Positions 1 through 64,000 of a stretch of DNA of 64,000 bases are shown piece by piece. A model generated the notes under the pieces. The model saw only the letters and a list, made by a program, of their open reading frames with translations, had not been told where the DNA came from and ran no database searches. Position 1 is the stretch's first letter. Each line of letters starts with the position of its first letter. The stretch is from Flectonema sp. DT1601 (taxonomy: Eukaryota > Euglenozoa > Diplonemea > Diplonemida > Diplonemidae): positions 1,116,001 to 1,180,000 of the forward strand of contig OZ025801.1 in NCBI GenBank assembly GCA_964019425.1. The letters are read 5' to 3'. A program made the position numbers and the translations under genes.

Positions 1-798
1 TCAGATTTTCCTTTTTTTTTTTTTTTTTTTTTAAATTTTATTTCATCACCATGGGCCGAGTGGAACATTGGTTTGTGTATTTACCCAAGCAATTTTATAT
101 TCTTTTTTTTTTTTTTTTTTTTTGTAGTAAGAATTAAAGAGAGAGGAAAAAAAAAAAAAAAAAAAAAAAAGAAATGAAGGGGCACCTGTTGACTTTGTTT
201 TCAAAGTGTTTCCCTTCATTAGGCAGGATCATTTGTAGGCGCCCTTCCTGAGTGAATCTATCCTTGTTTTTGTTACCTGTAATGGCTATCTCAATCGAGT
301 TTTTGGAAGAAAAAAAAAAGAGAATAATGAATAAGACAGTCTTTTTTTTTGCTTTTATTTTATTTTTTTGCGTTTACCCTTTCCTTTTATTTTATATTGA
401 GAGAAGATATTTACACTACTCCTCTCCCTCTCCCTTCACTCCCTCCCCTGATGATGACGGTTAGAGGTACATGGCCATCAGCATTGGTGCCTTCTACAGT
501 ATAAATGTTATATTTTCTTTTTTTCTTTTTTTTGTAAGTCACTTTTTTTTTTTTTTTTTTTTTGGAAAAGAATAATCAGCTAGCAGCGTCTAATCAAAGA
601 AAAACTGAATGCGGGATTTGATTTCTTGGTCTTGTTGAGTTATCCACGTGTAACACTTGGTAAGGTGCTGCTTTGGAACTTACTACATCCAGACACGAGG
701 TTCTCACGGGGTAAGCACGCTCATTAAAACCAATCAAAAGTTTCGGTCAGTCTGTTGGTTGCTTCTTCGTTGTGGAGAAGCTCTCCCACGTAACTCAG

Positions 799-830
<32 letters not shown>

Positions 831-2099
831 GTATTTCCAATTACGACTTACGACATGTTTACTGTTATTCTTCAGTGAGGTTTCTAAAGAATAGAGGGGA
901 AAAGAAATATGAAGAAAAACAAAAGAAATTGCTTCCCCCTTGATCCATCCTCCTCCCCTTTCCCTTAGTCTTTTCCCCGTTGTTTTTGGTAAGAAGAATT
1001 GTATTATTGAAAACCCGTTAGTTACTTCTGAGTTATCCTCTTTTTTATTTTTCTCGGATGTAAAAAAAAAAAAAAAACGTGTAGTTTTAATTATAACGTG
1101 CAACGACTGTGGGCACGTAAATTATAAATAAAATATTTAGTTTAGAAAATTGTTGAATTCACTTATTTAATTGAAGTAGCTATTTTGATTACACTCATTG
1201 TCCACTTTGTGTTGTTTTCTGTTACGTACTTATATTTAATTTAGACTAGCCTTGTGTCGTTGGATTAGGTGTTTGACGAGGCTCCCCCCCTCCTCTCCAC
1301 CCATTATTCCCGTATTTATCTAACAACGATAATATACAGATACAATTGCTATTGTTTTCTGTTGTAATAAAAAAAAAAAAAATTAAAAATTTTTTTTTTT
1401 TTTTTTTTTTCACCTTGCCCCTCCTCCACTACGAGATTGGTACACTTTTGTTGAGCTGCCTTTTGTAGCAAAAACAAGACAAAAAAAAAAAAAAGAAAAA
1501 AAAAAAAAACAACTAGCCTTGATAACTGCCCTCCCTCACAAAAAAAAAAAAAAACTTCGGAATCAATTTGCGGTTGTTTCTGGTTGGTGCATGAACAGCT
1601 AACTTGTGTAGGAATTTATTAATTGCTGTGTTCTGAGCAGAAAAAGAAAAATTCAAATTTATTTATTTGTCATTTCGAAGAGTGTATTGTTTTCCTCTTC
1701 TTAACCTCTTGAGTTTAGTGTTAGCTGTGCTAGTATTGACTTGACTAAATCTATAAGCGCGATTAATGAAATGGGCTCGAGAGAGTCTGTGGTTTTGCCT
1801 CACCCCCACCCCCCACACTGAAAACGGTATTGTTTTTGAGGTGTTTTGTCGCTTGGTCAGGGTTGCTTTTCTCCCTTCTCTGGAATCCTGTTCGGAAAAG
1901 GGCTGCTCTCTGAGTACCTCCATTCCCGTATTGTATTGTAGACGCAATTACTTGTTTCTTTTTCTGGAAAAAATTTACAAAACTATTCAGCCGCAATTCC
2001 ATGTTTCTGCGTCTCCCTCGGAGAAGGGTTCATTTTCCTCTCTTTGCATAGAATCACTTGATGTGTTTCTGCTATAAAATTTTCATCCAAACAAGAAAC

Positions 2100-2131
<32 letters not shown>

Positions 2132-2968
2132 ATTATGCTGCCGTAACGCCAAGCATCACCGTTAGATATTATTGCTTTGAGATTAGTGGCCAGAGGCTGT
2201 TTATACAACTATTCTGGGACTGTTTTAAAGTGTTTTCCTACCTGACGCTGTTGTATAATACAAGCTCAGGAATGACTGTGTGTATCAAATTATTCCTACA
2301 CACTTTATTTAGTATTTGCAAGAATCATGCGTTGAGATTATTTTTTTTGTTGCCAAATTGGTAAATAAACTCGTTAAAATAATAAATTAAAAAAAAAAAA
2401 AAAGGGTAACCTGTTTTTTTTTTCTTCTTTTTTTTTTTCCCTTCTTCTTTTCGGTACTGGGTGGTACAAAAACTTATTCTCTTTTTTATCCATTTATATT
2501 ACTGTCCAGCTACTAACTTATTAATACTTGTTTTTTTGCCTGTTGCCTAGTTTGCATTTTTTTCTTTCTCTTCCCCAAAATATTTTTTTTTTTTTTTTGG
2601 GGGGGTGAATTGTAGGCAATCAGCCGATAAAAAAAATGCCCCATTCCTTTGTTGTCAAAATTTTGTTTTTTTTTTCCTCAACGCAAAAAAAAAAAAAACC
2701 CTGAAAATTGTTTTTGATGCAAATGTCCATCCCTTCCCCAGTTGTTATTTTTTTTAATTTTTTTTTTTTTTGTTTGTTAATGTCTTCAGATAGAGCACAG
2801 CAGTAACGGAGGCAGAGTTCTACTTAACTGACGAGGTGCTCAATACTATTGCCCTGTTGCTTCAATATGTAGCAACTGCATATGGTTCTCTTTTTGGTAA
2901 TTGTCTATAGTCTTTGTCTATTATTACCACGGGGAGTGTCTCCTGATTAATATTTCTTTAATTTTTAT

Positions 2969-2999
<31 letters not shown>

Positions 3000-3936
3000 T
3001 GAATCATATTGAAGTACCTTTGTTTATTCTTACAGATCTCCTTGGCGGCACAGATTTACACGACTAGTGAGATGAATCTTTTATTTGGAAGTTAATTGCT
3101 TAACAAACTAGAGGAACGTCTTTTTTCAGGTTGTGTTTTTTTACTTTTCTTATTTACGAATGTGGAAGTTGGAGCTGTAAATTTACACACACGTGTATTA
3201 AGTTATTTCACTTGTTTTTTTTTCTTCTTTTTTTTCTTTTTTCTTTCCAATTGTCATACTATTCGGTACCTCTCCTCCCCCTTGCCTTCGTGATTAACAA
3301 TAGCACTAAGTTTACGTGTAGTGGTGCTTATAAATGTAGCAGTTTGTTGTGTGGTTTCTCACTTCAAGATGCTTCAGGATGTTATTATCACTGTGTCGTT
3401 TTATATGTGGGTTATATCGTGTCTGAGTAAGTTATGCTTTCGTTTCTTTTTTCAAAGCATCCCTCGCCACCTTTATTGCCAGTTGCATTTTTCTTTTTTC
3501 GATACAAAAAATAAAACACATTTTTTATTATTAAAAAAAAAAAGAAGGGAAATAAGGCCTCCCAAAAGTCACAAGCGACTGCAAGAAATATTGTCATTTT
3601 TTTTCTTTTCTTCTTCACCTTTGCATGGGGGTATAAAAACACTCTTGCAATCTTCTTCTCATCCCGTTGTGTCTACCCTTGTTGTTATTTTTTTAGTTTT
3701 TCTTTTTTCTTTTTGGTTCTTGCATGTCAGTCGCTCGAAGTAAAGAAGGGGAGGGGAGGAAATTGTAGCATTTTTATTGTCAAAAAAAACCTTTTTTCAA
3801 AAAAAAAAAGGAAAGAAAAAATATATATATTAGTCGTGTGAATGAACGAACGAATGAAAAACAGTTTGGAATGGTCGGCTGCTTTTTTTTTTACATCAAA
3901 TAAATCACTTTTAGTAACAGGATTCTTATAGGAAAA
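1..3936. other. Homopolymer-rich intergenic region, no gene supported
   Basis: No open frame here looks like a protein. The frames present are poly-Phe or poly-Lys translations of T or A runs. The stretch holds many pure A or T runs, for example 21 T at 12-32, 31 A at 799-829, and long A runs near 2100 and 2970. Blocks of ordinary composition (about 1560-2090 and 2780-2960) could be UTR or non-coding RNA, but I recognise nothing in them. The last 20 bases before the next ATG contain TTTTAGTAACAG, a possible splice acceptor. Confidence 0.6.
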
Positions 3937-4890
3937 ATGAAAATTTCGACTTCAGCTGTCGCCCTCACACTGCTATCAGCAGTAACGGGAATGCAGGTAG
4001 TTAGTAACGTAACAATTGGTTATGGTTCGAGTGTTTCAACACACGATGGGAAGATCTTCGTTGCAGGAGCAGCGATAACTGACGGAACAGCATCTCTCGA
4101 AGTATTGCAGTTAAAGAATGGAACTGCAATGAAAATCGCATCAATTGGAGTCTGCAGAACTCCAGTTAGCGGGATTTCAGGTGTCGTTGCAAATGATGAC
4201 AACATCTTCGTAGCCTGTCCGACAGCATTACAGGCTCTTAGTTCTCAAGCTATCCCAAGAAGTGAAGCATCTTACCTCGCAGCTATGCACTTCTCTTTAT
4301 CAATATCACTGAAGTCAGACATCATTTTCGCAGGCACTGCAGGTGGGATCGAACTTCTAAAACTTTCAACCGACAACGAAAATGATAAGATTCGTAAGAT
4401 ATCTTCACTCCCGGGTACTTCAGGTGATGTGTTCTGTGCTGGAGGATCAACTCTTGCCGTCACTGCCGGAAGTAAAGAAGTTTCTATTTTTGATGTCAGT
4501 GATGTTGCTGCACCGATGAGAATTTCTTCTGTTGAGGTACCAAACTTATTTGCAGGTAACAGTGCAAGCTTATCTGATGATGAAAAGACTGTTGTCATTG
4601 GAGGAGCTGGGATGTGTTTTGCTGTAGTTGACATATCTAACCCAAGCAAACCATTACTAACGGGTACTATCTCAGGAGGTAATGGTTTATCTGTTGTAAT
4701 TGATGGTTCTGTTGCTTATGCTGCTTGTTCTGGGGAAGGTCCAAAAGTTCATAAAATTGATATTTCTGACTTACACAATCCAACGATCATCTCAACTCTT
4801 TCATTCCCTAACATCATTGAAGGTTTAGCACTTGATGGTGACTTCTTGTTTATAACTACTTCTAATCAATTGATAGCTATCAGCGTATAG
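3937..4890 (+). CDS. Secreted LVIVD-repeat beta-propeller protein
   Basis: The protein is 317 aa. Residues 1-18 (Met-Lys followed by a hydrophobic Ala/Leu/Val run) look like a cleavable signal peptide, so it is probably secreted or lumenal. The body is made of repeats of about 45 residues with the LVIVD pattern. The clearest are DVSDVAAP near 186, VVDISNPSKP near 230 and KIDISDLHNP near 274. Such repeats fold as propeller blades in secreted and cell-surface proteins, usually for protein or ligand binding, and I see no catalytic motif. The start is the first ATG, 16 bases after a TAACAG acceptor-like site at 3915-3920. The partner and exact role are unknown. The family call is fairly sure because repeat spacing and motif agree. 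Confidence 0.8.
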   Translation: MKISTSAVALTLLSAVTGMQVVSNVTIGYGSSVSTHDGKIFVAGAAITDGTASLEVLQLKNGTAMKIASIGVCRTPVSGISGVVANDDNIFVACPTALQALSSQAIPRSEASYLAAMHFSLSISLKSDIIFAGTAGGIELLKLSTDNENDKIRKISSLPGTSGDVFCAGGSTLAVTAGSKEVSIFDVSDVAAPMRISSVEVPNLFAGNSASLSDDEKTVVIGGAGMCFAVVDISNPSKPLLTGTISGGNGLSVVIDGSVAYAACSGEGPKVHKIDISDLHNPTIISTLSFPNIIEGLALDGDFLFITTSNQLIAISV

Positions 4891-5635
4891 AAACTAGATT
4901 GAGAACTGATTAATCAAAGACGGTTGTTTTCACTGCTGCTGTCGACTGGATGTCAAAAGAATTACTTTTATTTCAACTATGTTGATTCTAATCGGAAAGC
5001 GAACACAGATCTTATTCTTAATTCGCTGTGTGTCTAATTGAGTAGGCATAATCTTGACAACCCAGTCTGCCAGACTGTCAACAAGAATGCTAATCCGTGC
5101 TTCTTCAGCTCAGATGGTTTCTTTAGTGTGTTTGCTGTTTTCTTTTTTTTCTTTTAAAATTGATGAGAAAGTTCAAAACGAATATTACTTTCGGTTTTCA
5201 TACCTTCGATCATTAATTCTTGTTGGCTGACTGTCTGACGTTGAAAACTACATCGAGCGAACTAAATTCTGACGTAGCTCTTTGTCACATTGACGTTGAA
5301 AAATAGTCGTTCATTTTTTGAGTAAAATAATATAAGGGTGGCGTATTGTTGACATGTAAAGGTTGATTTTTAGTCCCCAAAATAAAAAAGAGAACTGTTT
5401 TGACTGGTCACTTGAATAGTTAAAAAGACGGTTTTGCTTGATTAGATTTTTTTTCTTCGCAGAGACGGAGGACTCATAAATCTTATTTGTGATATTGTCT
5501 CGTCTGAACAATTCAGTTCAAAAATAAGAAATTGTTGCCTTGCCCCATCGTTTATAAAACACAGCGCAATCTGATGCAGGAGTAACACCAACTGGGTTGA
5601 GTATATTAATTAACCACCACAGTTACACTTCAATA
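4891..5635. other. Intergenic region, likely 3' UTR plus 5' leader
   Basis: No gene is supported. A perfect 7-bp inverted repeat, CAGTCTG-C-CAGACTG, lies at 5063-5077 and extends as an imperfect stem (TCTTG/CAAGA) to about 5053-5087, so a hairpin in the 3' UTR of the propeller gene is plausible. The word GACGTTGAAAA occurs twice (about 5238 and 5291). Confidence 0.4.
5063..5077. repeat. Short perfect inverted repeat (7-bp arms, 1-base centre)
   Basis: The arms CAGTCTG and CAGACTG are exact reverse complements around a single C. The repeat lies about 170 bases downstream of the propeller gene stop codon. It may form a small hairpin in that gene's 3' UTR. Function unknown. Confidence 0.5.
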
Positions 5636-5830
5636 ATGTCTTCTATCGAAAACGATCAAAAGGAAGCAACCAAACTAAGCCGAACATCGTGCTGTCTGCT
5701 GGGCACTGCCTCAGGTGCTATTGTAGGCGGGGTGTCTGGAGCCATATTGGGAATAAAAGTTGCGAAAGCGCAGATGTCGGCAAAACTTACGGCGGTGTTG
5801 GGTCACAAGCTTGCTGGTTTTTTTACCTGA
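5636..5830 (+). CDS. Small glycine-zipper membrane protein (hypothetical)
   Basis: The protein is 64 aa from the first ATG; an in-frame extension further upstream would need a TTG start. Residues 1-16 are polar. Residues about 20-45 form one hydrophobic segment in which Gly recurs every few residues (GAIVGGVSGAILG), the pattern of glycine-zipper membrane helices. A short basic/amphipathic tail follows. No homologous family is recognisable. A CACCACAG acceptor-like site lies just upstream of the ATG. It could also be the first exon of a longer gene, but I find no convincing continuation. Evidence for translation is composition only. Confidence 0.4.
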   Translation: MSSIENDQKEATKLSRTSCCLLGTASGAIVGGVSGAILGIKVAKAQMSAKLTAVLGHKLAGFFT

Positions 5831-6085
5831 ATAAGTCATTTCAAAGTCGGTAGCAACTTATTTAATGCAGCGATTAGACACCATTCACAGTAGACACGTC
5901 CTCAGTTGTCCTCAAGCGGGTGGTAGCGGAGACAGAAACGACATATTTTTCTTCAATTAAACCTTGGTTGCGAGGTTTCGTATTACCTCTTCCTCGTTGC
6001 AGTTACGCGACCGTACTAAAGTGAGATCTCTGGTGGATGTCTTATCTTTCTATTTTTTCTTTTCAGTGCCCCTCCCTCACAGGAT

Positions 6086-7807
6086 ATGGCAACCCGTAAA
6101 AATACAGTCGCTCGTTTCAAGGTGGGCGAACTTACATATTGTCGGTATGTTAAGGGAGGGGACACATACGCGACAGTTGAGGGGTATGAATTTGATGATA
6201 GTGAGTACACGTGGAAAGTTAAAGTTGATAAGAAAACAAACAAAAGATACTACGTCAGCATGGGAGGCTACGGGAAGAGATGGTTGCTGCCAGAGAGATA
6301 TCCTCCTGGAGGGAGCAATCAGCAGGCTGAGAAAACTTCATCTGTTGGCTTTAATAACATTGCACCAACTAGTCCTTTGAGTCCGATGACCTTCGATAAA
6401 GAAGGCGAAGACGACGGGACGATAATGTCGCTAATCGATCTTTATAAACAGCGCCTGGCTTTCAATCCTGGTGAGCAAACAGTTGACCTCCCTCCGGAAC
6501 TCATTGATTCTATAGCAGCGCACCTCTCTACAGTTGTTGGTGAAGTTCGACTCCCGTCGGAGTCAATTTTATCAGTCATCTTATCAGCTGGATATTACCT
6601 AAAGAAACGAATCCGCCAAGGTAGTTCAATACATAACTTGATAGATTCTACCGTGCAAAAGCTGGCGTATGCTGTAGCCGCAGATGTGAAAGCTAATGTT
6701 GCTTCATCACCTTTTGTAGAATGCTATACGAAGATAACGTACCTGACTTCAATAAATGAAAGTATTGCAAGCGTTGTTGATGAACAGACCGCAGATATAG
6801 AAATAATAAAAAGAAATATCGAACTACGCAAAGTCGAGAGAAAACGTGCAGCAACAAAACTACTAACCTGGAAGAACCGATGCGTTGACGTCGATAAAGA
6901 GGTCGTTGAGGCTGCGACAAAGGGATCTACCATATCAAATAATGTAGCAGCTTACTTATCAAGTATTAGAAGTGTGAATGATGTTGTGATGAATAAGTTT
7001 CCAACTGATGCTCAAACCTGCACTGCACAAATAGAAAGATTAAATGCTCAACTGCAAGATGGTTGTCAGCAATCAAAAGCTCTTCAAAGTTCTTATAAAA
7101 AGTTAAGACAATCTCGTGACTCTTTACGTTCTTCACTCGACACGATGTCAACCGAACACTGCGATTGCGATTGCGCTGATCGATGTGATGATGAAGGAAG
7201 TTTCACAACGTTGTCACGACCTAACTCAGACGTTCTATTACTGGAACAGGTTGCAATGCAACGCGAAGAAAACGAACGACTGAAGGCTCGCCTCGCAGCT
7301 GCTGAACAACTAATTCACGAAAATGAGTTTCAAAAACGAGCAGAAAACAAAGCACGAGATCAGGAAATGGAAGCCTTGCGATCGAATTTACTGAAAGCAA
7401 AAGGTAAAGTAAAAAGTGTACAAACTGACCTTGACGGTGATGCCTTTGAAGGAACTGTTATCAGCGAAGGTGATAGAAAGTCAATTTTAGATATCATTCA
7501 AAGACAGAAACAACTCGTAGAAACACTTTCTCTAACACAAGATGATGAATCCCCCGACTCGGATCCATCGCAGTCGGAGATGCTTCAAAAGTGTCTCACT
7601 GCTGCTCATACAAAAATTAAATCTCAGCGAGAGCAGATCCGTGAACTGAAATCCCTTCTCTCTGTCACACTCGACCTGAAAGAGTCAGCAGATGATCCAG
7701 TGAGAGCACTTATAAATGCGACTTCACCTCTTCATATGCGCTTTGAACAAGATTCTAGTGACCCAGTCTTACTGGATATATCTCCGATTGGAAGTCAAAA
7801 TCCCTGA
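6086..7807 (+). CDS. Coiled-coil protein with a small basic N-terminal domain
   Basis: The protein is 573 aa. Residues 1-75 form a compact, beta-looking module rich in Tyr, Trp and Lys (GDTYATVEGYEFDD, then YTWKVKVDKKT), reminiscent of Tudor/SH3-like barrels, though I cannot assign a family. After a linker, roughly 110-210 is helical. Residues about 230-350 and 390-460 have heptad-like Leu/Lys/Glu/Arg composition typical of coiled coils. Between them is a short Cys-Asp run (CDCDCADRCDD) that could bind metal. A further coiled coil precedes the C-terminus. The start is the first ATG, 20 bases after a pyrimidine tract ending TTTTCAG at 6066, which looks like a splice or trans-splice acceptor. 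A structural or cytoskeletal role is only inference. Confidence 0.7.
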   Translation: MATRKNTVARFKVGELTYCRYVKGGDTYATVEGYEFDDSEYTWKVKVDKKTNKRYYVSMGGYGKRWLLPERYPPGGSNQQAEKTSSVGFNNIAPTSPLSPMTFDKEGEDDGTIMSLIDLYKQRLAFNPGEQTVDLPPELIDSIAAHLSTVVGEVRLPSESILSVILSAGYYLKKRIRQGSSIHNLIDSTVQKLAYAVAADVKANVASSPFVECYTKITYLTSINESIASVVDEQTADIEIIKRNIELRKVERKRAATKLLTWKNRCVDVDKEVVEAATKGSTISNNVAAYLSSIRSVNDVVMNKFPTDAQTCTAQIERLNAQLQDGCQQSKALQSSYKKLRQSRDSLRSSLDTMSTEHCDCDCADRCDDEGSFTTLSRPNSDVLLLEQVAMQREENERLKARLAAAEQLIHENEFQKRAENKARDQEMEALRSNLLKAKGKVKSVQTDLDGDAFEGTVISEGDRKSILDIIQRQKQLVETLSLTQDDESPDSDPSQSEMLQKCLTAAHTKIKSQREQIRELKSLLSVTLDLKESADDPVRALINATSPLHMRFEQDSSDPVLLDISPIGSQNP

Positions 7808-8473
7808 GTGAAGTTACTTTGGAGGCCTCACGAAGAATTGCTGAAGACCTTTTTCGCAAAAACCATAGAAAGAAACGAAAGCCTTCATAGCATTCTGAGT
7901 ATCCTCAGTTATTGGATGAGGTGATAATATATTAGTGCAGCGAGTCAACTGCTGTTGCCTATTTCTTGTTTCTCGTTTTTTTTTTTTTTTTGTTTCGTTG
8001 ATTAAGTTACGATGGATTAATTTACTTATTATTTTTCCCTTTTTGATCCCAATCAACTGAAAACCATTCATAAGACGACATACAAGTCTTAGAAATTACG
8101 TTTTGGAACAGCTGTTCCTATTTTGTATTCTGTAGTTAGCAAACTACAATTAGTTGTTATTATATTTATTTTATTAGAAACATTTCCCGGAGATTATTGA
8201 AAAAAAAAACATCAATTAGTCAAGTCTTCAGTCTTTCGAAGATTGTGTTGAGTTCGTACTTCTTGAATTATGTTTTCCCCTTTCTTTAGATTACTTGATC
8301 TCTTGTGGGCCTTTTAGTTCTGTTTACAACTTTGTGTGCGTCTTGTTTTATTTATTTAGATGTGTGGTGTTATTTATTATTATTTATTACAGGAATCTGT
8401 TGAGAGTAGTGACAGTTGTGGGAATCAAGGATATCTTTATTTCTAATCAAGGACTGGTCAATCCCAACAATAG
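7808..8473. other. Intergenic region (3' UTR and 5' leader)
   Basis: AT-rich DNA with one long T run near 7980. No coding frame is credible. A TATTTATTACAG acceptor-like site ends at 8392, about 80 bases upstream of the next ATG, so the 5' leader of the RING gene probably starts there. Confidence 0.4.
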
Positions 8474-9219
8474 ATGGCAACAATGTCAACAGACGAAAGG
8501 TTAGCGAGATCCTTGCAGGCCGGGGAATATATTAAAGCTAGACAGCAAGCACACCGACACAGACATCCTAACCCGCACCAGCAACAACAACAGCGACAGG
8601 GAAATGGAGAACAAATTAATGAGTTTCACAGGCAGCTACGTCATCAGAGAACGAGGCTGCATGAAGCAGAACAGAGAGACCGACCACACAGCAGCGGTAG
8701 TAGACCTCATGGTCAGGTCCCACAAGTAGCTTTAGAGAGGATGTTACAATTGATGGCAAACCCTCGTTTTCAACAACAACATCGCAACTCTTCTCATACT
8801 CATCACCAGATTATGCTTATACCTCTTTCACAGATGTTGCGAACAGGAATTCTCAGAAGGCGTCAACCCCGCGGAGCCAACTCAGAACAGATAGAAGATA
8901 ACTCTGGTAAGTTTGTGCTACAAGACAAAGAAAAGCTCACCGATGAAAACAAAAGCTGCACCGTCTGTCTGATGGAATTTGAAAACGGAGAGGAACTTCG
9001 TGCTCTCCCCTGCCTTCATCTTTTCCATCCTGATTGTGTTGATAGATGGCTGCAGCAAAATCCAAAATGTCCAACTTGTAGGGTTTGTATTTTTAATTTG
9101 TTTGGAATGAGAATACCCATTGCCTTAGCCTTACGTAGTATAAGAAACAAAAGCAAAAATAACGAAAACAGGCTGACCTTGTTGGGAACGCACAAAATGC
9201 AAATGCATCCGGTGGCTGA
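8474..9219 (+). CDS. RING-H2 finger protein, probable E3 ubiquitin ligase (2 exons)
   Basis: Exon 1 is 8474-9082 (203 codons) and exon 2 is 9172-9219, giving 218 aa. The N-terminus is Gln/His/Arg-rich and low complexity. A complete RING-H2 finger of the C3H2C3 type is visible: C162, C165, C180, H182, H185, C188, C199, C202. This is the class that recruits E2 enzymes. The intron 9083-9171 begins GTTTGT and ends GAAAACAG. Splicing changes the end from CPTCR-VCIFNLFG to CPTCRADLVGNAQ, and CPTCRADL is a common way for RING domains to continue, so I prefer the spliced form. Read unspliced, the frame continues to 9223 with an unrelated basic tail (249 aa). There is no transmembrane segment; the substrate is unknown. 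Confidence 0.85.
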
Positions 9220-9899
9220 ATAAGTACGTTTGTTAATTTAACCTGATAGTTGTGGTCGGTTGTGTTCTATTTCTATTTTGTCTTCTTTGCTTGTCTTCAT
9301 CTTTGGATGGTTGGGTGCAATTTTATTTCTTACCCTTTTGCACGTAGTGTTGCTACTTGGCACCCCAGAACACTTTCCTGTTTCAGTTTCCAATGAGCCA
9401 AGGTCTGTACTCTTCGCTAGTAGTCTTCGTTGTTTGTTTAGTTTTGTTTTTTTTAAAAACAGTGATTTTCGTTTTATTTCTTTGTTCCCTTCTCTCTCTA
9501 ATCCTCTATTCAGTAACCTGGTAGATTTAAAGTAATGAACCTATCGATAACATTAAAGTGAAACGCAACACTAGTTGGTTTCTAATGTCTTGCCTACTAA
9601 AAGATAACAATAACGGTTGTAATATTCTTGCTTGTTCTTAACAAAAAGGGTCTTCCGTAGCTTTCGCTGCGAGTGACTTATTAACTTCCGCAAGGATTCT
9701 TTTATTATTTATTATTTTTTTCTTTTTGCTTGCATCTGACACGCAGTCAACGGTAATGAAAAAAGTGACAGCAAACATACGAACCGTCTCTTTATCTTCA
9801 AACAGGTGAACATAATGACTTAACAATTGGAAATGTTTTTTTTATCTGTGATTGTTCAAAACGACGCTTCCACATAATCGTATTTTTATACCACCAGAA
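9220..9899. other. Intergenic region
   Basis: No gene is supported. The region is T-rich with short frames that translate to Phe/Leu-rich strings. It probably contains the 3' UTR of the RING gene and the 5' leader of the FAM227-like gene. Confidence 0.4.
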
Positions 9900-11450
9900 A
9901 TGTTGAAGAGCGGGGAGGTAGAAGATGAGCTTCCCCCAGTTAGAAATATCGTCTACGAGTTATTCAATGAGAATGTACCGACAAGACTACCTGAAGTTAA
10001 AGGGAGGAGACTAACTGTTAGCGATCTTGTTAAGGAAGTGTTATTTCAAAATGAGAGGAGCGCTCGAACTGGGTTGGGTAGATTATTATTAAAAAAGGAA
10101 ACTCTTTGTATTATCAGTGATGCTTTCTGGTGGGTATTCTTAAGATTCGTATCTGACAGTACTGAACCTGTTGTTGATGAGCTCAGACCGAAAACACCAC
10201 CGAGACCACCGAGTAGGATGCGAGATAAGAAAAGTTCTGGAACACCACTTCCTCTTCATATGTACCAACAGACACTTCCAGCAGTACCAAGATCTATTGA
10301 CTTATTAAGTAGAGTAGCAGCACCAGGTTCTATTCAAAATGGAATACCGACAGAAGATATCTGTTCTTGCGTTAGTAGCCCGAGAGCTGGTGATCGTGAA
10401 GGTGATTCTACCGCTCACTCGCTAGTGTCAGAACCTGATTCTTGTAAAACTGTTTTGAGTGCCGGTGGAATGCTAACTCCAAGACCACCTCCAAAGAATA
10501 GTTCAAGCAGACTAACACTAGCTGCATCCTCTGGAAGTATTAAAATACCATCTCCTGCATATCGATCTCAACAGACTGACGGAGAACATGCTGATGAAAC
10601 AATCTCTCTCTCAGAAATATCTCAAATGCCTCCTTTCGAAAGGGAGGATTTGATATCTGACGAAGAGCAGCTTCGTTACAATCGAATATCCAGAAATTAT
10701 ATTAAAATAGTCGAGTCTATCTGTAAAGTACAGCCAGCAGCGCTACAGGATATGTACTACACGCAATATCCTGACATAGTTGCGCAGGTTATTTGCTTGG
10801 GAATGTTTAAGGCAAGCCTCCCTACTCCACCCTCCATTAAGAGAGAAGTTCTTGGCTACACTACTTATTGGATGTCTGGTGTTCAAAGAAAGGACATCAG
10901 TAGTTGGAAAATTGGAAAATTTTTGGGAAAACGACATCAAAAAAAAACTGTCTCTGCGTCTGGTAGGAAGCCGATGCCACCTCAAAGTTTGTCAACGACA
11001 GAAAATAGTCCTGGAACGGGACTCGAACTGGAGGAGCTTTCGAAAGAATTAGAGAACATGAAAACAGAAGCACAAACAGCATTTAATAAGAAGATGAGAG
11101 CAACAAAACTTGGAGTAGACAACGACAGAAGTACAGAAGAGTTGCCAAAGAGAATACTTCCTCTTGACAGAGGTCATGTTTCAGTCATGGGAACCGTAAA
11201 GAAACTTCGTCCCCTTCAGCCCCGCGTAGTCAGTCTTCTGAGAGGTCTTCGAAGAAATAAAAGCACCCCAGCCTGGTTTGAATTTGGCCGCGTCGGTTTT
11301 CGGAAAAAAGCAGCCAAAGTCGGTGTTGGCAACTTCTGCACAACAGACTACTCTCCCTTAGTACAGCATGCTTTAATGCGGCGATTGGAATTCTCTTTTG
11401 TAAAACCTGCTGACATGCTTTGGTCTTGTCACGATGACGCTGATGAATAA
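9900..11450 (+). CDS. FAM227-like protein (FWWh domain)
   Basis: The protein is 516 aa from the first ATG; the frame extends upstream to 9852 only through a TTG. Two blocks match the FAM227 family: an FWW signature near residue 76 (DAFWWVFLRFV) and, after a long Ser/Pro-rich linker, RISRNYIKIVESI near 261 followed by a helical segment (LQDMYYTQYPDIVAQVICLG). In animals FAM227 proteins are poorly characterised, with expression linked to cilia and testis, so a flagellar association is possible. The linker (about 100-250) is predicted disordered with many SP/TP sites. The C-terminal 130 residues are basic with an unassigned conserved-looking end. I am moderately sure of the family and do not know the molecular role. 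Confidence 0.65.
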   Translation: MLKSGEVEDELPPVRNIVYELFNENVPTRLPEVKGRRLTVSDLVKEVLFQNERSARTGLGRLLLKKETLCIISDAFWWVFLRFVSDSTEPVVDELRPKTPPRPPSRMRDKKSSGTPLPLHMYQQTLPAVPRSIDLLSRVAAPGSIQNGIPTEDICSCVSSPRAGDREGDSTAHSLVSEPDSCKTVLSAGGMLTPRPPPKNSSSRLTLAASSGSIKIPSPAYRSQQTDGEHADETISLSEISQMPPFEREDLISDEEQLRYNRISRNYIKIVESICKVQPAALQDMYYTQYPDIVAQVICLGMFKASLPTPPSIKREVLGYTTYWMSGVQRKDISSWKIGKFLGKRHQKKTVSASGRKPMPPQSLSTTENSPGTGLELEELSKELENMKTEAQTAFNKKMRATKLGVDNDRSTEELPKRILPLDRGHVSVMGTVKKLRPLQPRVVSLLRGLRRNKSTPAWFEFGRVGFRKKAAKVGVGNFCTTDYSPLVQHALMRRLEFSFVKPADMLWSCHDDADE

Positions 11451-11861
11451 TATCAGCGTCATCAATAAGTCTGATTGCCTGTTGCCCTCTGGTAGCCGCA
11501 GTGATGTGTCTCTGCGTCGATATTATTATTATTATTAAAATCTGTTTCGATAGTTTCTTACTCACCTCAAGTGCTTAACCTCCCGTAGACACAGTAATGT
11601 GTTTGGGGACTTTTTTTATGATATTCGATCGTTACGTAATGTGCTGGGAAATCATCACATCACGGGAGAGAGGGAGGGAGTGTTGAAATGTAATCTTGCA
11701 GCGAATACTCCTTTCTATCTTTTCTATCCTTTCCATTCTTAATATTGTTATGTTCTTATAGTTTACCAACTCTCTTTAGTTTACTGTAACGAGGCGTTCA
11801 TAATCCTCAACAAAAGAAATTCCAATCCTATTTTATACCTCACCAGAATACAAATACCAAA
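11451..11861. other. Intergenic region
   Basis: Holds the 3' UTR of the FAM227-like gene, with an ATT microsatellite near 11520, and the leader of the next gene. A TATACCTCACCAG acceptor-like site ends at 11846, 15 bases before the next ATG. No other gene is seen. Confidence 0.4.
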
Positions 11862-13594
11862 ATGGAAGCATTAAAGAAAGCTGGCTACCAATATGTTGAA
11901 GCGAGTACTGACAGAGAGGCTGACTTGGTACTTCGCCAAGCTGGCAACGCATCAGCAGGATTTGAATGGAAAGGACAAGAAGACTACGACACCCTCGGAG
12001 AAGCAGTGACTGGCTATCTCTATGAGATGTTGACGGAGAAGTATAAATTCGACAGACATGACTTTTCTGAAGATCAGAAAGACGATGAAGACTATGAAGA
12101 GATTCCAGTCTTCACAAAGAACTTAGACGCCGAAGTGATAATATATTTAATACAAGGAAGTGGCGCAGTAACTGCCGGTATGTGGGCAAGAAGTCTCTGC
12201 ATCAACGAATCACTTCACGAAGGCACAATATTCCCCTACGTCAGAGCGGCATTAGACAGAAACTGGGGTGTCGTTGTATGCAATCCGAACATAGAAGCTA
12301 CCGGCAGTGAATGTTCAGAATACCACACTCTCAAAGTCTTTAACAAATTTATAAAGAATGCTCCTGCAAAGGAAATCGTCTGGGTAGCTCATTCCTATGG
12401 AGGATGGTCAACAATGTATTGTTTGAGGCATTTCAAACCTGCAGATATTCAGAGAATTAAGTGTGTGGCTTTTACTGACTCAGTCCACTCTCTGAAGAAC
12501 AGAAAATTGTCGGAAGCGCAGATTGCTCGAACAAAGAATCCAAAACACACGAGAGAAATATTAAAATGGAAGTTACAACTAATCCCTGAGACCTTCGATG
12601 ACTTACCAGCGGATGTGATGTCGTTCTTGAAGAAGAAGTCACGCAATTGGGTACAATCAAAACTCCCTCTCGATACTGAAGTTGGTATTGATGAAGGAGT
12701 TCACTGTGTTAGTGCTGGACATAAAGATCACGTTTGGACCAGTGGAACTGCTTTCTCAGGAGTGTTCAAATTCATTGATTCATTCTTTCCTGTTGCTCCT
12801 TCTAAGCCGTCTGCTTCCACTGAAAGCGATACTTCAAATGACCCAGAAATCGCCACCAATATCGCCACAGCTATTCAGGTAAAAGAAAAAGGAAACCGCC
12901 TGTTAGAGGAAGGGAAATACAAAGCTGCCAGCTTCGAATATAAGAAGGCAAAATTATATCTGAAAGGTGTCCTTGATGAATCGGGAGGTGACGAGGTTTG
13001 TTTTTTTTTTTTAGTTTCATGTCAAATGACTCTCTCTAAGTAGTACTTTTATAACAAAACACCAAAAACAGATGATGAAGATGGCTCAGAATATTATGAA
13101 AAAGAAAAGTAAAGAAAAGAAGGCAAACAGCCAGCAACGGCAAGAAGCTCAGAAGGTTTTTATTAGCGTCTCTAATAATCTCAGTCAGGTATGGGGAATT
13201 GTTATTTATTATAACATCACAACAGAATACGAAGACAGCTAACAATCAACAAACAGGCTAAACTAAAACTCGAAGACTACACTACTGTGATGGAAGCCAC
13301 AGCTGATGTTCTTCGATTGGAACCAGGAAATGTGAAAGCATTATACAGAAGAGGAACAGCTGCCCTGCGATTGGGTTTGCTAGACGAGGCACAGGAAGCG
13401 CTTTCCGAAGTTGAAAAGAGCGAACCGAAGAGTGTTCAATTACTTCTTCAGGAGCTCAATCAGGTTTGTTGATGTGTTTTATTTATTAATTTCAACTTTC
13501 TGATCCTTTACGAAGTCTTAATAAGAAACCAAAACAGGCTTTAAAGAAAATCCGCAACAAGGAAAAAAGAGCCTATTCTCAAATGTTTAAGTAA
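11862..13594 (+). CDS. Arb2/FAM172-type alpha/beta hydrolase fused to TPR repeats (4 exons)
   Basis: Exons 11862-12995, 13072-13188, 13257-13463 and 13538-13594 join in phase 0 to give 504 aa. The introns (76, 68 and 74 bp) start GTTTG or GTATG and end AAACAG. Residues about 10-310 form an Arb2-type alpha/beta-hydrolase domain. The nucleophile elbow is VAHSYGGWS with S178, a candidate acid lies in AFTDSVHS near 205, and a candidate His is in AGHKDHVW near 287-290. Residues about 335-500 are three TPR units of the FKBP51/52 type (NVKALYRRGTAALRLG in the third) ending in KEKRAYSQMFK. In fission yeast Arb2 belongs to the Argonaute siRNA chaperone complex, and mammalian ARB2A/FAM172A binds AGO2 and chromatin/splicing factors. 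TPRs often dock Hsp90/Hsp70 tails. A link between small-RNA machinery and chaperones is therefore attractive, but it is inference. Confidence 0.75.
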
Positions 13595-14155
13595 GCAAAC
13601 AGCTGGTTACGTAGAGCGTTAGACGGGTTTTACGGTTCATTATTTCTAGCCTTCATGAACGCCTGTCAATCACTAAAGTAGTATCTATTTGTAAAGGAGT
13701 GGCTTGCAGCTTGTTCTTGCGTTCTCTCTTTGTCAGCCTCATTACTATCCAACAGGCTTCCCGTGAGTGAGTTACACCTTAGCAGTGATTCAGAAGTTTA
13801 TTATTGATTTCGATTTTCGGAGAATTGTACTATTGTTAGTTTATGGAGGTGTCCCCAGGCGAGTGTTTTCTAATAAGAAGGAACATCCTAAAGAGTGAGA
13901 GTTTGTTCACACCTGTTGTCTTCCCCTAGCAAAACTTCTCTAGACTCACAGGAGCCTAAGTTTTATTTATTGTTTGAGGTGTTAATTTGAAATCTCTTGA
14001 CGGTCGAATGAATTTTTACATAAAATAAGTATTCACAAAGAAAGCTGAATTAACATTTCCCTCTTTTCGAATAGCAAACAAACAGATTCTACCTGAGAGT
14101 TAAAGGTGTTGTCTTTTTTCTTAATGAAATAATTCACTTCAGGGTGTTGAAAGAA
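13595..14155. other. Intergenic region
   Basis: No gene is supported. I looked for an upstream exon encoding a GRAM domain for the VASt gene that follows and did not see one. An acceptor-like AATTCACTTCAG ends at 14142, 13 bases before the chosen ATG. Confidence 0.4.
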
Positions 14156-15208
14156 ATGCCGGAGGTTGAACTCGAAGAGGAAACCAACCTAGGAGTGGAT
14201 GATACATTTGCGGTAATGTTTGGCGCTGAGCTGTTTAAGAAGTTCCACGCTGAACAGGGACACTTGTCTTGTAAGTCAGAAGAATGGGTGTATGAGTGTG
14301 GAAGCTTACGAAGAAATTTAGAGTACAACTTACCAGCAAATCCCTACTTGAGAATGCCCATCATATCTGTGAGAAGCAGTGAAGTTGCCACCAAAGAAAA
14401 AGATGGAACCTGGACCCTCGTCGGCAATGCCGCCAACGAGGGAAGTGAAATGGCTAAAGCCACTCACTGCAGTGCGAGGTATTCAATAACACCGTCAGGT
14501 GTTGGATCGAAAATAACTTGTTTAGTAAATTACTCATTTGAGCTTTCATCTATTCCCTGGGTATTTCAGAAAACTATTGAATTAGCAATGCATCGTGAGA
14601 TGAAAGAGGGACACAGAAAGTTCTTAACGGCCACGAAAAAAGCCATCCAAGAAGGAATGCGATCACCTCTTCCTGTCTTTCAACAACGTGAGCTGAATGA
14701 AATATCATTTCATTCAAAACCCAGCAGCTGTGCGAACAGCAGCATCGTTGGAGGATCTTTTCAAAGAGATGGATTCTTCACACCACTCGCTACTCCGAAT
14801 CATATTCCTGAAGAACAGGTCACACCAATTGCTTCAGAGATTGCACCACTCGACTGGTCTGTCGATAGAGATGTTGTGAAAGCTGAACCAACTACTACCA
14901 CAACCACTACCACTACTGCTACTGTACACCATCACGGAATTGGTGAACAGCAACTTCATCCTCGAAAGACAGAAGCAGCTGGTGAGTCTTATATACCGAA
15001 GTCACATAGACGTGATCGAAGATCTGGTAGTCCAGTTGCGATGGTTTCGGTAGACATTCCTCCTATCAGAGAGCACGGCCACCACCAGGGTCCCGACTCT
15101 CCAAAATCTCGTTCACATCCTCGAAAGTACCGAAAGCTAACTTTACTCATTTTAGCACTCGCAGCATCGTGGTGCCTTGGACACTTGTCTGCTGTAATGC
15201 AGAAGTGA
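14156..15208 (+). CDS. VASt-domain membrane protein, probable sterol/lipid transfer at contact sites
   Basis: The protein is 350 aa from the first ATG; the frame extends only to a GTG at 14144. Residues about 10-165 match the VASt domain, the StAR-like fold of Lam/Ltc, GRAMD1/Aster and VAD1: VDDTFAVMFGAELFKKF at the start, an alternating beta region, and the final long helix PWVFQKTIELAMHREMKEG. The middle (about 180-310) is Ser/Thr/His-rich and disordered, with a Thr run. Residues about 325-345 are one hydrophobic helix (LTLLILALAASWCLG) near the C-terminus, a tail anchor as in ER-resident Lam/Aster proteins. The expected role is sterol or lipid transfer between the ER and another membrane. 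The usual N-terminal GRAM domain is absent, unless it lies on an exon I missed. Confidence 0.75.
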   Translation: MPEVELEEETNLGVDDTFAVMFGAELFKKFHAEQGHLSCKSEEWVYECGSLRRNLEYNLPANPYLRMPIISVRSSEVATKEKDGTWTLVGNAANEGSEMAKATHCSARYSITPSGVGSKITCLVNYSFELSSIPWVFQKTIELAMHREMKEGHRKFLTATKKAIQEGMRSPLPVFQQRELNEISFHSKPSSCANSSIVGGSFQRDGFFTPLATPNHIPEEQVTPIASEIAPLDWSVDRDVVKAEPTTTTTTTTTATVHHHGIGEQQLHPRKTEAAGESYIPKSHRRDRRSGSPVAMVSVDIPPIREHGHHQGPDSPKSRSHPRKYRKLTLLILALAASWCLGHLSAVMQK

Positions 15209-16052
15209 TAATCCCCAGTTGATAACATCCAAAGAGGTGACTGACACAGTAACGCAGCCCATAATTATTATTATTGTCGCTCTTACTGACAATACCCAGC
15301 TAGTTAAATGTATCCATTAACCCGCTTATCGTATTCACTGTAGGGTACGGTAGTGTTGATGAAACAAATATTGTTGCCGTTTATATTTTTCTTTTTTTTT
15401 TTTTCAAAAATTTAATTCTTGCGATTATTTCAAAACCTAATTTGAGTAGTAGAGAATTAGTAAATACAATTCAAGAGTGATAATAGATTGTTGAGTCTTT
15501 TTTTTGTGGTTTTTAGAAACCCTCACATAAACTCAATAGTTTTACGCTGCACTTTTCTAAAACGGTTTTTCTTGTAGGTTCGCAGAAGGAGGATCATCAT
15601 CGATCGGTGATTCGAATTCATTTGTTCTGTTCTGTGCACCAGTTCTGTGGAACCGTTCTGATGGTTTCAAAAATATTCGACGCTTCAGTCTTTCGATAGT
15701 TTTATTGTTCTGGCCTTTCGCACGAGATTATTTCGTAAAGTCCACAGCGATTGTCGCGCTGGTTCACGTAACCATTCAAAGAGACAGCTGCTGTCAGTCT
15801 TTGATTTGTTTTATTTCAGTTTCAGTAGTTCAGTTGTGGTACGTACGATTAGCATCAATTTGAAGCACCTCATAGAGTTGCTCTTTGAAGGTTTGAATAA
15901 CAGTTGAGTGATTGCATTACAATACTTCTCAATCAGGGAGGGGAGGGAGGTAATGGAATACGACGTTTAGGAATTTGTGTTTTGTTTCTTTTAATGAATG
16001 TCGGTATAACATCAACACATTCCATTTTTTCAGGTTTAAAGCTCCGTCAGAG
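15209..16052. other. Intergenic region with long leader
   Basis: No coding frame is supported. The first part (ATT microsatellite, T run near 15390) is probably 3' UTR. The last part ends in CATTTTTTCAG at 16033, 19 bases before the next ATG, a strong acceptor-like site. A 5' UTR intron or trans-splicing would fit. Confidence 0.4.
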
Positions 16053-17405
16053 ATGTCTTCCCCTGCTGTTAACTTGAAGGCATTTCATGGCATCTCGACG
16101 TTGGATTTGAAGCGGACCAACGCACCGCGTGGAGGAACTGCCCCAGTGATCATGAGAAAGGATGGCCCGGCGTTGATCTCACCGAGGGCGAGGAAGGCCG
16201 TTGCTGTTGGGAATATTATTTCCCCAAGAGCCAGGAGGTTAGGAGAGTCTCCAAAGACAGGAGGAACAAAGAGAGTTGCTGGAAGTAGAAAAGGAAGTAC
16301 TTCATCTCAAAGTATGACTCATGCACCTCCAAGAGGACCATCAACAAGTATCCCAAGAGGGGCAACAACAAGTAGAACGAGTTACGGGTCTTCAGCTTCG
16401 AGAGGATTCAGTCTAAGCATTCCAAAGGGTGCATCTGGTCTTCCTTGGGCATCATCAGCTGCCAGTCTCCCTAGGGCTGGTAGTACGAGCCTTCCTCGTG
16501 GGTACAGTTCTAGTCTACCTCGTGGTCCTGGTCCAGCCGTAGTCACTTCTCCTAAAGCCAGGAAGCGTCCTACGCAATCCTTTAGAACAACTTCTTCACA
16601 ACCTCCTCAGTGTTTGAGTCCGACTTCATCACCTTCTCTAAGTCACACTTTTAAATCACCGAGTAGATCAATGAGTCCAATGATTAGACCAACTGCAGCA
16701 GATCCAATCGAACCTTTAGACAGGAGTGCATCAACATCACCAGTTGGACATGGACACAGAGGATTCTCATGGTCATCTGTTAGACCTTCTGATATTACTA
16801 CTAAACAACAATGGGAAAGTTTAATTAGTAATGATATGGAAGTAGCTGGTGAGATTACTGATCAATGTGGTAGAATAGCTGATGCTGCTGCTGGTGTTGA
16901 GATGATCGCCGACCAGATTCGTGAGCTGGAAAGTAGGCAGTCAGAGAACTACTACTCTGCAGCTTCAGAAACTAATAATAATTATTACACTCCACCTCCA
17001 GACATGGACAGGTCACCATCACCATACGAGAGTACTGAAGAATTCGGTAGTGTTACCAGCTTACTAGTCAGATCTCAAAGAGTTAGTACCATCACAGAAA
17101 GAAGAGAACAGTTAGTAAGAGAACTACTTGAAGAAGACCCAGTTGCTATTGAAGATTTAATTAAACAGCCGGCAGGAACTTCGTGTTTAGCAGCGCTCTC
17201 AATAGGAGCAGAAGACAGCGAAGAGACAAAGAGGGAGCGACGTGAACAATTAATAAGAGAACTGAGACAAGCAAACCCTCCCTGCAGACACGCTCGCACA
17301 GAAATTACAGCTGTTACGACTGAGCTTTCAACACTGTCGACTGAAGTTAAGAAGTCGTGGGCCCCTAACAAACGACACTTCAGTAAACCATACGATGATA
17401 AATAG
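16053..17405 (+). CDS. Ser/Pro/Arg-rich low-complexity protein (unknown)
   Basis: The protein is 450 aa from the ATG after the TTTTTTCAG acceptor; an earlier in-frame start would be TTG only. Residues 1-240 are disordered and very basic, with recurring short motifs: SPRAR three times, and a series of S[IL]PRG units (SIPRG, SIPKG, SLPRA, SLPRG, SLPRG). This composition is typical of microtubule-binding or phosphoregulated linkers. The C-terminal half is helical and contains an internal duplication: TERREQLVRELLEEDP near 348 and RERREQLIRELRQANP near 393. No known domain is recognised. Possible cytoskeletal association is inference from composition. Confidence 0.65.
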   Translation: MSSPAVNLKAFHGISTLDLKRTNAPRGGTAPVIMRKDGPALISPRARKAVAVGNIISPRARRLGESPKTGGTKRVAGSRKGSTSSQSMTHAPPRGPSTSIPRGATTSRTSYGSSASRGFSLSIPKGASGLPWASSAASLPRAGSTSLPRGYSSSLPRGPGPAVVTSPKARKRPTQSFRTTSSQPPQCLSPTSSPSLSHTFKSPSRSMSPMIRPTAADPIEPLDRSASTSPVGHGHRGFSWSSVRPSDITTKQQWESLISNDMEVAGEITDQCGRIADAAAGVEMIADQIRELESRQSENYYSAASETNNNYYTPPPDMDRSPSPYESTEEFGSVTSLLVRSQRVSTITERREQLVRELLEEDPVAIEDLIKQPAGTSCLAALSIGAEDSEETKRERREQLIRELRQANPPCRHARTEITAVTTELSTLSTEVKKSWAPNKRHFSKPYDDK

Positions 17406-17556
17406 TTGACCACTCTTTTGTATTCCCTTGCAGCCTTAACCCAGCTCTTTGCTACTATTCCTGCTTGAGGGTGACTTACTCGCTCTTCGGCCAATCAAAT
17501 CAATCAACAAAAACCCTTTATGAGACGACAGCAACTTCTCCAAGAAAAAAGAATGA

Positions 17557-17587
<31 letters not shown>

Positions 17588-20500
17588 GAAAGAACGAAAG
17601 AAATAATTATAAAAAAAAAAGGGTGTGGCGAAATCGAACTTGTAACCCTCCCTTGGTCGTGTTTGCTATGGATTATTTATATCTGTAACAACACTTTGTA
17701 GCTGTGGATTAATCGATGCCAGTATATGAGAAGGTCTTCTTGACTGTAAACAAATAGAGGCATTTTGCAAACGAAATCAATTAGTCGTTGAGATGGGAGA
17801 AACTGAAAAGAAGAATCTAGATGGGAAAAAAAAAAAAAAAGAGAAATGAACCATCGAACACAAGAAAGAACGGAATACGTCATGCTCTCCCCCTCACGTT
17901 CTACTACCCCTCTATTCTGTTCCTTGTCGGTTTATTACTTATTATTTTCTTTTTTTTTTGTCTTTTTTTTTCTTTTGATTGTCCACAACGTACTTAATGT
18001 AATAAATGTTTTTTTTTTTTTTTTTTTTTTTTTTTCACCTTCGAAGAGTCTTTCTTTTTTTGTTTGCTGCAGCCACGTGAAGGTACAAGTTCGCCGACAC
18101 CTGAACAACTGTTCTCAATTACTCCAACGAGACATAATATTTATATCATAAAAAGTATTGCTCAGAACAGTTTAACCTCCCCTACGTCTCCCCCTACGTC
18201 TCAGCTAAGTTAGAAAATATTATTATAATGTAAAGTCTTCTACGTCATCAGCAGAGAGTTTACCTTTTAGTCAACACGTATCATAACTAACGTTACCTTT
18301 GGTACAAATACAGATATTAATATTCTTCATAAATATATTCAACATTTCAACTTCCCATTAGTTCTCGGCTATCGGATGTGGTCTGCTGAGATGCTTTTTA
18401 AAAAAAAAAAAAAGAAACTCTCAGTTAGAGCAGTGTAGGTAATCAAGTGGTGCAGCAGCAACGATAAATATTATAATTTTGGTAGAGAGATTGCGGTTGG
18501 GAGGAAAAACTGCTTACGGGAGGTTTGCTCGCGTGTTGGCGCTTCACTCTTTGAACCAGTTCTTTAATTTTTCCTTTTTTTTTATTTTTATTTTTGTTTT
18601 AAATCTGTCGGTAGAATTTCGTTGCGGCATTCCCCCCCCCAACCCCCACCACAATCACAAAAAATAATAAGATTGCGGTATTTTGGAACAGAGGGACACC
18701 CTAATAGGAAGTTCCAAATCTTGTCACATGTGATCACAGTGCTCTCCAACCCCCCAACCCTTTGCGTGCGTTGAATGGGTGATATGGATTCGTTATTCAG
18801 CATCATGTATGAGAAGGGCTGTAGTTGTGTTGGATACAACACCTTTATTGTACTAATCCACTCCAATGACATTACGAGGTCCGATGACCTGCCCCGAATT
18901 CCTCAGCGATCTGATTGTGAAGTTCCTTTTTCGTCGTCGAATCCAAACAATTAATTAGGTTCGACTTTTTTTTTTATTTTTTATCTTTTTCTCCTTCTAC
19001 ATCATACTCATTCTTCTGTTATGTGGCATTTAGTAATGTGTAGCTATCTGTGTGTAAGCTTAATCTTTCTTTGATTGTGAGCAAGCTTCCCTGTGTCTAT
19101 ACAGCTCTTGGAGAAAGAACACCTCACTTGAATTAAATACAATTAATCTTTAAAGAGGTGTGGAGCGAATTACCGAAACGGTCTCTTTCTATGAGCCGCT
19201 TGTGTTACTTCTCGTTTTTTTTTTTTTTTTATATTATTGTTTTTTAGTTGTTTCCTTTGTTTCCCAAGCTCACCACTCTCAGTACCAGATCAGACAGGAA
19301 GCAACCCCTGAGTGGGAACGGACCCTTTTTTACTCATCCTCCTTTTCCTCTCAGTTTTTTTTGTTGTCTTAGTAATTGCATGTGTAAAGTTAAGAGGTTG
19401 GTAAGCTACCTGATTGTTGCTGCCTCTTTGCCGCAAGGTAAAGATAGATTCTCTCAGTCCCCCTTGTTTTTTTTGTTTTTTTTTTTTGTTTGTTTCCCCC
19501 ACCCAGTTTCGTGTACAAGCCGTAAGGTAAATTATTATTCTTCACTAGCCACAGTTGAGTAATTATGACCTCACTGAAAACACCACTTTAAGGGAAACCA
19601 AGTATCAGCATCGTTCTATTATCTCTTCATTTAATTGCCGAATAGCTTTCTTTTTGACATAATTGCGCAGTGTACGATACGATGATTAACTTGATGAAAA
19701 AACGCATAAATAAATAGAGATTCCTGTGCTTCTTTTTTTTTTCTCTTTTCCTTTTTTTTTTTTTTGCAAGAAACTATTCAGATTAAGAGCTGTTCCTGTT
19801 CGCCAGTAATACTGTCTGCGATCAAAACAAGACATAAGACTTTTATCTGAAAAAAAAAAAAAAATTTTTTTTTGTGCGAAAAAGAGCTGACAAAAAAATT
19901 TTTTTTGAAGAAAAAAAAAAGAAAAAAAAAAAAAAAAACAATGAAAGAATAGTCGGATTAATTATCGAGACAAACGAAAAAAAAACCAAAAATAAGTTTA
20001 TATAAAACATCCATCATGGGTTATGGTGTTGGGATGCTACAACTCAATTCAACCAAGGTATTCTTGTTCTTTTATTTCGTACGTTCTTTTCGACTTTTAA
20101 ATGAGGTCATTGGGACTACATCTTTCTCTTTGTTTTTTCCTAATCAACGTAAACTATTGAGGAAAGGGAGAAACAATTTAATTAGAAAACAATCTTACTT
20201 CCCACACATGTTACACCACTCATTTTTTATTTTAGAGAGAAAATGTGAATTCTCTCTCTAAATTAAAAAAGTCTGTCGCGTGACATTAGTACAGCAGATG
20301 AATACCATATATGTAATAAGGGTTATTATTGTAGCCGTCTGTGACACGTAACGATGCTGGGCCTTTTAACCCAAACTCAAAGACACTTTTTATCACAATC
20401 ACTGAAGTAATTGAAAAGAGATCCCGTTGCAGTTCCTTTATTGGTTAACAATATAACAAAAGAAGGGGGAGAACACCCTGTTTTGATTATTGTAGAGCAG

Positions 20501-21017
20501 GGGTGCTTTTTTTTTTTTTTTTTTTTTTTTCATATGAAAAAAAAATTATAAGTATGAAAAGTGTGCTGTGTTTTCTTTTTTCCCCTCTTCTTATTCAAGC
20601 AATCCAATATTCATTTTCTCTGCATTCTACCAAATCAGCCTCATAATATATTATGTTTGTGTGACGTGTGCTATGTTAAAATAGTATAGGAAGGTAGGAA
20701 AAGGTTTTATCACTTTGATGCTTCCGAAGCAAATTGTTCTTTCTGAGCCTCCGATTAAATGTGTCAGTTAGAGTGCTATTAGTCTCTTCTGTTTGTAGAA
20801 ATAGATGCAGAGTGAATTTAGTTAGTCACTTACAAAAAAAAAAAAAAAAACGTAGTTACTGGAGCAACGCGATCGTCTTTTTTTATTTATGCGAGAATGG
20901 TGTTCACTTGGATCTGGTCTTTCCAAGTTAGCGTCACAAAAAGAAAAAGTAAAAGAGTTTTTTTTTGAAAATGTTAAAAATTTCTTTTTTTACCTACAAA
21001 CCCATTGTTCGGTAGAA

Positions 21018-21127
21018 AGAGAGAATTGTGGAAGCGCGTAACCTATTCCTTTATTAGGATTTTGGATTGGTTGCGCGCTAACAAAACAAAAGTGTGAGTA
21101 AGAAATTAAAAAGTAAAGTTTCCCGAT

Positions 21128-21139
<12 letters not shown>
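21018..21139. repeat. Dispersed ~115-bp repeat, copy 1
   Basis: This block matches 38631-38747 in the same orientation. Both begin GAGAATTGTGG, share CCTATTCCTTTATTAGGATTTT, GGTTGCGCGC and AAAAGTGTGAGT, and end CGATTCTTTTT. In between, a stem can form: GCGCGTAAC pairs with GTTGCGCGC here, with one G-T pair. The end runs into a 34-base T run. It may be a SINE-like or structured RNA element or the end of a larger transposon. Confidence 0.7.

Positions 21140-21163
<24 letters not shown>
21130..21163. repeat. Poly-T run, 34 bases
   Basis: Longest pure homopolymer I counted in the window, directly at the end of repeat copy 1. If the repeat is transcribed by Pol III this would terminate it; otherwise it resembles the many other T runs of this genome. 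Confidence 0.9.
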
Positions 21164-21164
<1 letters not shown>

Positions 21165-23178
21165 TATGCAACCCTCTAATCTCTTGCTATTCGTATTTGG
21201 TCTATAAGTATTGTAACCATTCGCATAGCTGTAGAGCCTGTCACTGTATCCTGAGAGGGCTCGTGAGGGCTTGAAAAAAAAAAAGAGAAATAAAAAATTA
21301 TCTGCCTCACATAGTCATAGTTCTGAACTAGTGGTGTTTTACCTTGTTGGTTAATGTGATTTTTTAAAAAAAAAAAAAAAAAAAAGAGGGCGGTAGGAAT
21401 AAATGTCAAACGTGTGGATGTCATCAAGTGCTGAGTCAATAAAAGAAATTTGTATTCACCCATACCCCCCCCCTCCCCCCAACCCAGTGTCCGCTGATCA
21501 TCCTATCGGTAATGGTAAGACGACTTGAGACTTCCGATGTGTTAACTTCTTGCGATAGATTCTCTGCACATTGAATGAAAAAAAGCTGTCCGACGTCAAA
21601 CCTGACTTTTTTGGAATTATTTCTACAGCCCTTTTGAAGTAACGTTTTTTGTTTTTTTTTATTTTTTCAAATTTGTAAGTACTTGCAGACCACCTGACGG
21701 TGGACATCTCACCGGTAGGAGAGTCTAGCATGGCTTGACTTCCCTGTTTTCAATAAAGAGACGCGGTTTGACCGTTTTTTTATTTTTGTTTTTTTATGTT
21801 CCTTTCCTTTTTTTTTTTTTTTTTCTTTGCTGCTTTTTTTTGGGGGAAAAAAAAAAAGAAGAAAAAAAAATATTTATGAGAGCAGCGTACGTAACGAATC
21901 TCCTGAACCATATCTTAAAAAGAGGTAAGTAAGCAGATAATAATAATAGTAGAATTCATCCAGTCTACCACTCTTTGTTGTTCGCTGTACGATTTCACAT
22001 TAACTATGCAGCTATTTCTCTTAAACCATTAGTTCCCTTTCCCCTGTTCTCCTCTTGCAGGTACTTGCGCGACATGTGTCACTCACAAAAATTAAAATTT
22101 CTGTTTTTTTTAAAAAAACGCAGCTCACTCCTTAGCGTTATTTTTTAACTGAAAAAAAGGGAGTCCTCCAACCTTTGAGCTGCCGAAGTTGGATTTACTC
22201 GAATACCCTTCTCCGTTTGTCGGAGTTGGAGATGACTTCTTAAAACAATTGATAAGTCTACAATTGTACACTACTTTGTACACTGATCAATTATTTATAA
22301 GAATAATTTTCGCCTTTTTTTAGCTTCCTCGGTTGGATGGAAGAGATCATCGTTTTTTTTTTTTTTTTCTCTGTGAAGTGATACTTTCCCACCCACCCCT
22401 CACTTTTTTTTATTCATGTTTTGTATTTTAATTTTTTTTTTTTTTTTTTATAGTGGGGGGGGTATTTGTTATTATAAATCGTTACAGCAAGGCGCTTTGA
22501 TAAAGCAGCGTTCCCTCCCCTCGTCCCCGTTCTGAATAGTTTGCTAACCACTTGAGAAGGAGAGAGAAAAAAGAGAGAGATATTAGTACTCATATCGATG
22601 ATGTTCACTTTCCTTTCCTTTCGACCGATTGCATTCCAGCATGCTACTATTAGTGAAGACCGTGAAGAAGATATCCAGCCGTGCGAAAATTTAATTTGTT
22701 TTTTTGTAGTTTGATGTGTTGTTTTTTACCCATCACTGACATACATTGACATAATTAATAAGGGAAAAAAAAAAAAAAACAATTTTTTCCTGCATGTTCG
22801 CTTCCCGTGTGATTTATTAAAGAGATCTCTGCGGTGGTCTTTGTTGTCATATGAATGTCAAATCGGTTAATTCCTTCACTGCGGCGGTTCTTCACCACCT
22901 TGCCCCAATGAAATTTGTGGGGTTCAAAATTCCCTTTTTCGTTTTGCTTTTTTTTTTGCGCATTTTTATTTTTGCTTGTTTCCGATGTGTCTGTTCGGAA
23001 TTCTATTTGTATTTCGAATACCCTAAATCTAATTATCTGCTTAACATGTTTTTTTTTTTTTTTTTTTCCTTTGGATTAAATAAATAAATATTTCTTCCGC
23101 TTTCCATGCTTTTGGTAGATTTTGAGTCTCCCCATTGCAAAGGTTGTTTTTTACAGTGGGATTCCAGTGTGTCCGCTG

Positions 23179-23209
<31 letters not shown>

Positions 23210-23684
23210 ATTTAATAGTGATGCTTACGTCTTAAGAAAAAAAAAAAAAAAAAAAAAAAAGATAGTCGTGTGTGTGACTTATTTAATAGTGCACCCCCCT
23301 CAGGAAACTATTCGGAGTCCTGAGTGAAAATATACACTAAATTAATAATTAAAAAAAAAAAAAAAAGGTATAGTGACCGAGCTTTTCGTTCGCAAGAGCG
23401 TGGATGAGTGTAAATATGAAATGCTTCATGGAGAGCATCGAAGAGGGTAAAAAAAGATACTGTCAAAAAAAAAAAAAACTCTCTTTGTTTTGAACTTTAT
23501 CGTAAATTTTCAATATATTTTTTTCTCTTTTAATAATGCTACGGATTAAAACATTGAATCGCAATAAAAGGCGATGAATTTGTTTTTCTTTCTTCTTTTT
23601 TTTTTTTTCTCTTATTATTATTATTTGTTTATATTCTTACGCACCCTTGATGACATCACCATAAAAGTCTCCTTTAACCGTCCT

Positions 23685-23702
23685 GATGCCAAAACTGGCA
23701 TC
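23685..23702. repeat. Perfect hairpin GATGCCA/TGGCATC with AAAC loop
   Basis: Seven-base arms around a four-base loop, in a block of ordinary composition within the gene-poor stretch. It could be part of a small RNA, but no C/D, H/ACA or tRNA signature supports a specific class. Confidence 0.5.
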
Positions 23703-24653
23703 GACCGTTGAGGTGCCGTATTTCTTTTCCGTGTGGTTTCACAGCATGATAAGCGTGTGGTTGTTATTTCTTTTTTTCTTTTTTTTTTTGAGAACAGATG
23801 AGTGACGATTAATTATACCGGTAAGACCCCCCAGAGAGAGTGGTGAACTTTTTTGAGGATATTTATTGTGTTTTTATAAATGCTGCTGAATCGTTTCACC
23901 TCCCACAGAGTTGCTTTATTTCTTTTTGACTACTTCTATAGTAGTTCGCCTGCTGAGTTACGTTGCGTTCGCAAGTAGGCGTGTGATCGCTCACACTAAT
24001 AGAAAACTCGCAAACCAAATTTTTTTTTTTTTTTTTTTTAATATCGTAAAGTATATTAACTTTTTTGTGGCTGTATTAAAAGTTTATTTCTTGCTTACGC
24101 GTATTACGGTGGGTGAAAGAGAGGTAATGTATTAATTCGAGTAATCGTTCACATGACGAGATCGCGGTTTCTTTTTTTTTCTTTTTTTTTTTTCCCTCTT
24201 TCTTTTTCTGCTCGTGGTCTACTTTTCTTGCGAGTCGATATGTGTATATATCTTTTCGTTCATAGTTTTTTTTTTATTTTGTTCATCTCTTTTTTTTCTT
24301 TGCGGCTTCCTGTTGGCACTACTGCGGTCCTCCCTCTCTGCTCCTTTAGGGCGTTGGTAACTAACAGCGCGGCATATTTCATAATTTTTTTTATTGTCCG
24401 TTCTTCTGAGTAACTCCTCCCCCTTCCCCCAAAGGGGGCCCGTTCTTCATTTTCAGGAGCGTTGGAGTGTCGTAGAGCTTTCCCTGTCTGGTTCACCCTG
24501 GTATTCCCCCTCACCCCTTTCATACCTCAACATCCCGATTATTGTAAGCGATATATATGATAATAACTTTTAGTATAACATAGCAATCCTTTTCTCTTAT
24601 TCTACAGCAACTCAATAATGAAATACCACTGAAGGTCTGAGTAATAGATTAAC

Positions 24654-25736
24654 ATGCAAACACCCTTCACATTTTCACAGTACTCTATATTGGAAGTACT
24701 CGGTGAAGGAACGTACGGATCAGTTCACAGGGCGATTTCACCGACTGGAGAAGAAGTCGCCATAAAGAAAGTAAAAGCTGAAATAGAAAATCGAGACGAA
24801 GGGATTCCAATAAATACTTTGAGAGAAATTGAATTATTAAAACAGGTGAAGTCTAGCAATGTTATTTCATTGAAGGATGTCATCCTTTACGAGAACATCA
24901 CGTGTCTCGTTCTAGAGCACGGAGGTACAGACTTAGCCAAGATCTTAGACGGCAAACTACTGGCGTTAACTGAAGGTTATGCAAAGGGGATCGTCCAGCA
25001 GCTGTTGCGGGGAGTTGACCACCTTCATTCGCTTTTTATTGTGCACAGGGACTTGAAGCCGTCAAATATTTTATACAAAGACGGTGTTATTAAAATATGT
25101 GACTTTGGCCTAGCACGTCGTTGTGCGAACCCCAGCAGAAGACTTACACCTTGTGTGATGACTCTGTGGTATAGAGCACCTGAAGTAATCCTTGGTACAG
25201 AAAAGTATTCCTTCCCGGTTGATATTTGGTCATGTGGGTGTATAGCCGCAGAATTACTTACTGGAACTCCCCTTCTGGCTGGGGTATCAGAAATTGATCA
25301 ATTCAGTAAGATCTCCTCCTTGCTCGGATCACCCTCAGACGAAGAGGCCTCATTCTTGATGTCTCTTCCCAAGAGCGGAAAGGTTTCTCTGTTTTCAGGC
25401 TGTCCTGCAAACGCAGTCTTCGATAAGGTTTTCGCTTCTAAAAACGCAGCGCAATTCATATCTGCGCTTCTGTCTTACCTTCCTGAGAAGCGATCGTTAG
25501 CTAGTCAGGCACTCCGCCAGCCGTACTTTGAACAGATCCCATTCCCAACCTCTGCTGGATGTATGCCAATGGGCCCTCTCAAAAGCAAAAGAAAAACCCC
25601 TCGCTCTGACCCTGTAACGTTACTGGAAGCTAAGGTTGGCGCCCCGATGGTTGAGGCGCAGAAAAAGAAAAGGAGGAAGAAGAAGGAAAAGGAAAGGATC
25701 GTGGATCTGTTTGGGTACGACGACGATGATATTTGA
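24654..25736 (+). CDS. Cyclin-dependent kinase, CDK10/CDK11-like
   Basis: The protein is 360 aa. Residues about 10-290 form a complete protein-kinase domain: Gly loop GEGTYG 17-22, ATP-binding K38, C-helix PINTLRE 52-58 with E58, catalytic HRDLKPSN with D133, DFG at 150-152, APE at 175-177, then DIWSCG. PINTLRE in place of PSTAIRE, preceded by DEGI, resembles the PITSLRE-type helix of CDK10 and CDK11. The activation loop TLWYRAPE is typical of CDKs. After the kinase domain a Lys/Arg-rich stretch (near 338-350) should act as a nuclear signal, and the tail ends in Asp residues. A nuclear role in transcription, splicing or cell-cycle control is expected. The cyclin encoded at 53965 is a possible partner, with no direct evidence. 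The start follows a TTATTCTACAG acceptor-like site ending 24607. Confidence 0.88.
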   Translation: MQTPFTFSQYSILEVLGEGTYGSVHRAISPTGEEVAIKKVKAEIENRDEGIPINTLREIELLKQVKSSNVISLKDVILYENITCLVLEHGGTDLAKILDGKLLALTEGYAKGIVQQLLRGVDHLHSLFIVHRDLKPSNILYKDGVIKICDFGLARRCANPSRRLTPCVMTLWYRAPEVILGTEKYSFPVDIWSCGCIAAELLTGTPLLAGVSEIDQFSKISSLLGSPSDEEASFLMSLPKSGKVSLFSGCPANAVFDKVFASKNAAQFISALLSYLPEKRSLASQALRQPYFEQIPFPTSAGCMPMGPLKSKRKTPRSDPVTLLEAKVGAPMVEAQKKKRRKKKEKERIVDLFGYDDDDI

Positions 25737-25904
25737 AAGATGTTTCAATTCGCACTCTGTGTCTCGATTATGTTTAAAATAATTTTATTCTGCTAAACAG
25801 CCAACAGGAATATGAACACATCGTATTGTTCCGAAAGTTAACGAGTTTAATATGACAAAGAGAATTACACTATTTTAGTTACTTTGCAGGGAAAGCAACA
25901 ACAC

Positions 25905-26706
25905 ATGCCGCTGGCTGCGGGTATTGTTGGGGTTGTCGGGACGACGTCGGTGTTGTCACAAAGCGGATTGAACTCCGAGTTGAAAGAACTGGCTCTGAAG
26001 ATCCTTCCAAACATTCCCCGCCACGATGCGAAAATGTCGTACGAGTACCCTCCCCAGAATGTTGATTTCCACTACACCGTTGAGAAAAGAGTAATTTATT
26101 TAGTCGCCAACTACCGCGATGATCCCGACAAGATGGAGCGAAGAATACCATTTCTGTATTTAGATAAAGTGATGACGCAGTTTAAAGATTTTGTTGGTTG
26201 CGGAACATCATTTCCTGACGTCGACAACTTGACTGAAACGCAGTGTAGGGGATTTGATAAAAATATCACCGAGTGTCTCTCATTCTGCAACGACAGAGAC
26301 AAAATTAAATTAATTCAAAAGGACCTCGATGAGGTAAAGGAACAAGTTTTTAAGAATATTGAAACAGTCATGGCGAGAGGTGACAATCTCGAGAAGCTAA
26401 TGGACAAAGTAGACGATTTGACTGACGAGGTATGCTCTTTGAATATAAAGCAATTGTGTATAATACTAAGTCTCCATCCTAAACAAAACAGTCACGAACC
26501 TTCCAAAGAGGATCTAGAAAACTACACAGCAAGGTCCGATGGCGTAACATAAGATTAATTATCATTGTGGTTGTTGTTCTTATTGTGTTACTGTTAATTA
26601 TTTTAATGGTGGCTTGTAACCCTAATTTCGAGTATGTATTTAAAATATTCTTTTCAACTCAACACCAAACATAACCACACTAAACAAAAACAGTAAATGT
26701 AAGTAA
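25905..26706 (+). CDS. VAMP7-like longin R-SNARE, copy 1 (3 exons)
   Basis: Exons 25905-26429, 26492-26631 and 26694-26706 give 225 aa; introns are 62 bp each, GTATG...AAAACAG. Residues about 1-115 form a longin domain (KRVIYLVANY, then RRIPFLYLDKVMTQF). The R-SNARE motif spans about 128-185, with the ionic-layer Arg in VMARGDNLEKL. Then come a basic juxtamembrane stretch, a single C-terminal transmembrane helix (residues about 196-216, Ile/Val/Leu) and a short lumenal Cys-containing tail NPNFDKCK. It is expected on late endosome/lysosome or secretory vesicles, where longin R-SNAREs pair with Qa, Qb and Qc SNAREs. Without splicing, the frame would stop before the anchor. The start follows TTAGTTACTTTGCAG ending 25889. 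It is paralogous to the next gene, with identical intron positions. Confidence 0.88.
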
Positions 26707-26919
26707 TTGTCGCGATCGGTTCAACGATCCCTAGCCCTTATCAGATTGTATGCAATATTTACGACACCACTTGATTGTGAAACAAGTCTAATTCAATGAT
26801 TGATTTTTTTTTCGTTCTGTTTCTTGGTTCGGAACTTTGAACACGTTAGTTGCTTTCTTTTTATTTATTTGAGTTTAGCTTTAACATACTTCCCTCAGGA
26901 GATCTACAGCAAGTCAATT

Positions 26920-28416
26920 ATGCCACTCAATGCAGGGGTGATTGCGGTGGTGGGGGGGACATTATTAACACAACATGGGTTAGATGATGAGCTAAAGGGA
27001 GTCGTCAACAAAATTCTTCAAAAAATCCCTCGTCACGACTCAAAGATGTCATACGAGTATCCCCCAATGAACGTCGACTTTTCTTACGTTGTCGAAAATA
27101 GAATTATTTATTTAGTGGCTAACAATCGCGACGGAGAAAAGATGGAGTTTCGGATCCCTTTCACATATCTGGAGGAAATTAAGAAGAAATTTAAGAAAGA
27201 ATTTGCTGGCGGCGAAGACAAGTATCCAGAGATTGATGCTCTGTCAGAAGCTGGATGCCGTGAATTTGATAAAATTATAAAAGAAACTCTCAGCGTCTGT
27301 AATGACAAAGACAAAATTAAAAATGTCCAGTCACAGATTGATGACGTTCACGATATAGTTCTTCAGAACATTGAAAAGGTTATTGACAGAGGTGATAAAA
27401 TTGACACTCTCGTTGACAAAATCGACACCATTGATACCGAGGTATGTATAACAACCACTCCAAACAACCCCCTTTTTTTTTTTTTTTGCGGGAGGATAAA
27501 ATGGAAACTCCTTTCTTCGTCACTTAGTGTCACACAGTAAATTGGTTTTATCTCTTCTGACTCTGATCGTTGTTTCGACATACAGGAAGACCCGGCGAGC
27601 TGGGACAACTAGTCTTTCTTGTATTTAAGCATTTTTCGACTTGAAAGACATGACCTTCAGTTTATGAGTTCTCATGTTTCTGGGTTTGAGAGGGAATGTG
27701 CGCTTCTTCTCTTGATCATTTGTTCTCCTTGTCTCTGTACACAAAATATAATTCGTCGTCTGCCGAGCTTTACATTTGTCGCTGTAACAGTAAATAAAAT
27801 GGGGTGCAAAGAGGGAGAGTGAGAGTCGTCCGTCCTTTTGTCTCGATACAAGTTGTGCCGTCTCTTCTGTGGGGGCCTTCGCGTGTCGTGTCGAAGCCAT
27901 GTCGCTGGGAATCCTGTCTGGCATTTCCGGCCGTCTCCGTCACGTGTCGTGTCGAAGCCATGTCGCTGGGAATCCTGTCCGGCATTTTACTTTCGGTTCT
28001 GCGTCCCATGAGTCGTATTTAAATTCTAGTGGTATGAGAATGATGATACTACCACCCTGAATGGAGGTCGTACTACGCGCCTCGCATTTCAGTCAATCCG
28101 ACGACTGTCTCCTCGCAAGTATCTGATGCCACTCCACACCACCCGCTGTTCAACCCTTTTTGATTAGAAAAAAAAAAAACAACTAAAAAACAAAGGCGCG
28201 CACATTTCGCAAAGGAACCGGCAAGTTAAAGAACAAGATGTGGTGGAAAAACATTCGAATTATGATCATGATAGCTGTGCTTGTAATTGTTTTAATTTTA
28301 GTGATCTTACTAGTCGCCTGCAAGCCTAACTTCGAGTATGTTGATTACGAAACTTTTTCTTTTAATTATAAGAAGTTCATCATCACAACACAAATCTAAA
28401 CAGCAATTGTAGTTAG
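26920..28416 (+). CDS. VAMP7-like longin R-SNARE, copy 2 (3 exons, one unusually long intron)
   Basis: Exons 26920-27441, 28196-28335 and 28404-28416 give 224 aa. The domain layout is that of copy 1: longin (NRIIYLVANNRDG), R-SNARE motif with the zero-layer Arg in VIDRGDKID, and a transmembrane exon of exactly the same length as in copy 1 (140 bp), ending NPNF in copy 1 and KPNF here. The last intron is 68 bp, but the first is 754 bp against 62 bp in copy 1, and it carries a tandem repeat (27882-27987). Inside it an alternative exon is possible: an acceptor ACATACAG ends at 27587 and is followed by an in-frame EDPASWDN and stop, which would give a soluble protein without an anchor. The start ATG lies 22 bases after TTCCCTCAG (26898). 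Confidence 0.82.
27882..27987. repeat. Tandem duplication, 45-bp core, 61-bp period
   Basis: The 45-base segments 27882-27926 and 27943-27987 differ at a single base (T/C). They are GC-rich compared with the surroundings and lie inside the long first intron of the second R-SNARE gene. Beginning CGTGTCGTGTCGAAGCC. Probably a recent local duplication. Confidence 0.85.
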
Positions 28417-28933
28417 ACAAATGGTTCTCTCTTTTAATCAGCACTGCTGTTGGTGTTGCACAGTTGAATGTGCGGATTCTTCGCACAATATAATATTAGT
28501 GGCGTTTTGTGAGTGACAAAAACTTGCGACGAAACGCAGGCGGAACCCTTGCATATTGTTGGGAAATAGTCAGATGCGTCTTTTATGTTTCGAAAATAGA
28601 AATGTCAGTTTTTTTTTTTTTTTGCACTTTTTTTTTGTTTTGTTGTAAAGGGAGCTATGAATCCCTTCTTTTTTATTTTTAATCTGCTTCCTTGTCACCC
28701 CCCCCCCCTTTTTTTTTTTTTTTTTTTTTGTTGAATTTCTTTTCCCCCATCTCTTTATTGGTTGGTGCAGACTGTTAGGTTTCGCAGCAGGTACTCTGGT
28801 CTCAAAGTTTAGTTCCAGAAAATAGCGGAGTGGAAATGCGTGTAGAGGACGTGTTGTGAAGTTGCTGTTTGGTTTGGAAGGTTTCAAAACAAAATATTTC
28901 ATCAACTGACACTTCCAATACCAGTCCCAAGAA
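28417..28933. other. Intergenic region
   Basis: 3' UTR of the SNARE gene and T/C-rich runs (28600-28730). Two acceptor-like sites (GTTGGTGCAG at 28770 and GGTTTCGCAG near 28787) precede the TatD gene by about 150 bases. No gene is seen. Confidence 0.4.
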
Positions 28934-29983
28934 ATGTCGGATCCATGCTGTGGAGGAGGGAAGGGCAATCGCGGAAAGGGGGTCTTCAAGGGTAACAAAG
29001 GAAAAGGGAAGAAGCCTCAATGCTTCAACTGCGGAGAGGTAGGTCACACTGCCAGGGATTGTATTGTTGTGAATGCAGTGCTTCCTAATACGAGAGAAAT
29101 TGACGCCAGTGAGAAGCCAACTGAGAGTGAAGTTGGATACGTTGATACCCACTGTCACATTGACTACATATTAGAGAAAGCTCACCTTCCTGTTTGGAGT
29201 GACTTCCTTGACACTGTAAAGATGCCGAGTAACTTTGAAGCAGCAATTTCGGTGTTTTGCGACCCCGCAGCGATTCTTAGCGATTCTATATCCTCGTTCC
29301 CTGACTTGATTACATCGAATCGTTATCCAAATATATTCGGTACAGTTGGTCTACACCCTCACAATGCTAAGTATTATAATGATACTATTGAGTCGAGGAT
29401 GATCGAATTGATGTTTTCTTCTGATCGGATAGTTGGTTTCGGTGAAATCGGTTTAGACGCAACTTCTGAGAACAAGGGTGCTCCAGGATTCGATGTTCAA
29501 ATGCCAATTTTTGAAAAGCAATTGCAAGTCGCTAAAAATATCTGCCCCGACAAACCTATCGTAATTCACTACCGAGGGGAAGCGAGGACTTTAGTTGACG
29601 TATTGCATAAAAACGTTCCTGACACTCAAAAACTACACATTCACTCTTGGGGAGGAACTGAACGAGACGGTGTAAACGCCCTTCTGAGTCGCTATGACAA
29701 TTTATATTTTGGTTTTACTGGACAAGTGACTTTTAAGGGACAAAAATCGGATAAATTGAGGCGTTTAATCACACAAGATATCCCCCTCGAGAGAATCCTA
29801 CTCGAAACTGACAGTCCTTATATGTTGCCGAGTATGCTTTCACCCGGTAAAGGAAGGCAACCCCTCTGCCACCCTGGTCACATTCCCTTTATTGCGAATT
29901 CTCTTGCTACAATAAAAGACACAGATATCCACACGGTGTACAAGGCTTGCCGAGCAAACACCAGGACGCTGTATGGTATATAA
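28934..29983 (+). CDS. TatD-type metal-dependent hydrolase with N-terminal CCHC zinc knuckle
   Basis: The protein is 349 aa. Residues 1-28 are Gly/Lys-rich. Residues 30-43 (CFNCGEVGHTARDC) are a perfect CX2CX4HX4C zinc knuckle, which binds single-stranded nucleic acid. From about 66 onward is a TatD amidohydrolase barrel: DTHCH at 71-75 (first metal ligands), GEIGLD with E171, VIHYRG with H212, HIHSWGG near 235-239, and ETDSPY near 292. TatD enzymes are Mg-dependent 3'-5' exonucleases acting in DNA repair, apoptotic DNA fragmentation and RNA turnover. All the metal-binding positions I can align are present, so it should be active. The knuckle probably supplies substrate binding, an inferred role. 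The knuckle and barrel are joined in one uninterrupted frame from the first ATG. Confidence 0.88.
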   Translation: MSDPCCGGGKGNRGKGVFKGNKGKGKKPQCFNCGEVGHTARDCIVVNAVLPNTREIDASEKPTESEVGYVDTHCHIDYILEKAHLPVWSDFLDTVKMPSNFEAAISVFCDPAAILSDSISSFPDLITSNRYPNIFGTVGLHPHNAKYYNDTIESRMIELMFSSDRIVGFGEIGLDATSENKGAPGFDVQMPIFEKQLQVAKNICPDKPIVIHYRGEARTLVDVLHKNVPDTQKLHIHSWGGTERDGVNALLSRYDNLYFGFTGQVTFKGQKSDKLRRLITQDIPLERILLETDSPYMLPSMLSPGKGRQPLCHPGHIPFIANSLATIKDTDIHTVYKACRANTRTLYGI

Positions 29984-30191
29984 ACCACATTAGGTACTTG
30001 TCCTTACACGTTTGACACAACCCCAGTGAGAGAAATCCGCGAATATTCTAACACCATTACGCTGTTTCTCCTGAGGAAATGAAAACTGAAAAGTGTGCCT
30101 TTGCTATTTGGTGCAATGCTTTAATACAATTTTTTTTCATTGCTGCGTCTTCTGCTAATTTTTCATATATTGCAGGCAAGTAACATATAAA

Positions 30192-31634
30192 ATGAAAATT
30201 CTGAGCAACTTAGTGCTGCTTATGACTGCTACTTCTGTAGGAGCAGTCTGTTTGGAGTGGAAATGCTTGTATCATTGGCAAGGATGTGACTATGGATGTG
30301 TAAATGGTGTGGTTGAAAGTAACGTGACGGAAGAGATTCAATTGGATTGTACTGGGCAAGGTGGTCAACAGATAGATGTGTCAGAACTGATATTCGGAGC
30401 GTTGAGACCATTTGCTTCAGTTGAGAGGGTCCCTGTTATAACTGGTTTTGAAGTTGTAAATGATTCAGTTGCTGAGTGGGTAGTCCTAAACCCTAATCCT
30501 GAAGACATTTATGAAGTCAGTTGTTTTGAATCTGCAACTACTTTAGGACAGATTACTTTTGAAGCCAATGTCACGAGGTGCGTGTCGGCTCTCTCTTGGG
30601 ATTTCGATGCCAACTACGGCTGCGGTGGAGAATTTGATCCCGACAACCATAGTTGCGAAAATGGGTGTTGGAGTAATCCAATCTGCTCAGGATACACTGG
30701 GCCGGAATCATTTACTCGTCGTCCAGCCAAAGATGATGAGCCTGACACCTTCCTCACCCCCAGAAAACCAATTACTGGTTGTGGCGACGGCTGCAAAAGG
30801 TATCAGGGTAAGGGTATATGTAACGCAACACCCCCTCCGTCATACAGTTATCATCCATACACTACGCAGTCTATCTTCTGTCTGAATCCCTTGGACACTT
30901 TCTCTATTCCGATGCCTTTGCATTTGCTAGACCTTGATAAAAACCCACTGATTTCGAATGAAATAGTTTTCCAAGATGAAAACCACACAACGGGCAGGAG
31001 CCGCCTTGCTAACACTACATATACCTGTTTGAAAGCAGGTGAGGTGCAGTACACAATTAATTATTGGGGTTTGGATTATATTAAATGCATTGAGTGTGTG
31101 GAAGGCCAAAATTGCACATGTTCGGGTGAGAATTGTGAAACCTGCCGACCAGCCAGTGTCACAGATGCCCCACAGACTTCAGCACCAACAATGTCTCCTT
31201 CGAATTACACAAAAACAAAAACCTTAACTTTAACAGTTCCAGTATCAGTTCCAACCAATGGTTTTGACACTGAAGTCCCGACTACAGCGCCGACATCTGT
31301 CCCAACCAACGGGACTTCAGCGCCGACATCTGTCCCTGACACTGAAGTTCCGACTATAGCACCGTCGCTTGAGCCGACATCAATTCCAACGTCGCCTGGA
31401 GACTCTAGTGGCGGAAGCGACTCATGCTCTTGCACTGAGAACGCCGCCGCCCTCGATAGTTGCATCAATTCAAAGGATGAAACGAAAAAGCTTCTTCTTA
31501 TTCTCCTTATAGCATGTATTGTCTTGGCATTGATTGTGATCGCACTTTTTGTGCACATCCGCAATCTCAAATCTGAGTTGAATGATAAAAATAACTACAA
31601 AGGAAACGACGTTCTTCTCAATGAATTTAATTAA
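30192..31634 (+). CDS. Type I membrane protein, Cys-rich ectodomain with mucin-like stalk (unknown)
   Basis: The protein is 480 aa. Residues 1-18 form a signal peptide. The ectodomain (about 19-310) has more than 25 Cys, several in CX2C or CXC pairs (GCDYGC, CIECVEGQNCTC, CETC), and many NX[ST] glycosylation sites. Residues about 315-405 are a Thr/Pro/Ser stalk with imperfect repeats of PTSVPTNG and DTEVPT, as in mucins and surface glycoproteins. A transmembrane helix at about 431-452 (LLLILLIACIVLALIVIALF) is followed by a short polar tail. No known domain is recognised. It is likely a plasma-membrane or vacuolar surface protein. The start follows a TTTCATATATTGCAG acceptor-like site ending 30175. 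Confidence 0.75.
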   Translation: MKILSNLVLLMTATSVGAVCLEWKCLYHWQGCDYGCVNGVVESNVTEEIQLDCTGQGGQQIDVSELIFGALRPFASVERVPVITGFEVVNDSVAEWVVLNPNPEDIYEVSCFESATTLGQITFEANVTRCVSALSWDFDANYGCGGEFDPDNHSCENGCWSNPICSGYTGPESFTRRPAKDDEPDTFLTPRKPITGCGDGCKRYQGKGICNATPPPSYSYHPYTTQSIFCLNPLDTFSIPMPLHLLDLDKNPLISNEIVFQDENHTTGRSRLANTTYTCLKAGEVQYTINYWGLDYIKCIECVEGQNCTCSGENCETCRPASVTDAPQTSAPTMSPSNYTKTKTLTLTVPVSVPTNGFDTEVPTTAPTSVPTNGTSAPTSVPDTEVPTIAPSLEPTSIPTSPGDSSGGSDSCSCTENAAALDSCINSKDETKKLLLILLIACIVLALIVIALFVHIRNLKSELNDKNNYKGNDVLLNEFN

Positions 31635-32127
31635 TAGCGGTTGTGAAACGGTCTTGAACTTGTTCGACCTTGGGAGCCACATGTTTTTCCCAGAGTTTGT
31701 TGCTATTTATTTAGTTTTGCATTCTTTTTTTATTTTACGACTTACAATATGTTTCCGTTCCTGTTGGGTCCTCAACCCTAACATGTGACACATGCAGTCT
31801 TGTTTATAATTATTCCTGTAAAGTTAAGCTCTCTTTATTTTTCTAATCTGGCTGAGTGTGAAGTTTTTTTTACCGAATTCAACATTATTTCACACCTGGG
31901 CATGTTTGAACAAACTTGGAAACAAGTCTGCCTTTGACTCATTAGCCGCACTGACTTACGAAGCAGTCTCTTCCCACAATCTAAGAATTTCACCTACGTA
32001 CGACCCTCATGGCAAACCCGCAAGGTCCTCGCCTTTACCTTAAATTATTTCTTCGGGTTAAGAAACAAAAATGACCAATTATTCCACGCTTTGTCATACA
32101 CGCCTGGAAGACGAAAAAATTAAAAAT
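31635..32127. other. Intergenic region
   Basis: 3' UTR of the membrane protein gene and unassigned sequence. It ends with an A-rich stretch (32110-32127) that on the minus strand is the T-rich Pol III terminator of the tRNA gene. Confidence 0.45.
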
Positions 32128-32199
32128 CAACCGTGGCAGGACTCGAACCTGCAACCGCCTGATCCGTAGTCAGGCGCTCTTCCATTGAGCCACACGGTC
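32128..32199 (-). tRNA. tRNA-Arg (anticodon ACG), no intron
   Basis: The 72-nt cloverleaf folds on the minus strand. The acceptor stem GACCGTG pairs with CACGGTT (first pair G-U) and the D arm is GGCTCAATGGAAGAGC. The anticodon stem CCTGA/TCAGG closes the loop CTACGGA with anticodon ACG. The T arm is GCAGG-TTCGAGT-CCTGC and the discriminator is G. A- and B-box promoter sequences are present in the D and T arms. A T-rich stretch (ATTTTTAATTTTTT) follows directly, as needed for Pol III termination. In eukaryotes the A34 is normally edited to inosine to read CGU/CGC/CGA. A LINE lies immediately upstream on the same strand, its poly(A) ending 12 bp before the tRNA. Confidence 0.95.
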
Positions 32200-32713
32200 A
32201 CTGAAAGACCGTTTTTTTTTTTTTTTTTTTTTTCTTTTGGTTACACTCGTCTGTGCTTCCAGACTCTTTGTTTTTGTTCTTTTCACTTCTTTGTTTTGTC
32301 TTTCTTTTATACTTTCTTTTGATTTAAGTCTGACAAATTGGAAAACACGGGAAACGTAGGTAGGCTCCGCCTGAGGACGTAAGAAGAGCGGCAACGGAAG
32401 AAAATAAATGGTCACGCGTCCTTGAAATTGGACACATGAAGCTAATTCGGTTACCATTCCTACCATCGATAAGGAAAAACAAAGAGTCGAGCATATAACT
32501 AGAGCGGTGGTCAAAGACCACTTGAACAGCCCGAAGGCCTGCCCTCAAGAGAAATTTATAAGGAGAATAGGAGAAGAAGGAGACAGGAGTGTTGGATGAG
32601 ACACTGCGACAACACCGAAGGTGATGTGCAGTTACCCAACCAGGAGATGATTGATAATGATGAAAATACTAAAATAATAACAAATTGATATTGGCGACTA
32701 CATGTCACCTACT

Positions 32714-35700
32714 TTACTTCCAAAGTCTAAGGTTAGATGTTTGTTCCATCCACCTTATGATCAACGCGAGTGATGGAAGCCACGCCAAAGTGAAGAGAGC
32801 TTCAAGGTTAGGAATTTCGTTGGCAATAATAAGTTCTCGATCGCGATCCCACTTGCCGGTCAGTGTTGAGAAGCCCAGGATTTTGAACCTGGCCGAGTCG
32901 AGTTTGGGAGATTGACATCCCTGTAGCAGGTGAACCTGTGAGGACGGTTCGCCACAAAATGGGCAGTCGATCGTCTTGCGCCAGTTCTGAATTAGCGGGT
33001 GACATCCTGTCCGGAAGTTCGCTATCCGTATCTCGTCGGCTCTTTCCATCCCAGGAGGGTATTTAACGGAACGGCCTCCGATGAGGTGTTTGTAGCAGGT
33101 GTAACCACTCACGTTAAGCAGATCCTTCTTGATGCAGCGCTTAACATGTGATGATCGCGAGAAATAAGTGCCTTTGACTAGCACAGGTCGGATGTTCTTG
33201 TTGTGCGCTGCTTCCTTTGCAAGCGCGTCAACTTCATCGTGAAACTCGATTCCAATGTGCGAGGGGATGAATTGCAAATGCACTTTCATCTCACACATGC
33301 GCAGGTATTCTAGTATCTTGAGGGACTCAGTATTCCTCTGTCTGCACCTTCCACCCAGCAGTTCATCCAGAAGGGATTTTGAGTCCGTGAATAACCTTAC
33401 AGATCTCATTGAAGGATCTTTGCTAAACACTGTTCTCAGATGTCTAGCCGCGTTCTTCAGAGCATGTTGTTCAGCCCTGTAGCTGCAGTCAGCTTGATAA
33501 AGCCTAGACGCGTAAGCAGATCGAAGGCCGCTACGTGACTTGGCAATATGAGCCGCACCGGCCGCGCCGGAAGCAGAGTAGGAGCCATCGCAGTTGATTA
33601 CCATGTCGACAGGAGGTAACGTTCCAATGTACGACATGAATTTTTCTTTGTCCACCGCAGGGTTCGCGGACTTCGGAAATCCGCAGCCGTTGCTAATCCT
33701 AAGGTTTGTCGGAGATACCCAGGGTTCCATCGAGTCAGGCTGTACAAGGCACTGGCTTTCACGCTGGCTGTCAATGCCAGGAAGGAGGCCAGCCCAGTAG
33801 CTTTGGGTTGAGGCGAGTCTGTTGGTACTAGGTATCCAAGTCATGGCTTTATACCTGTAGTACGCTATCTTGGTTTGCTTTTCAATCTGACGTTTAAAAG
33901 GAAGCATGTCCGCTTCCCACAGTAGAAGTTCTCTCGGTGTGCACCTGCTGCATCCAGTAACCAGCCTGGCAACCTTCCTCAGTTCGAAATCAATACTATC
34001 AACGCTGTTGCTTATCAACCAACCAAAGCTATCGAGTGCATAAGAGATTCTCGCAGTTACGTAAAGGTTCTTGACCATATTTAGCGTTTTGTAGTCAAGA
34101 TCATACGGTTGAAGGCATTGAAGCAGAGATATTCCCTTTTTCAGTTCTTCATGAATCTTAGCCACCTGTTTGTGGAAAGTGAGTCTGTCGTCGATGTGAA
34201 CCCCGAGGTATTTCACTGAGTCCACGATTGGCAACAGAAATGCGGTTTTAAATCTGGCTTTCACCACCATCACGTTGTCTTCGAGAACAATATTCCGCAA
34301 CATCACGTTGTCAAGTTCGTCTTGCGTTTTGATCGGAGTTCCATCAACCTCGAGAATAGTTTCGCCGCTTTGAAGCATGGGTCTAGAAGAGTTTAAGTTG
34401 ATACTCTTTTCAATGTCACTATAGTCCATTTTGATAACGTTTTCCACAACAGATCTGGAAAATAGTAATTCGCGATTGCAGGTGTCGTTGAGAATCGTAT
34501 CCTTCGTACGGACTATCATCTTAAGAGCACAGGTCTTTGAGACCGACAGGGCCATGTCGTTGTCAGAACACCATTGATCCACTTTATCAAGTATTATTTG
34601 TGCATTTGAAAGAGCTTCTTCCATGTTATGTCCAGATACTACACATGCTGTATCATCCGGATACAGAGCAGACGTCGTTGTTTCCTTCTCCAGTTCCAAA
34701 ATCTTGCAGAGGTCATCAACGTAGATAAGATAGAGAAGAGGACCCAGGATCGATCCCTGTGGAACCCCCTTAGCCAGAGTACGGAATTCGCTAAGATAAC
34801 CATTCGCTTCAACTCTAACTTTCCTGTTTGTAAGAAAGTCTGTGATCCATCTGATAATAACATTCGGAACACCCATCTTTACCAATTTTAATAAAAGTAT
34901 CTTATGATTGATCCTGTCAAACGCAGCAGTAAAATCAAACGATAAGAACACCGATCTCTTTCTCTTCATGTGCATCCTTACGACGGCATCTACCAAAACG
35001 GTGATCTGTTCGCAGGTATTTCTCCCCCTTCTGAATCCAGCCTGTAGTGGGCTGAGTGACGAATGTTTAGTGAGCCAGTGCATGAGTCGGTCATACACGA
35101 GCCTCTCCGCAAGTTTCCCAACAACCGATGTGAGCGTAATGGGTCTGAAACTCTTCAGTTCATTTCGAGGTTTTCCAGCCTTGAACATAGGCTTGATTAA
35201 ACCTTGTTTCCACTGATACGGTACTTTTGAAGTCTTCCAGGAAGTGTTAATAATTCTCAAGAGGTATTCCACTGTTGCCGGAGTGAAGTTTTTGATCATC
35301 TCATTGTGAACTCCATCAGGTCCTGCAGCCTTGCGGGTCTTCAGGTTCTTAATCGCTGCTTCAATTTCGGCCATTGTGAAATCACAGCAAATATCCATTT
35401 CATTATCACCTTCTGAGAGTGCGGGGGCCTCTAGCGATAATATTTCCGATTTCGAGACAAACAGGTCCAAGAATGCTGATGGTAGATCGCAGTCAGAGAT
35501 GTTGTTGACACTGATATCTTTACCAGCATCTTGCTGCAGTTCTTTGATCTTCTTAAACGCAAAGGCAAAGTTGTTACCCTTGTCAAGTTGATCACGTAGG
35601 TGGACACCCTTCGATTTGGCGGAATCAGGAGTTGACGTCTTCCACTTTCGTCTCCGTTTCCCTTTGAAAAGGACACGTCGACGAATGAATTTAGCCGCTA

Positions 35701-36625
35701 CTTCATGCAGTATGTTGTTAAAGAGCTTAGCATTCGCAGTTGCATCGTTGGAGAGTTTCGATTTTCTAATTCTCTTATCGAGCATATTTCCAAAGCAGTT
35801 CCAGTCCGTAGACTTGAAGTCCCACACTACGCGTTTCTTAGAACCTATCGTGGCCCGTGTAAGTTGACACATGGGATCCAGTACGGTGTAGAGAGGTCGG
35901 TGATCAGATCCATGTTTATTATCTTCTCTAATTACAGAGAATTCTTCCAGAATCATCGAGTTTTGAAAAAATATTACGTCCGGCGAGGTACCGCCCCCCG
36001 GGATATTAGGAAAAGGCCTTGTGATTGACCCCATCTTGTTGGCTACCAGTAGATCATTGTGTGCTGCCCATTCATGTAGAGTAGAACCTGCTGGCGTCGA
36101 TTTTGATGACCACACCGGATGATGGGCATTAAAGTCACCCGCGACGATTGCTTTCGTTGAGACTGGAAGATCTGACTTTCTGATCTTGCATCCCGGGGGA
36201 GCATAAATATTTAAGATGTCAATCTTTCCACCTATGTTGACCTTTACAACTTCAACATCATTTAAGTGAGGCGGAAGTACGATATCAGAACGCTGCTGAG
36301 TGTGGCATTTCTTCACCATAGTAATAACCCCACCACCCCGTGTTGCCCTATCATTCCGATAGGTAAAATAATCCGTGTGTGAGACTACATCTTTTGTCCA
36401 AGTTTCTTGCAGGCACAGTACGTCAGGCGCATAGGCATTGAGCAGCTTGTGTATGTAGGCACCTTTGTTCCCCATTGATCGACAGTTCCAGCTTAGTAGT
36501 GATATGAGGGAGTCGTCAGGGCCAGGGTTGCGTTCGACATCGCCTGCCTGAAGCAGCAGTTCACGAGCCGTATTCTTTTCTGTGAGTGAGTTGGTCGGAT
36601 TTAAATCATCGTCATCTTCATCTAG
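32714..36625 (-). CDS. LINE ORF2: APE endonuclease, reverse transcriptase, RNase H, zinc finger
   Basis: The frame is open from the codon after the ORF1 UGA (36625). The first Met is at 36475, but that Met lies inside the endonuclease, after LSWNCRS, so it cannot be the true start. After the 2A motif comes APE endonuclease: WNCRS, LQETW, NIYAP, GDFNAHH, SPDVIF, GSDHRPL, all catalytic positions present. The reverse transcriptase has motif A FDFTAAFDRI, motif B GVPQGSILGPL and motif C LYPDDTA, where Pro replaces the usual Ala of YADD. Before VKYLGVHID lies an insertion with a PDZ-like look. RNase H follows: NCDGSYS, YRAEQHAL, FTDSKSLL, HDEVDALAKEA. The C-terminal finger is CPFCGEPSSQVHLLQGC (CX2CX7HX4C). 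The enzyme copies LINE RNA by target-primed reverse transcription. Confidence 0.9.
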   Translation of the reverse strand, partial: LDEDDDDLNPTNSLTEKNTARELLLQAGDVERNPGPDDSLISLLSWNCRSMGNKGAYIHKLLNAYAPDVLCLQETWTKDVVSHTDYFTYRNDRATRGGGVITMVKKCHTQQRSDIVLPPHLNDVEVVKVNIGGKIDILNIYAPPGCKIRKSDLPVSTKAIVAGDFNAHHPVWSSKSTPAGSTLHEWAAHNDLLVANKMGSITRPFPNIPGGGTSPDVIFFQNSMILEEFSVIREDNKHGSDHRPLYTVLDPMCQLTRATIGSKKRVVWDFKSTDWNCFGNMLDKRIRKSKLSNDATANAKLFNNILHEVAAKFIRRRVLFKGKRRRKWKTSTPDSAKSKGVHLRDQLDKGNNFAFAFKKIKELQQDAGKDISVNNISDCDLPSAFLDLFVSKSEILSLEAPALSEGDNEMDICCDFTMAEIEAAIKNLKTRKAAGPDGVHNEMIKNFTPATVEYLLRIINTSWKTSKVPYQWKQGLIKPMFKAGKPRNELKSFRPITLTSVVGKLAERLVYDRLMHWLTKHSSLSPLQAGFRRGRNTCEQITVLVDAVVRMHMKRKRSVFLSFDFTAAFDRINHKILLLKLVKMGVPNVIIRWITDFLTNRKVRVEANGYLSEFRTLAKGVPQGSILGPLLYLIYVDDLCKILELEKETTTSALYPDDTACVVSGHNMEEALSNAQIILDKVDQWCSDNDMALSVSKTCALKMIVRTKDTILNDTCNRELLFSRSVVENVIKMDYSDIEKSINLNSSRPMLQSGETILEVDGTPIKTQDELDNVMLRNIVLEDNVMVVKARFKTAFLLPIVDSVKYLGVHIDDRLTFHKQVAKIHEELKKGISLLQCLQPYDLDYKTLNMVKNLYVTARISYALDSFGWLISNSVDSIDFELRKVARLVTGCSRCTPRELLLWEADMLPFKRQIEKQTKIAYYRYKAMTWIPSTNRLASTQSYWAGLLPGIDSQRESQCLVQPDSMEPWVSPTNLRISNGCGFPKSANPAVDKEKFMSYIGTLPPVDMVINCDGSYSASGAAGAAHIAKSRSGLRSAYASRLYQADCSYRAEQHALKNAARHLRTVFSKDPSMRSVRLFTDSKSLLDELLGGRCRQRNTESLKILEYLRMCEMKVHLQFIPSHIGIEFHDEVDALAKEAAHNKNIRPVLVKGTYFSRSSHVKRCIKKDLLNVSGYTCYKHLIGGRSVKYPPGMERADEIRIANFRTGCHPLIQNWRKTIDCPFCGEPSSQVHLLQGCQSPKLDSARFKILGFSTLTGKWDRDRELIIANEIPNLEALFTLAWLPSLALIIRWMEQTSNLRLWK
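36518..36565 (-). other. 2A-type ribosome-skipping peptide between LINE ORFs
   Basis: The peptide RELLLQAGDVERNPGP is encoded in frame with ORF2, 20 codons after the ORF1 stop. It fulfils the 2A consensus D[VI]ExNPGP, with the upstream LLxxAGD helix seen in picornavirus 2A. Translation through 2A releases the upstream protein after NPG and restarts at Pro, here 12 residues before the endonuclease WNCRS motif. 2A-like peptides are known in trypanosomatid L1Tc/ingi and some animal LINEs. Confidence 0.88.
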
Positions 36626-36628
36626 TCA
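36622..36628 (-). promoter_or_regulatory. Candidate stop-codon readthrough site, UGA-CUAG
   Basis: ORF1 ends ...GAC CTC AAC TGA, followed by CTA GAT GAA GAT GAC. The context UGA CUA G is the strongest readthrough context known in eukaryotic viruses and cellular genes. The same frame continues open into ORF2, and the acidic composition (DDDSDFDLN before, LDEDDDDLN after) is uninterrupted across the stop. A recent nonsense change is the alternative. Confidence 0.6.
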
Positions 36629-38272
36629 GTTGAGGTCAAAATCCGAGTCATCATCTTCCATTTCAACATCGCCGTTCTTATCACCTTCTTGTTTAACAGC
36701 AGATTCAGTGGGTGGTGGAGCTGATGCTGGTGTGGGTGCTGGCGCTGGTGTCGGTGCTGCTGCCGTCTGATGTGGTAGCTGAGTTGGTTGTTGTGGTTGA
36801 GGAGCTGTCTTCTGTCTCTTCAGGGTTCCTGTCAGTTTTTGAGCCGCGTCGCCTGGGTTGTAGGTTGGGCCTAGCGGTTTTCTGTCACTTTTCTTAACTT
36901 CCTTGTTTATCACAAGGTACTCATTGGTGCCTATGCTCACGAAGTTGGGAGGCTGCGTGTTTGAAATCGCCACAATCGTAGTGCTTCCACCTTTGTTAAA
37001 CGATGCGACCACTGTGTGCTCCCAGTTGTGAGAGGACTTCATAAAGTCGCTGATCTGCGCTGTTGAGAATTTCCGTATCGCCATTGATTTTATAATGTAC
37101 CTGTCACCGGAAGGCAGTGCAGGTTTGAGTGACGCGCTTAACTTAATACGCACTTCAGTGTTGCAGTCGGGATGAACTCGGAGTCCATAACAGGTTTTGA
37201 ACTTACACAGGTAGAATTTACCTTCGAAACCTTCCAGTATTGATGTCTTGGACTTTGCTGCCAAGAATCCAAGATCGTTATTGAATTGAAGAGTTGGCCA
37301 GACATCGCTTCCATTTGACCAGCTCGGGTTTCTGACAAATACATTCTTAGGTTTGTCGGTCTCCGGGTCGTTATTGTTAAACTCCAGAATCTTGTGTACT
37401 TGGTTTCTGGGAATTCTAATAGCCATTGAGGAATGTGAATCATTTCGTTTGTAACTGAAAGGGGCTGCATTAATCTTTTTCTTTTTTAGCAGTTCCTTTG
37501 TTTTGATCGTTAGATCTTTTTCACTTGATTTGCCCCAATCCTGAACAAACAAGACGGGGTCGGGTGTCGGATGTTGAATTTCGGATGTGGCTTTGGAAAA
37601 ATCTTCACCACAGATATGCGTGTAGAAGACTCGTCTGATTTCGCAGACACCACCCTTTTTGATCACCGGTATGGCGACAGGCACCGTGCTTTTGGTTAGC
37701 GGTACTTTGCTGATTGCAGCCCATCGACCACTCTTCTTTGTCTGACGGAGAGCTTCCCAGTCCTGTTTAGAGCGTACTAAAACAAGACCCGATGCGAGAT
37801 TGTTGGTAGCATTCGCTGCTACGTCGTAGTTGATTGTAGACACAGTGCCCGCCCACGCGCCGTGTACATGCCATTCCGGGTAGCTTGCTTTAGCATTTCC
37901 CTTTGTGGTTTGTTTAGTCGATGTTGATGATGGTACAGGCAGCGGAAACGAAAAGGTTGATTGTTTAGGTGCCGATGTTGTCTGTTGATTAGAAGCTGTA
38001 GACGCCTCTGTTGTCGGTTGATTGCTGCCTGCGGTTGGGGCCGTCGCTTCGGTTGCCGTCGCGGTCGCATCCGTCCCACCACCCACTTCGGGAGTGTCCG
38101 GTCTTCTTCTTTTCATCTCAGGGTTCCCACCTTCCGACCCCGTCACGAACTGGATAACCTCCATCAGGAGATTCGCCACTCTTTTCTCTTTCTCATACTC
38201 GGGGATCCCATCATCTCCCACCATCTTCAGGAGGTTCATAGCCTCCGATACTAACCTCCTCAGGTTGTCTCT
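36626..38272 (-). CDS. LINE ORF1 protein (unknown, acidic C-terminus)
   Basis: The protein is 548 aa from the first ATG; the frame reaches 38335 only through a TTG. The N-terminal 80 residues are helical, followed by a Thr/Ala/Gln-rich linker to about 145. The region about 150-450 looks folded, with many aromatic and basic residues (YPEWHVHGAWAG, VFVRNPSWSNGSDVWP), but I see neither CCHC knuckles nor an RRM or esterase signature. The C-terminus is Pro/Ala/Thr-rich, then acidic up to the UGA. By position it should be the nucleic-acid binding ORF1p of the ribonucleoprotein, and the TLKRQK region may help RNA binding; both are inferences. Its fold appears unlike the standard ORF1 types. Confidence 0.75.
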   Translation of the reverse strand, partial: RDNLRRLVSEAMNLLKMVGDDGIPEYEKEKRVANLLMEVIQFVTGSEGGNPEMKRRRPDTPEVGGGTDATATATEATAPTAGSNQPTTEASTASNQQTTSAPKQSTFSFPLPVPSSTSTKQTTKGNAKASYPEWHVHGAWAGTVSTINYDVAANATNNLASGLVLVRSKQDWEALRQTKKSGRWAAISKVPLTKSTVPVAIPVIKKGGVCEIRRVFYTHICGEDFSKATSEIQHPTPDPVLFVQDWGKSSEKDLTIKTKELLKKKKINAAPFSYKRNDSHSSMAIRIPRNQVHKILEFNNNDPETDKPKNVFVRNPSWSNGSDVWPTLQFNNDLGFLAAKSKTSILEGFEGKFYLCKFKTCYGLRVHPDCNTEVRIKLSASLKPALPSGDRYIIKSMAIRKFSTAQISDFMKSSHNWEHTVVASFNKGGSTTIVAISNTQPPNFVSIGTNEYLVINKEVKKSDRKPLGPTYNPGDAAQKLTGTLKRQKTAPQPQQPTQLPHQTAAAPTPAPAPTPASAPPPTESAVKQEGDKNGDVEMEDDDSDFDLN

Positions 38273-39009
38273 CATAATTGCTTTTCCTGTGAAACGTACC
38301 CACTGATTCTTACCAATATTTGGTTGCGAAATCAATAAAGTACAGAAAGTACAGAAAGTACAGTTTTTTTTTCTCTTTTCTTCTTTTTCGATTCTTTTAA
38401 CTTTATATTTGTCTTCTTTTTTCTTTTTTTAAATAAGTTTTTACTCTTTGAGTGTCTACCTACGATACTCGGTGGTCTGATGGACTTGCTAACTAACTAA
38501 CTAACTTTTTCTTTCTTAGGCCTCACTCATGCGCACTCACTTGCTTATTTATTTAGTTATAAAAATAAGAAGAGCGAGTACGCTCAGAAAGAAAACAAAA
38601 AATAAGACAGGGGTGTGACTTTTCTTTTTAAGAGAATTGTGGCAGCGTAACTAACCTATTCCTTTATTAGGATTTTCTACCGGTTGCGCGCAAACAAAAT
38701 AAAAGTGTGAGTGAGTAAGTAAAAAGTGAAGTTTGCCGATTCTTTTTCTTTCCCCTTCCGAAATCCATTATTTTCGGTGCACATGACGCTGCAGAAAATA
38801 TTACTTATGAATCATTTAGGTGTTAGTTTCTTTTTTTACCGTTTGTCCTAATACCTGCGCTCTTATAAAAGACAGGAACGCGCAACTGTCAGGAGTCCGC
38901 TAGTTTTCGTGCTCTTTCTATTGTTCTTGACATTTTCTATTCCTTCTTTCGAGTGTTCTCTCCCTTACTGGTTCTGTTATACATTTTCTATTCAGGACGG
39001 AATGCAAGT
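38273..39009. other. LINE 5' UTR and leader of SAM gene
   Basis: From 38273 to about 38600 is probably the LINE 5' UTR (minus strand), including three TACAGAAAG-like units at 38341-38363 and four AACT units near 38490. The dispersed repeat copy 2 (38631-38747) follows, then the leader of the SAM gene with a TACATTTTCTATTCAG acceptor-like site ending 38996. Confidence 0.4.
38631..38747. repeat. Dispersed ~115-bp repeat, copy 2
   Basis: Same orientation and roughly 80% identical to 21018-21139. The stem here uses GCGTAAC against GTTGCGC, so pairing is kept although the 5' arm differs (GGCAGCGTAACTAACC versus GGAAGCGCGTAACC). It ends CGATTCTTTTTCTTT. It lies just outside the LINE 5' end. Confidence 0.7.
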
Positions 39010-41241
39010 ATGGAGGACTTACAAAAAGAGGGCTTTCGGCACTCGGCGGCAAAGCTTATTGCTAAGCAACAAGATGTAGTTGCGGGAATGCAAAAAGCGG
39101 GTGATGAACAACTGGGGTTGAGCTTTCTGAATGTTGTGAAGGCGGTGTGTTTGCTCAGCAGGAATGAGGTCCCGGAACCAGATAGAGCTGCATTGGTCGT
39201 AGCGGCTCAGTTTTTAGAATCATCGCAGTTGATCACAAGGTTAGCAGAATTGGAGGAGTTGACATTGCCTTATGCGACACTATCAAAATTAGGATTGTAC
39301 ACCTCACAAGACAACTTTGCTGATTCGGGATTGTTGCCGCCGTTCATGTTTCTTGTGGCAGATTGTATTCAAAAACTATATGCTTGTCAATGTAATTCAT
39401 TAGCTGAACATGATGACATACGATTGGGTTGTTACTCTGGTAATCCTCAAGTGTCCCCCAGAAGAAATATCCATCCGGGTCTTGAGTCACCAGCTAGAAG
39501 GCGATTCGAGCTTGACAACAACGGAAAGACTGAGCAGCCCATCCTCGATGTTGATAACCTTTCCCCGAGGCGTGTTTCTGGTGAACGGGAAGATTGGAAT
39601 CATCATTCACATGATGTTGACACCCTGAGAGCGTTAAGAAACAGGCAGCAGAATAACCTAACTCAGATGAAGCATACCTCTAAACAATACGAAGATACGA
39701 ATGACGGACTACTTCGTGTTGGTTCTTCTATCCCAGTGAGAACAGTCCAGCGCAGCTCAAGCCGCCATCCTGATGAATTACTAAACAAGGCAATCATGCG
39801 ATACTCAACAGCTGCGCGTACTGTGAAGCGTGTAACTCCAAGTGACATGGATCGCTTGGCGAGTCACTTCAGCTGCCCACAGTGCTTTGTTCCTTATTGC
39901 ATTGCCATGGCAGCCATCTTTTCTGTAAATGCACCATCTTTCTTTAAGAGAAGATCATCACTGGGAGGTGCTTGGAATGGTCTGCGACAGATAATATCAA
40001 AACCTACGCTACTCTGTCAGCTTATCACAGATTGTGATCCTTTTGATACGCCTCCAATGGCACTCGAGTACTTTTCAGCTTTAGAAGGAGCAGTGGCTCC
40101 GGTAAGTCAGTTGGCACGTGCAAGCCCTGCTGCGTTGGCGTTGGCAAACTGGGCGATCTGTTTCGTAGACAAGTGGGCAGAATTGGGAAGGCCTCTGGGA
40201 GAAGATGTAGATCCGAATGTTCATATCAAAGAAGTGAATGGGAATGCGACTCCTCGAAACGGCAGAACTCGAACGAGAACTCCGACCCACAGAAACAGGA
40301 ATGGTGTACCTGGTTATGCTTCACCAACACGAGCATCAGAACACCGCTCTGCTTCTATTCCAAAACGTAGACATAGTCGCAATAGCAGAGTAAGATCTTC
40401 TTCAAGACCAACTGTACGATTATCAAGTGTTAAAGGAATTACCATACCTTTAGGTATTGATGAGGAAGTGTTAGAAGAAAATCTCGTTAGGACTCTTGTT
40501 GATATTCGGACGTTGACCGCAAGAGATTTTGCGATTCTATCAACACACGTTAGATGTGATAATGAACTGTCACGAATAGTTCAGGCGACTATTGAAGGAG
40601 TTGTTGTTATCACTGGACTTGGTGGTGATAATCCTCGAGATGGAACTGTTGATTTTTGGGAAGTTGGTATTGCAGCACTCCAAAACCAGCCTGGCGAAGT
40701 TATGAATGCCGTGCGAGCTCTCGAGACGTGTGTAATGTCGGAAGATATTTTACACCACGTCGCCTCTCTGACTTCACTAATGGGAACTGAATCACCAACA
40801 CCATACCTCGCAGTTAATGTATTGAGATCATGGCTATCTGCGATGGTTAATTATCAATTATCTATGAAATCTAGAGGTAGAAACACGTTAGAATTCGTTG
40901 CGAAGAAGGCTGATGCAGCATTACAACAAGGACTCTCATCACCTATTCCTAGAATGTTAGATGTAAGGACTACTACTAATGATAGTATACATCACCCACC
41001 GTCACTTACAACACCAGTTGCAGTTAGTATCTCGCATGTATCTCCTGCAAAACAGTTCAGGGATAGCGAAATTACGATTCTTCTTGAAGGGGCTGGGTTA
41101 GCAAAGTATTTACCTGTTTTTAGAGAACATGAAGTTGATATTGATAGCCTTCGTCTACTGCGAGAAGTTGACCTTACATCGATGGGTCTCGCAATCGGAC
41201 CAAAGAGAAAGCTGATGGACATTATTGATAAACTCCGATAG
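39010..41241 (+). CDS. SAM-domain protein with dynein-stalk-like helical repeats
   Basis: The protein is 743 aa from the ATG MEDLQKEG, which follows the ATTCAG acceptor-like site; the frame extends upstream through a GTG. The C-terminal 62 residues form a SAM domain (ITILLEGAGLAKYLPVF ... LGVDLTSMGL-like core, KRKLMDIIDKLR), used for oligomerisation or scaffold binding. Three upstream segments (about 35-140, 290-400, 490-640) share a helical pattern ending in LAxxxW...VxxY-like motifs (ALANWAICFVDKWAEL, NVLRSWLSAMVNYQL). This pattern resembles the region around the stalk of dynein heavy chains (AVxxLLG ... SxAAxxLxxWVxAMxxY). That similarity is my reading, not a proven homology. The linkers are Arg/Ser-rich. 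A cytoskeletal adaptor role is conceivable. Confidence 0.65.
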   Translation: MEDLQKEGFRHSAAKLIAKQQDVVAGMQKAGDEQLGLSFLNVVKAVCLLSRNEVPEPDRAALVVAAQFLESSQLITRLAELEELTLPYATLSKLGLYTSQDNFADSGLLPPFMFLVADCIQKLYACQCNSLAEHDDIRLGCYSGNPQVSPRRNIHPGLESPARRRFELDNNGKTEQPILDVDNLSPRRVSGEREDWNHHSHDVDTLRALRNRQQNNLTQMKHTSKQYEDTNDGLLRVGSSIPVRTVQRSSSRHPDELLNKAIMRYSTAARTVKRVTPSDMDRLASHFSCPQCFVPYCIAMAAIFSVNAPSFFKRRSSLGGAWNGLRQIISKPTLLCQLITDCDPFDTPPMALEYFSALEGAVAPVSQLARASPAALALANWAICFVDKWAELGRPLGEDVDPNVHIKEVNGNATPRNGRTRTRTPTHRNRNGVPGYASPTRASEHRSASIPKRRHSRNSRVRSSSRPTVRLSSVKGITIPLGIDEEVLEENLVRTLVDIRTLTARDFAILSTHVRCDNELSRIVQATIEGVVVITGLGGDNPRDGTVDFWEVGIAALQNQPGEVMNAVRALETCVMSEDILHHVASLTSLMGTESPTPYLAVNVLRSWLSAMVNYQLSMKSRGRNTLEFVAKKADAALQQGLSSPIPRMLDVRTTTNDSIHHPPSLTTPVAVSISHVSPAKQFRDSEITILLEGAGLAKYLPVFREHEVDIDSLRLLREVDLTSMGLAIGPKRKLMDIIDKLR

Positions 41242-41761
41242 CACCTCATCGTAACACTTTATGAAGCACTTGGCTGTGTGTTCTTACTTTTAGATGGTTC
41301 ATTTTTCTTTTAATTATTGTTTTCGGCATTCCGACTTAGCTGACGGTAACATGCTCTTGTTGTTGTTCAAAACACTCTTGGTAGAATTTATCTTATGTGT
41401 TCTTGTGTTTAGATTAACTTTTTTTTTTTTTTTTTGTAATTTTCAAAACTTTTTACCTTTTAGCGAACAGTTTAGTGGCTGGTGGTATTTCCGTGTGGTA
41501 TTTGTCGCAATGTAGTAGGACAGAATTGCTGATGGCTACTTCCCATATCGGAATTAGAACTCGAGAGAGTCCAATATTTTCATTGCTCCGCTTAACCACA
41601 AGCGGATAGTGTGAGCTTCAAACGGTTTTCCATTAGGCGAGCAACAGTTCCCTTACTTTTTTTTATACTTTTTCTTAGCATGTAATCATAATCCTTACAA
41701 TCCTTTAGTTGTAGCAGTTCAATTATTATCCTTTCCCCCCCGTAGTTTAGTTGCAAGAATC
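41242..41761. other. Intergenic region
   Basis: T-rich 3' UTR of the SAM gene, then leader of the kelch gene. The stretch CCTTTCCCCCCCGTAG ends about 15 bases before the kelch ATG (41762). No other gene is seen. Confidence 0.4.
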
Positions 41762-43328
41762 ATGTCTGCTTCAGAATCGAACTGGCATGACGACATGTTG
41801 GGGAGTATCGATGTTGAGATGCAGGGGTATAGCGTATGTTATGATTAGTGTTAAAGGTTTACTTTTTATGTTTTCGTAGTGTAAGAATCGATTAATAATT
41901 AAACTTAAAACAGTCGAGTCTGGAAACGCCATCTACACCTTCTGACGTAACCCTTGATGATAGCAGTAGTATTGGAAGTAGTATCGTGTCATCAGGTCTT
42001 GAGTTTACTCCTCAGCAGCAGCAATACAACAGCCACGTCCACCACCACAGCCACAGCCACAGCCCCGCACAGCCACGTGTTCAGCAACCAGATGCTAGTG
42101 AACAGGCTGTTCCGCATCTCTTCCTCCAAACTGTGACCAGTCAGAAATATGAAGCTCCGTCAACTGCTGGAAACACACCTGCACCATGTGCAAGATTCGG
42201 TCACACAGCAGTTATGTACAAAGACACGATGATTGTTTACGGTGGAAGAAATGCAGAGTGCCTCGGAGATGTTTGGACGTTCGATTTCCTCGAAAGAAAC
42301 TGGACACCCGTATGTGATTATCTTTTATTCTTTATACTCTTTCTTAACTTTGACGATACCAACAGTTACTTTATTTGTTCAATTACACTAATTATTTATT
42401 GGTAACGATTAACTTCTGTTCGTCGAAGTGTTTCATCCAACCAGTCAAATAAATAATAAAACAGATTCACACTCCTGCAGGACCGTGTCCACGTGCTGGA
42501 CACACTGCGGTGGTCTACGGTTCTAAGATGTTTATTTTTGGAGGAGTTGGTAATAAAGAAAGTGGAAACTGGTTGAATGACATGTGGTCGTTAGATTTGG
42601 AACGTTTCTGTTGGACACAAATATTGTCTAAGGGAGAGAAGGTACCCCAAGGCAGAAAGGGACATACTGCGGTAGTATCCCGAGACTCAATGTTTGTATT
42701 TGGTGGTGGTCAAGATGATGAAACTTTATATAATGATGTTTGGGAATATAAGTTTGAAGAAAGCCGTTGGTCACAACAACTTCTATTTGGATCAACAGAA
42801 CTACATCCGAGAATGTATCACGTGGCTGTTCTTATACCTGGTGACAAAATGATTGTATTTGGTGGCAGAGCACATACTGAAACAGGTTTTCTAAATGACG
42901 TTATTGAAATATCTCTTCACGGGACTGGTGATGTCTGTAGGTATACTGAACTGACTCCACGAGGTACTCCACCAACTCATAGAATGTGTTCAACAGCTAT
43001 TTATCATAATCACACAGTAGCAATATTTACGGGAGGATCGTTTTCTTATTTAGAAGATTCTCATCAACTTGATCTTCAAAAGATGCAATGGACTCCAATT
43101 GATAATGTTACTTTTGGAGGACGAACACGACCAACTACTGTGAAATGGAGAAACACAATTATGACATTTGGTGGTTGTGTTCACGTAGACGGATATGTAA
43201 ATGATTTCGTTGAAGTAGAACTAGAACCGATGTCTCTAATGCAGACAATGAGAGAATACATTCTTGAGAAGCGGATTACTGACAGAGAAGGATTACCTCA
43301 TCACATGAAACGATTCTTAGACGAGTAG
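41762..43328 (+). CDS. Kelch-repeat beta-propeller protein (3 exons)
   Basis: Exons 41762-41833, 41914-42309 and 42465-43328 give 443 aa; introns are 80 and 155 bp (GTATGT...AAAACAG). The short first exon encodes MSASESNWHDDML. A Ser/Gln/His-rich linker (VHHHSHSHS) follows. From about 80 to the end there are six kelch repeats: RFGHTAVMY...VYGGRN, RAGHTAVVY...FIFGGVG, RKGHTAVVS...FVFGGGQ, RMYHVAVLI...IVFGGRA, RMCSTAIYH...IFTGGS, RPTTVKWR...MTFGGC. The W-x-x-D-x-W spacing is regular (DVWTFDFLERNW, DMWSLDLERFCW). Such propellers mediate protein-protein contacts, often in actin, RabGAP-like or ubiquitin contexts; there is no BTB or F-box here, so the partner is unknown. Confidence 0.88.
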
Positions 43329-44743
43329 TAATAAGTGACGTAGTGTCTGATTACTAACAGCAATGGATGATTGTATTCTTAAATCTGGTTGGGTTTATCA
43401 TCCTAGAAAATCAAAACATTATTATATTCTACTGTGATATTGGTTCTTGCAAACACTTCTGTTTTTTTTTTTTTTTTTGTTCGTCTTTTTATATAATATT
43501 ATATATATTTTTCTATTATATTTTTGTAGGTATTGTACTGTTTTTTTGTTTCCTCTCAAAATTCCTCGAAATCTTCCCCCTTTTTTTTTTTTTTTTTTTT
43601 CCATTCCAACCCAAAAAAAAAATACCCCCCCTCCTTCTTCTACTTCATAAGTTTATTTTATTGACAGAAAGTAATTCACACGCAGGCAACTCTTTGGTAC
43701 TTGTGAACTCACACGGTGCCCACGAGAGTGCGCATTCGTTTAGTAGCTGCTGATCTTGCCTGTTAATTATCTAGTCTTCCCTGGTATCCTGTTTTGTATT
43801 GTTACTCAGTACACCTGTAGGGAAGCATTACTTTACTTTGTGTAATCTGATGCTTTCTGTAACCGACATTAGTTATATTTGTTTATCAAAACGTCTATTA
43901 AAGAAATGAAAAAAAAAAAAAAAAAAAAAAACATCCTTGTTCTCGACTTGTGAGCAAGCCACCTGACTGGGCTTTCATCAACATTGGGAACCACTTTAAT
44001 ATGAGAGTTTTCTGTTGGGAGGAATGAAGAAAAAAAAAAAATAATTAAAAAAATTCAGATTTTCTCATTTGCAGATTTGCTAAACAACACAATTTTTTTT
44101 TTTTTTTTTTAAAGTATCCAAACGAAGAAAAAGAATTTAAAAAAAAAAAAAAAAAAAAAGAAGGCTCGTAAAACCATCATCACATGACATCCTTTTATAA
44201 TAACAATTCATGGTAACTGCTGCTTTCTATGATAAGATAAAGATAACTATAAACATAAAGGGATTTGGTACACTTCTGTGTATGTAGCAATTGATGGTAA
44301 AACGACAACGAAGTCTTTTTTTTTTCCCCTTAAGGATTTGCCGTCGAGGTCTGGTTTGGAATTACTTTTCAAAGAACGAAATATGAAAAGAGACACAGTC
44401 TTAGGTGTGTGCGCTTCACTTCCTCCATAGAAGCTGTATCTGCTTTTGATTATCGTCTTGTACCAAAGTCTGGAGAGCGGTATTAATTTGCCGACGTTCT
44501 TATTTCTGTTTAATTAATCAGATCATTCTTGCCTTATAATTTGAACGAGAGAACGATTACCTTTTTTTTTTTTTATACAAAAAAAAAGTCTTTTGAGTTT
44601 TTTTTCGTTGGTTCCTCATCTGATAACCAATGACAAAAGTGTTGTTATTCATTTGGGAGGGTTGGCAGTGCTACAGCAACCCGTTTTTCCTTGAGTTCTG
44701 TTTTTTTTCTTTCCCTCCTCTTCTTTTTTCACTCCCATCAATA
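43329..44743. other. Intergenic, homopolymer-rich
   Basis: T and A runs (43460, 43580, 43908, 44140) and short Phe-rich frames; no gene supported. It separates the kelch gene from the left end of the Penelope-like element. Confidence 0.45.
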
Positions 44744-44842
44744 GCTGGCTGACTTCTACACCATAACTTATGATAGGATTACTCGCCTGATAGTTACTTC
44801 AAAAAACTAAGTTATCGTTTATGGTAATGCGATACAATACAG
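44744..44842. repeat. Left diverged direct repeat of the PLE
   Basis: Aligns with 51054-51225 with several gaps. Identical words include CTTCTACACCATA, GGATTACTC, ATAGTTACTT and CTAAGTTA, all in the same order. The right copy has about 70 extra bases. Confidence 0.65.
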
Positions 44843-45082
44843 TCTGTGAAAGGGGGGAAAAGAGAAAATCCCAAAATTCTTTTTGTTTAAAACGGAGAAT
44901 TCGAACTTCAAAAGATTTTTAAGAAGAAGAAGAAGAAAAAAGGTTTTTTTTCTAATTATTTGCAATCAACAAAAAACAAACGACAATTTAAGAATGAAAT
45001 TATTAATTAATGTTTCAATTTGAATGCTGGTTTTGCCATCTGAACACAAAAGACATTTTATTGAAAGCTCTCTCTGTGACAA

Positions 45083-45103
45083 ACTACTACTACTACTACT
45101 ACT
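45083..45103. repeat. (ACT)7 microsatellite
   Basis: Seven perfect ACT units within the low-complexity left part of the PLE. No function inferred. Confidence 0.9.
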
Positions 45104-45772
45104 AAATAAAATAAAAATTAGGGAATAGCTGCGAAAAAAAAAAAAAAAAAAGAAATCTCTCGTTCAAAAGAGGCAAGCTGTATTGTTGTTAAATAATTAA
45201 GGAACAATAGTAACTTATAATATAGGTTACGTTAATAAATAAATAATTCGGGGGGAAAAAAAAAAAAAAAAAAAAAACGAATCGATGAGTCGTCAGGGTT
45301 TTTATGCGAAAATCTGGAGAACAAAAAAAAAAAAAAAGAAAGAAAAGAAAAGAAAAAAAAATTATTATTCCCTCTCCCGTATGTCCTTTCCCCCCTTTGT
45401 TAAAAGCATTTTGTGTGTCAAAAAAAAACTAATAAAAAAAGAAAACTAAAACAAACAGAGAGAGAGATGAGAATAATTAAAGTATTCTCGTTTAGGAGGA
45501 GCCTTTTATTGGTTCAAAAAAAAAAAATTAAAAAAAATGACTTCATAAAGATTGAAAAAAAGGTTTCGTCTTTGAGTCAGAATTGTACTCTCCCTCCCAT
45601 TCCCTTTCTTTTTCTTAATCGAAGAATTACCTTCGCAAGTCAAAACAGTTTTTTTTTAATTTTATTTTTTTTTTTATTTTTTCCTTTCTAAAGAATTAAT
45701 ACAAAAAATCGAATCGAATTGAATCTCACTTCTACAGTCTTGTCTCAGTTCAAAAAAAAAAAAAAAATATTC

Positions 45773-45804
45773 CCCCCCTTTCTATTTTTTTAAAACAGAT
45801 TCAC
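45773..45804. repeat. 32-bp direct repeat, left copy
   Basis: Identical over 32 bases to 51258-51289. It starts with a C run and ends TTTTTTTAAAACAGATTCAC, which resembles an intron acceptor (AAAACAG) as used in this genome. It lies 10 bases before the in-frame open region of the RT. Confidence 0.95.
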
Positions 45805-45826
45805 TTTTTTTTGAAAATACTTCATT

Positions 45827-48800
45827 GTGGATAATGTTGATGAAGTTGCTCAGTACATTAAAAGTAACTACTCCTCTCTTCAAGAAATGAGAGTTAGCAC
45901 TTTTGACTTCTCAGATATGTACACCAACTTACCACATACAAAAATTAAAGCTGTTATTAATACATTAGTCGAAGAATACATTGGAGACAATTTGATAGTT
46001 AGAGATAAACGAAGTCGAATTGGTAAAGATTTCTACTTGGCAAACGAATTTAACGAAGATGTGCAAGTTGCTTACAACATAGAGGAGATCAAGGAACTAC
46101 TGAATGTAATACTATCTAATTCTTATATTAAAAATGGTGACCATATGTTAAGGCAATGTCATGGTATTCCAATGGGTTCTCAATGCTCTCCTCACATTGC
46201 TAATCTGTACTGCTTTGGTATCGAAAAGAACTGGATTGACAACATCATCCATAGCAATGGTTTAAGTATTGCTAATGACAGGATAATCTTCAGATATATT
46301 GATGACTTTCTAATCTTTAGTAAGAATGAACCTACTCCACCTCCGCAAGCTGAATATCAAATGTCATACACAGATACGTCACTTGGACGCAATGACATAG
46401 TTTTCCTAGGAATGAGAGTAAGATTTGAAGAAAGACCAAGAGGACATCCATTCATTCGTCTGTCAATTTGGGACAAAGAAAATCTGTTCAATTTTCAACC
46501 CATCAAATACACAAGCTCGACATCAAACGCACCAAGAAGCCTTGGTCCGGGCATATTGAAAGGAGCCTTGTACAGAGCAGCAACCAATATCAACAATGAC
46601 TTCGACTTATACTTGGAAATCGAAAAGGTGATTTACAGGCTACGCAGCCGAGGGTACTCGAAGAAGAGCCTCTTCCCACAATACAAAGATTTCATTCTTA
46701 GTACATACTGGGATTTTCCGAAACAGAGAGATAACCTCCAGCAATTCTTTTTCAAGACAAATTGGAGATATGACAAGGAACTACCCGTCACCTCTGAGAA
46801 GAAAACAATCCAACAGTACTACAAACTGAATGGACGAGATGACATTTATAACATGTTACTCGATAAGAACGTTGGGTATGCAAAACTCAAAAAATGTAAT
46901 AACACCATGGTTACTGCATTCCGGATTGCAAGTCACTCAATCACTAACAATCCAGATCAATGTCTAATATGTTCCACCGCAATAAACAAGAACACTGAGA
47001 CACAGATTGATGCTTTGGATATTAAATATCGCAATGGGATATTTAAAGTAACCAAATTTTGCAAAGACTTCGACAAAATACTACCTGTTAACATCAGTAT
47101 TCTATCATACGACCAGGGTAAGACAACCCGTGAAATAATTAACAAACATGTGAATCACGAATGTCACATGGTTGTTGGTCGTACTAATGGAGGTTATTAC
47201 TTTCCAATTACAAGTAAATATACGGAAAGTAATATTCAAAAAATCTTCCTCAAGGTTGACACGCCTGGAAAATCGGCGGAAGTTACAACAGAAGGGAAGT
47301 CAACTCCTAACACATCAGATACTGATGTAGTTATGACAGACAACACCACAGAAACGCAAGAAGATGAAACGGAAAAATCTCAAACTGAAAAACCGGTTAT
47401 GAAGAATGATAGAGATCCTGAATGGGATATCTCGATCGATAAAAGGTTTCCTATTTCTATGCACACTAAACCAGCTGAAGGCCTTAACAGCGGTGAGTGT
47501 GGCTGGGCCACCATTAATTTTATGGCTGATTATCTGAACATCGAGAGAATTCAGATATCTAAAGTCTTTAAGATTCAAGATGAGTTGGCAACACAAGAAA
47601 TGAAGTGGTTAGGATTGGTTGAAATGTTCCAATTCAATCCTGATGGATGGTTTCACCAATTAGTCATATATGAGACAATTAAGATTCATCTGTCCTTAGA
47701 AATACACCATTGTACCAGCGCAGAAGATTTAGATAAAGTCAACAATATACTCAAAGAACAAAACCTAAAACGCTTTCCATTCGTTATAATTACACGTAGA
47801 TTAGCATACACTCACTATATCTTATTTATCGGAAAAGATACAGAGTATACAGGATATGATATCATTCAACACACTCCAAGTTATGAAACGTGGAATGACA
47901 TTGCCAGGATATATCCTTTGGAAACATTTGACTATCACTTCGCATTCTGCCCTACAAAAAACAATCCTATGGAGAAACTCCAATTTCCGAACCTCGATTA
48001 TCCAACAATGGAGCCCCACATGGAAAACAAACAAGAGAAAGATACTCTTAGTCAAAAGACGAATGATAACGATGACACAGCACTGTTATACGAGATGTTA
48101 CAGAAATTTGAAGAGGATGATATCTCTACAACAGCTAAAGCCGCAGATCCATTGGATTTGAGATCTTCGAATGAAAATACTACTCATAAGGAAGTCATTC
48201 AAGAACCAAAGAAAGTCATTCAAGAACCGAAGGAAGTCATTCAAGAACCAAAGGAAGTCATTCAAGATCCAAAGGAAGTCATTCAAGATCCAAAGGAAGT
48301 CATTCAAGATCCAAAGAAAGTCATTCAAGATCCAAAGGAAGTCATTCAAGAACCAAAGGAAGTCACTCAAGATCCAAAGGAAGTCACTCAAGATCCAAAG
48401 AAAGTCATTCAAGATCCAAAGGAAGTCATTCAAGATCCAAAGGAAGTCATTCAAGATCCAAAGAAAGTCATTCAAGATCCAAAGGAAGTCATTCAAGATC
48501 CAAAGGAAGTCATTCAAGATCCAAAGGAAGTCATTCAAAATCCAGAGATAGATACACACCTAGATCCAAAAATAGGTCAGCAAGATGTGGATTTGGACGA
48601 TAAGGAAGCAATAGTTGTTGCTAACAAGGCTTCTAAACCCAATACTCACTTCGACATCACTGATTACATAACTTCTGAAGATCAAAAGTCAAATGATTTT
48701 GTAAGTGGAACCACAAAGCTCACTAAGTTTCCCAATCATATCTTGAACACCAATCAGAATACTAACTTATGTCATATGGAATATGCTACACCAAATACCG

Positions 48801-50896
48801 ATGTACATATGGAATCACCAATGACCACTATTCTAACTGGTCCACTTTATAATACGGATACACAATTTAATTACGAAAATACAACACTTATAATTGCAAC
48901 ACCGCAGATTATACCAACCATCCCAAACTTTCATAACCTATATCACAGCTCATCTGGGTGTCAAATCATGGCGGTATCACCTCTGAGAATATACAAAGTA
49001 AATACAATTGCTGCCATCTCACCCCCACAAGTCTATCACAACGGGGACAGCATTGTTGCCATCTCACCGCCAACTATCCATGATACTAAGAGTCCAACAG
49101 ATGTTACTTCACCAACTCGGATGGATATTGATATTGACACGGTGATTGCCGTCAATAACAGAAGTCTATATGATATTGACATCATCCCACCACCACATGT
49201 GGATACTCTTATAAGTACCAAGAAAAAGAGTAACGACTCAATTCATAAAACTTGCCTTACCGATGTCGATAACAATAGCTACAACGAGATATCACCACCA
49301 CAAACGGATGTACATATGTTGATCAATAACAATGATCTCAACGTAATTGAGCCTATTGCACCACCACATACGGGTGTTCATACGGTAATTAACAACAACA
49401 GTCTCGAGACATTCGGGTATATTTCACCACCGCAGACTGGTATTCATATGCCTATAGTTATCGACAACAACAGTATCAACGCAAACGAACTTGCTTCACC
49501 ACCACAAACTAATGTTCATATGGAGGTCAGAAACAATAGTCTCATTGCGACTGAGGCTATATCACCACCGTGTTTAGAAACACCTGAACATCGACATGTG
49601 TTTGAAACACCGGTAAAACAAAAGTCGGGAGGCAAAATCAAAACTCCGACAACCAACAAGATTGTCCCACAAGAACCACTAACTTGTTGGAATGGACACA
49701 ATCGGGAGCTTATTTATGATTTAGCAATGAATAGGCAACCTAACAAGATTGTTACAACATACACTGCACCATCGTTAAAAGTTACAACTCCGAAAACAGC
49801 AGCACGAAATAACACTGTTGTCATAGACACAGAAGATAGTATGAACCCCGTAACTTCAATGCCGGAAAGTTTAAGTGATGCCCTTGAACCTTGTTCAAAA
49901 CGTAACAAAAAGTCCAATATACTGTCTCATAAACATGCTATGAAGCAATCCAAAAAGAAAGCTTTCAATAATGGATCTCACGAGTCAATTATCCCTAAAA
50001 CTAAAGTCATTACGCAATCACATACGCAGATTAAGGATAAAACATCGGAACCTATCAATGAAGAATCTAGTAAGATACTTCCCCAACTTAAAGATGAAAC
50101 CGGAAGTAAGAAAGATGAGACATCGTCGCATGTTGAACTAGAAAAGGCAACAGAAGTTAATACAATAGTTGAGAACTCAATGACCGACGTGCCAACGACA
50201 ACATCCTCGTCAGAACCATCCTACAAAGATACAACGCATATCAAGAGGAAATGTAAATATTGCTTCAAGACTAAAAAATCAATTATTGATCATGTCCACA
50301 TATGCGCAATATTCAGAGCCTCAAAGGACTTTCCATATTACATGGATCATGATAATACAACGTATGAAGTTAACAACAGTGATGGCTCCAACAAGATCAC
50401 AATGGTCATCAAGGAGAAGAAGAAATTAAACATGCGGTCTATCAAAAGAGGTACAAAACTAGTAACACAAATTCTTGAGAAAGAGGATAGTACACTAACT
50501 ACACCAAAAAGAGATACCCGCAAAAGATTAAATTCTGAAAGTCCGATTCCAATAATCGAATTTAATGGATACATGGACAAGGACAAGAGAAAAAAGTTAG
50601 AGAATAAGAACGGATCTAAAAGTAAACGCAAGATCAAAGTTGAGGTTAATAAGATGCTAGTCGCTTCAACAAAAAAGAAGGAGAAGTCGAAATATACAAA
50701 GAGATTAAATTCTGAAAGTCCTATGCAGCCGCTACTAAGAAAAGATGTACGAAAGAAACGAGCCAAACAAGAAGATATCAACACACCTAAAAGTGAAGAT
50801 AAAGAGAACGTTACGAACATCTTAGATACTCCTTCGACTCCTGCTTTACATGATTTTGAAGATGTATCAGAGTATGCATCAGAGCTTGATAATTAA
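45827..50896 (+). CDS. PLE polyprotein: reverse transcriptase, Josephin-like protease, repeats, C2HC finger
   Basis: The frame is open from 45815. 45827 is a GTG and the first ATG is 45887, so the N-terminus is missing or spliced on, perhaps at the AAAACAG ending 45798. Residue numbers count from 45827 (1689 aa). RT: motif A FDFSDMYTNLPH (D27), motif B GIPMGSQCSPHIANLY (113-128), motif C RYIDDFLIF (D159, D160), then a PLE-type thumb (GPGILKGALYRAATNI). Residues about 545-710 resemble a Josephin cysteine protease: SGECGWATINF with C558, DGWFHQLVIYETIKIHLSLE, THYILFIGKD with H663, GYDII with D678. A 17-unit K[EK]V[IT]Q[DE]P array begins near 788, degenerate SPPQTxVHM units lie around 1060-1245, and a CX2CX9HX3C finger spans 1476-1493. 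The tail is Lys-rich. No GIY-YIG nuclease is seen. Confidence 0.8.
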   Translation: MDNVDEVAQYIKSNYSSLQEMRVSTFDFSDMYTNLPHTKIKAVINTLVEEYIGDNLIVRDKRSRIGKDFYLANEFNEDVQVAYNIEEIKELLNVILSNSYIKNGDHMLRQCHGIPMGSQCSPHIANLYCFGIEKNWIDNIIHSNGLSIANDRIIFRYIDDFLIFSKNEPTPPPQAEYQMSYTDTSLGRNDIVFLGMRVRFEERPRGHPFIRLSIWDKENLFNFQPIKYTSSTSNAPRSLGPGILKGALYRAATNINNDFDLYLEIEKVIYRLRSRGYSKKSLFPQYKDFILSTYWDFPKQRDNLQQFFFKTNWRYDKELPVTSEKKTIQQYYKLNGRDDIYNMLLDKNVGYAKLKKCNNTMVTAFRIASHSITNNPDQCLICSTAINKNTETQIDALDIKYRNGIFKVTKFCKDFDKILPVNISILSYDQGKTTREIINKHVNHECHMVVGRTNGGYYFPITSKYTESNIQKIFLKVDTPGKSAEVTTEGKSTPNTSDTDVVMTDNTTETQEDETEKSQTEKPVMKNDRDPEWDISIDKRFPISMHTKPAEGLNSGECGWATINFMADYLNIERIQISKVFKIQDELATQEMKWLGLVEMFQFNPDGWFHQLVIYETIKIHLSLEIHHCTSAEDLDKVNNILKEQNLKRFPFVIITRRLAYTHYILFIGKDTEYTGYDIIQHTPSYETWNDIARIYPLETFDYHFAFCPTKNNPMEKLQFPNLDYPTMEPHMENKQEKDTLSQKTNDNDDTALLYEMLQKFEEDDISTTAKAADPLDLRSSNENTTHKEVIQEPKKVIQEPKEVIQEPKEVIQDPKEVIQDPKEVIQDPKKVIQDPKEVIQEPKEVTQDPKEVTQDPKKVIQDPKEVIQDPKEVIQDPKKVIQDPKEVIQDPKEVIQDPKEVIQNPEIDTHLDPKIGQQDVDLDDKEAIVVANKASKPNTHFDITDYITSEDQKSNDFVSGTTKLTKFPNHILNTNQNTNLCHMEYATPNTDVHMESPMTTILTGPLYNTDTQFNYENTTLIIATPQIIPTIPNFHNLYHSSSGCQIMAVSPLRIYKVNTIAAISPPQVYHNGDSIVAISPPTIHDTKSPTDVTSPTRMDIDIDTVIAVNNRSLYDIDIIPPPHVDTLISTKKKSNDSIHKTCLTDVDNNSYNEISPPQTDVHMLINNNDLNVIEPIAPPHTGVHTVINNNSLETFGYISPPQTGIHMPIVIDNNSINANELASPPQTNVHMEVRNNSLIATEAISPPCLETPEHRHVFETPVKQKSGGKIKTPTTNKIVPQEPLTCWNGHNRELIYDLAMNRQPNKIVTTYTAPSLKVTTPKTAARNNTVVIDTEDSMNPVTSMPESLSDALEPCSKRNKKSNILSHKHAMKQSKKKAFNNGSHESIIPKTKVITQSHTQIKDKTSEPINEESSKILPQLKDETGSKKDETSSHVELEKATEVNTIVENSMTDVPTTTSSSEPSYKDTTHIKRKCKYCFKTKKSIIDHVHICAIFRASKDFPYYMDHDNTTYEVNNSDGSNKITMVIKEKKKLNMRSIKRGTKLVTQILEKEDSTLTTPKRDTRKRLNSESPIPIIEFNGYMDKDKRKKLENKNGSKSKRKIKVEVNKMLVASTKKKEKSKYTKRLNSESPMQPLLRKDVRKKRAKQEDINTPKSEDKENVTNILDTPSTPALHDFEDVSEYASELDN
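47466..47960 (+). other. Josephin-like cysteine protease domain inside the PLE protein
   Basis: Candidate triad C558, H663, D678: spacings 105 and 15 residues. In ataxin-3 the Josephin triad is C14, H119, N134, with the same spacings. Flanking patterns also match: a helix after the Cys (ATINFMADYL against a Leu-Asn-Asn-Leu helix), a G-[FW]-[FH]-x-x-Q-V-I segment in the middle, and a final hydrophobic strand. Asp in place of Asn is acceptable in papain-fold proteases. Recognition is by eye only. Confidence 0.6.
48188..48544 (+). repeat. 21-bp tandem repeat, 17 units, coding for K[EK]V[IT]Q[DE]P
   Basis: Each unit is 21 bases, e.g. AAGGAAGTCATTCAAGATCC plus A. Seventeen consecutive units with few substitutions (E/K at position 2, I/T at 4, D/E/N at 6) lie in frame within the PLE protein. 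Because the unit lacks stops in other frames, long shadow frames exist in the other + frame and on the minus strand. Confidence 0.95.
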
Positions 50897-51053
50897 TCAT
50901 CTTATACTTTCTACATTTATTGTAGAAGAGTGCTCCACTAGTAGTGCGCTACGAACTAGTAATAACAAGAAGAATGTTTTTTTTTTTTATAAACATTATA
51001 ACAAAGTAACTACATCCTAGTCTTGCTAACTAAGATGCTTCAGTCACACCAGA

Positions 51054-51225
51054 TGATTGACTTACTTCTACACCATACTGATGATGAGAGAATAGAGGTA
51101 AGAGGTATATGGATTACTCTCGAAACCTAATAGTTACTTTAAAAGGCTAAGTTAAGCATCACACCTAGTCACTGTATCTCAGAACTAATGTTAAATTATC
51201 GTTATGTTTTTTATGATACAAAACA
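51054..51225. repeat. Right diverged direct repeat of the PLE
   Basis: Counterpart of 44744-44842, in the same orientation, about 160 bases after the PLE stop codon. It has internal extra sequence (GAGAGAATAGAGGTAAGAGG region) compared with the left copy. Confidence 0.65.
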
Positions 51226-51257
51226 TTTGTATTTTACGTACAAAATCAAACAGTTAA

Positions 51258-51289
51258 CCCCCCTTTCTATTTTTTTAAAACAGATTCAC
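51258..51289. repeat. 32-bp direct repeat, right copy
   Basis: Identical to 45773-45804. Here it is only about 30 bases beyond the diverged right repeat, whereas on the left the two are about 930 bases apart. Confidence 0.95.
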
Positions 51290-51395
51290 AAATTACATTT
51301 CCGTGTGGACAGTGATCTCTTTAATTATTTATGAAGTCTTTTTTTTTTTTTTTTTATAAATTAAATTATTTTAACAAAAAACAGGTTAATGAAGT

Positions 51396-53687
51396 ATGCC
51401 TCTAACTACCATAGACGAGGAACTTATTAATGAAATTCGATCGTCCCATCCTCGTCTAACATCTCTTTCACTTAGAGATAATCACTTGGTAGAAATCGGA
51501 GAATTTTTAAAGTCGTTGAGATTCTTGTCAAAGGTTGACCTTTCTAATAATAAATTAACGTCTCTCGTGGGTTTGGAATTACCGAATTTGAAGGAGCTTC
51601 GAGTTAGAGGAAATCAACTTCGAAGTTTGAAAGGACTTGAGAAATGTAAAAAGTTAAAAACAATCGACTGCCGAGATAACTTATTGGGATTAGAGTCACT
51701 TCGGGAAGTTAGTAAATTAGAGATCAAAGAAATACTACTGGAAGGGAATCCAATGAGACCTGATCCTTCTTCAGTTCTAATTACGATACCATCTCTGACT
51801 GAGATCGACGGCATTCAACTCTCTCAGAAATCTTTTAATTCAATTAGCGGAACTGACAACCTCCTCGATGTCACTTCCAACTCTGTCAACGATGTTCTCG
51901 CTGAGTTAGGAATCTCTTTATGTGATTCTGTTCGTAGCAGTGCTGCAAAGAAAACAGCGATTCGGGATCACAACAAACAACTTCACTCTCAAGTAGAAGC
52001 AATTCTTAATTCTGAGACGTCGCCTTTTGTCGATGTTGAATTCAATAAAACAACTCGAGAGAATCGACCTCTCGAATTCGAAGAACTTCTCAACATCTCA
52101 ACAGAAGGACGAGGACCTGATGTCAGTGAGGACGCATTCAGCGACGAACATCTAAAGCGTCGTTCTGCAATCCAACAGTTCCTCCAATTTGGGCGCCCCG
52201 AAGGCAGCGACGGTAAGAAAGTTAGTTCCCCGCTCTCATCAGCTCCAACCAAAAGTAGAAATTCTCAATCAGTTCTTACAAAGAACACTACTTCGAATGG
52301 TATCAGTACCCAGTCTTCACGTTCTGCAACACAACATGATGTGGATATGGATGTGGATGCGGTGTCTCATTCTCCAATCGCGTCGCGCAACTCATCATCT
52401 GAAAAACACGAGCTCGAAAAGAAACAGACATCTGTCAAAGAGAGCCATCACAGCACTTCACCATCTCATGATTTGAATAAATACAATTCCCTCTCAGATG
52501 CTCAGCCAACAGAGGGAGCGTTCAGTTCGTTTCCGTCGTTGGCAGCATTTCTGGGAGACGATAAGGTGACTGATGTATCTGAGGAAGTGATGGAAGAGTG
52601 TCCTCAGAATGTACTTCAACATAATCAAATAGAAGTCCTATCTCCTCCTCTACAGGGCAGCACTCCTGGTTTTGGTATCTGCGGGAAGGGTTCTGAAATC
52701 TATATTTCCAACAGATCCGACTTGAATGGTGTCGATTCCATCAGCGCCATGCCTGCGGTAGTCTGTCTGGCTGACATCAGTGTCGATAGTCATCCGAATG
52801 GTGTTAGAAATGAATTATTAAATAACACTACTGAAGTTACTAACTCTGTTGTGTCTAACGGAGGTATCGAAAAAGACGTATTCGGTACTCGCAGTACTGC
52901 AGGAAACTCTAATCAGACAGACAAACATGAAGATTCAAACTTGAGTGATATTTTAAAGGACCTGCAACCTGAAGAGTCTGCTTCAGATCAACACCAGCAG
53001 AGTGACATTCGAACAGCAATTCTCAACGCCTCCAACCCTCCAATAAATGATGTCATTAAACACGCTGCTGAGTTACAGCTTCAGCTCGAATCGCTTCTTC
53101 ATTTTAAGGAAAAGTCCGAAACCCTTCAGTTGCAAAACTCTGACCAGCTGACACAACTTTCTAGTCTGCAGTCGACCCTCGATAACGAGCGACTAGCACA
53201 CAGCGATGAGCTTCAAAGACTTAAGGAAGCTCACCAGGAGGAAATAAAACAAAAGAAAAATTCAAAAGATGAACAACATGTCGATTGGCTGAAACTAATT
53301 CGAGAATGCCGCGAGGATCTGGAAGAAGCTACACAACAGAATGAACAGCTTCGCAAAGAGAGAGAAGTTCAAAAGAATGTTCAGATTTGTGAAGTTGCGG
53401 AGTTGAAACGTCAGTTGGAAGTTTTGACTGCGAGCGAAACGACTGCACTCCAACAGGTTGAGGAATTCACTTCAGTAGATCGAAGGAATGAAATGTTTCA
53501 CTCAGAACTACTTGTTGCTGAAGAAGTAGTTCAACATCTGAGAGAACAAGTCACTTGTTGCAATGATCACATCTCACAATTAGAAAACGAGAAATCAGAT
53601 CTACTCGGCGCACTCTCTGAAGCCACTCGAATAGGAAGTCCGGAGGCTGCTCTCGCTATTTCAAATGTGTTGCTGGAAATCTCGTAA
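51396..53687 (+). CDS. Leucine-rich repeat plus coiled-coil protein
   Basis: The protein is 763 aa. Residues about 20-150 hold five SDS22-type LRRs (LTSLSLRDNHLVEIGEF, LSKVDLSNNKLTSLVGL, LKELRVRGNQLRSLKGL, LKTIDCRDNLLGLESL, IKEILLEGNPM), closed by an LRR cap PSLTEIDG as in U2A'/SDS22 and dynein-associated LRR proteins. Residues about 155-540 are Ser/Thr-rich and disordered. Residues about 555-745 form a long coiled coil with few Pro. The layout LRR-linker-coil is common in ciliary and centrosomal proteins, but I cannot name an orthologue. The start is the first ATG after an AAAAAACAG acceptor-like site. The PLE ends about 100 bases upstream, so it inserted into this gene's leader or promoter region. 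Confidence 0.78.
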   Translation: MPLTTIDEELINEIRSSHPRLTSLSLRDNHLVEIGEFLKSLRFLSKVDLSNNKLTSLVGLELPNLKELRVRGNQLRSLKGLEKCKKLKTIDCRDNLLGLESLREVSKLEIKEILLEGNPMRPDPSSVLITIPSLTEIDGIQLSQKSFNSISGTDNLLDVTSNSVNDVLAELGISLCDSVRSSAAKKTAIRDHNKQLHSQVEAILNSETSPFVDVEFNKTTRENRPLEFEELLNISTEGRGPDVSEDAFSDEHLKRRSAIQQFLQFGRPEGSDGKKVSSPLSSAPTKSRNSQSVLTKNTTSNGISTQSSRSATQHDVDMDVDAVSHSPIASRNSSSEKHELEKKQTSVKESHHSTSPSHDLNKYNSLSDAQPTEGAFSSFPSLAAFLGDDKVTDVSEEVMEECPQNVLQHNQIEVLSPPLQGSTPGFGICGKGSEIYISNRSDLNGVDSISAMPAVVCLADISVDSHPNGVRNELLNNTTEVTNSVVSNGGIEKDVFGTRSTAGNSNQTDKHEDSNLSDILKDLQPEESASDQHQQSDIRTAILNASNPPINDVIKHAAELQLQLESLLHFKEKSETLQLQNSDQLTQLSSLQSTLDNERLAHSDELQRLKEAHQEEIKQKKNSKDEQHVDWLKLIRECREDLEEATQQNEQLRKEREVQKNVQICEVAELKRQLEVLTASETTALQQVEEFTSVDRRNEMFHSELLVAEEVVQHLREQVTCCNDHISQLENEKSDLLGALSEATRIGSPEAALAISNVLLEIS

Positions 53688-53964
53688 TCCTCAACAATAT
53701 AATAAACTTCCGTAAACAGAAGTTGTTGTCACACAAGTAGTAAAGAATTATGTTCTCACAGAAGGTGGTTATTACCGCCATAGTTTTGTTGTGTTAGATT
53801 AGATTAAAATATAAATATTTATTATTGAGTTGATATATTTATATTTACAATTATTATCTCAGTCAGGTGAACAATAATTGAAAAGTTTCGACGTCTTACT
53901 TGTCAGCCGATCCACTTTTTCAGATATTTTGATTTACTTTCACAAAACAGTAAATGCAGCTCCA

Positions 53965-54675
53965 ATGAATAGTAGTTGGGAAACAGAGAGAGTTAATGTT
54001 ATTTTATTCATCGCCCAATGCGGTGAATTCCTTCGTTTTGACATGCAGACCTGCACTACTGCCTCCGTAATAACAGAGACTTGCTGTACAAAGTTCAAAG
54101 ATGCGAAGGAAGGAAACAACAGAAATCCTTATCAAATAGCTGCAGCGTCGCTGTTTATTGCTGGGAAGGTTGATGATCATTTTCGAAAGGTTGGAGATGT
54201 TGTGGCATGTGCGCATTTTAAAATTAATAATTCTGTTTTTGAATCTCCCGAAGTCTTCGAACAATCGAAAGACTCTCTTCTCGCAACTGAGAAACTTGTG
54301 TTGGAAACAATTCAATTCAACATTCCGTCACAGGCGGTATTAAAACCTCTGGCGCATATTGCGAATATGTTGTTTTCTATTTATAAAGATGACCTTCTTC
54401 AATCCACAACTCAGATGGTTATTAATATCACAAACGATTCTCTCTTAACTGGTCTTTGGGTCTCTCACTCAGTTCCGTACATTGTTGCTGCTGCTATCTG
54501 TATTGAAGCCTCTGTGAGGGAAGTATTGCCGAATGGTCTTTCACTGCAGTCGATTTCAAAGGTTTTTGAGTTGGAGTGCAGCGAGTTAGAATTTGCCTGC
54601 GATACGATATCTTCTCTTTATGAGAATGGAATCAAACAATTCAATCCGACAGCTTGCAATAAGTTCAACGACTAG
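53965..54675 (+). CDS. Cyclin, transcription-type (K/T/L/Q-like)
   Basis: The protein is 236 aa from the ATG MNSSWETE, which follows CACTTTCACAAAACAG (acceptor ending 53950). Frames extending upstream need a TTG. Residues about 10-120 form the first cyclin box: FLRFDMQTCTTASVI, then NPYQIAAASLFIAGKVDD, the conserved AxxSLFIAGKVE-type helix, and LLATEKLVLETIQFNI at the end. The second box (about 125-225) is weaker (VPYIVAAAICIEASV). The pattern fits cyclins K, L, T or Q, which pair with CDK9, 10, 11 or 12 and act in the nucleus. There is no destruction box or PEST region. A CDK10/11-like kinase is encoded at 24654; pairing is possible but unproven. Confidence 0.78.
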   Translation: MNSSWETERVNVILFIAQCGEFLRFDMQTCTTASVITETCCTKFKDAKEGNNRNPYQIAAASLFIAGKVDDHFRKVGDVVACAHFKINNSVFESPEVFEQSKDSLLATEKLVLETIQFNIPSQAVLKPLAHIANMLFSIYKDDLLQSTTQMVINITNDSLLTGLWVSHSVPYIVAAAICIEASVREVLPNGLSLQSISKVFELECSELEFACDTISSLYENGIKQFNPTACNKFND

Positions 54676-54791
54676 CTCATCACTTCTTCTGATGTTGTAG
54701 AGGACCAGATGATGTTATTATAAGTTGTTGTTTTCTGTTTTTTTAGTAATTTATTATTTTATATTTCTTTCTAAAGAAGGATTGGCATTAA

Positions 54792-57700
54792 ATGGTGTCT
54801 CGTGTCTCAGCCCACGAAGCTGGGCCGACCAGACTCCGATTCTCTCCCTTGGGTGAGACACTACTGACCGGGGGGAGTGATGCGGCAGTTCAGGAGTTTG
54901 ATTTTAATTTAGTGGTGCAGACACCAGCGAAGAGGAAGTTTGAAGGGAGTGAAGAGGGAATAACTTGTATTGATTTTGATCACAGTAAGAGAGGTGAAAG
55001 CAGGCGATTCGCTGTTGGGGCGGAGGACGGGATTGTAGTTCTGTACGAAGCTGATGATACGAACGGTCGGAAGATATTTCGACAAGCAGCGAGTATTGTA
55101 AATGGTATTTCTTTCAGTCCGAATGGTTTACGACTCGCAGTTGCGAGTGACAGCGGCCTTCGCATCATATCAACGGAGGAAGACAACACTTCTGTTACTC
55201 AAGTCACTTCCTCGATTGAAACTGGTGATACGGTTCTGTCATGTACCTGGTCACTCTCAAATATCCTTATCGCTGCTACAACTGCAGCTATTCACGCCTG
55301 GGATATGTCTGGTGACTCACCGGAACCAATTGTTTTTAAAAAACAGCATCGCCTGACCCAAACAAGACAGCGCAATGAGACTACTGCCTTGTCACTTCCC
55401 TTCATCAGCATTAGTGAGACAAAAAGGTTCAAAAAGGAGCTGAAAAAATCCCGAAAGAAAAACAAAAATAATTCGGCAATCCAATTGAAGGGGAAGTGTA
55501 TCGCCATCCCGAAAGGGAAGCAGATTGTGTTACAGGGAATGGATGTGCTCGAGAGTGAAATAATTACTTTAAAGGAACTCACTGAACAACACGAGATTAT
55601 GCACATAACACATTCTAGTGTTGAGCCAGGTATCATCTGCTGTCTTGATTCTATCGGTTACTTAACTTTTATAGACATCCTAACCAAGTCAACCCTTTAC
55701 CGCTACCGCCCTGTCTTGGGGGCCTCCGATGAGCAGCTGACAGATGTCTCTTTTCATCCAACTTCACCAGCAACGATACTCGCTGCGACATCTCACGGTG
55801 CTGTGCAGCTATTCACTGGACTCTATGAGACAGATGATCAGAAGAAAAAGGAGAAGAAGAAAGAGCAGAAGAAGGCTCGCAAAGACTTAGAAAAGAACAT
55901 AAAACAATTCATCGATGACGAACCTGAAGAAGCCGGCAGTGACGAAGACGATGACAGTGAACACTCAGAACCACAGCAACAAGAAAAGGATCACAGCGAT
56001 GATGAACAAGAAGACGAACAACCAGCAGACGCTGATGATGACGTTGAAATGGAAGTCGCTGATGAGTCAGTTGAGGATTTGAATGACAATCGAACACTTG
56101 ATGGAGGGCAGTCAGTTATTATTAGAAGACAGAGACCATTTCAAATCGGACAAACACCTCCACCTGGTCATCCGGATGTTGCAGGTTTTCGTATCCTCTG
56201 CTGGAATAGAATTGGAATTGTTCGTCTGCAATCCCCGACAACTGATGGAGCAGATCACCCAACGATCTCAGTTAATTTCTACGATAAAAGTAAATATTCA
56301 ACTCATCGATTCACAGATCGTACAAATCAAACGGCGCTGGCGATCGCAGCTCTCGGTAAGAACGGATTGCTGTTGGGAAGCTCCGCTCCGTTAGAAACAA
56401 ATCGAATTGTCTACAGATCAATTCAGTCTTGGGGTACTAATCCTGACTGGACACGAACTTTTGATTACGAGGAACCAATTTCACTCGCAGTTGGTGACTT
56501 GTGGGTCGCTTGTTTCTCAGATCGTTATCTGCGACTGTTCAGACACAGCGGGTTAGCTATCGCTGTGATCTCACTCCCTCACAGAGTTATCTGTTCTGTT
56601 GGTACGGAGTCTCCTTTAAATCCAATTGGAGGAGATATTCCTTTATCATTTGATCCTGTTAGTGTCTTGGCGTATGCTTACGTTGAGTCAGATAGTTCAC
56701 AACCAAAGTGTAAAGCGATTGATGTTTTAAAAGGAACTGTTGTAGAAGATGAGATGTCTATTGCTCTGACAAAAGACTCTGACCTCACCTGGTTAGGATG
56801 GTCTGATGAAGGTCTACTAACAACACAAGATAGTAAACAAGTAATTAGAGTCTTAACACATCAATATGGTAGACAATGGGTTCCTGTTTATGATCCAAAA
56901 TCACAACGTAGCTATGAACGTCTTCATCTCCTCAGCGTCCGTCAGCACAGTCTTCTCGCTGTTGTTGTTAGTACAGGTTTGTTTCTTTTGTTAATTCCAC
57001 TTGAGTAGTGTTTGTGAACAGCAAAAATAATATTTCATCAAAAAACAGGAATTGGTCCAGACCCGAGACTTGATACCCACGAGCAGGTTAAACGACCTCT
57101 AGTGTTGCCTGTCTTAGAAGACAGACCACATCCATGGCCTCAACACGAATCTGATTATTTAACTCTCAGATATTTATTAAATGAAAAAAAGAATCGCTCT
57201 TCTGTTTATACCACCGACATGGCAAAGTATGAAAAGAAGATCGACAACACTTTGTCAGGAATGTTTAATGAAGTATTTGGCAGCAGTACGACCAAAGCAC
57301 TCGATATCGTTACTCAAATCAACATGAGAGACTCCTGTGAGAAGGTTATGGAGACTGCTTACAATGAACAAGAAGACGCTTTGTACGCAAAGATTAGACA
57401 GATATTTGACACAGAATTCGCGAAGAGAATTCGAAAATGTCGACTTCCAGACAAAGAATCAAAAGATGAGAAGGTCGGCAACGAAGAAAAACTAAAAGGA
57501 TGGCTGCGACAATACAAACAACGTGAGAAGGACAATGAAGAGAGAGAACAGAAACTAATTCAAAGAATTGAAGAACAGGAAAAGTTAATAAAAGAATTAC
57601 AAGTAGCAATCACACCGGACCTAGTCAGAGCTCCGAGAACAAAACAATCTCAAAGTATTCCAGAAAGTACTACCGGTGAGCCAATCAGTAACTTTGGGTC

Positions 57701-58874
57701 GACCTTCAAACTCGCGGCACAGCCAGAAGATGTCATCGTTGAAAGTACTCAACCTCAGTTAGATCATCAGCCTCCCTCGCCAGAAGCTGAAGAACCACCT
57801 CCATCTATATTAGGAGGTAATAAGAGTTCTTTCTTCTCTTCAGTTCCGACCCAGGAACAGGGAGATACTGATCCGTCAGACCTGACTAGCGCCCTCTCCC
57901 TATTCAAACAAGCAACGCCTCCCCTTCAAAGAGGTAAAAGGATTCTGAAATCACTCGGCACTCCTCAGAGCAACTCCGTTAAGAAGAAGACCTCCCCAGC
58001 AAAGAAAAAGAAGAAAGAAACTCCGAAAATCTCGCCACAGAAGTTTAAGAGGAAGGGTGGTACTGGAGAGAGTAAAATAATCAAAAAGTTGAAACCTGAC
58101 GAGGAAATAGAAAAAGATTCTGAAGACGAAGCAGCAGACTGGTGGCAACTCCAAGAGAATGACCCCGCTGGTGACGGTGTCATAACAGGTTCTCCTGTTA
58201 CTACTCCGCTAGTAGAAAACCCCACTCAGGACTCATCACTGTCCCAGTTACAACCGCTGCCTTCATTTGACAGCTCCGATGACAAAAAACGAGTGAAGTC
58301 AAAACCACCTCCAAAGAAGAAGGCGGCCGACAAACCAGCTGCGAAGCCTGCTGGCGAGCCGCCGATCCAAAACCTCGCAAAGAAGCAGCAGTCTGATGCT
58401 ACGGAACCAACGAAGACACCGACAAAAGTAAAACCAAACAACGGTCTGGACAAGTTGAAAGCATTTTCTCACAAGAAGACCTCTGGTAACGGATTAGACA
58501 AATTGAAGGCCTTCGCACACCAAAGGAAACCAACGACTCTAAAGGAACGTCCTGACTCCGTTGTTTTCGAATCGCAGACTCAGATTCTGGCGAATGAAGG
58601 CAGCAGTAAAACTACTGCACCAATCAGTCGGATAAATCCTCCTCCTGAGTCGATGGTGTTTGAGTCGCAAACACTTCAATCACAGCAGTCTACACCAACA
58701 GTCTTCGAAAACCTGAAAGACGAGGTCATCGTACCTAAGAAAACAGTGGCTGCCGTGGAATACAAACCGTCAACGGGACTCGCTCGGGCACTTGCGGCAG
58801 CATCGGCAATGGACGAACAGGACGATGATGACGAAGATGAAATCGGAACTATTGTAATGCCAATTAAGAAGTAG
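54792..58874 (+). CDS. Ctf4/AND-1 (WDHD1) replisome scaffold (2 exons)
   Basis: Exon 1 is 54792-56976 and exon 2 is 57049-58874; the 72-bp intron (GTTTGT...AAAAACAG) splits a Gly codon, giving 1336 aa. Residues about 1-350 are WD40 repeats (GPTRLRFSPLGETLLTGGSD, VNGISFSPNGLRLAVAS). An acidic linker lies at about 375-435. Then comes the SepB/Ctf4 middle domain: RPFQIGQTPPPG, RILCWNRIGIVRL, GDLWVACFSDRYLRLFR, LTWLGWSDEGLL, GRQWVPVYD. The exon-2 helical part (LKGWLRQYKQR region) fits the Ctf4 C-terminal helical bundle. The trimeric scaffold couples GINS/CMG helicase to polymerase alpha and other clients at forks. The tail is long, Lys/Pro-rich and repetitive (two GLDKLKAF units, VFESQT twice), and I see no HMG box. 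Without the intron the frame splits into two apparent genes. Confidence 0.88.
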
Positions 58875-59452
58875 TTCTTGAAAAGGTGAGTCCGACTTTT
58901 CATTATTATTATTGTTGTCTTGAAGTAGCTGTTCGTATATGAACCCGATTGTGAATGTTGCCACCGCCTGTTAATCTCCAGGTTTGGTATTTCCAGTCCT
59001 CGAGTCAGAATTGTATTTAATAAGAAATCTGATCTGTTTTTCTTAAAGCAGTTTGTCATGTGTACTTTTTGTTTATTTCAATTCCACGTTACCGCAGGTA
59101 TCTCGGCGTCAGTTTAACTCTGAGGTACTTATTGTCAAGTGAAGTTGAGTTTCGCGAAATGTATTTTTTTGTAACTTTTTTTTAGATCGACACTCTGCCA
59201 GTTGTTTTTTTACTTTATATCCGTTCGGTTTTTCACTGTTTTTCTCCCACTTTGGGGGTCGTCGTCATTTCATTTTACTGCTTTTTTTATGGAAATCATT
59301 TTGTGTTAAAAAGAAAATAAAATAATTATAAAAATAATTTATTAATTTCTCGACGAGGTTCCCAATGAAAAAGTTTCAATTCGTACTGAGTGACTTCAGC
59401 AGCTTTTGTAAAAAATAATACTTTTTAATGAACAGAAGATTCAAACAGGAAT
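58875..59452. other. Intergenic region
   Basis: 3' UTR of the Ctf4 gene, an ATT run near 58900, T runs near 59165-59210, and the leader of the next gene. No gene is seen. Confidence 0.4.
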
Positions 59453-61588
59453 ATGCCGCGTAGTGACAGCAGTAATGCAGTCGAGAGTTTTCTAATGGGA
59501 CAGATTGAAAAGAGAGATCAGGAGATCGCAGAGCTGAAAGGAGAAGTAATTCGATTGCAGTGTTTAGTGTTGCGAATGGCACCTCAAAAGAATTCATCGA
59601 CAGTCGGATACGACAAAGGAAGAACAAGTGGTGTTAGTTTAAGTCCAACGTTGAGTGTGAAACCATCGCCATCAAACGCATCAACAGCAAGTCAAGAATC
59701 AACATACGGAAGTGAAGCAGACCCTTGCAAGATTAGAATTCAATCTCCAAGTCCACCAAATCAAGAATCTCTTCCTTACAAATTATCTCGTTTTGAGACA
59801 ATGCTACTCGACTTCGTTCCTATTTCAGAGAGACTGTGTGAGTATGTTGGTGACTGTAATGGTTTATTTGAGACCTGCGTGTTGTTGTCGTCGCGGATAT
59901 TTCGATTCTGCAGTCAAGACCTCCAAACTTACATTGGAAGCTACACACTTGAGGCGGGCTGTAGTAATGAATCGGCTTACGAGATACTAGACGAGTGTTT
60001 AAAAAGGAGACTAAAGAAACAACCGAATCAGAAATCAAAGAAGTCTGTAAAACAATCTCGAAGACGGGAACGAGAAGGTAGACTAGTTCAGTTACACGCG
60101 TTCATGGTAACGAAGTTAAGATTTTCTTTAAATACTTTATCATACAATGTGAACACTCCTGGTGATAGGTTTTCATTCGTCGACGGTCCTGTTGGATTCT
60201 ATCCGACTAAGAATCCTTTAATAAGTGAAAGAGGTTTGAATATTGAAATCGTATCAACGCTTCACAGCAGCACTCCACCAGCAGACTACGCGGCGTCATT
60301 GAAATGGTTGACTGAAGGAGCTCATCAAAATACTCGCGTGAGAATGTTCTACCCGAGGGGAGCTGTTCCGCATACGAGAGCGTTGATGGAAGCAGTCAGA
60401 CACCTCGGAATTCAACCCTCTGCTCTTGTTATGGATGTTTGTTTAGTGAGACCAAAATGGTTTCCTAATATCGATTACATGCAAGACTACTCAAATCTAA
60501 TTATCATTCCTGAGATACCCGCAAAGGATGCTCTCGATGAGGGAGAAGCTCAACGAATTCGTGACAAGTTTAATAAATATCTTCAATCATTCTCTACTGC
60601 AGGTCATTGTGTTTACGTAGTACTCGATAGAGACATCGCTCCAGAAGTTGTAAAAGAAATCCGAATTAATAAGGCGAATGTTTTGTCATTACCACTACCG
60701 GAAAAGGTTGGCCCAATTGGATTGAGAGAGTACCCGTTGTTGGAAATGTTAACTGTTCTTGATTCTGTATTTGATGATGGGTTCACATTAAATGTTCCTG
60801 AGGAGAGAGAATCATTTTCAAGTTCTAACGGGAAGTTCAGTCCCGCTCCTGGTGCTGGAGGAGTTTATAAATACGGTCAGTCTCAGGCATTCACATTCGT
60901 ACCTTCAAATTCATTAAAACATTCTGTTGATCCCGACATCAGTGACTCGAGTAGTGTCGGGTCTCATGGAAGTGGTCGACGTGGTAGTGGTGGAAGTACT
61001 GGTATCGATCACTTTTTTAAGTCTCTTTCGACTTCAGACTCCCGAACTCGTAATAAGAGTACCTCATCATCGAGTTCAACTGACCCACCTCCACAGCATC
61101 CATTCGCTGGAGGATTCGATCAAATGATTTCATCTCTCGGAGTCAATCCGTTCAACGCTTTCTCAGCAATCGCTTCTGGTAGAGTTCCTCACTCGGTACT
61201 GTCAGCTGCTAGACCTGAAGAGAGTGCTCATGGACTTCAAAACAACACCACACAAAAGATTGCTGAAGAAGATGGTTTTACTCTTTCTGTTACAACCGAT
61301 GACCCAAACAGTTTCTTATCTTCGGGAGGAGGTCTTCAGAATGATACCACACAAAAGATTGCTGAAGAAGATGGATTCACGTTGAGCATTACAACAGATC
61401 CAATTGATCAGTCGGGTGAAGACACGTCACCAGTTGCAGTTGAGACAGTGCAGCCCGCTGATGTTGAGGGAGAAGCTGTTGGTATGGCGCTGACACCCGC
61501 AGAGCAGAAAACGACGATGAAGATTGCTGAAGAAGATGGATTCACTCTTTCGATTACGACCGACCCAGACGGAGGATTTACGAAGTAA
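59453..61588 (+). CDS. Unknown protein with a C-terminal triple KIAEEDGFTLS motif
   Basis: The protein is 711 aa. A short coiled coil at about 9-40 (MGQIEKRDQEIAELKGEVI) is followed by a Ser-rich linker. The region about 105-440 looks folded: it starts with a helical part (FETMLLDFVPISERLCEYVG, two CSxE motifs), then a basic stretch (KKSVKQSRRRERE near 195), then an alpha/beta-looking part (VRMFYPRGAVPHTRALMEAV, LIIIPEIPAKDAL, HCVYVVLDRDIAPEV). I recognise no family. From about 480 the protein is Ser/Gly-rich. The end carries three copies of KIAEEDGFTLS[VI]TTD starting at residues 602, 635 and 690, with variable spacers; a degenerate DDGFTLNV occurs near 443. These look like reiterated docking motifs. 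The start is the first ATG. Confidence 0.7.
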   Translation: MPRSDSSNAVESFLMGQIEKRDQEIAELKGEVIRLQCLVLRMAPQKNSSTVGYDKGRTSGVSLSPTLSVKPSPSNASTASQESTYGSEADPCKIRIQSPSPPNQESLPYKLSRFETMLLDFVPISERLCEYVGDCNGLFETCVLLSSRIFRFCSQDLQTYIGSYTLEAGCSNESAYEILDECLKRRLKKQPNQKSKKSVKQSRRREREGRLVQLHAFMVTKLRFSLNTLSYNVNTPGDRFSFVDGPVGFYPTKNPLISERGLNIEIVSTLHSSTPPADYAASLKWLTEGAHQNTRVRMFYPRGAVPHTRALMEAVRHLGIQPSALVMDVCLVRPKWFPNIDYMQDYSNLIIIPEIPAKDALDEGEAQRIRDKFNKYLQSFSTAGHCVYVVLDRDIAPEVVKEIRINKANVLSLPLPEKVGPIGLREYPLLEMLTVLDSVFDDGFTLNVPEERESFSSSNGKFSPAPGAGGVYKYGQSQAFTFVPSNSLKHSVDPDISDSSSVGSHGSGRRGSGGSTGIDHFFKSLSTSDSRTRNKSTSSSSSTDPPPQHPFAGGFDQMISSLGVNPFNAFSAIASGRVPHSVLSAARPEESAHGLQNNTTQKIAEEDGFTLSVTTDDPNSFLSSGGGLQNDTTQKIAEEDGFTLSITTDPIDQSGEDTSPVAVETVQPADVEGEAVGMALTPAEQKTTMKIAEEDGFTLSITTDPDGGFTK

Positions 61589-61987
61589 GTTGGCAGCAGT
61601 TTGATGTACTGAACAGTTCAGAATACCACTTTGAGCCTTTCAGTTGTTGAGTGGAGTGGAGTTGTAATTTAAATAATAAATTCACAAACTGGTCATTCTA
61701 CGATAAACTCATCTCGTTTGCATCAGTCTGAATTCATGAAGATGATACCACGTGAGATCTACCTGACTGTGTGATGTGTTTAATCACTAAATTATTTTCT
61801 TAGTTCTTGACAGCCGCAACAGCTGATGAATAATAGAGCTGCAATGTTATCGAACTTTCACATTCTGGAGTGCTACGACTGTTTGGAGTACGTGGAGAGA
61901 TTCTTTATTTTATTTTTAAACATCAAGAATTCAAACACAATGAGGATGGTCTGATTTCATCGTCGTAGAAGTTGTGCTGTTAATCGG
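61589..61987. other. Intergenic region
   Basis: 3' UTR and leader sequence; a TGAACAGTTCA palindrome lies near 61607. GATTTCATCGTCGTAG, a possible acceptor, ends about 20 bases before the next ATG. No gene is seen. Confidence 0.4.
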
Positions 61988-64000
61988 ATGATGCAGTCCA
62001 GGGGAGGAAAGAGACACCAGAATAGAAGTAAACTAAACATCGGAATAGGACTCTTAATGTTTTGGATTACTATCGCGTGGATGAATTGGCATCGCAGTTT
62101 TGAAGTAATTGGGAAAGTTGAGAAACCGACTGACTTACAGAAAAGCAACAGCAGCAGCTCTGGAAAAAAGGCTGTGTGGATACAACCAGACGATACTACT
62201 GATGATGATACTGATATTGGTTTTCTTAAAAATATGATGACAACAAACGGATTGACGTATAAGAAGCTAACTAGCGAAGATCAATGTTTTTATATCGCGA
62301 GATACGCGTGTAAATCAACATTCTGGGGATCCATTCAAGGAGACACTACCATCAGAGTTGGTGAGGGAGAGAAATATAAACTCACGGTAGTCCCTTCACG
62401 AAATGATTCATTCTACCTTTCAAAATGTAAATCAAATACATACCTCGTAATAGGTGAGGCAGGCATACCTCAATTCGTAGGAAACGGAAAGGGATCAGAG
62501 CTTTCTATTTACGAGCAACCATTTGGTGTAGATGGCGGCTTAGTCATAGGCATGAGTGGTGACACTGTCAGAAGTATGGGAGTTGTCGCAAACATTTTCA
62601 TCAGATACGTTGAGCACCACGATATTGCAACCAGACTTGATGCTGTTTGGAGTTTTATTAGTGTTAGTAAACCAGTTATGGAATATCCGAAATGGATTCA
62701 TATTCTAAAAGGGTCTACACATAGAAAAGCGAATGTGACGACTAACGGACCTGGCTGTATAAGAAAGTTTCGAGGCTGCTGCTTCCTAAAACGGAAAGTA
62801 CCAGCCATTAACATCCTTAACAAAGGCGACAGTGGAATCCCTAAAGGAATAGCTGCACTGGTAGTGAGTAGTTTAGTTACTCTCCCTCGTAGACTTTATC
62901 TTTTAGAGAAGTCGCTCTTCAATAAGAAATCAATCGACGTTGTTATTACGACCGACTGTCACATTTCATTCTTACAAAGTCGTCTTGAAGGTAACGTTGC
63001 TGCCTGGCTCATCGGTCCTTCAGCACATTTCTTAAAGGATTTTATTGAAATCAACCTTCGAGTGACACTCAGCGTTCATTGGATGTTTAGAAATCTTCAC
63101 AAAGATTGGTATTTTATAGTTGACGATGATACGTTGGTCTTTGCTGATAACTTGAGATGGGTTTTGAGAGCTTTCCCAGACCCACAAGAACAATATTACT
63201 ACGTTGGTCATACAAGTGAATGGAATGAGAAGACAATGTACCATGGTGATATGCCTTTTGGAGGAGGTGGGATAGCAATCTCTGCGGCAATTAGAAATAA
63301 TTGGATTCAATTCTTCAGAAGAGAGAATCCATCAAGAGATTGGTTAGCATCTGGTCATTGGTCTCACAGTGGTGGTGATGGTGCTGTTTGTAGATTAACA
63401 TCGTGGGTGATGTCTAATCGAGGAGAGGATCGAATCTTTACTGAAGTTAGAGGATTTCATCAATTAGATATTCTTGGCAATCAGGGAATTGAAGATATTT
63501 TAAAAAAAGAATGTCCTCTTTGCCCATCCGAATTAGAGCAACCCGGGGCCTGGTTCGACGACGTTATTTCAGCTCAACCAGTAATCACTCTCCATCACAT
63601 GGGAGTGATCTCTAGAGGATCATTATTTCCAAACGTGTCTGGTGATGCGACTATCCCAAAACTGTTTTCTTCTTACAACTCCTTACCGAATCCTTTGTTG
63701 TTTCTACGTCGACATTGTTTTGAAATATCTGATTACACAACTTGTATTAATTTCGGCAGGTCTGTTCAGATCTACAAAGGAATCACTCCAGAGAAAGCAA
63801 TGTCTCCTTTAAAAAAAGAGTCAGCCGTCGGGAAGGACGCTCCTGAGAAGATGTTGAGAATGTCACTCGTTCAGGCGGTTGAATTATCACTTTTGGGAAC
63901 TACTTATTGGAACGAAAATTCAAACAAAAATCGACAAGAATACTCTGCGTCAGTTCTAACTCCTGATCAGACTTTCACAAAAGCGATTACGACTTTCTCA
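61988..64000 (+). CDS. GT31/Fringe-like type II glycosyltransferase, runs off the window (partial)
   Basis: An uninterrupted frame of 671 codons reaches the last base of the window without a stop. The N-terminus is basic, then one hydrophobic segment (residues 17-34, IGIGLLMFWITIAWMNW) gives a type II signal anchor, typical of Golgi enzymes. The catalytic part has the GT-A metal motif DDD at 379-381 (WYFIVDDDTLVF), the following YYVGHTS strand, and MPFGGGGIAIS near 425, which matches the GGAG-type loop of Fringe/beta-1,3-galactosyltransferase proteins (family GT31, DUF604-like). CPLCPSELEQPGAW and the GGDGAVC segment resemble the later Fringe region. The N-terminal 250 residues of the lumenal part are unassigned. 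It probably transfers a sugar from UDP-sugar to glycans or glycoproteins. The donor and product cannot be deduced. Confidence 0.78.
   Translation, partial: MMQSRGGKRHQNRSKLNIGIGLLMFWITIAWMNWHRSFEVIGKVEKPTDLQKSNSSSSGKKAVWIQPDDTTDDDTDIGFLKNMMTTNGLTYKKLTSEDQCFYIARYACKSTFWGSIQGDTTIRVGEGEKYKLTVVPSRNDSFYLSKCKSNTYLVIGEAGIPQFVGNGKGSELSIYEQPFGVDGGLVIGMSGDTVRSMGVVANIFIRYVEHHDIATRLDAVWSFISVSKPVMEYPKWIHILKGSTHRKANVTTNGPGCIRKFRGCCFLKRKVPAINILNKGDSGIPKGIAALVVSSLVTLPRRLYLLEKSLFNKKSIDVVITTDCHISFLQSRLEGNVAAWLIGPSAHFLKDFIEINLRVTLSVHWMFRNLHKDWYFIVDDDTLVFADNLRWVLRAFPDPQEQYYYVGHTSEWNEKTMYHGDMPFGGGGIAISAAIRNNWIQFFRRENPSRDWLASGHWSHSGGDGAVCRLTSWVMSNRGEDRIFTEVRGFHQLDILGNQGIEDILKKECPLCPSELEQPGAWFDDVISAQPVITLHHMGVISRGSLFPNVSGDATIPKLFSSYNSLPNPLLFLRRHCFEISDYTTCINFGRSVQIYKGITPEKAMSPLKKESAVGKDAPEKMLRMSLVQAVELSLLGTTYWNENSNKNRQEYSASVLTPDQTFTKAITTFS

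Follow-up and report, generated by a model that had tools for sequence, protein, structure and literature searches.

Structure of the LINE element and its ORF1-ORF2 junction

The window analysed, a stretch of 64,000 nucleotides from the genome of Flectonema sp. DT1601, carries on its minus strand a LINE element whose two ORFs lie in one frame, with a UGA stop codon and a 2A (StopGo) motif at their junction. The features of the locus are listed below; papers given by PMC number are cited here for excerpts of their text.

32212..38363 (ends approximate), minus strand: LINE element; similarity to other copies begins at about 38363 and ends at about 32212, past the poly-A run
36626..38275, minus strand: ORF1, type A, 549 codons counted from the first ATG, then TGA
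36622..36631, minus strand: stop context AAC-TGA-CTAG, with TGA at 36628-36626 and CTAG at 36625-36622
36542..36625, minus strand: spacer of 28 codons, in frame and without an in-frame ATG; predicted tail of an extended ORF1
36518..36565, minus strand: 2A (StopGo) motif RELLLQAG-DVERNPGP, resembling the LLLLSG-like upstream class in the excerpt of PMC12846837
36541-36518, minus strand: octapeptide DVERNPGP of the window LINE, in the ORF1/ORF2 frame
Between G (36523-36521) and P (36520-36518), minus strand: predicted skip site of the 2A motif
32714..36520, minus strand: ORF2 protein from the 2A Pro, with endonuclease, reverse transcriptase, RNase H-like region and TAA stop
36476..36490, minus strand: WNCRS, start of the endonuclease fold, containing the conserved Asn
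36473..36475, minus strand: first in-frame AUG past the stop, downstream of WNCRS
32127..32200, minus strand: tRNA-Arg(acg) gene, 11 bases past the poly-A end of the LINE and on the same strand

In the window copy, ORF1 closes with GAT TTT GAC CTC AAC TGA and the frame then stays open for 1303 codons, up to the TAA at 32716-32714 on the minus strand; the initial annotation had correctly read an ORF1 ending in TGA followed by CTAG with an open frame into ORF2. It had placed the 2A about 20 codons past the stop, which agrees with the R of RELLLQAGDVERNPGP being the 21st codon, while the 12 residues it counted between the 2A and WNCRS are in fact nine after the last Pro. The Asn of WNCRS is one which we take to be catalytic, as in APE-type endonucleases.

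ORF2 encodes a reverse transcriptase (PF00078, E 1.4e-32; LINE-1 ORF2p chain, E 3.8e-20) preceded by an endonuclease matching PF03372 and PF14529 in Pfam; a different PF03372 endonuclease is carried by one family of relatives, F4. RNase H-like motifs DGS, TDSKS and IPSH are present in the window ORF2 and its relatives, and PF00075 was detected in EukProt relatives, Pfam making no such call in the window ORF2; the element may thereby belong to an RNase H-bearing clade of the I/ingi-like kind. The poly-A run at 32233-32212 closes the shared LINE sequence. As to 5'-shortened copies, a first look turned up 277 candidates at the 3' region and 65 at the junction, 40 of each being scored. The window's own ORF1 protein corresponds to cluster P0241 (549 aa, 13 members). 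ORF1 occurs in two types, A and B, which may or may not be homologous (hhalign probability 30, E 5.5e-4; alignment row L041 is partial). Neither type folds with much confidence in models (mean pLDDT 61 for A, 54 for B), and the type A model had no PDB match at E <= 0.001. No relatives were found among viral_contigs.

Copies and families of the junction in the genome

The codon pattern D(V/I)ExNPGP matched the genome 137 times and its reversed control 0 times, and the same 137 sites (reversed control 0) agree with the StopGo core (D/G/C/N)(V/I)ExNPGP. In total, 138 sites with this 2A were examined in the genome and they fall into seven families (F1-F7); all seven are 2A-bearing, and LINE families without a 2A may exist in the genome beside them. 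An in-frame AAN-TGA-C, that is UGA and then C, was found at 134 of the 138 sites, 17-48 codons upstream of the octapeptide, at a distance constant within each family except for one copy that differs by one codon. As TGA was absent from the search pattern, this count is unbiased. The four exceptions have suffered a frameshift or truncation. In two of them the letters are still present but out of frame, in the frameshifted L064 an out-of-frame TGG stands at the stop position, and in the last the region is missing. A sense codon at the TGA, which by the initial annotation would have spoken against it, is found in none of the colinear junctions, and a private nonsense change or pseudogene is ruled out by the 134 sites.

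The 137-site pattern cannot show conservation of the 2A since it requires the motif. Conservation was instead judged within the window family, which numbers 39 copies, a DNA-based search independent of the motif covering 38 of these; the 2A residues do not vary freely between them, a single copy (L033) deviating with NLGP. The stop-plus-2A junction is present in every one of the 39 copies detected and also in six further families. Given these copies and the 137 against 0 reversed matches, the junction is not a chance arrangement; it is confirmed as real and extends beyond the window copy. Because many copies are near-identical, the evidence amounts to seven related families rather than 138 independent cases.

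Conservation around the stop codon and the 2A motif

The stop, the frame, the motif, their conservation and the coding constraint are read directly from these copies. When one representative per family is compared over 60 bases around the stop, invariance among the seven is limited to columns -3, -2 and +1 to +4 (AAN-TGA-C), and these are identical in all 132 counted copies. In every family the two ORFs lie in the same frame. The amino acid of the codon following the stop varies (L, P, H, R) and its first base is always C. Of the TGA-CTAG that the initial annotation looked for in other copies, AAN-UGA-C is thus common to all families, whereas the full CUAG is confined to F1 and F3, with 46 copies, and absent from the five other families, where UGA is followed by CUUG in F2 and F6 (CUCG in one F2 copy), CCGG in F4, CAUG in F5 and CGGC in F7. 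When six A-type ORF1s are aligned, the terminal Asn is the sole invariant residue after P470, and the ORF1 proteins P0243 and P0244 from other transcriptomes likewise end in Asn.

The peptide encoded between the stop and the 2A is under purifying selection in seven of 11 comparisons, including F6/F7 (pS 0.88 vs pN 0.09), F5/F6 (0.44 vs 0.03), F4/F7 (0.59 vs 0.15) and F1b/F1c (0.45 vs 0.03). The F1a/F1b spacer evolves almost neutrally (dN/dS 0.74, simulation P 0.20), and pN exceeds pS in the three F2 pairs. A conserved 3' hairpin, as at type II readthrough sites, is not supported by the alignment: F7 is significant alone (z -3.65) and F4 and F5 are borderline (about -2 in the longer, 160-base window), the F4-F7 consensus structure having a compensatory change in one of 18 pairs (seen in 8 of 15 distinct sequences). 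F1-F3 have no 3' stem-loop, with 11 of 12 z values above 0 and the lowest at -0.59.

Alternative explanations for the junction

Ribosomes might terminate at the UGA in the ordinary way and ORF2 be begun by reinitiation or internal initiation, the 2A merely trimming a short leader. The excerpt of PMC5972666 gives SART1 as a documented case of termination-reinitiation and LINE-1 as a proposed one, and an ATG lies within 20 bases past the stop in 73 of the 132 copies (all of F1, F5 and F7, and 9 of 22 in F6), overlapping the stop in F7. These nearby ATGs are, however, out of the ORF2 frame in the representatives read, and there is none within 20 bases in F2, F3, F4 and 13 F6 copies. From the stop to the end of the 2A, nine of the 132 copies have an in-frame ATG but 123 have none, and elsewhere the first in-frame AUG comes 22-90 codons past DVE, beyond the endonuclease start. 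Neither is there a shared near-cognate start, because the UGA is followed by CTA, CTT, CCG, CAT or CGG (CTC in one copy). As reinitiation also leaves the frame sharing of ORF1 and ORF2 in seven families and the kept UGA-C unexplained, we regard it as improbable.

That the UGA encodes selenocysteine, or that a dedicated suppressor tRNA reads it in place of ordinary near-cognate readthrough, is very unlikely. One tRNA-Sec match above the curated cut-off is present in the genome, but positions 32000-38420 of the window gave no SECIS family match at E up to 10, and the residues flanking the UGA are unconserved apart from the preceding Asn/Lys. Besides, UGA serves as a stop in the window, since three of 17 long ORFs outside the LINE end in TGA. 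Reassignment of UGA was rejected on the same three ORFs, none of which has C after its TGA, and on the lack of any other in-frame TGA in either ORF of the window copy. A TGA-C stop was also absent from 20 ORFs counted from ATG.

There is also little to expect from the possibility that readthrough is real and the 2A inactive in this host, with ORF2 made as an ORF1-ORF2 fusion. The activity of the 2A here is predicted, and StopGo activity depends on the upstream context, according to the excerpt of PMC12846837, in which a motif related to the LLLLSG-like class was active in reticulocyte lysate. Against a fusion, 11 comparisons between families or subfamilies show the octapeptide free of replacement changes, with pS 0.5-1.2 in the five between-family pairs; F3, where the free x residue is T or I, is not among these comparisons. 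Across families all eight third positions of the octapeptide vary, including that of the free x codon. The upstream hexapeptide also stays near the known active class, being LLLLAG, LLLQAG, LLLKAG, LLLIAG, LLLMAG, LLISAG or, once, LLLQTG; by eye it is LLLLAG-like in all 132 counted copies, 131 of which end in AG and one in TG.

Removal of the stop from the RNA by splicing or editing is scarcely conceivable, for although TGAC resembles a branch-point core, no supporting evidence was found, the post-stop sequence is in frame and coding-constrained in the seven comparisons above, and a retro-copied spliced RNA would lose the stop that 134 of 138 DNA copies retain.

A proposed two-step switch for ORF2 expression

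The junction probably acts as a switch with two steps: some ribosomes, a minority, would read through the UGA, and a Gly-Pro skip would then free the ORF2 protein. The comparison of copies supports the reading of the initial annotation, which had suggested UGA readthrough followed by a 2A. The majority of ribosomes would end at the UGA and yield ORF1 protein, while a minority would likely pass it and enter the spacer. The tail added to ORF1 by readthrough would consist of the 17-48 spacer residues and the octapeptide up to NPG, which in the window family makes 35 residues past the UGA position. The 2A skip would release this extended ORF1, and the endonuclease-reverse transcriptase would begin with proline. 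Both recoding events, their efficiencies and the ORF2:ORF1 protein ratio are what we infer from the arrangement of the junction.

UGA-CUAG readthrough is efficient in human cells and 3- to 6-fold lower with UAG or UAA (PMC4132726, excerpt), and type II viral readthrough sites are given as UGA-CGG or UGA-CUA in the excerpt of PMC3542737. The invariant adenines at -3 and -2 differ from the context effect at -1/-2 in yeast and from the G often found at -3 in strong human contexts, as reported in the excerpt of PMC12233894.

It is reasonably likely that the junction is a portable cassette (AAN-UGA-C, 17-48 codons, DVExNPGP) controlling ORF2 output across this community of LINEs, kept while ORF1 split into two types and ORF2 was swapped behind it, even for the unrelated endonuclease of F4. 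If so, it would be the first retroelement system in which serial recoding events set both the amount of reverse transcriptase and its free N-terminus.

It has long been asked how two-ORF LINEs obtain a little ORF2 protein from the RNA of ORF1. Seven natural junction variants with the same frame and the same UGA-C, differing in the next bases, offer a possible answer here. If true, it would add a route beside reinitiation and the single-ORF 2A, with readthrough and StopGo used in series, and would offer natural junctions for the study of stop-codon context in a little-known eukaryote.

Comparison with known systems

In L1Tc/ingi and animal LINEs the 2A is located close to the N-terminus of an ORF, whereas here it follows the ORF1 stop. 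APE-type LINEs with a 2A, both L1Tc/ingi and animal ones, were reportedly described by Heras in 2006 and Odon in 2013. Those elements share with the present LINE the APE-type endonuclease and a 2A directly ahead of it. Of 80 LINE-like loci from prokaryote assemblies, five contigs bear a 2A, and in none of them is it preceded by a long ORF that closes with an in-frame TGA-C. No description of a LINE combining readthrough with a 2A was found among the titles, abstract openings and passages covered, a set that lies apart from Odon 2013 and Luke 2014.

TRE5-A of Dictyostelium is a LINE integrating upstream of tRNA genes (PMC4559204, excerpt), and its likeness to the window element is in target choice only. 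Tca2 of Candida albicans is likewise a retroelement with an in-frame UGA between two ORFs; it is an LTR element, the abstract of PMC2194720 mentions no 2A, and its junction alone gave no readthrough in S. cerevisiae.

UGA-C readthrough is known from alphavirus and tobravirus and from OPRL1, OPRK1, AQP4 and MAPK10 (excerpts of PMC3542737 and PMC4132726). Like these type II and UGA-CUAG sites, the LINE junctions have a C after the UGA; F1 and F3 share the CUAG and F7 the CGG, while four of the seven families carry other triplets there. Their extensions remain fused to the upstream protein, whereas here a 2A follows that would release it. Two adjacent recoding devices on one RNA also occur in a cardiovirus (PMC5009743, excerpt), where StopGo comes first and a frameshift then cuts the output of enzymes, while in the LINE a leaky stop would gate StopGo.

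Layout of the window element

The LINE in the window joins its two ORFs in a common frame through a stop codon and a 2A motif.

Features of the window LINE and its flank
~38363 to ~32212, minus strand: LINE element, extent by sequence common to other copies
From first ATG at 38275, minus strand: ORF1, 549 codons, ending in AAC-TGA (36628-36626)
Directly 3' of the ORF1 TGA, minus strand: the four bases CTAG
36541-36518, minus strand: octapeptide DVERNPGP, in the ORF1 frame
32716-32714, minus strand: ORF2 stop TAA
32127-32200, minus strand: tRNA-Arg(acg) gene, 11 bases past the LINE poly-A end

Past the ORF1 TGA the same frame stays open for 1303 codons, encoding 28 residues, DVERNPGP, nine residues, the endonuclease start WNCRS, the endonuclease, a reverse transcriptase and finally an RNase H-like region. 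A Pfam search of ORF1 recognised no domains. The reverse transcriptase box reads YPDD in place of the YADD of the protein relatives P0001-P0006, and so this copy may be inactive.

Copies and families of the junction

A junction query of 341 bases was searched in the organism's own 89.5-Mb genome, and the best 40 of 65 first-look candidates comprised at least 39 copies of the window family F1 (19 near-identical, 20 at 83-87%) and one short match to a different family. AAC-TGA-CTAG with an in-frame 2A was present in 39 of 39 F1 copies, one of which (L033) has NLGP in place of NPGP. A pattern covering every coding of D(V/I)ExNPGP, which needs the 2A and is neutral to the stop, gave 137 genomic sites, and its reversed control gave none in the same genome. 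All 138 sites, L033 included, were inspected; stop context and codon distance place 132 of them in seven families.

Junction families (copies; bases after TGA; codons from stop to the D of the octapeptide)
F1: 39; CTAG; 29
F2: 24; CTTG (CTCG once); 49
F3: 7; CTAG; 18
F4: 15; CCGG; 21
F5: 8; CATG; 19
F6: 22; CTTG; 19
F7: 17; CGGC; 21 (20 once)

Among the other six sites, two F2 copies (L143, L153) carry an extra private stop closer to the 2A with AAC-TGA-CTTG still at the family position; L065 and L136 retain AAATGAC and AACTGAC, but in another frame; L064 has an out-of-frame AAGTGGC; and in L114 the 190 bases 5' of the 2A contain no AAN-TGA-C-like stretch. The stop is retained in frame at 134 of the 138 sites, and a sense codon at the TGA position, which would have marked a private nonsense change, occurs at no colinear junction. 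The initial annotation of UGA-CUAG with an in-frame 2A between the ORFs extends to seven families as TGA-C plus 2A, but the full CUAG is confined to F1 and F3.

Signs of selection at and past the stop

Alignment on the stop of the most frequent sequence from each of the seven families leaves only six of 60 columns invariant: the adenines at -3 and -2, the TGA itself and the C at +4. Every one of the 132 counted copies has these same six bases, whereas variation occurs at -1, +5, +6 and +7. The first codon past the stop is Leu, Pro, His or Arg by family, its initial base always C, and in an alignment of 8 of the 15 distinct F4-F7 sequences a 6-base gap and variable positions come after TGAC. 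All eight octapeptide third positions vary among the seven representatives, one belonging to the free x codon. As the stop columns are invariant while their neighbours and these third positions vary, we read AAN-UGA-C as being under base-level selection, as expected of a leaky stop. Outside the LINE, 3 of 17 long window ORFs end in TGA, none followed by C.

For the spacer between stop and octapeptide, Nei-Gojobori counts were made in 11 non-independent pairs of representatives and set against a simulation scattering the same changes at random. Synonymous change prevailed in seven pairs (P < 0.005; pS/pN 0.88/0.09 for F6-F7, 0.82/0.12 for F4-F6, 0.59/0.15 for F4-F7, 0.44/0.03 for F5-F6, 0.45/0.03 for F1b-F1c, 0.40/0.11 for F1a-F1c and 0.79/0.43 for F1a-F2a), which indicates constraint, but none was detected in F1a-F1b (0.19/0.14, P 0.20) or in three F2 pairs (pN > pS, P 0.81-0.95), two of which include the decayed copy L048. 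The 2A residues do not vary freely, as none of the 11 pairs, a set drawn from the families other than F3, shows an amino-acid replacement in the octapeptide. The post-stop stretch thus evolves as protein in most families, a constraint that would be absent had ribosomes never passed the stop.

An in-frame ATG between the stop and the 2A end is absent in 123 of 132 copies and present in nine (four F2, four F5, one F7); otherwise the first in-frame AUG lies 22-90 codons past DVE in copies long enough to show it. In the window family it comes immediately after WNCRS, so a protein initiated there would lack the conserved endonuclease Asn, a catalytic residue in APE-type endonucleases. Of the 132 copies, 73 have an ATG within 20 bases past the stop (every F1, F5 and F7 copy and 9 of 22 F6), and none of these is in F2, F3 or F4; ATGs near the stop were out of frame in the representatives inspected, one overlapping the stop in F7.

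Apparent module exchange, relatives and surroundings

ORF1 is of type A in F1, F2 and F3 and of type B in F4-F7, and the two types are possibly remotely related. Over the first ~500 residues past the 2A, F3 has ~70% identity with F5, F6 and F7, against 42-46% with F1 and F2; the latter two are 66% identical to each other. By these identities F3 is an A-type ORF1 joined to an ORF2 of the F5/F6/F7 group. F4 combines a B-type ORF1, stop and 2A with an endonuclease that BLAST did not match significantly to any other family (L058 and other copies). From these combinations, the junction appears to be a site of module exchange at which stop and 2A are retained.

EukProt transcript records hold two ORF2 relatives, P0003 and P0004 (the latter with GNVEVNPGP), and two ORF1 relatives, P0243 and P0244. 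The Trinity gene number common to P0003 and P0243 points to a single transcript cluster, provided that the transcriptome is the same. In six aligned A-type ORF1 proteins the final Asn is the sole invariant position past P470. Among 80 loci from prokaryote assemblies, part of them probably contaminant eukaryote contigs, five carry a 2A by pattern, and none of these five has a long ORF ending in an in-frame TGA-C ahead of it. P0001, P0005 and P0006 are public predicted ORF2 proteins that start at an internal Met, without endonuclease start and 2A; such predictions may have hidden the junction in public records.

Against the best 63 of 4699 tRNA candidates, at least five of 130 2A sites lie 4332-4343 bases upstream of a same-strand tRNA, a spacing that points to insertion directly ahead of tRNA genes, as in TRE5-A. 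Separate from the LINE and upstream of it, a dispersed repeat of ~120 bases (38630-38751) has at least 10 other copies at 97-98%. A 1689-codon ORF (45827-50896, plus strand) contains numerous VIQDPKE-like repeats and a reverse transcriptase match that barely passes the Pfam cut-off. The host genome carries a tRNA-Sec gene by Rfam score (G000:C67:500295-500380).

Proposed mechanism and comparison with known systems

A minority of ribosomes would undergo programmed readthrough of the UGA ending ORF1, and those reading through would then meet StopGo. We consider it very probable that readthrough feeding StopGo accounts for the junction, because it jointly explains the stop identity, the next base, the common frame, the coding spacer, the absent AUG and the 2A. 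The junction is novel as a combination of devices already known; the initial annotation knew of no LINE with both in series, and no printed account was found in the portions of the literature consulted, which did not take in Odon 2013 and Luke 2014.

The octapeptide is preceded by LLLLAG, LLLQAG, LLLKAG, LLLIAG, LLLMAG or LLISAG (LLLQTG in one copy). Li and others describe an LLLLSG-like class, rich in L and with (A/S/C)G as its final residues ahead of p12 = D; of its two motifs, one was assayed and proved active in reticulocyte lysate (PMC12846837). The yeast stop-context adenine effect sits at -1/-2 (PMC12233894), whereas the invariant LINE adenines are at -3/-2, for which no described effect was found in the literature portions consulted. 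The strongest local RNA structure is that of F7 (z -3.65), with F4 and F5 at about -2 (160-base window). The triplets after UGA are CUU in F2 and F6, CCG in F4 and CAU in F5. We infer that UGA-C is the requirement common to the families and that readthrough strength is family-dependent. F1 and F3 share CUAG with four mammalian genes in which UGA-CUAG is an efficient readthrough motif, 3- to 6-fold lower with other stops (PMC4132726), and F7 shares CGG with type II viral sites, which are UGA-CGG or UGA-CUA with a frequent 3' stem-loop (PMC3542737).
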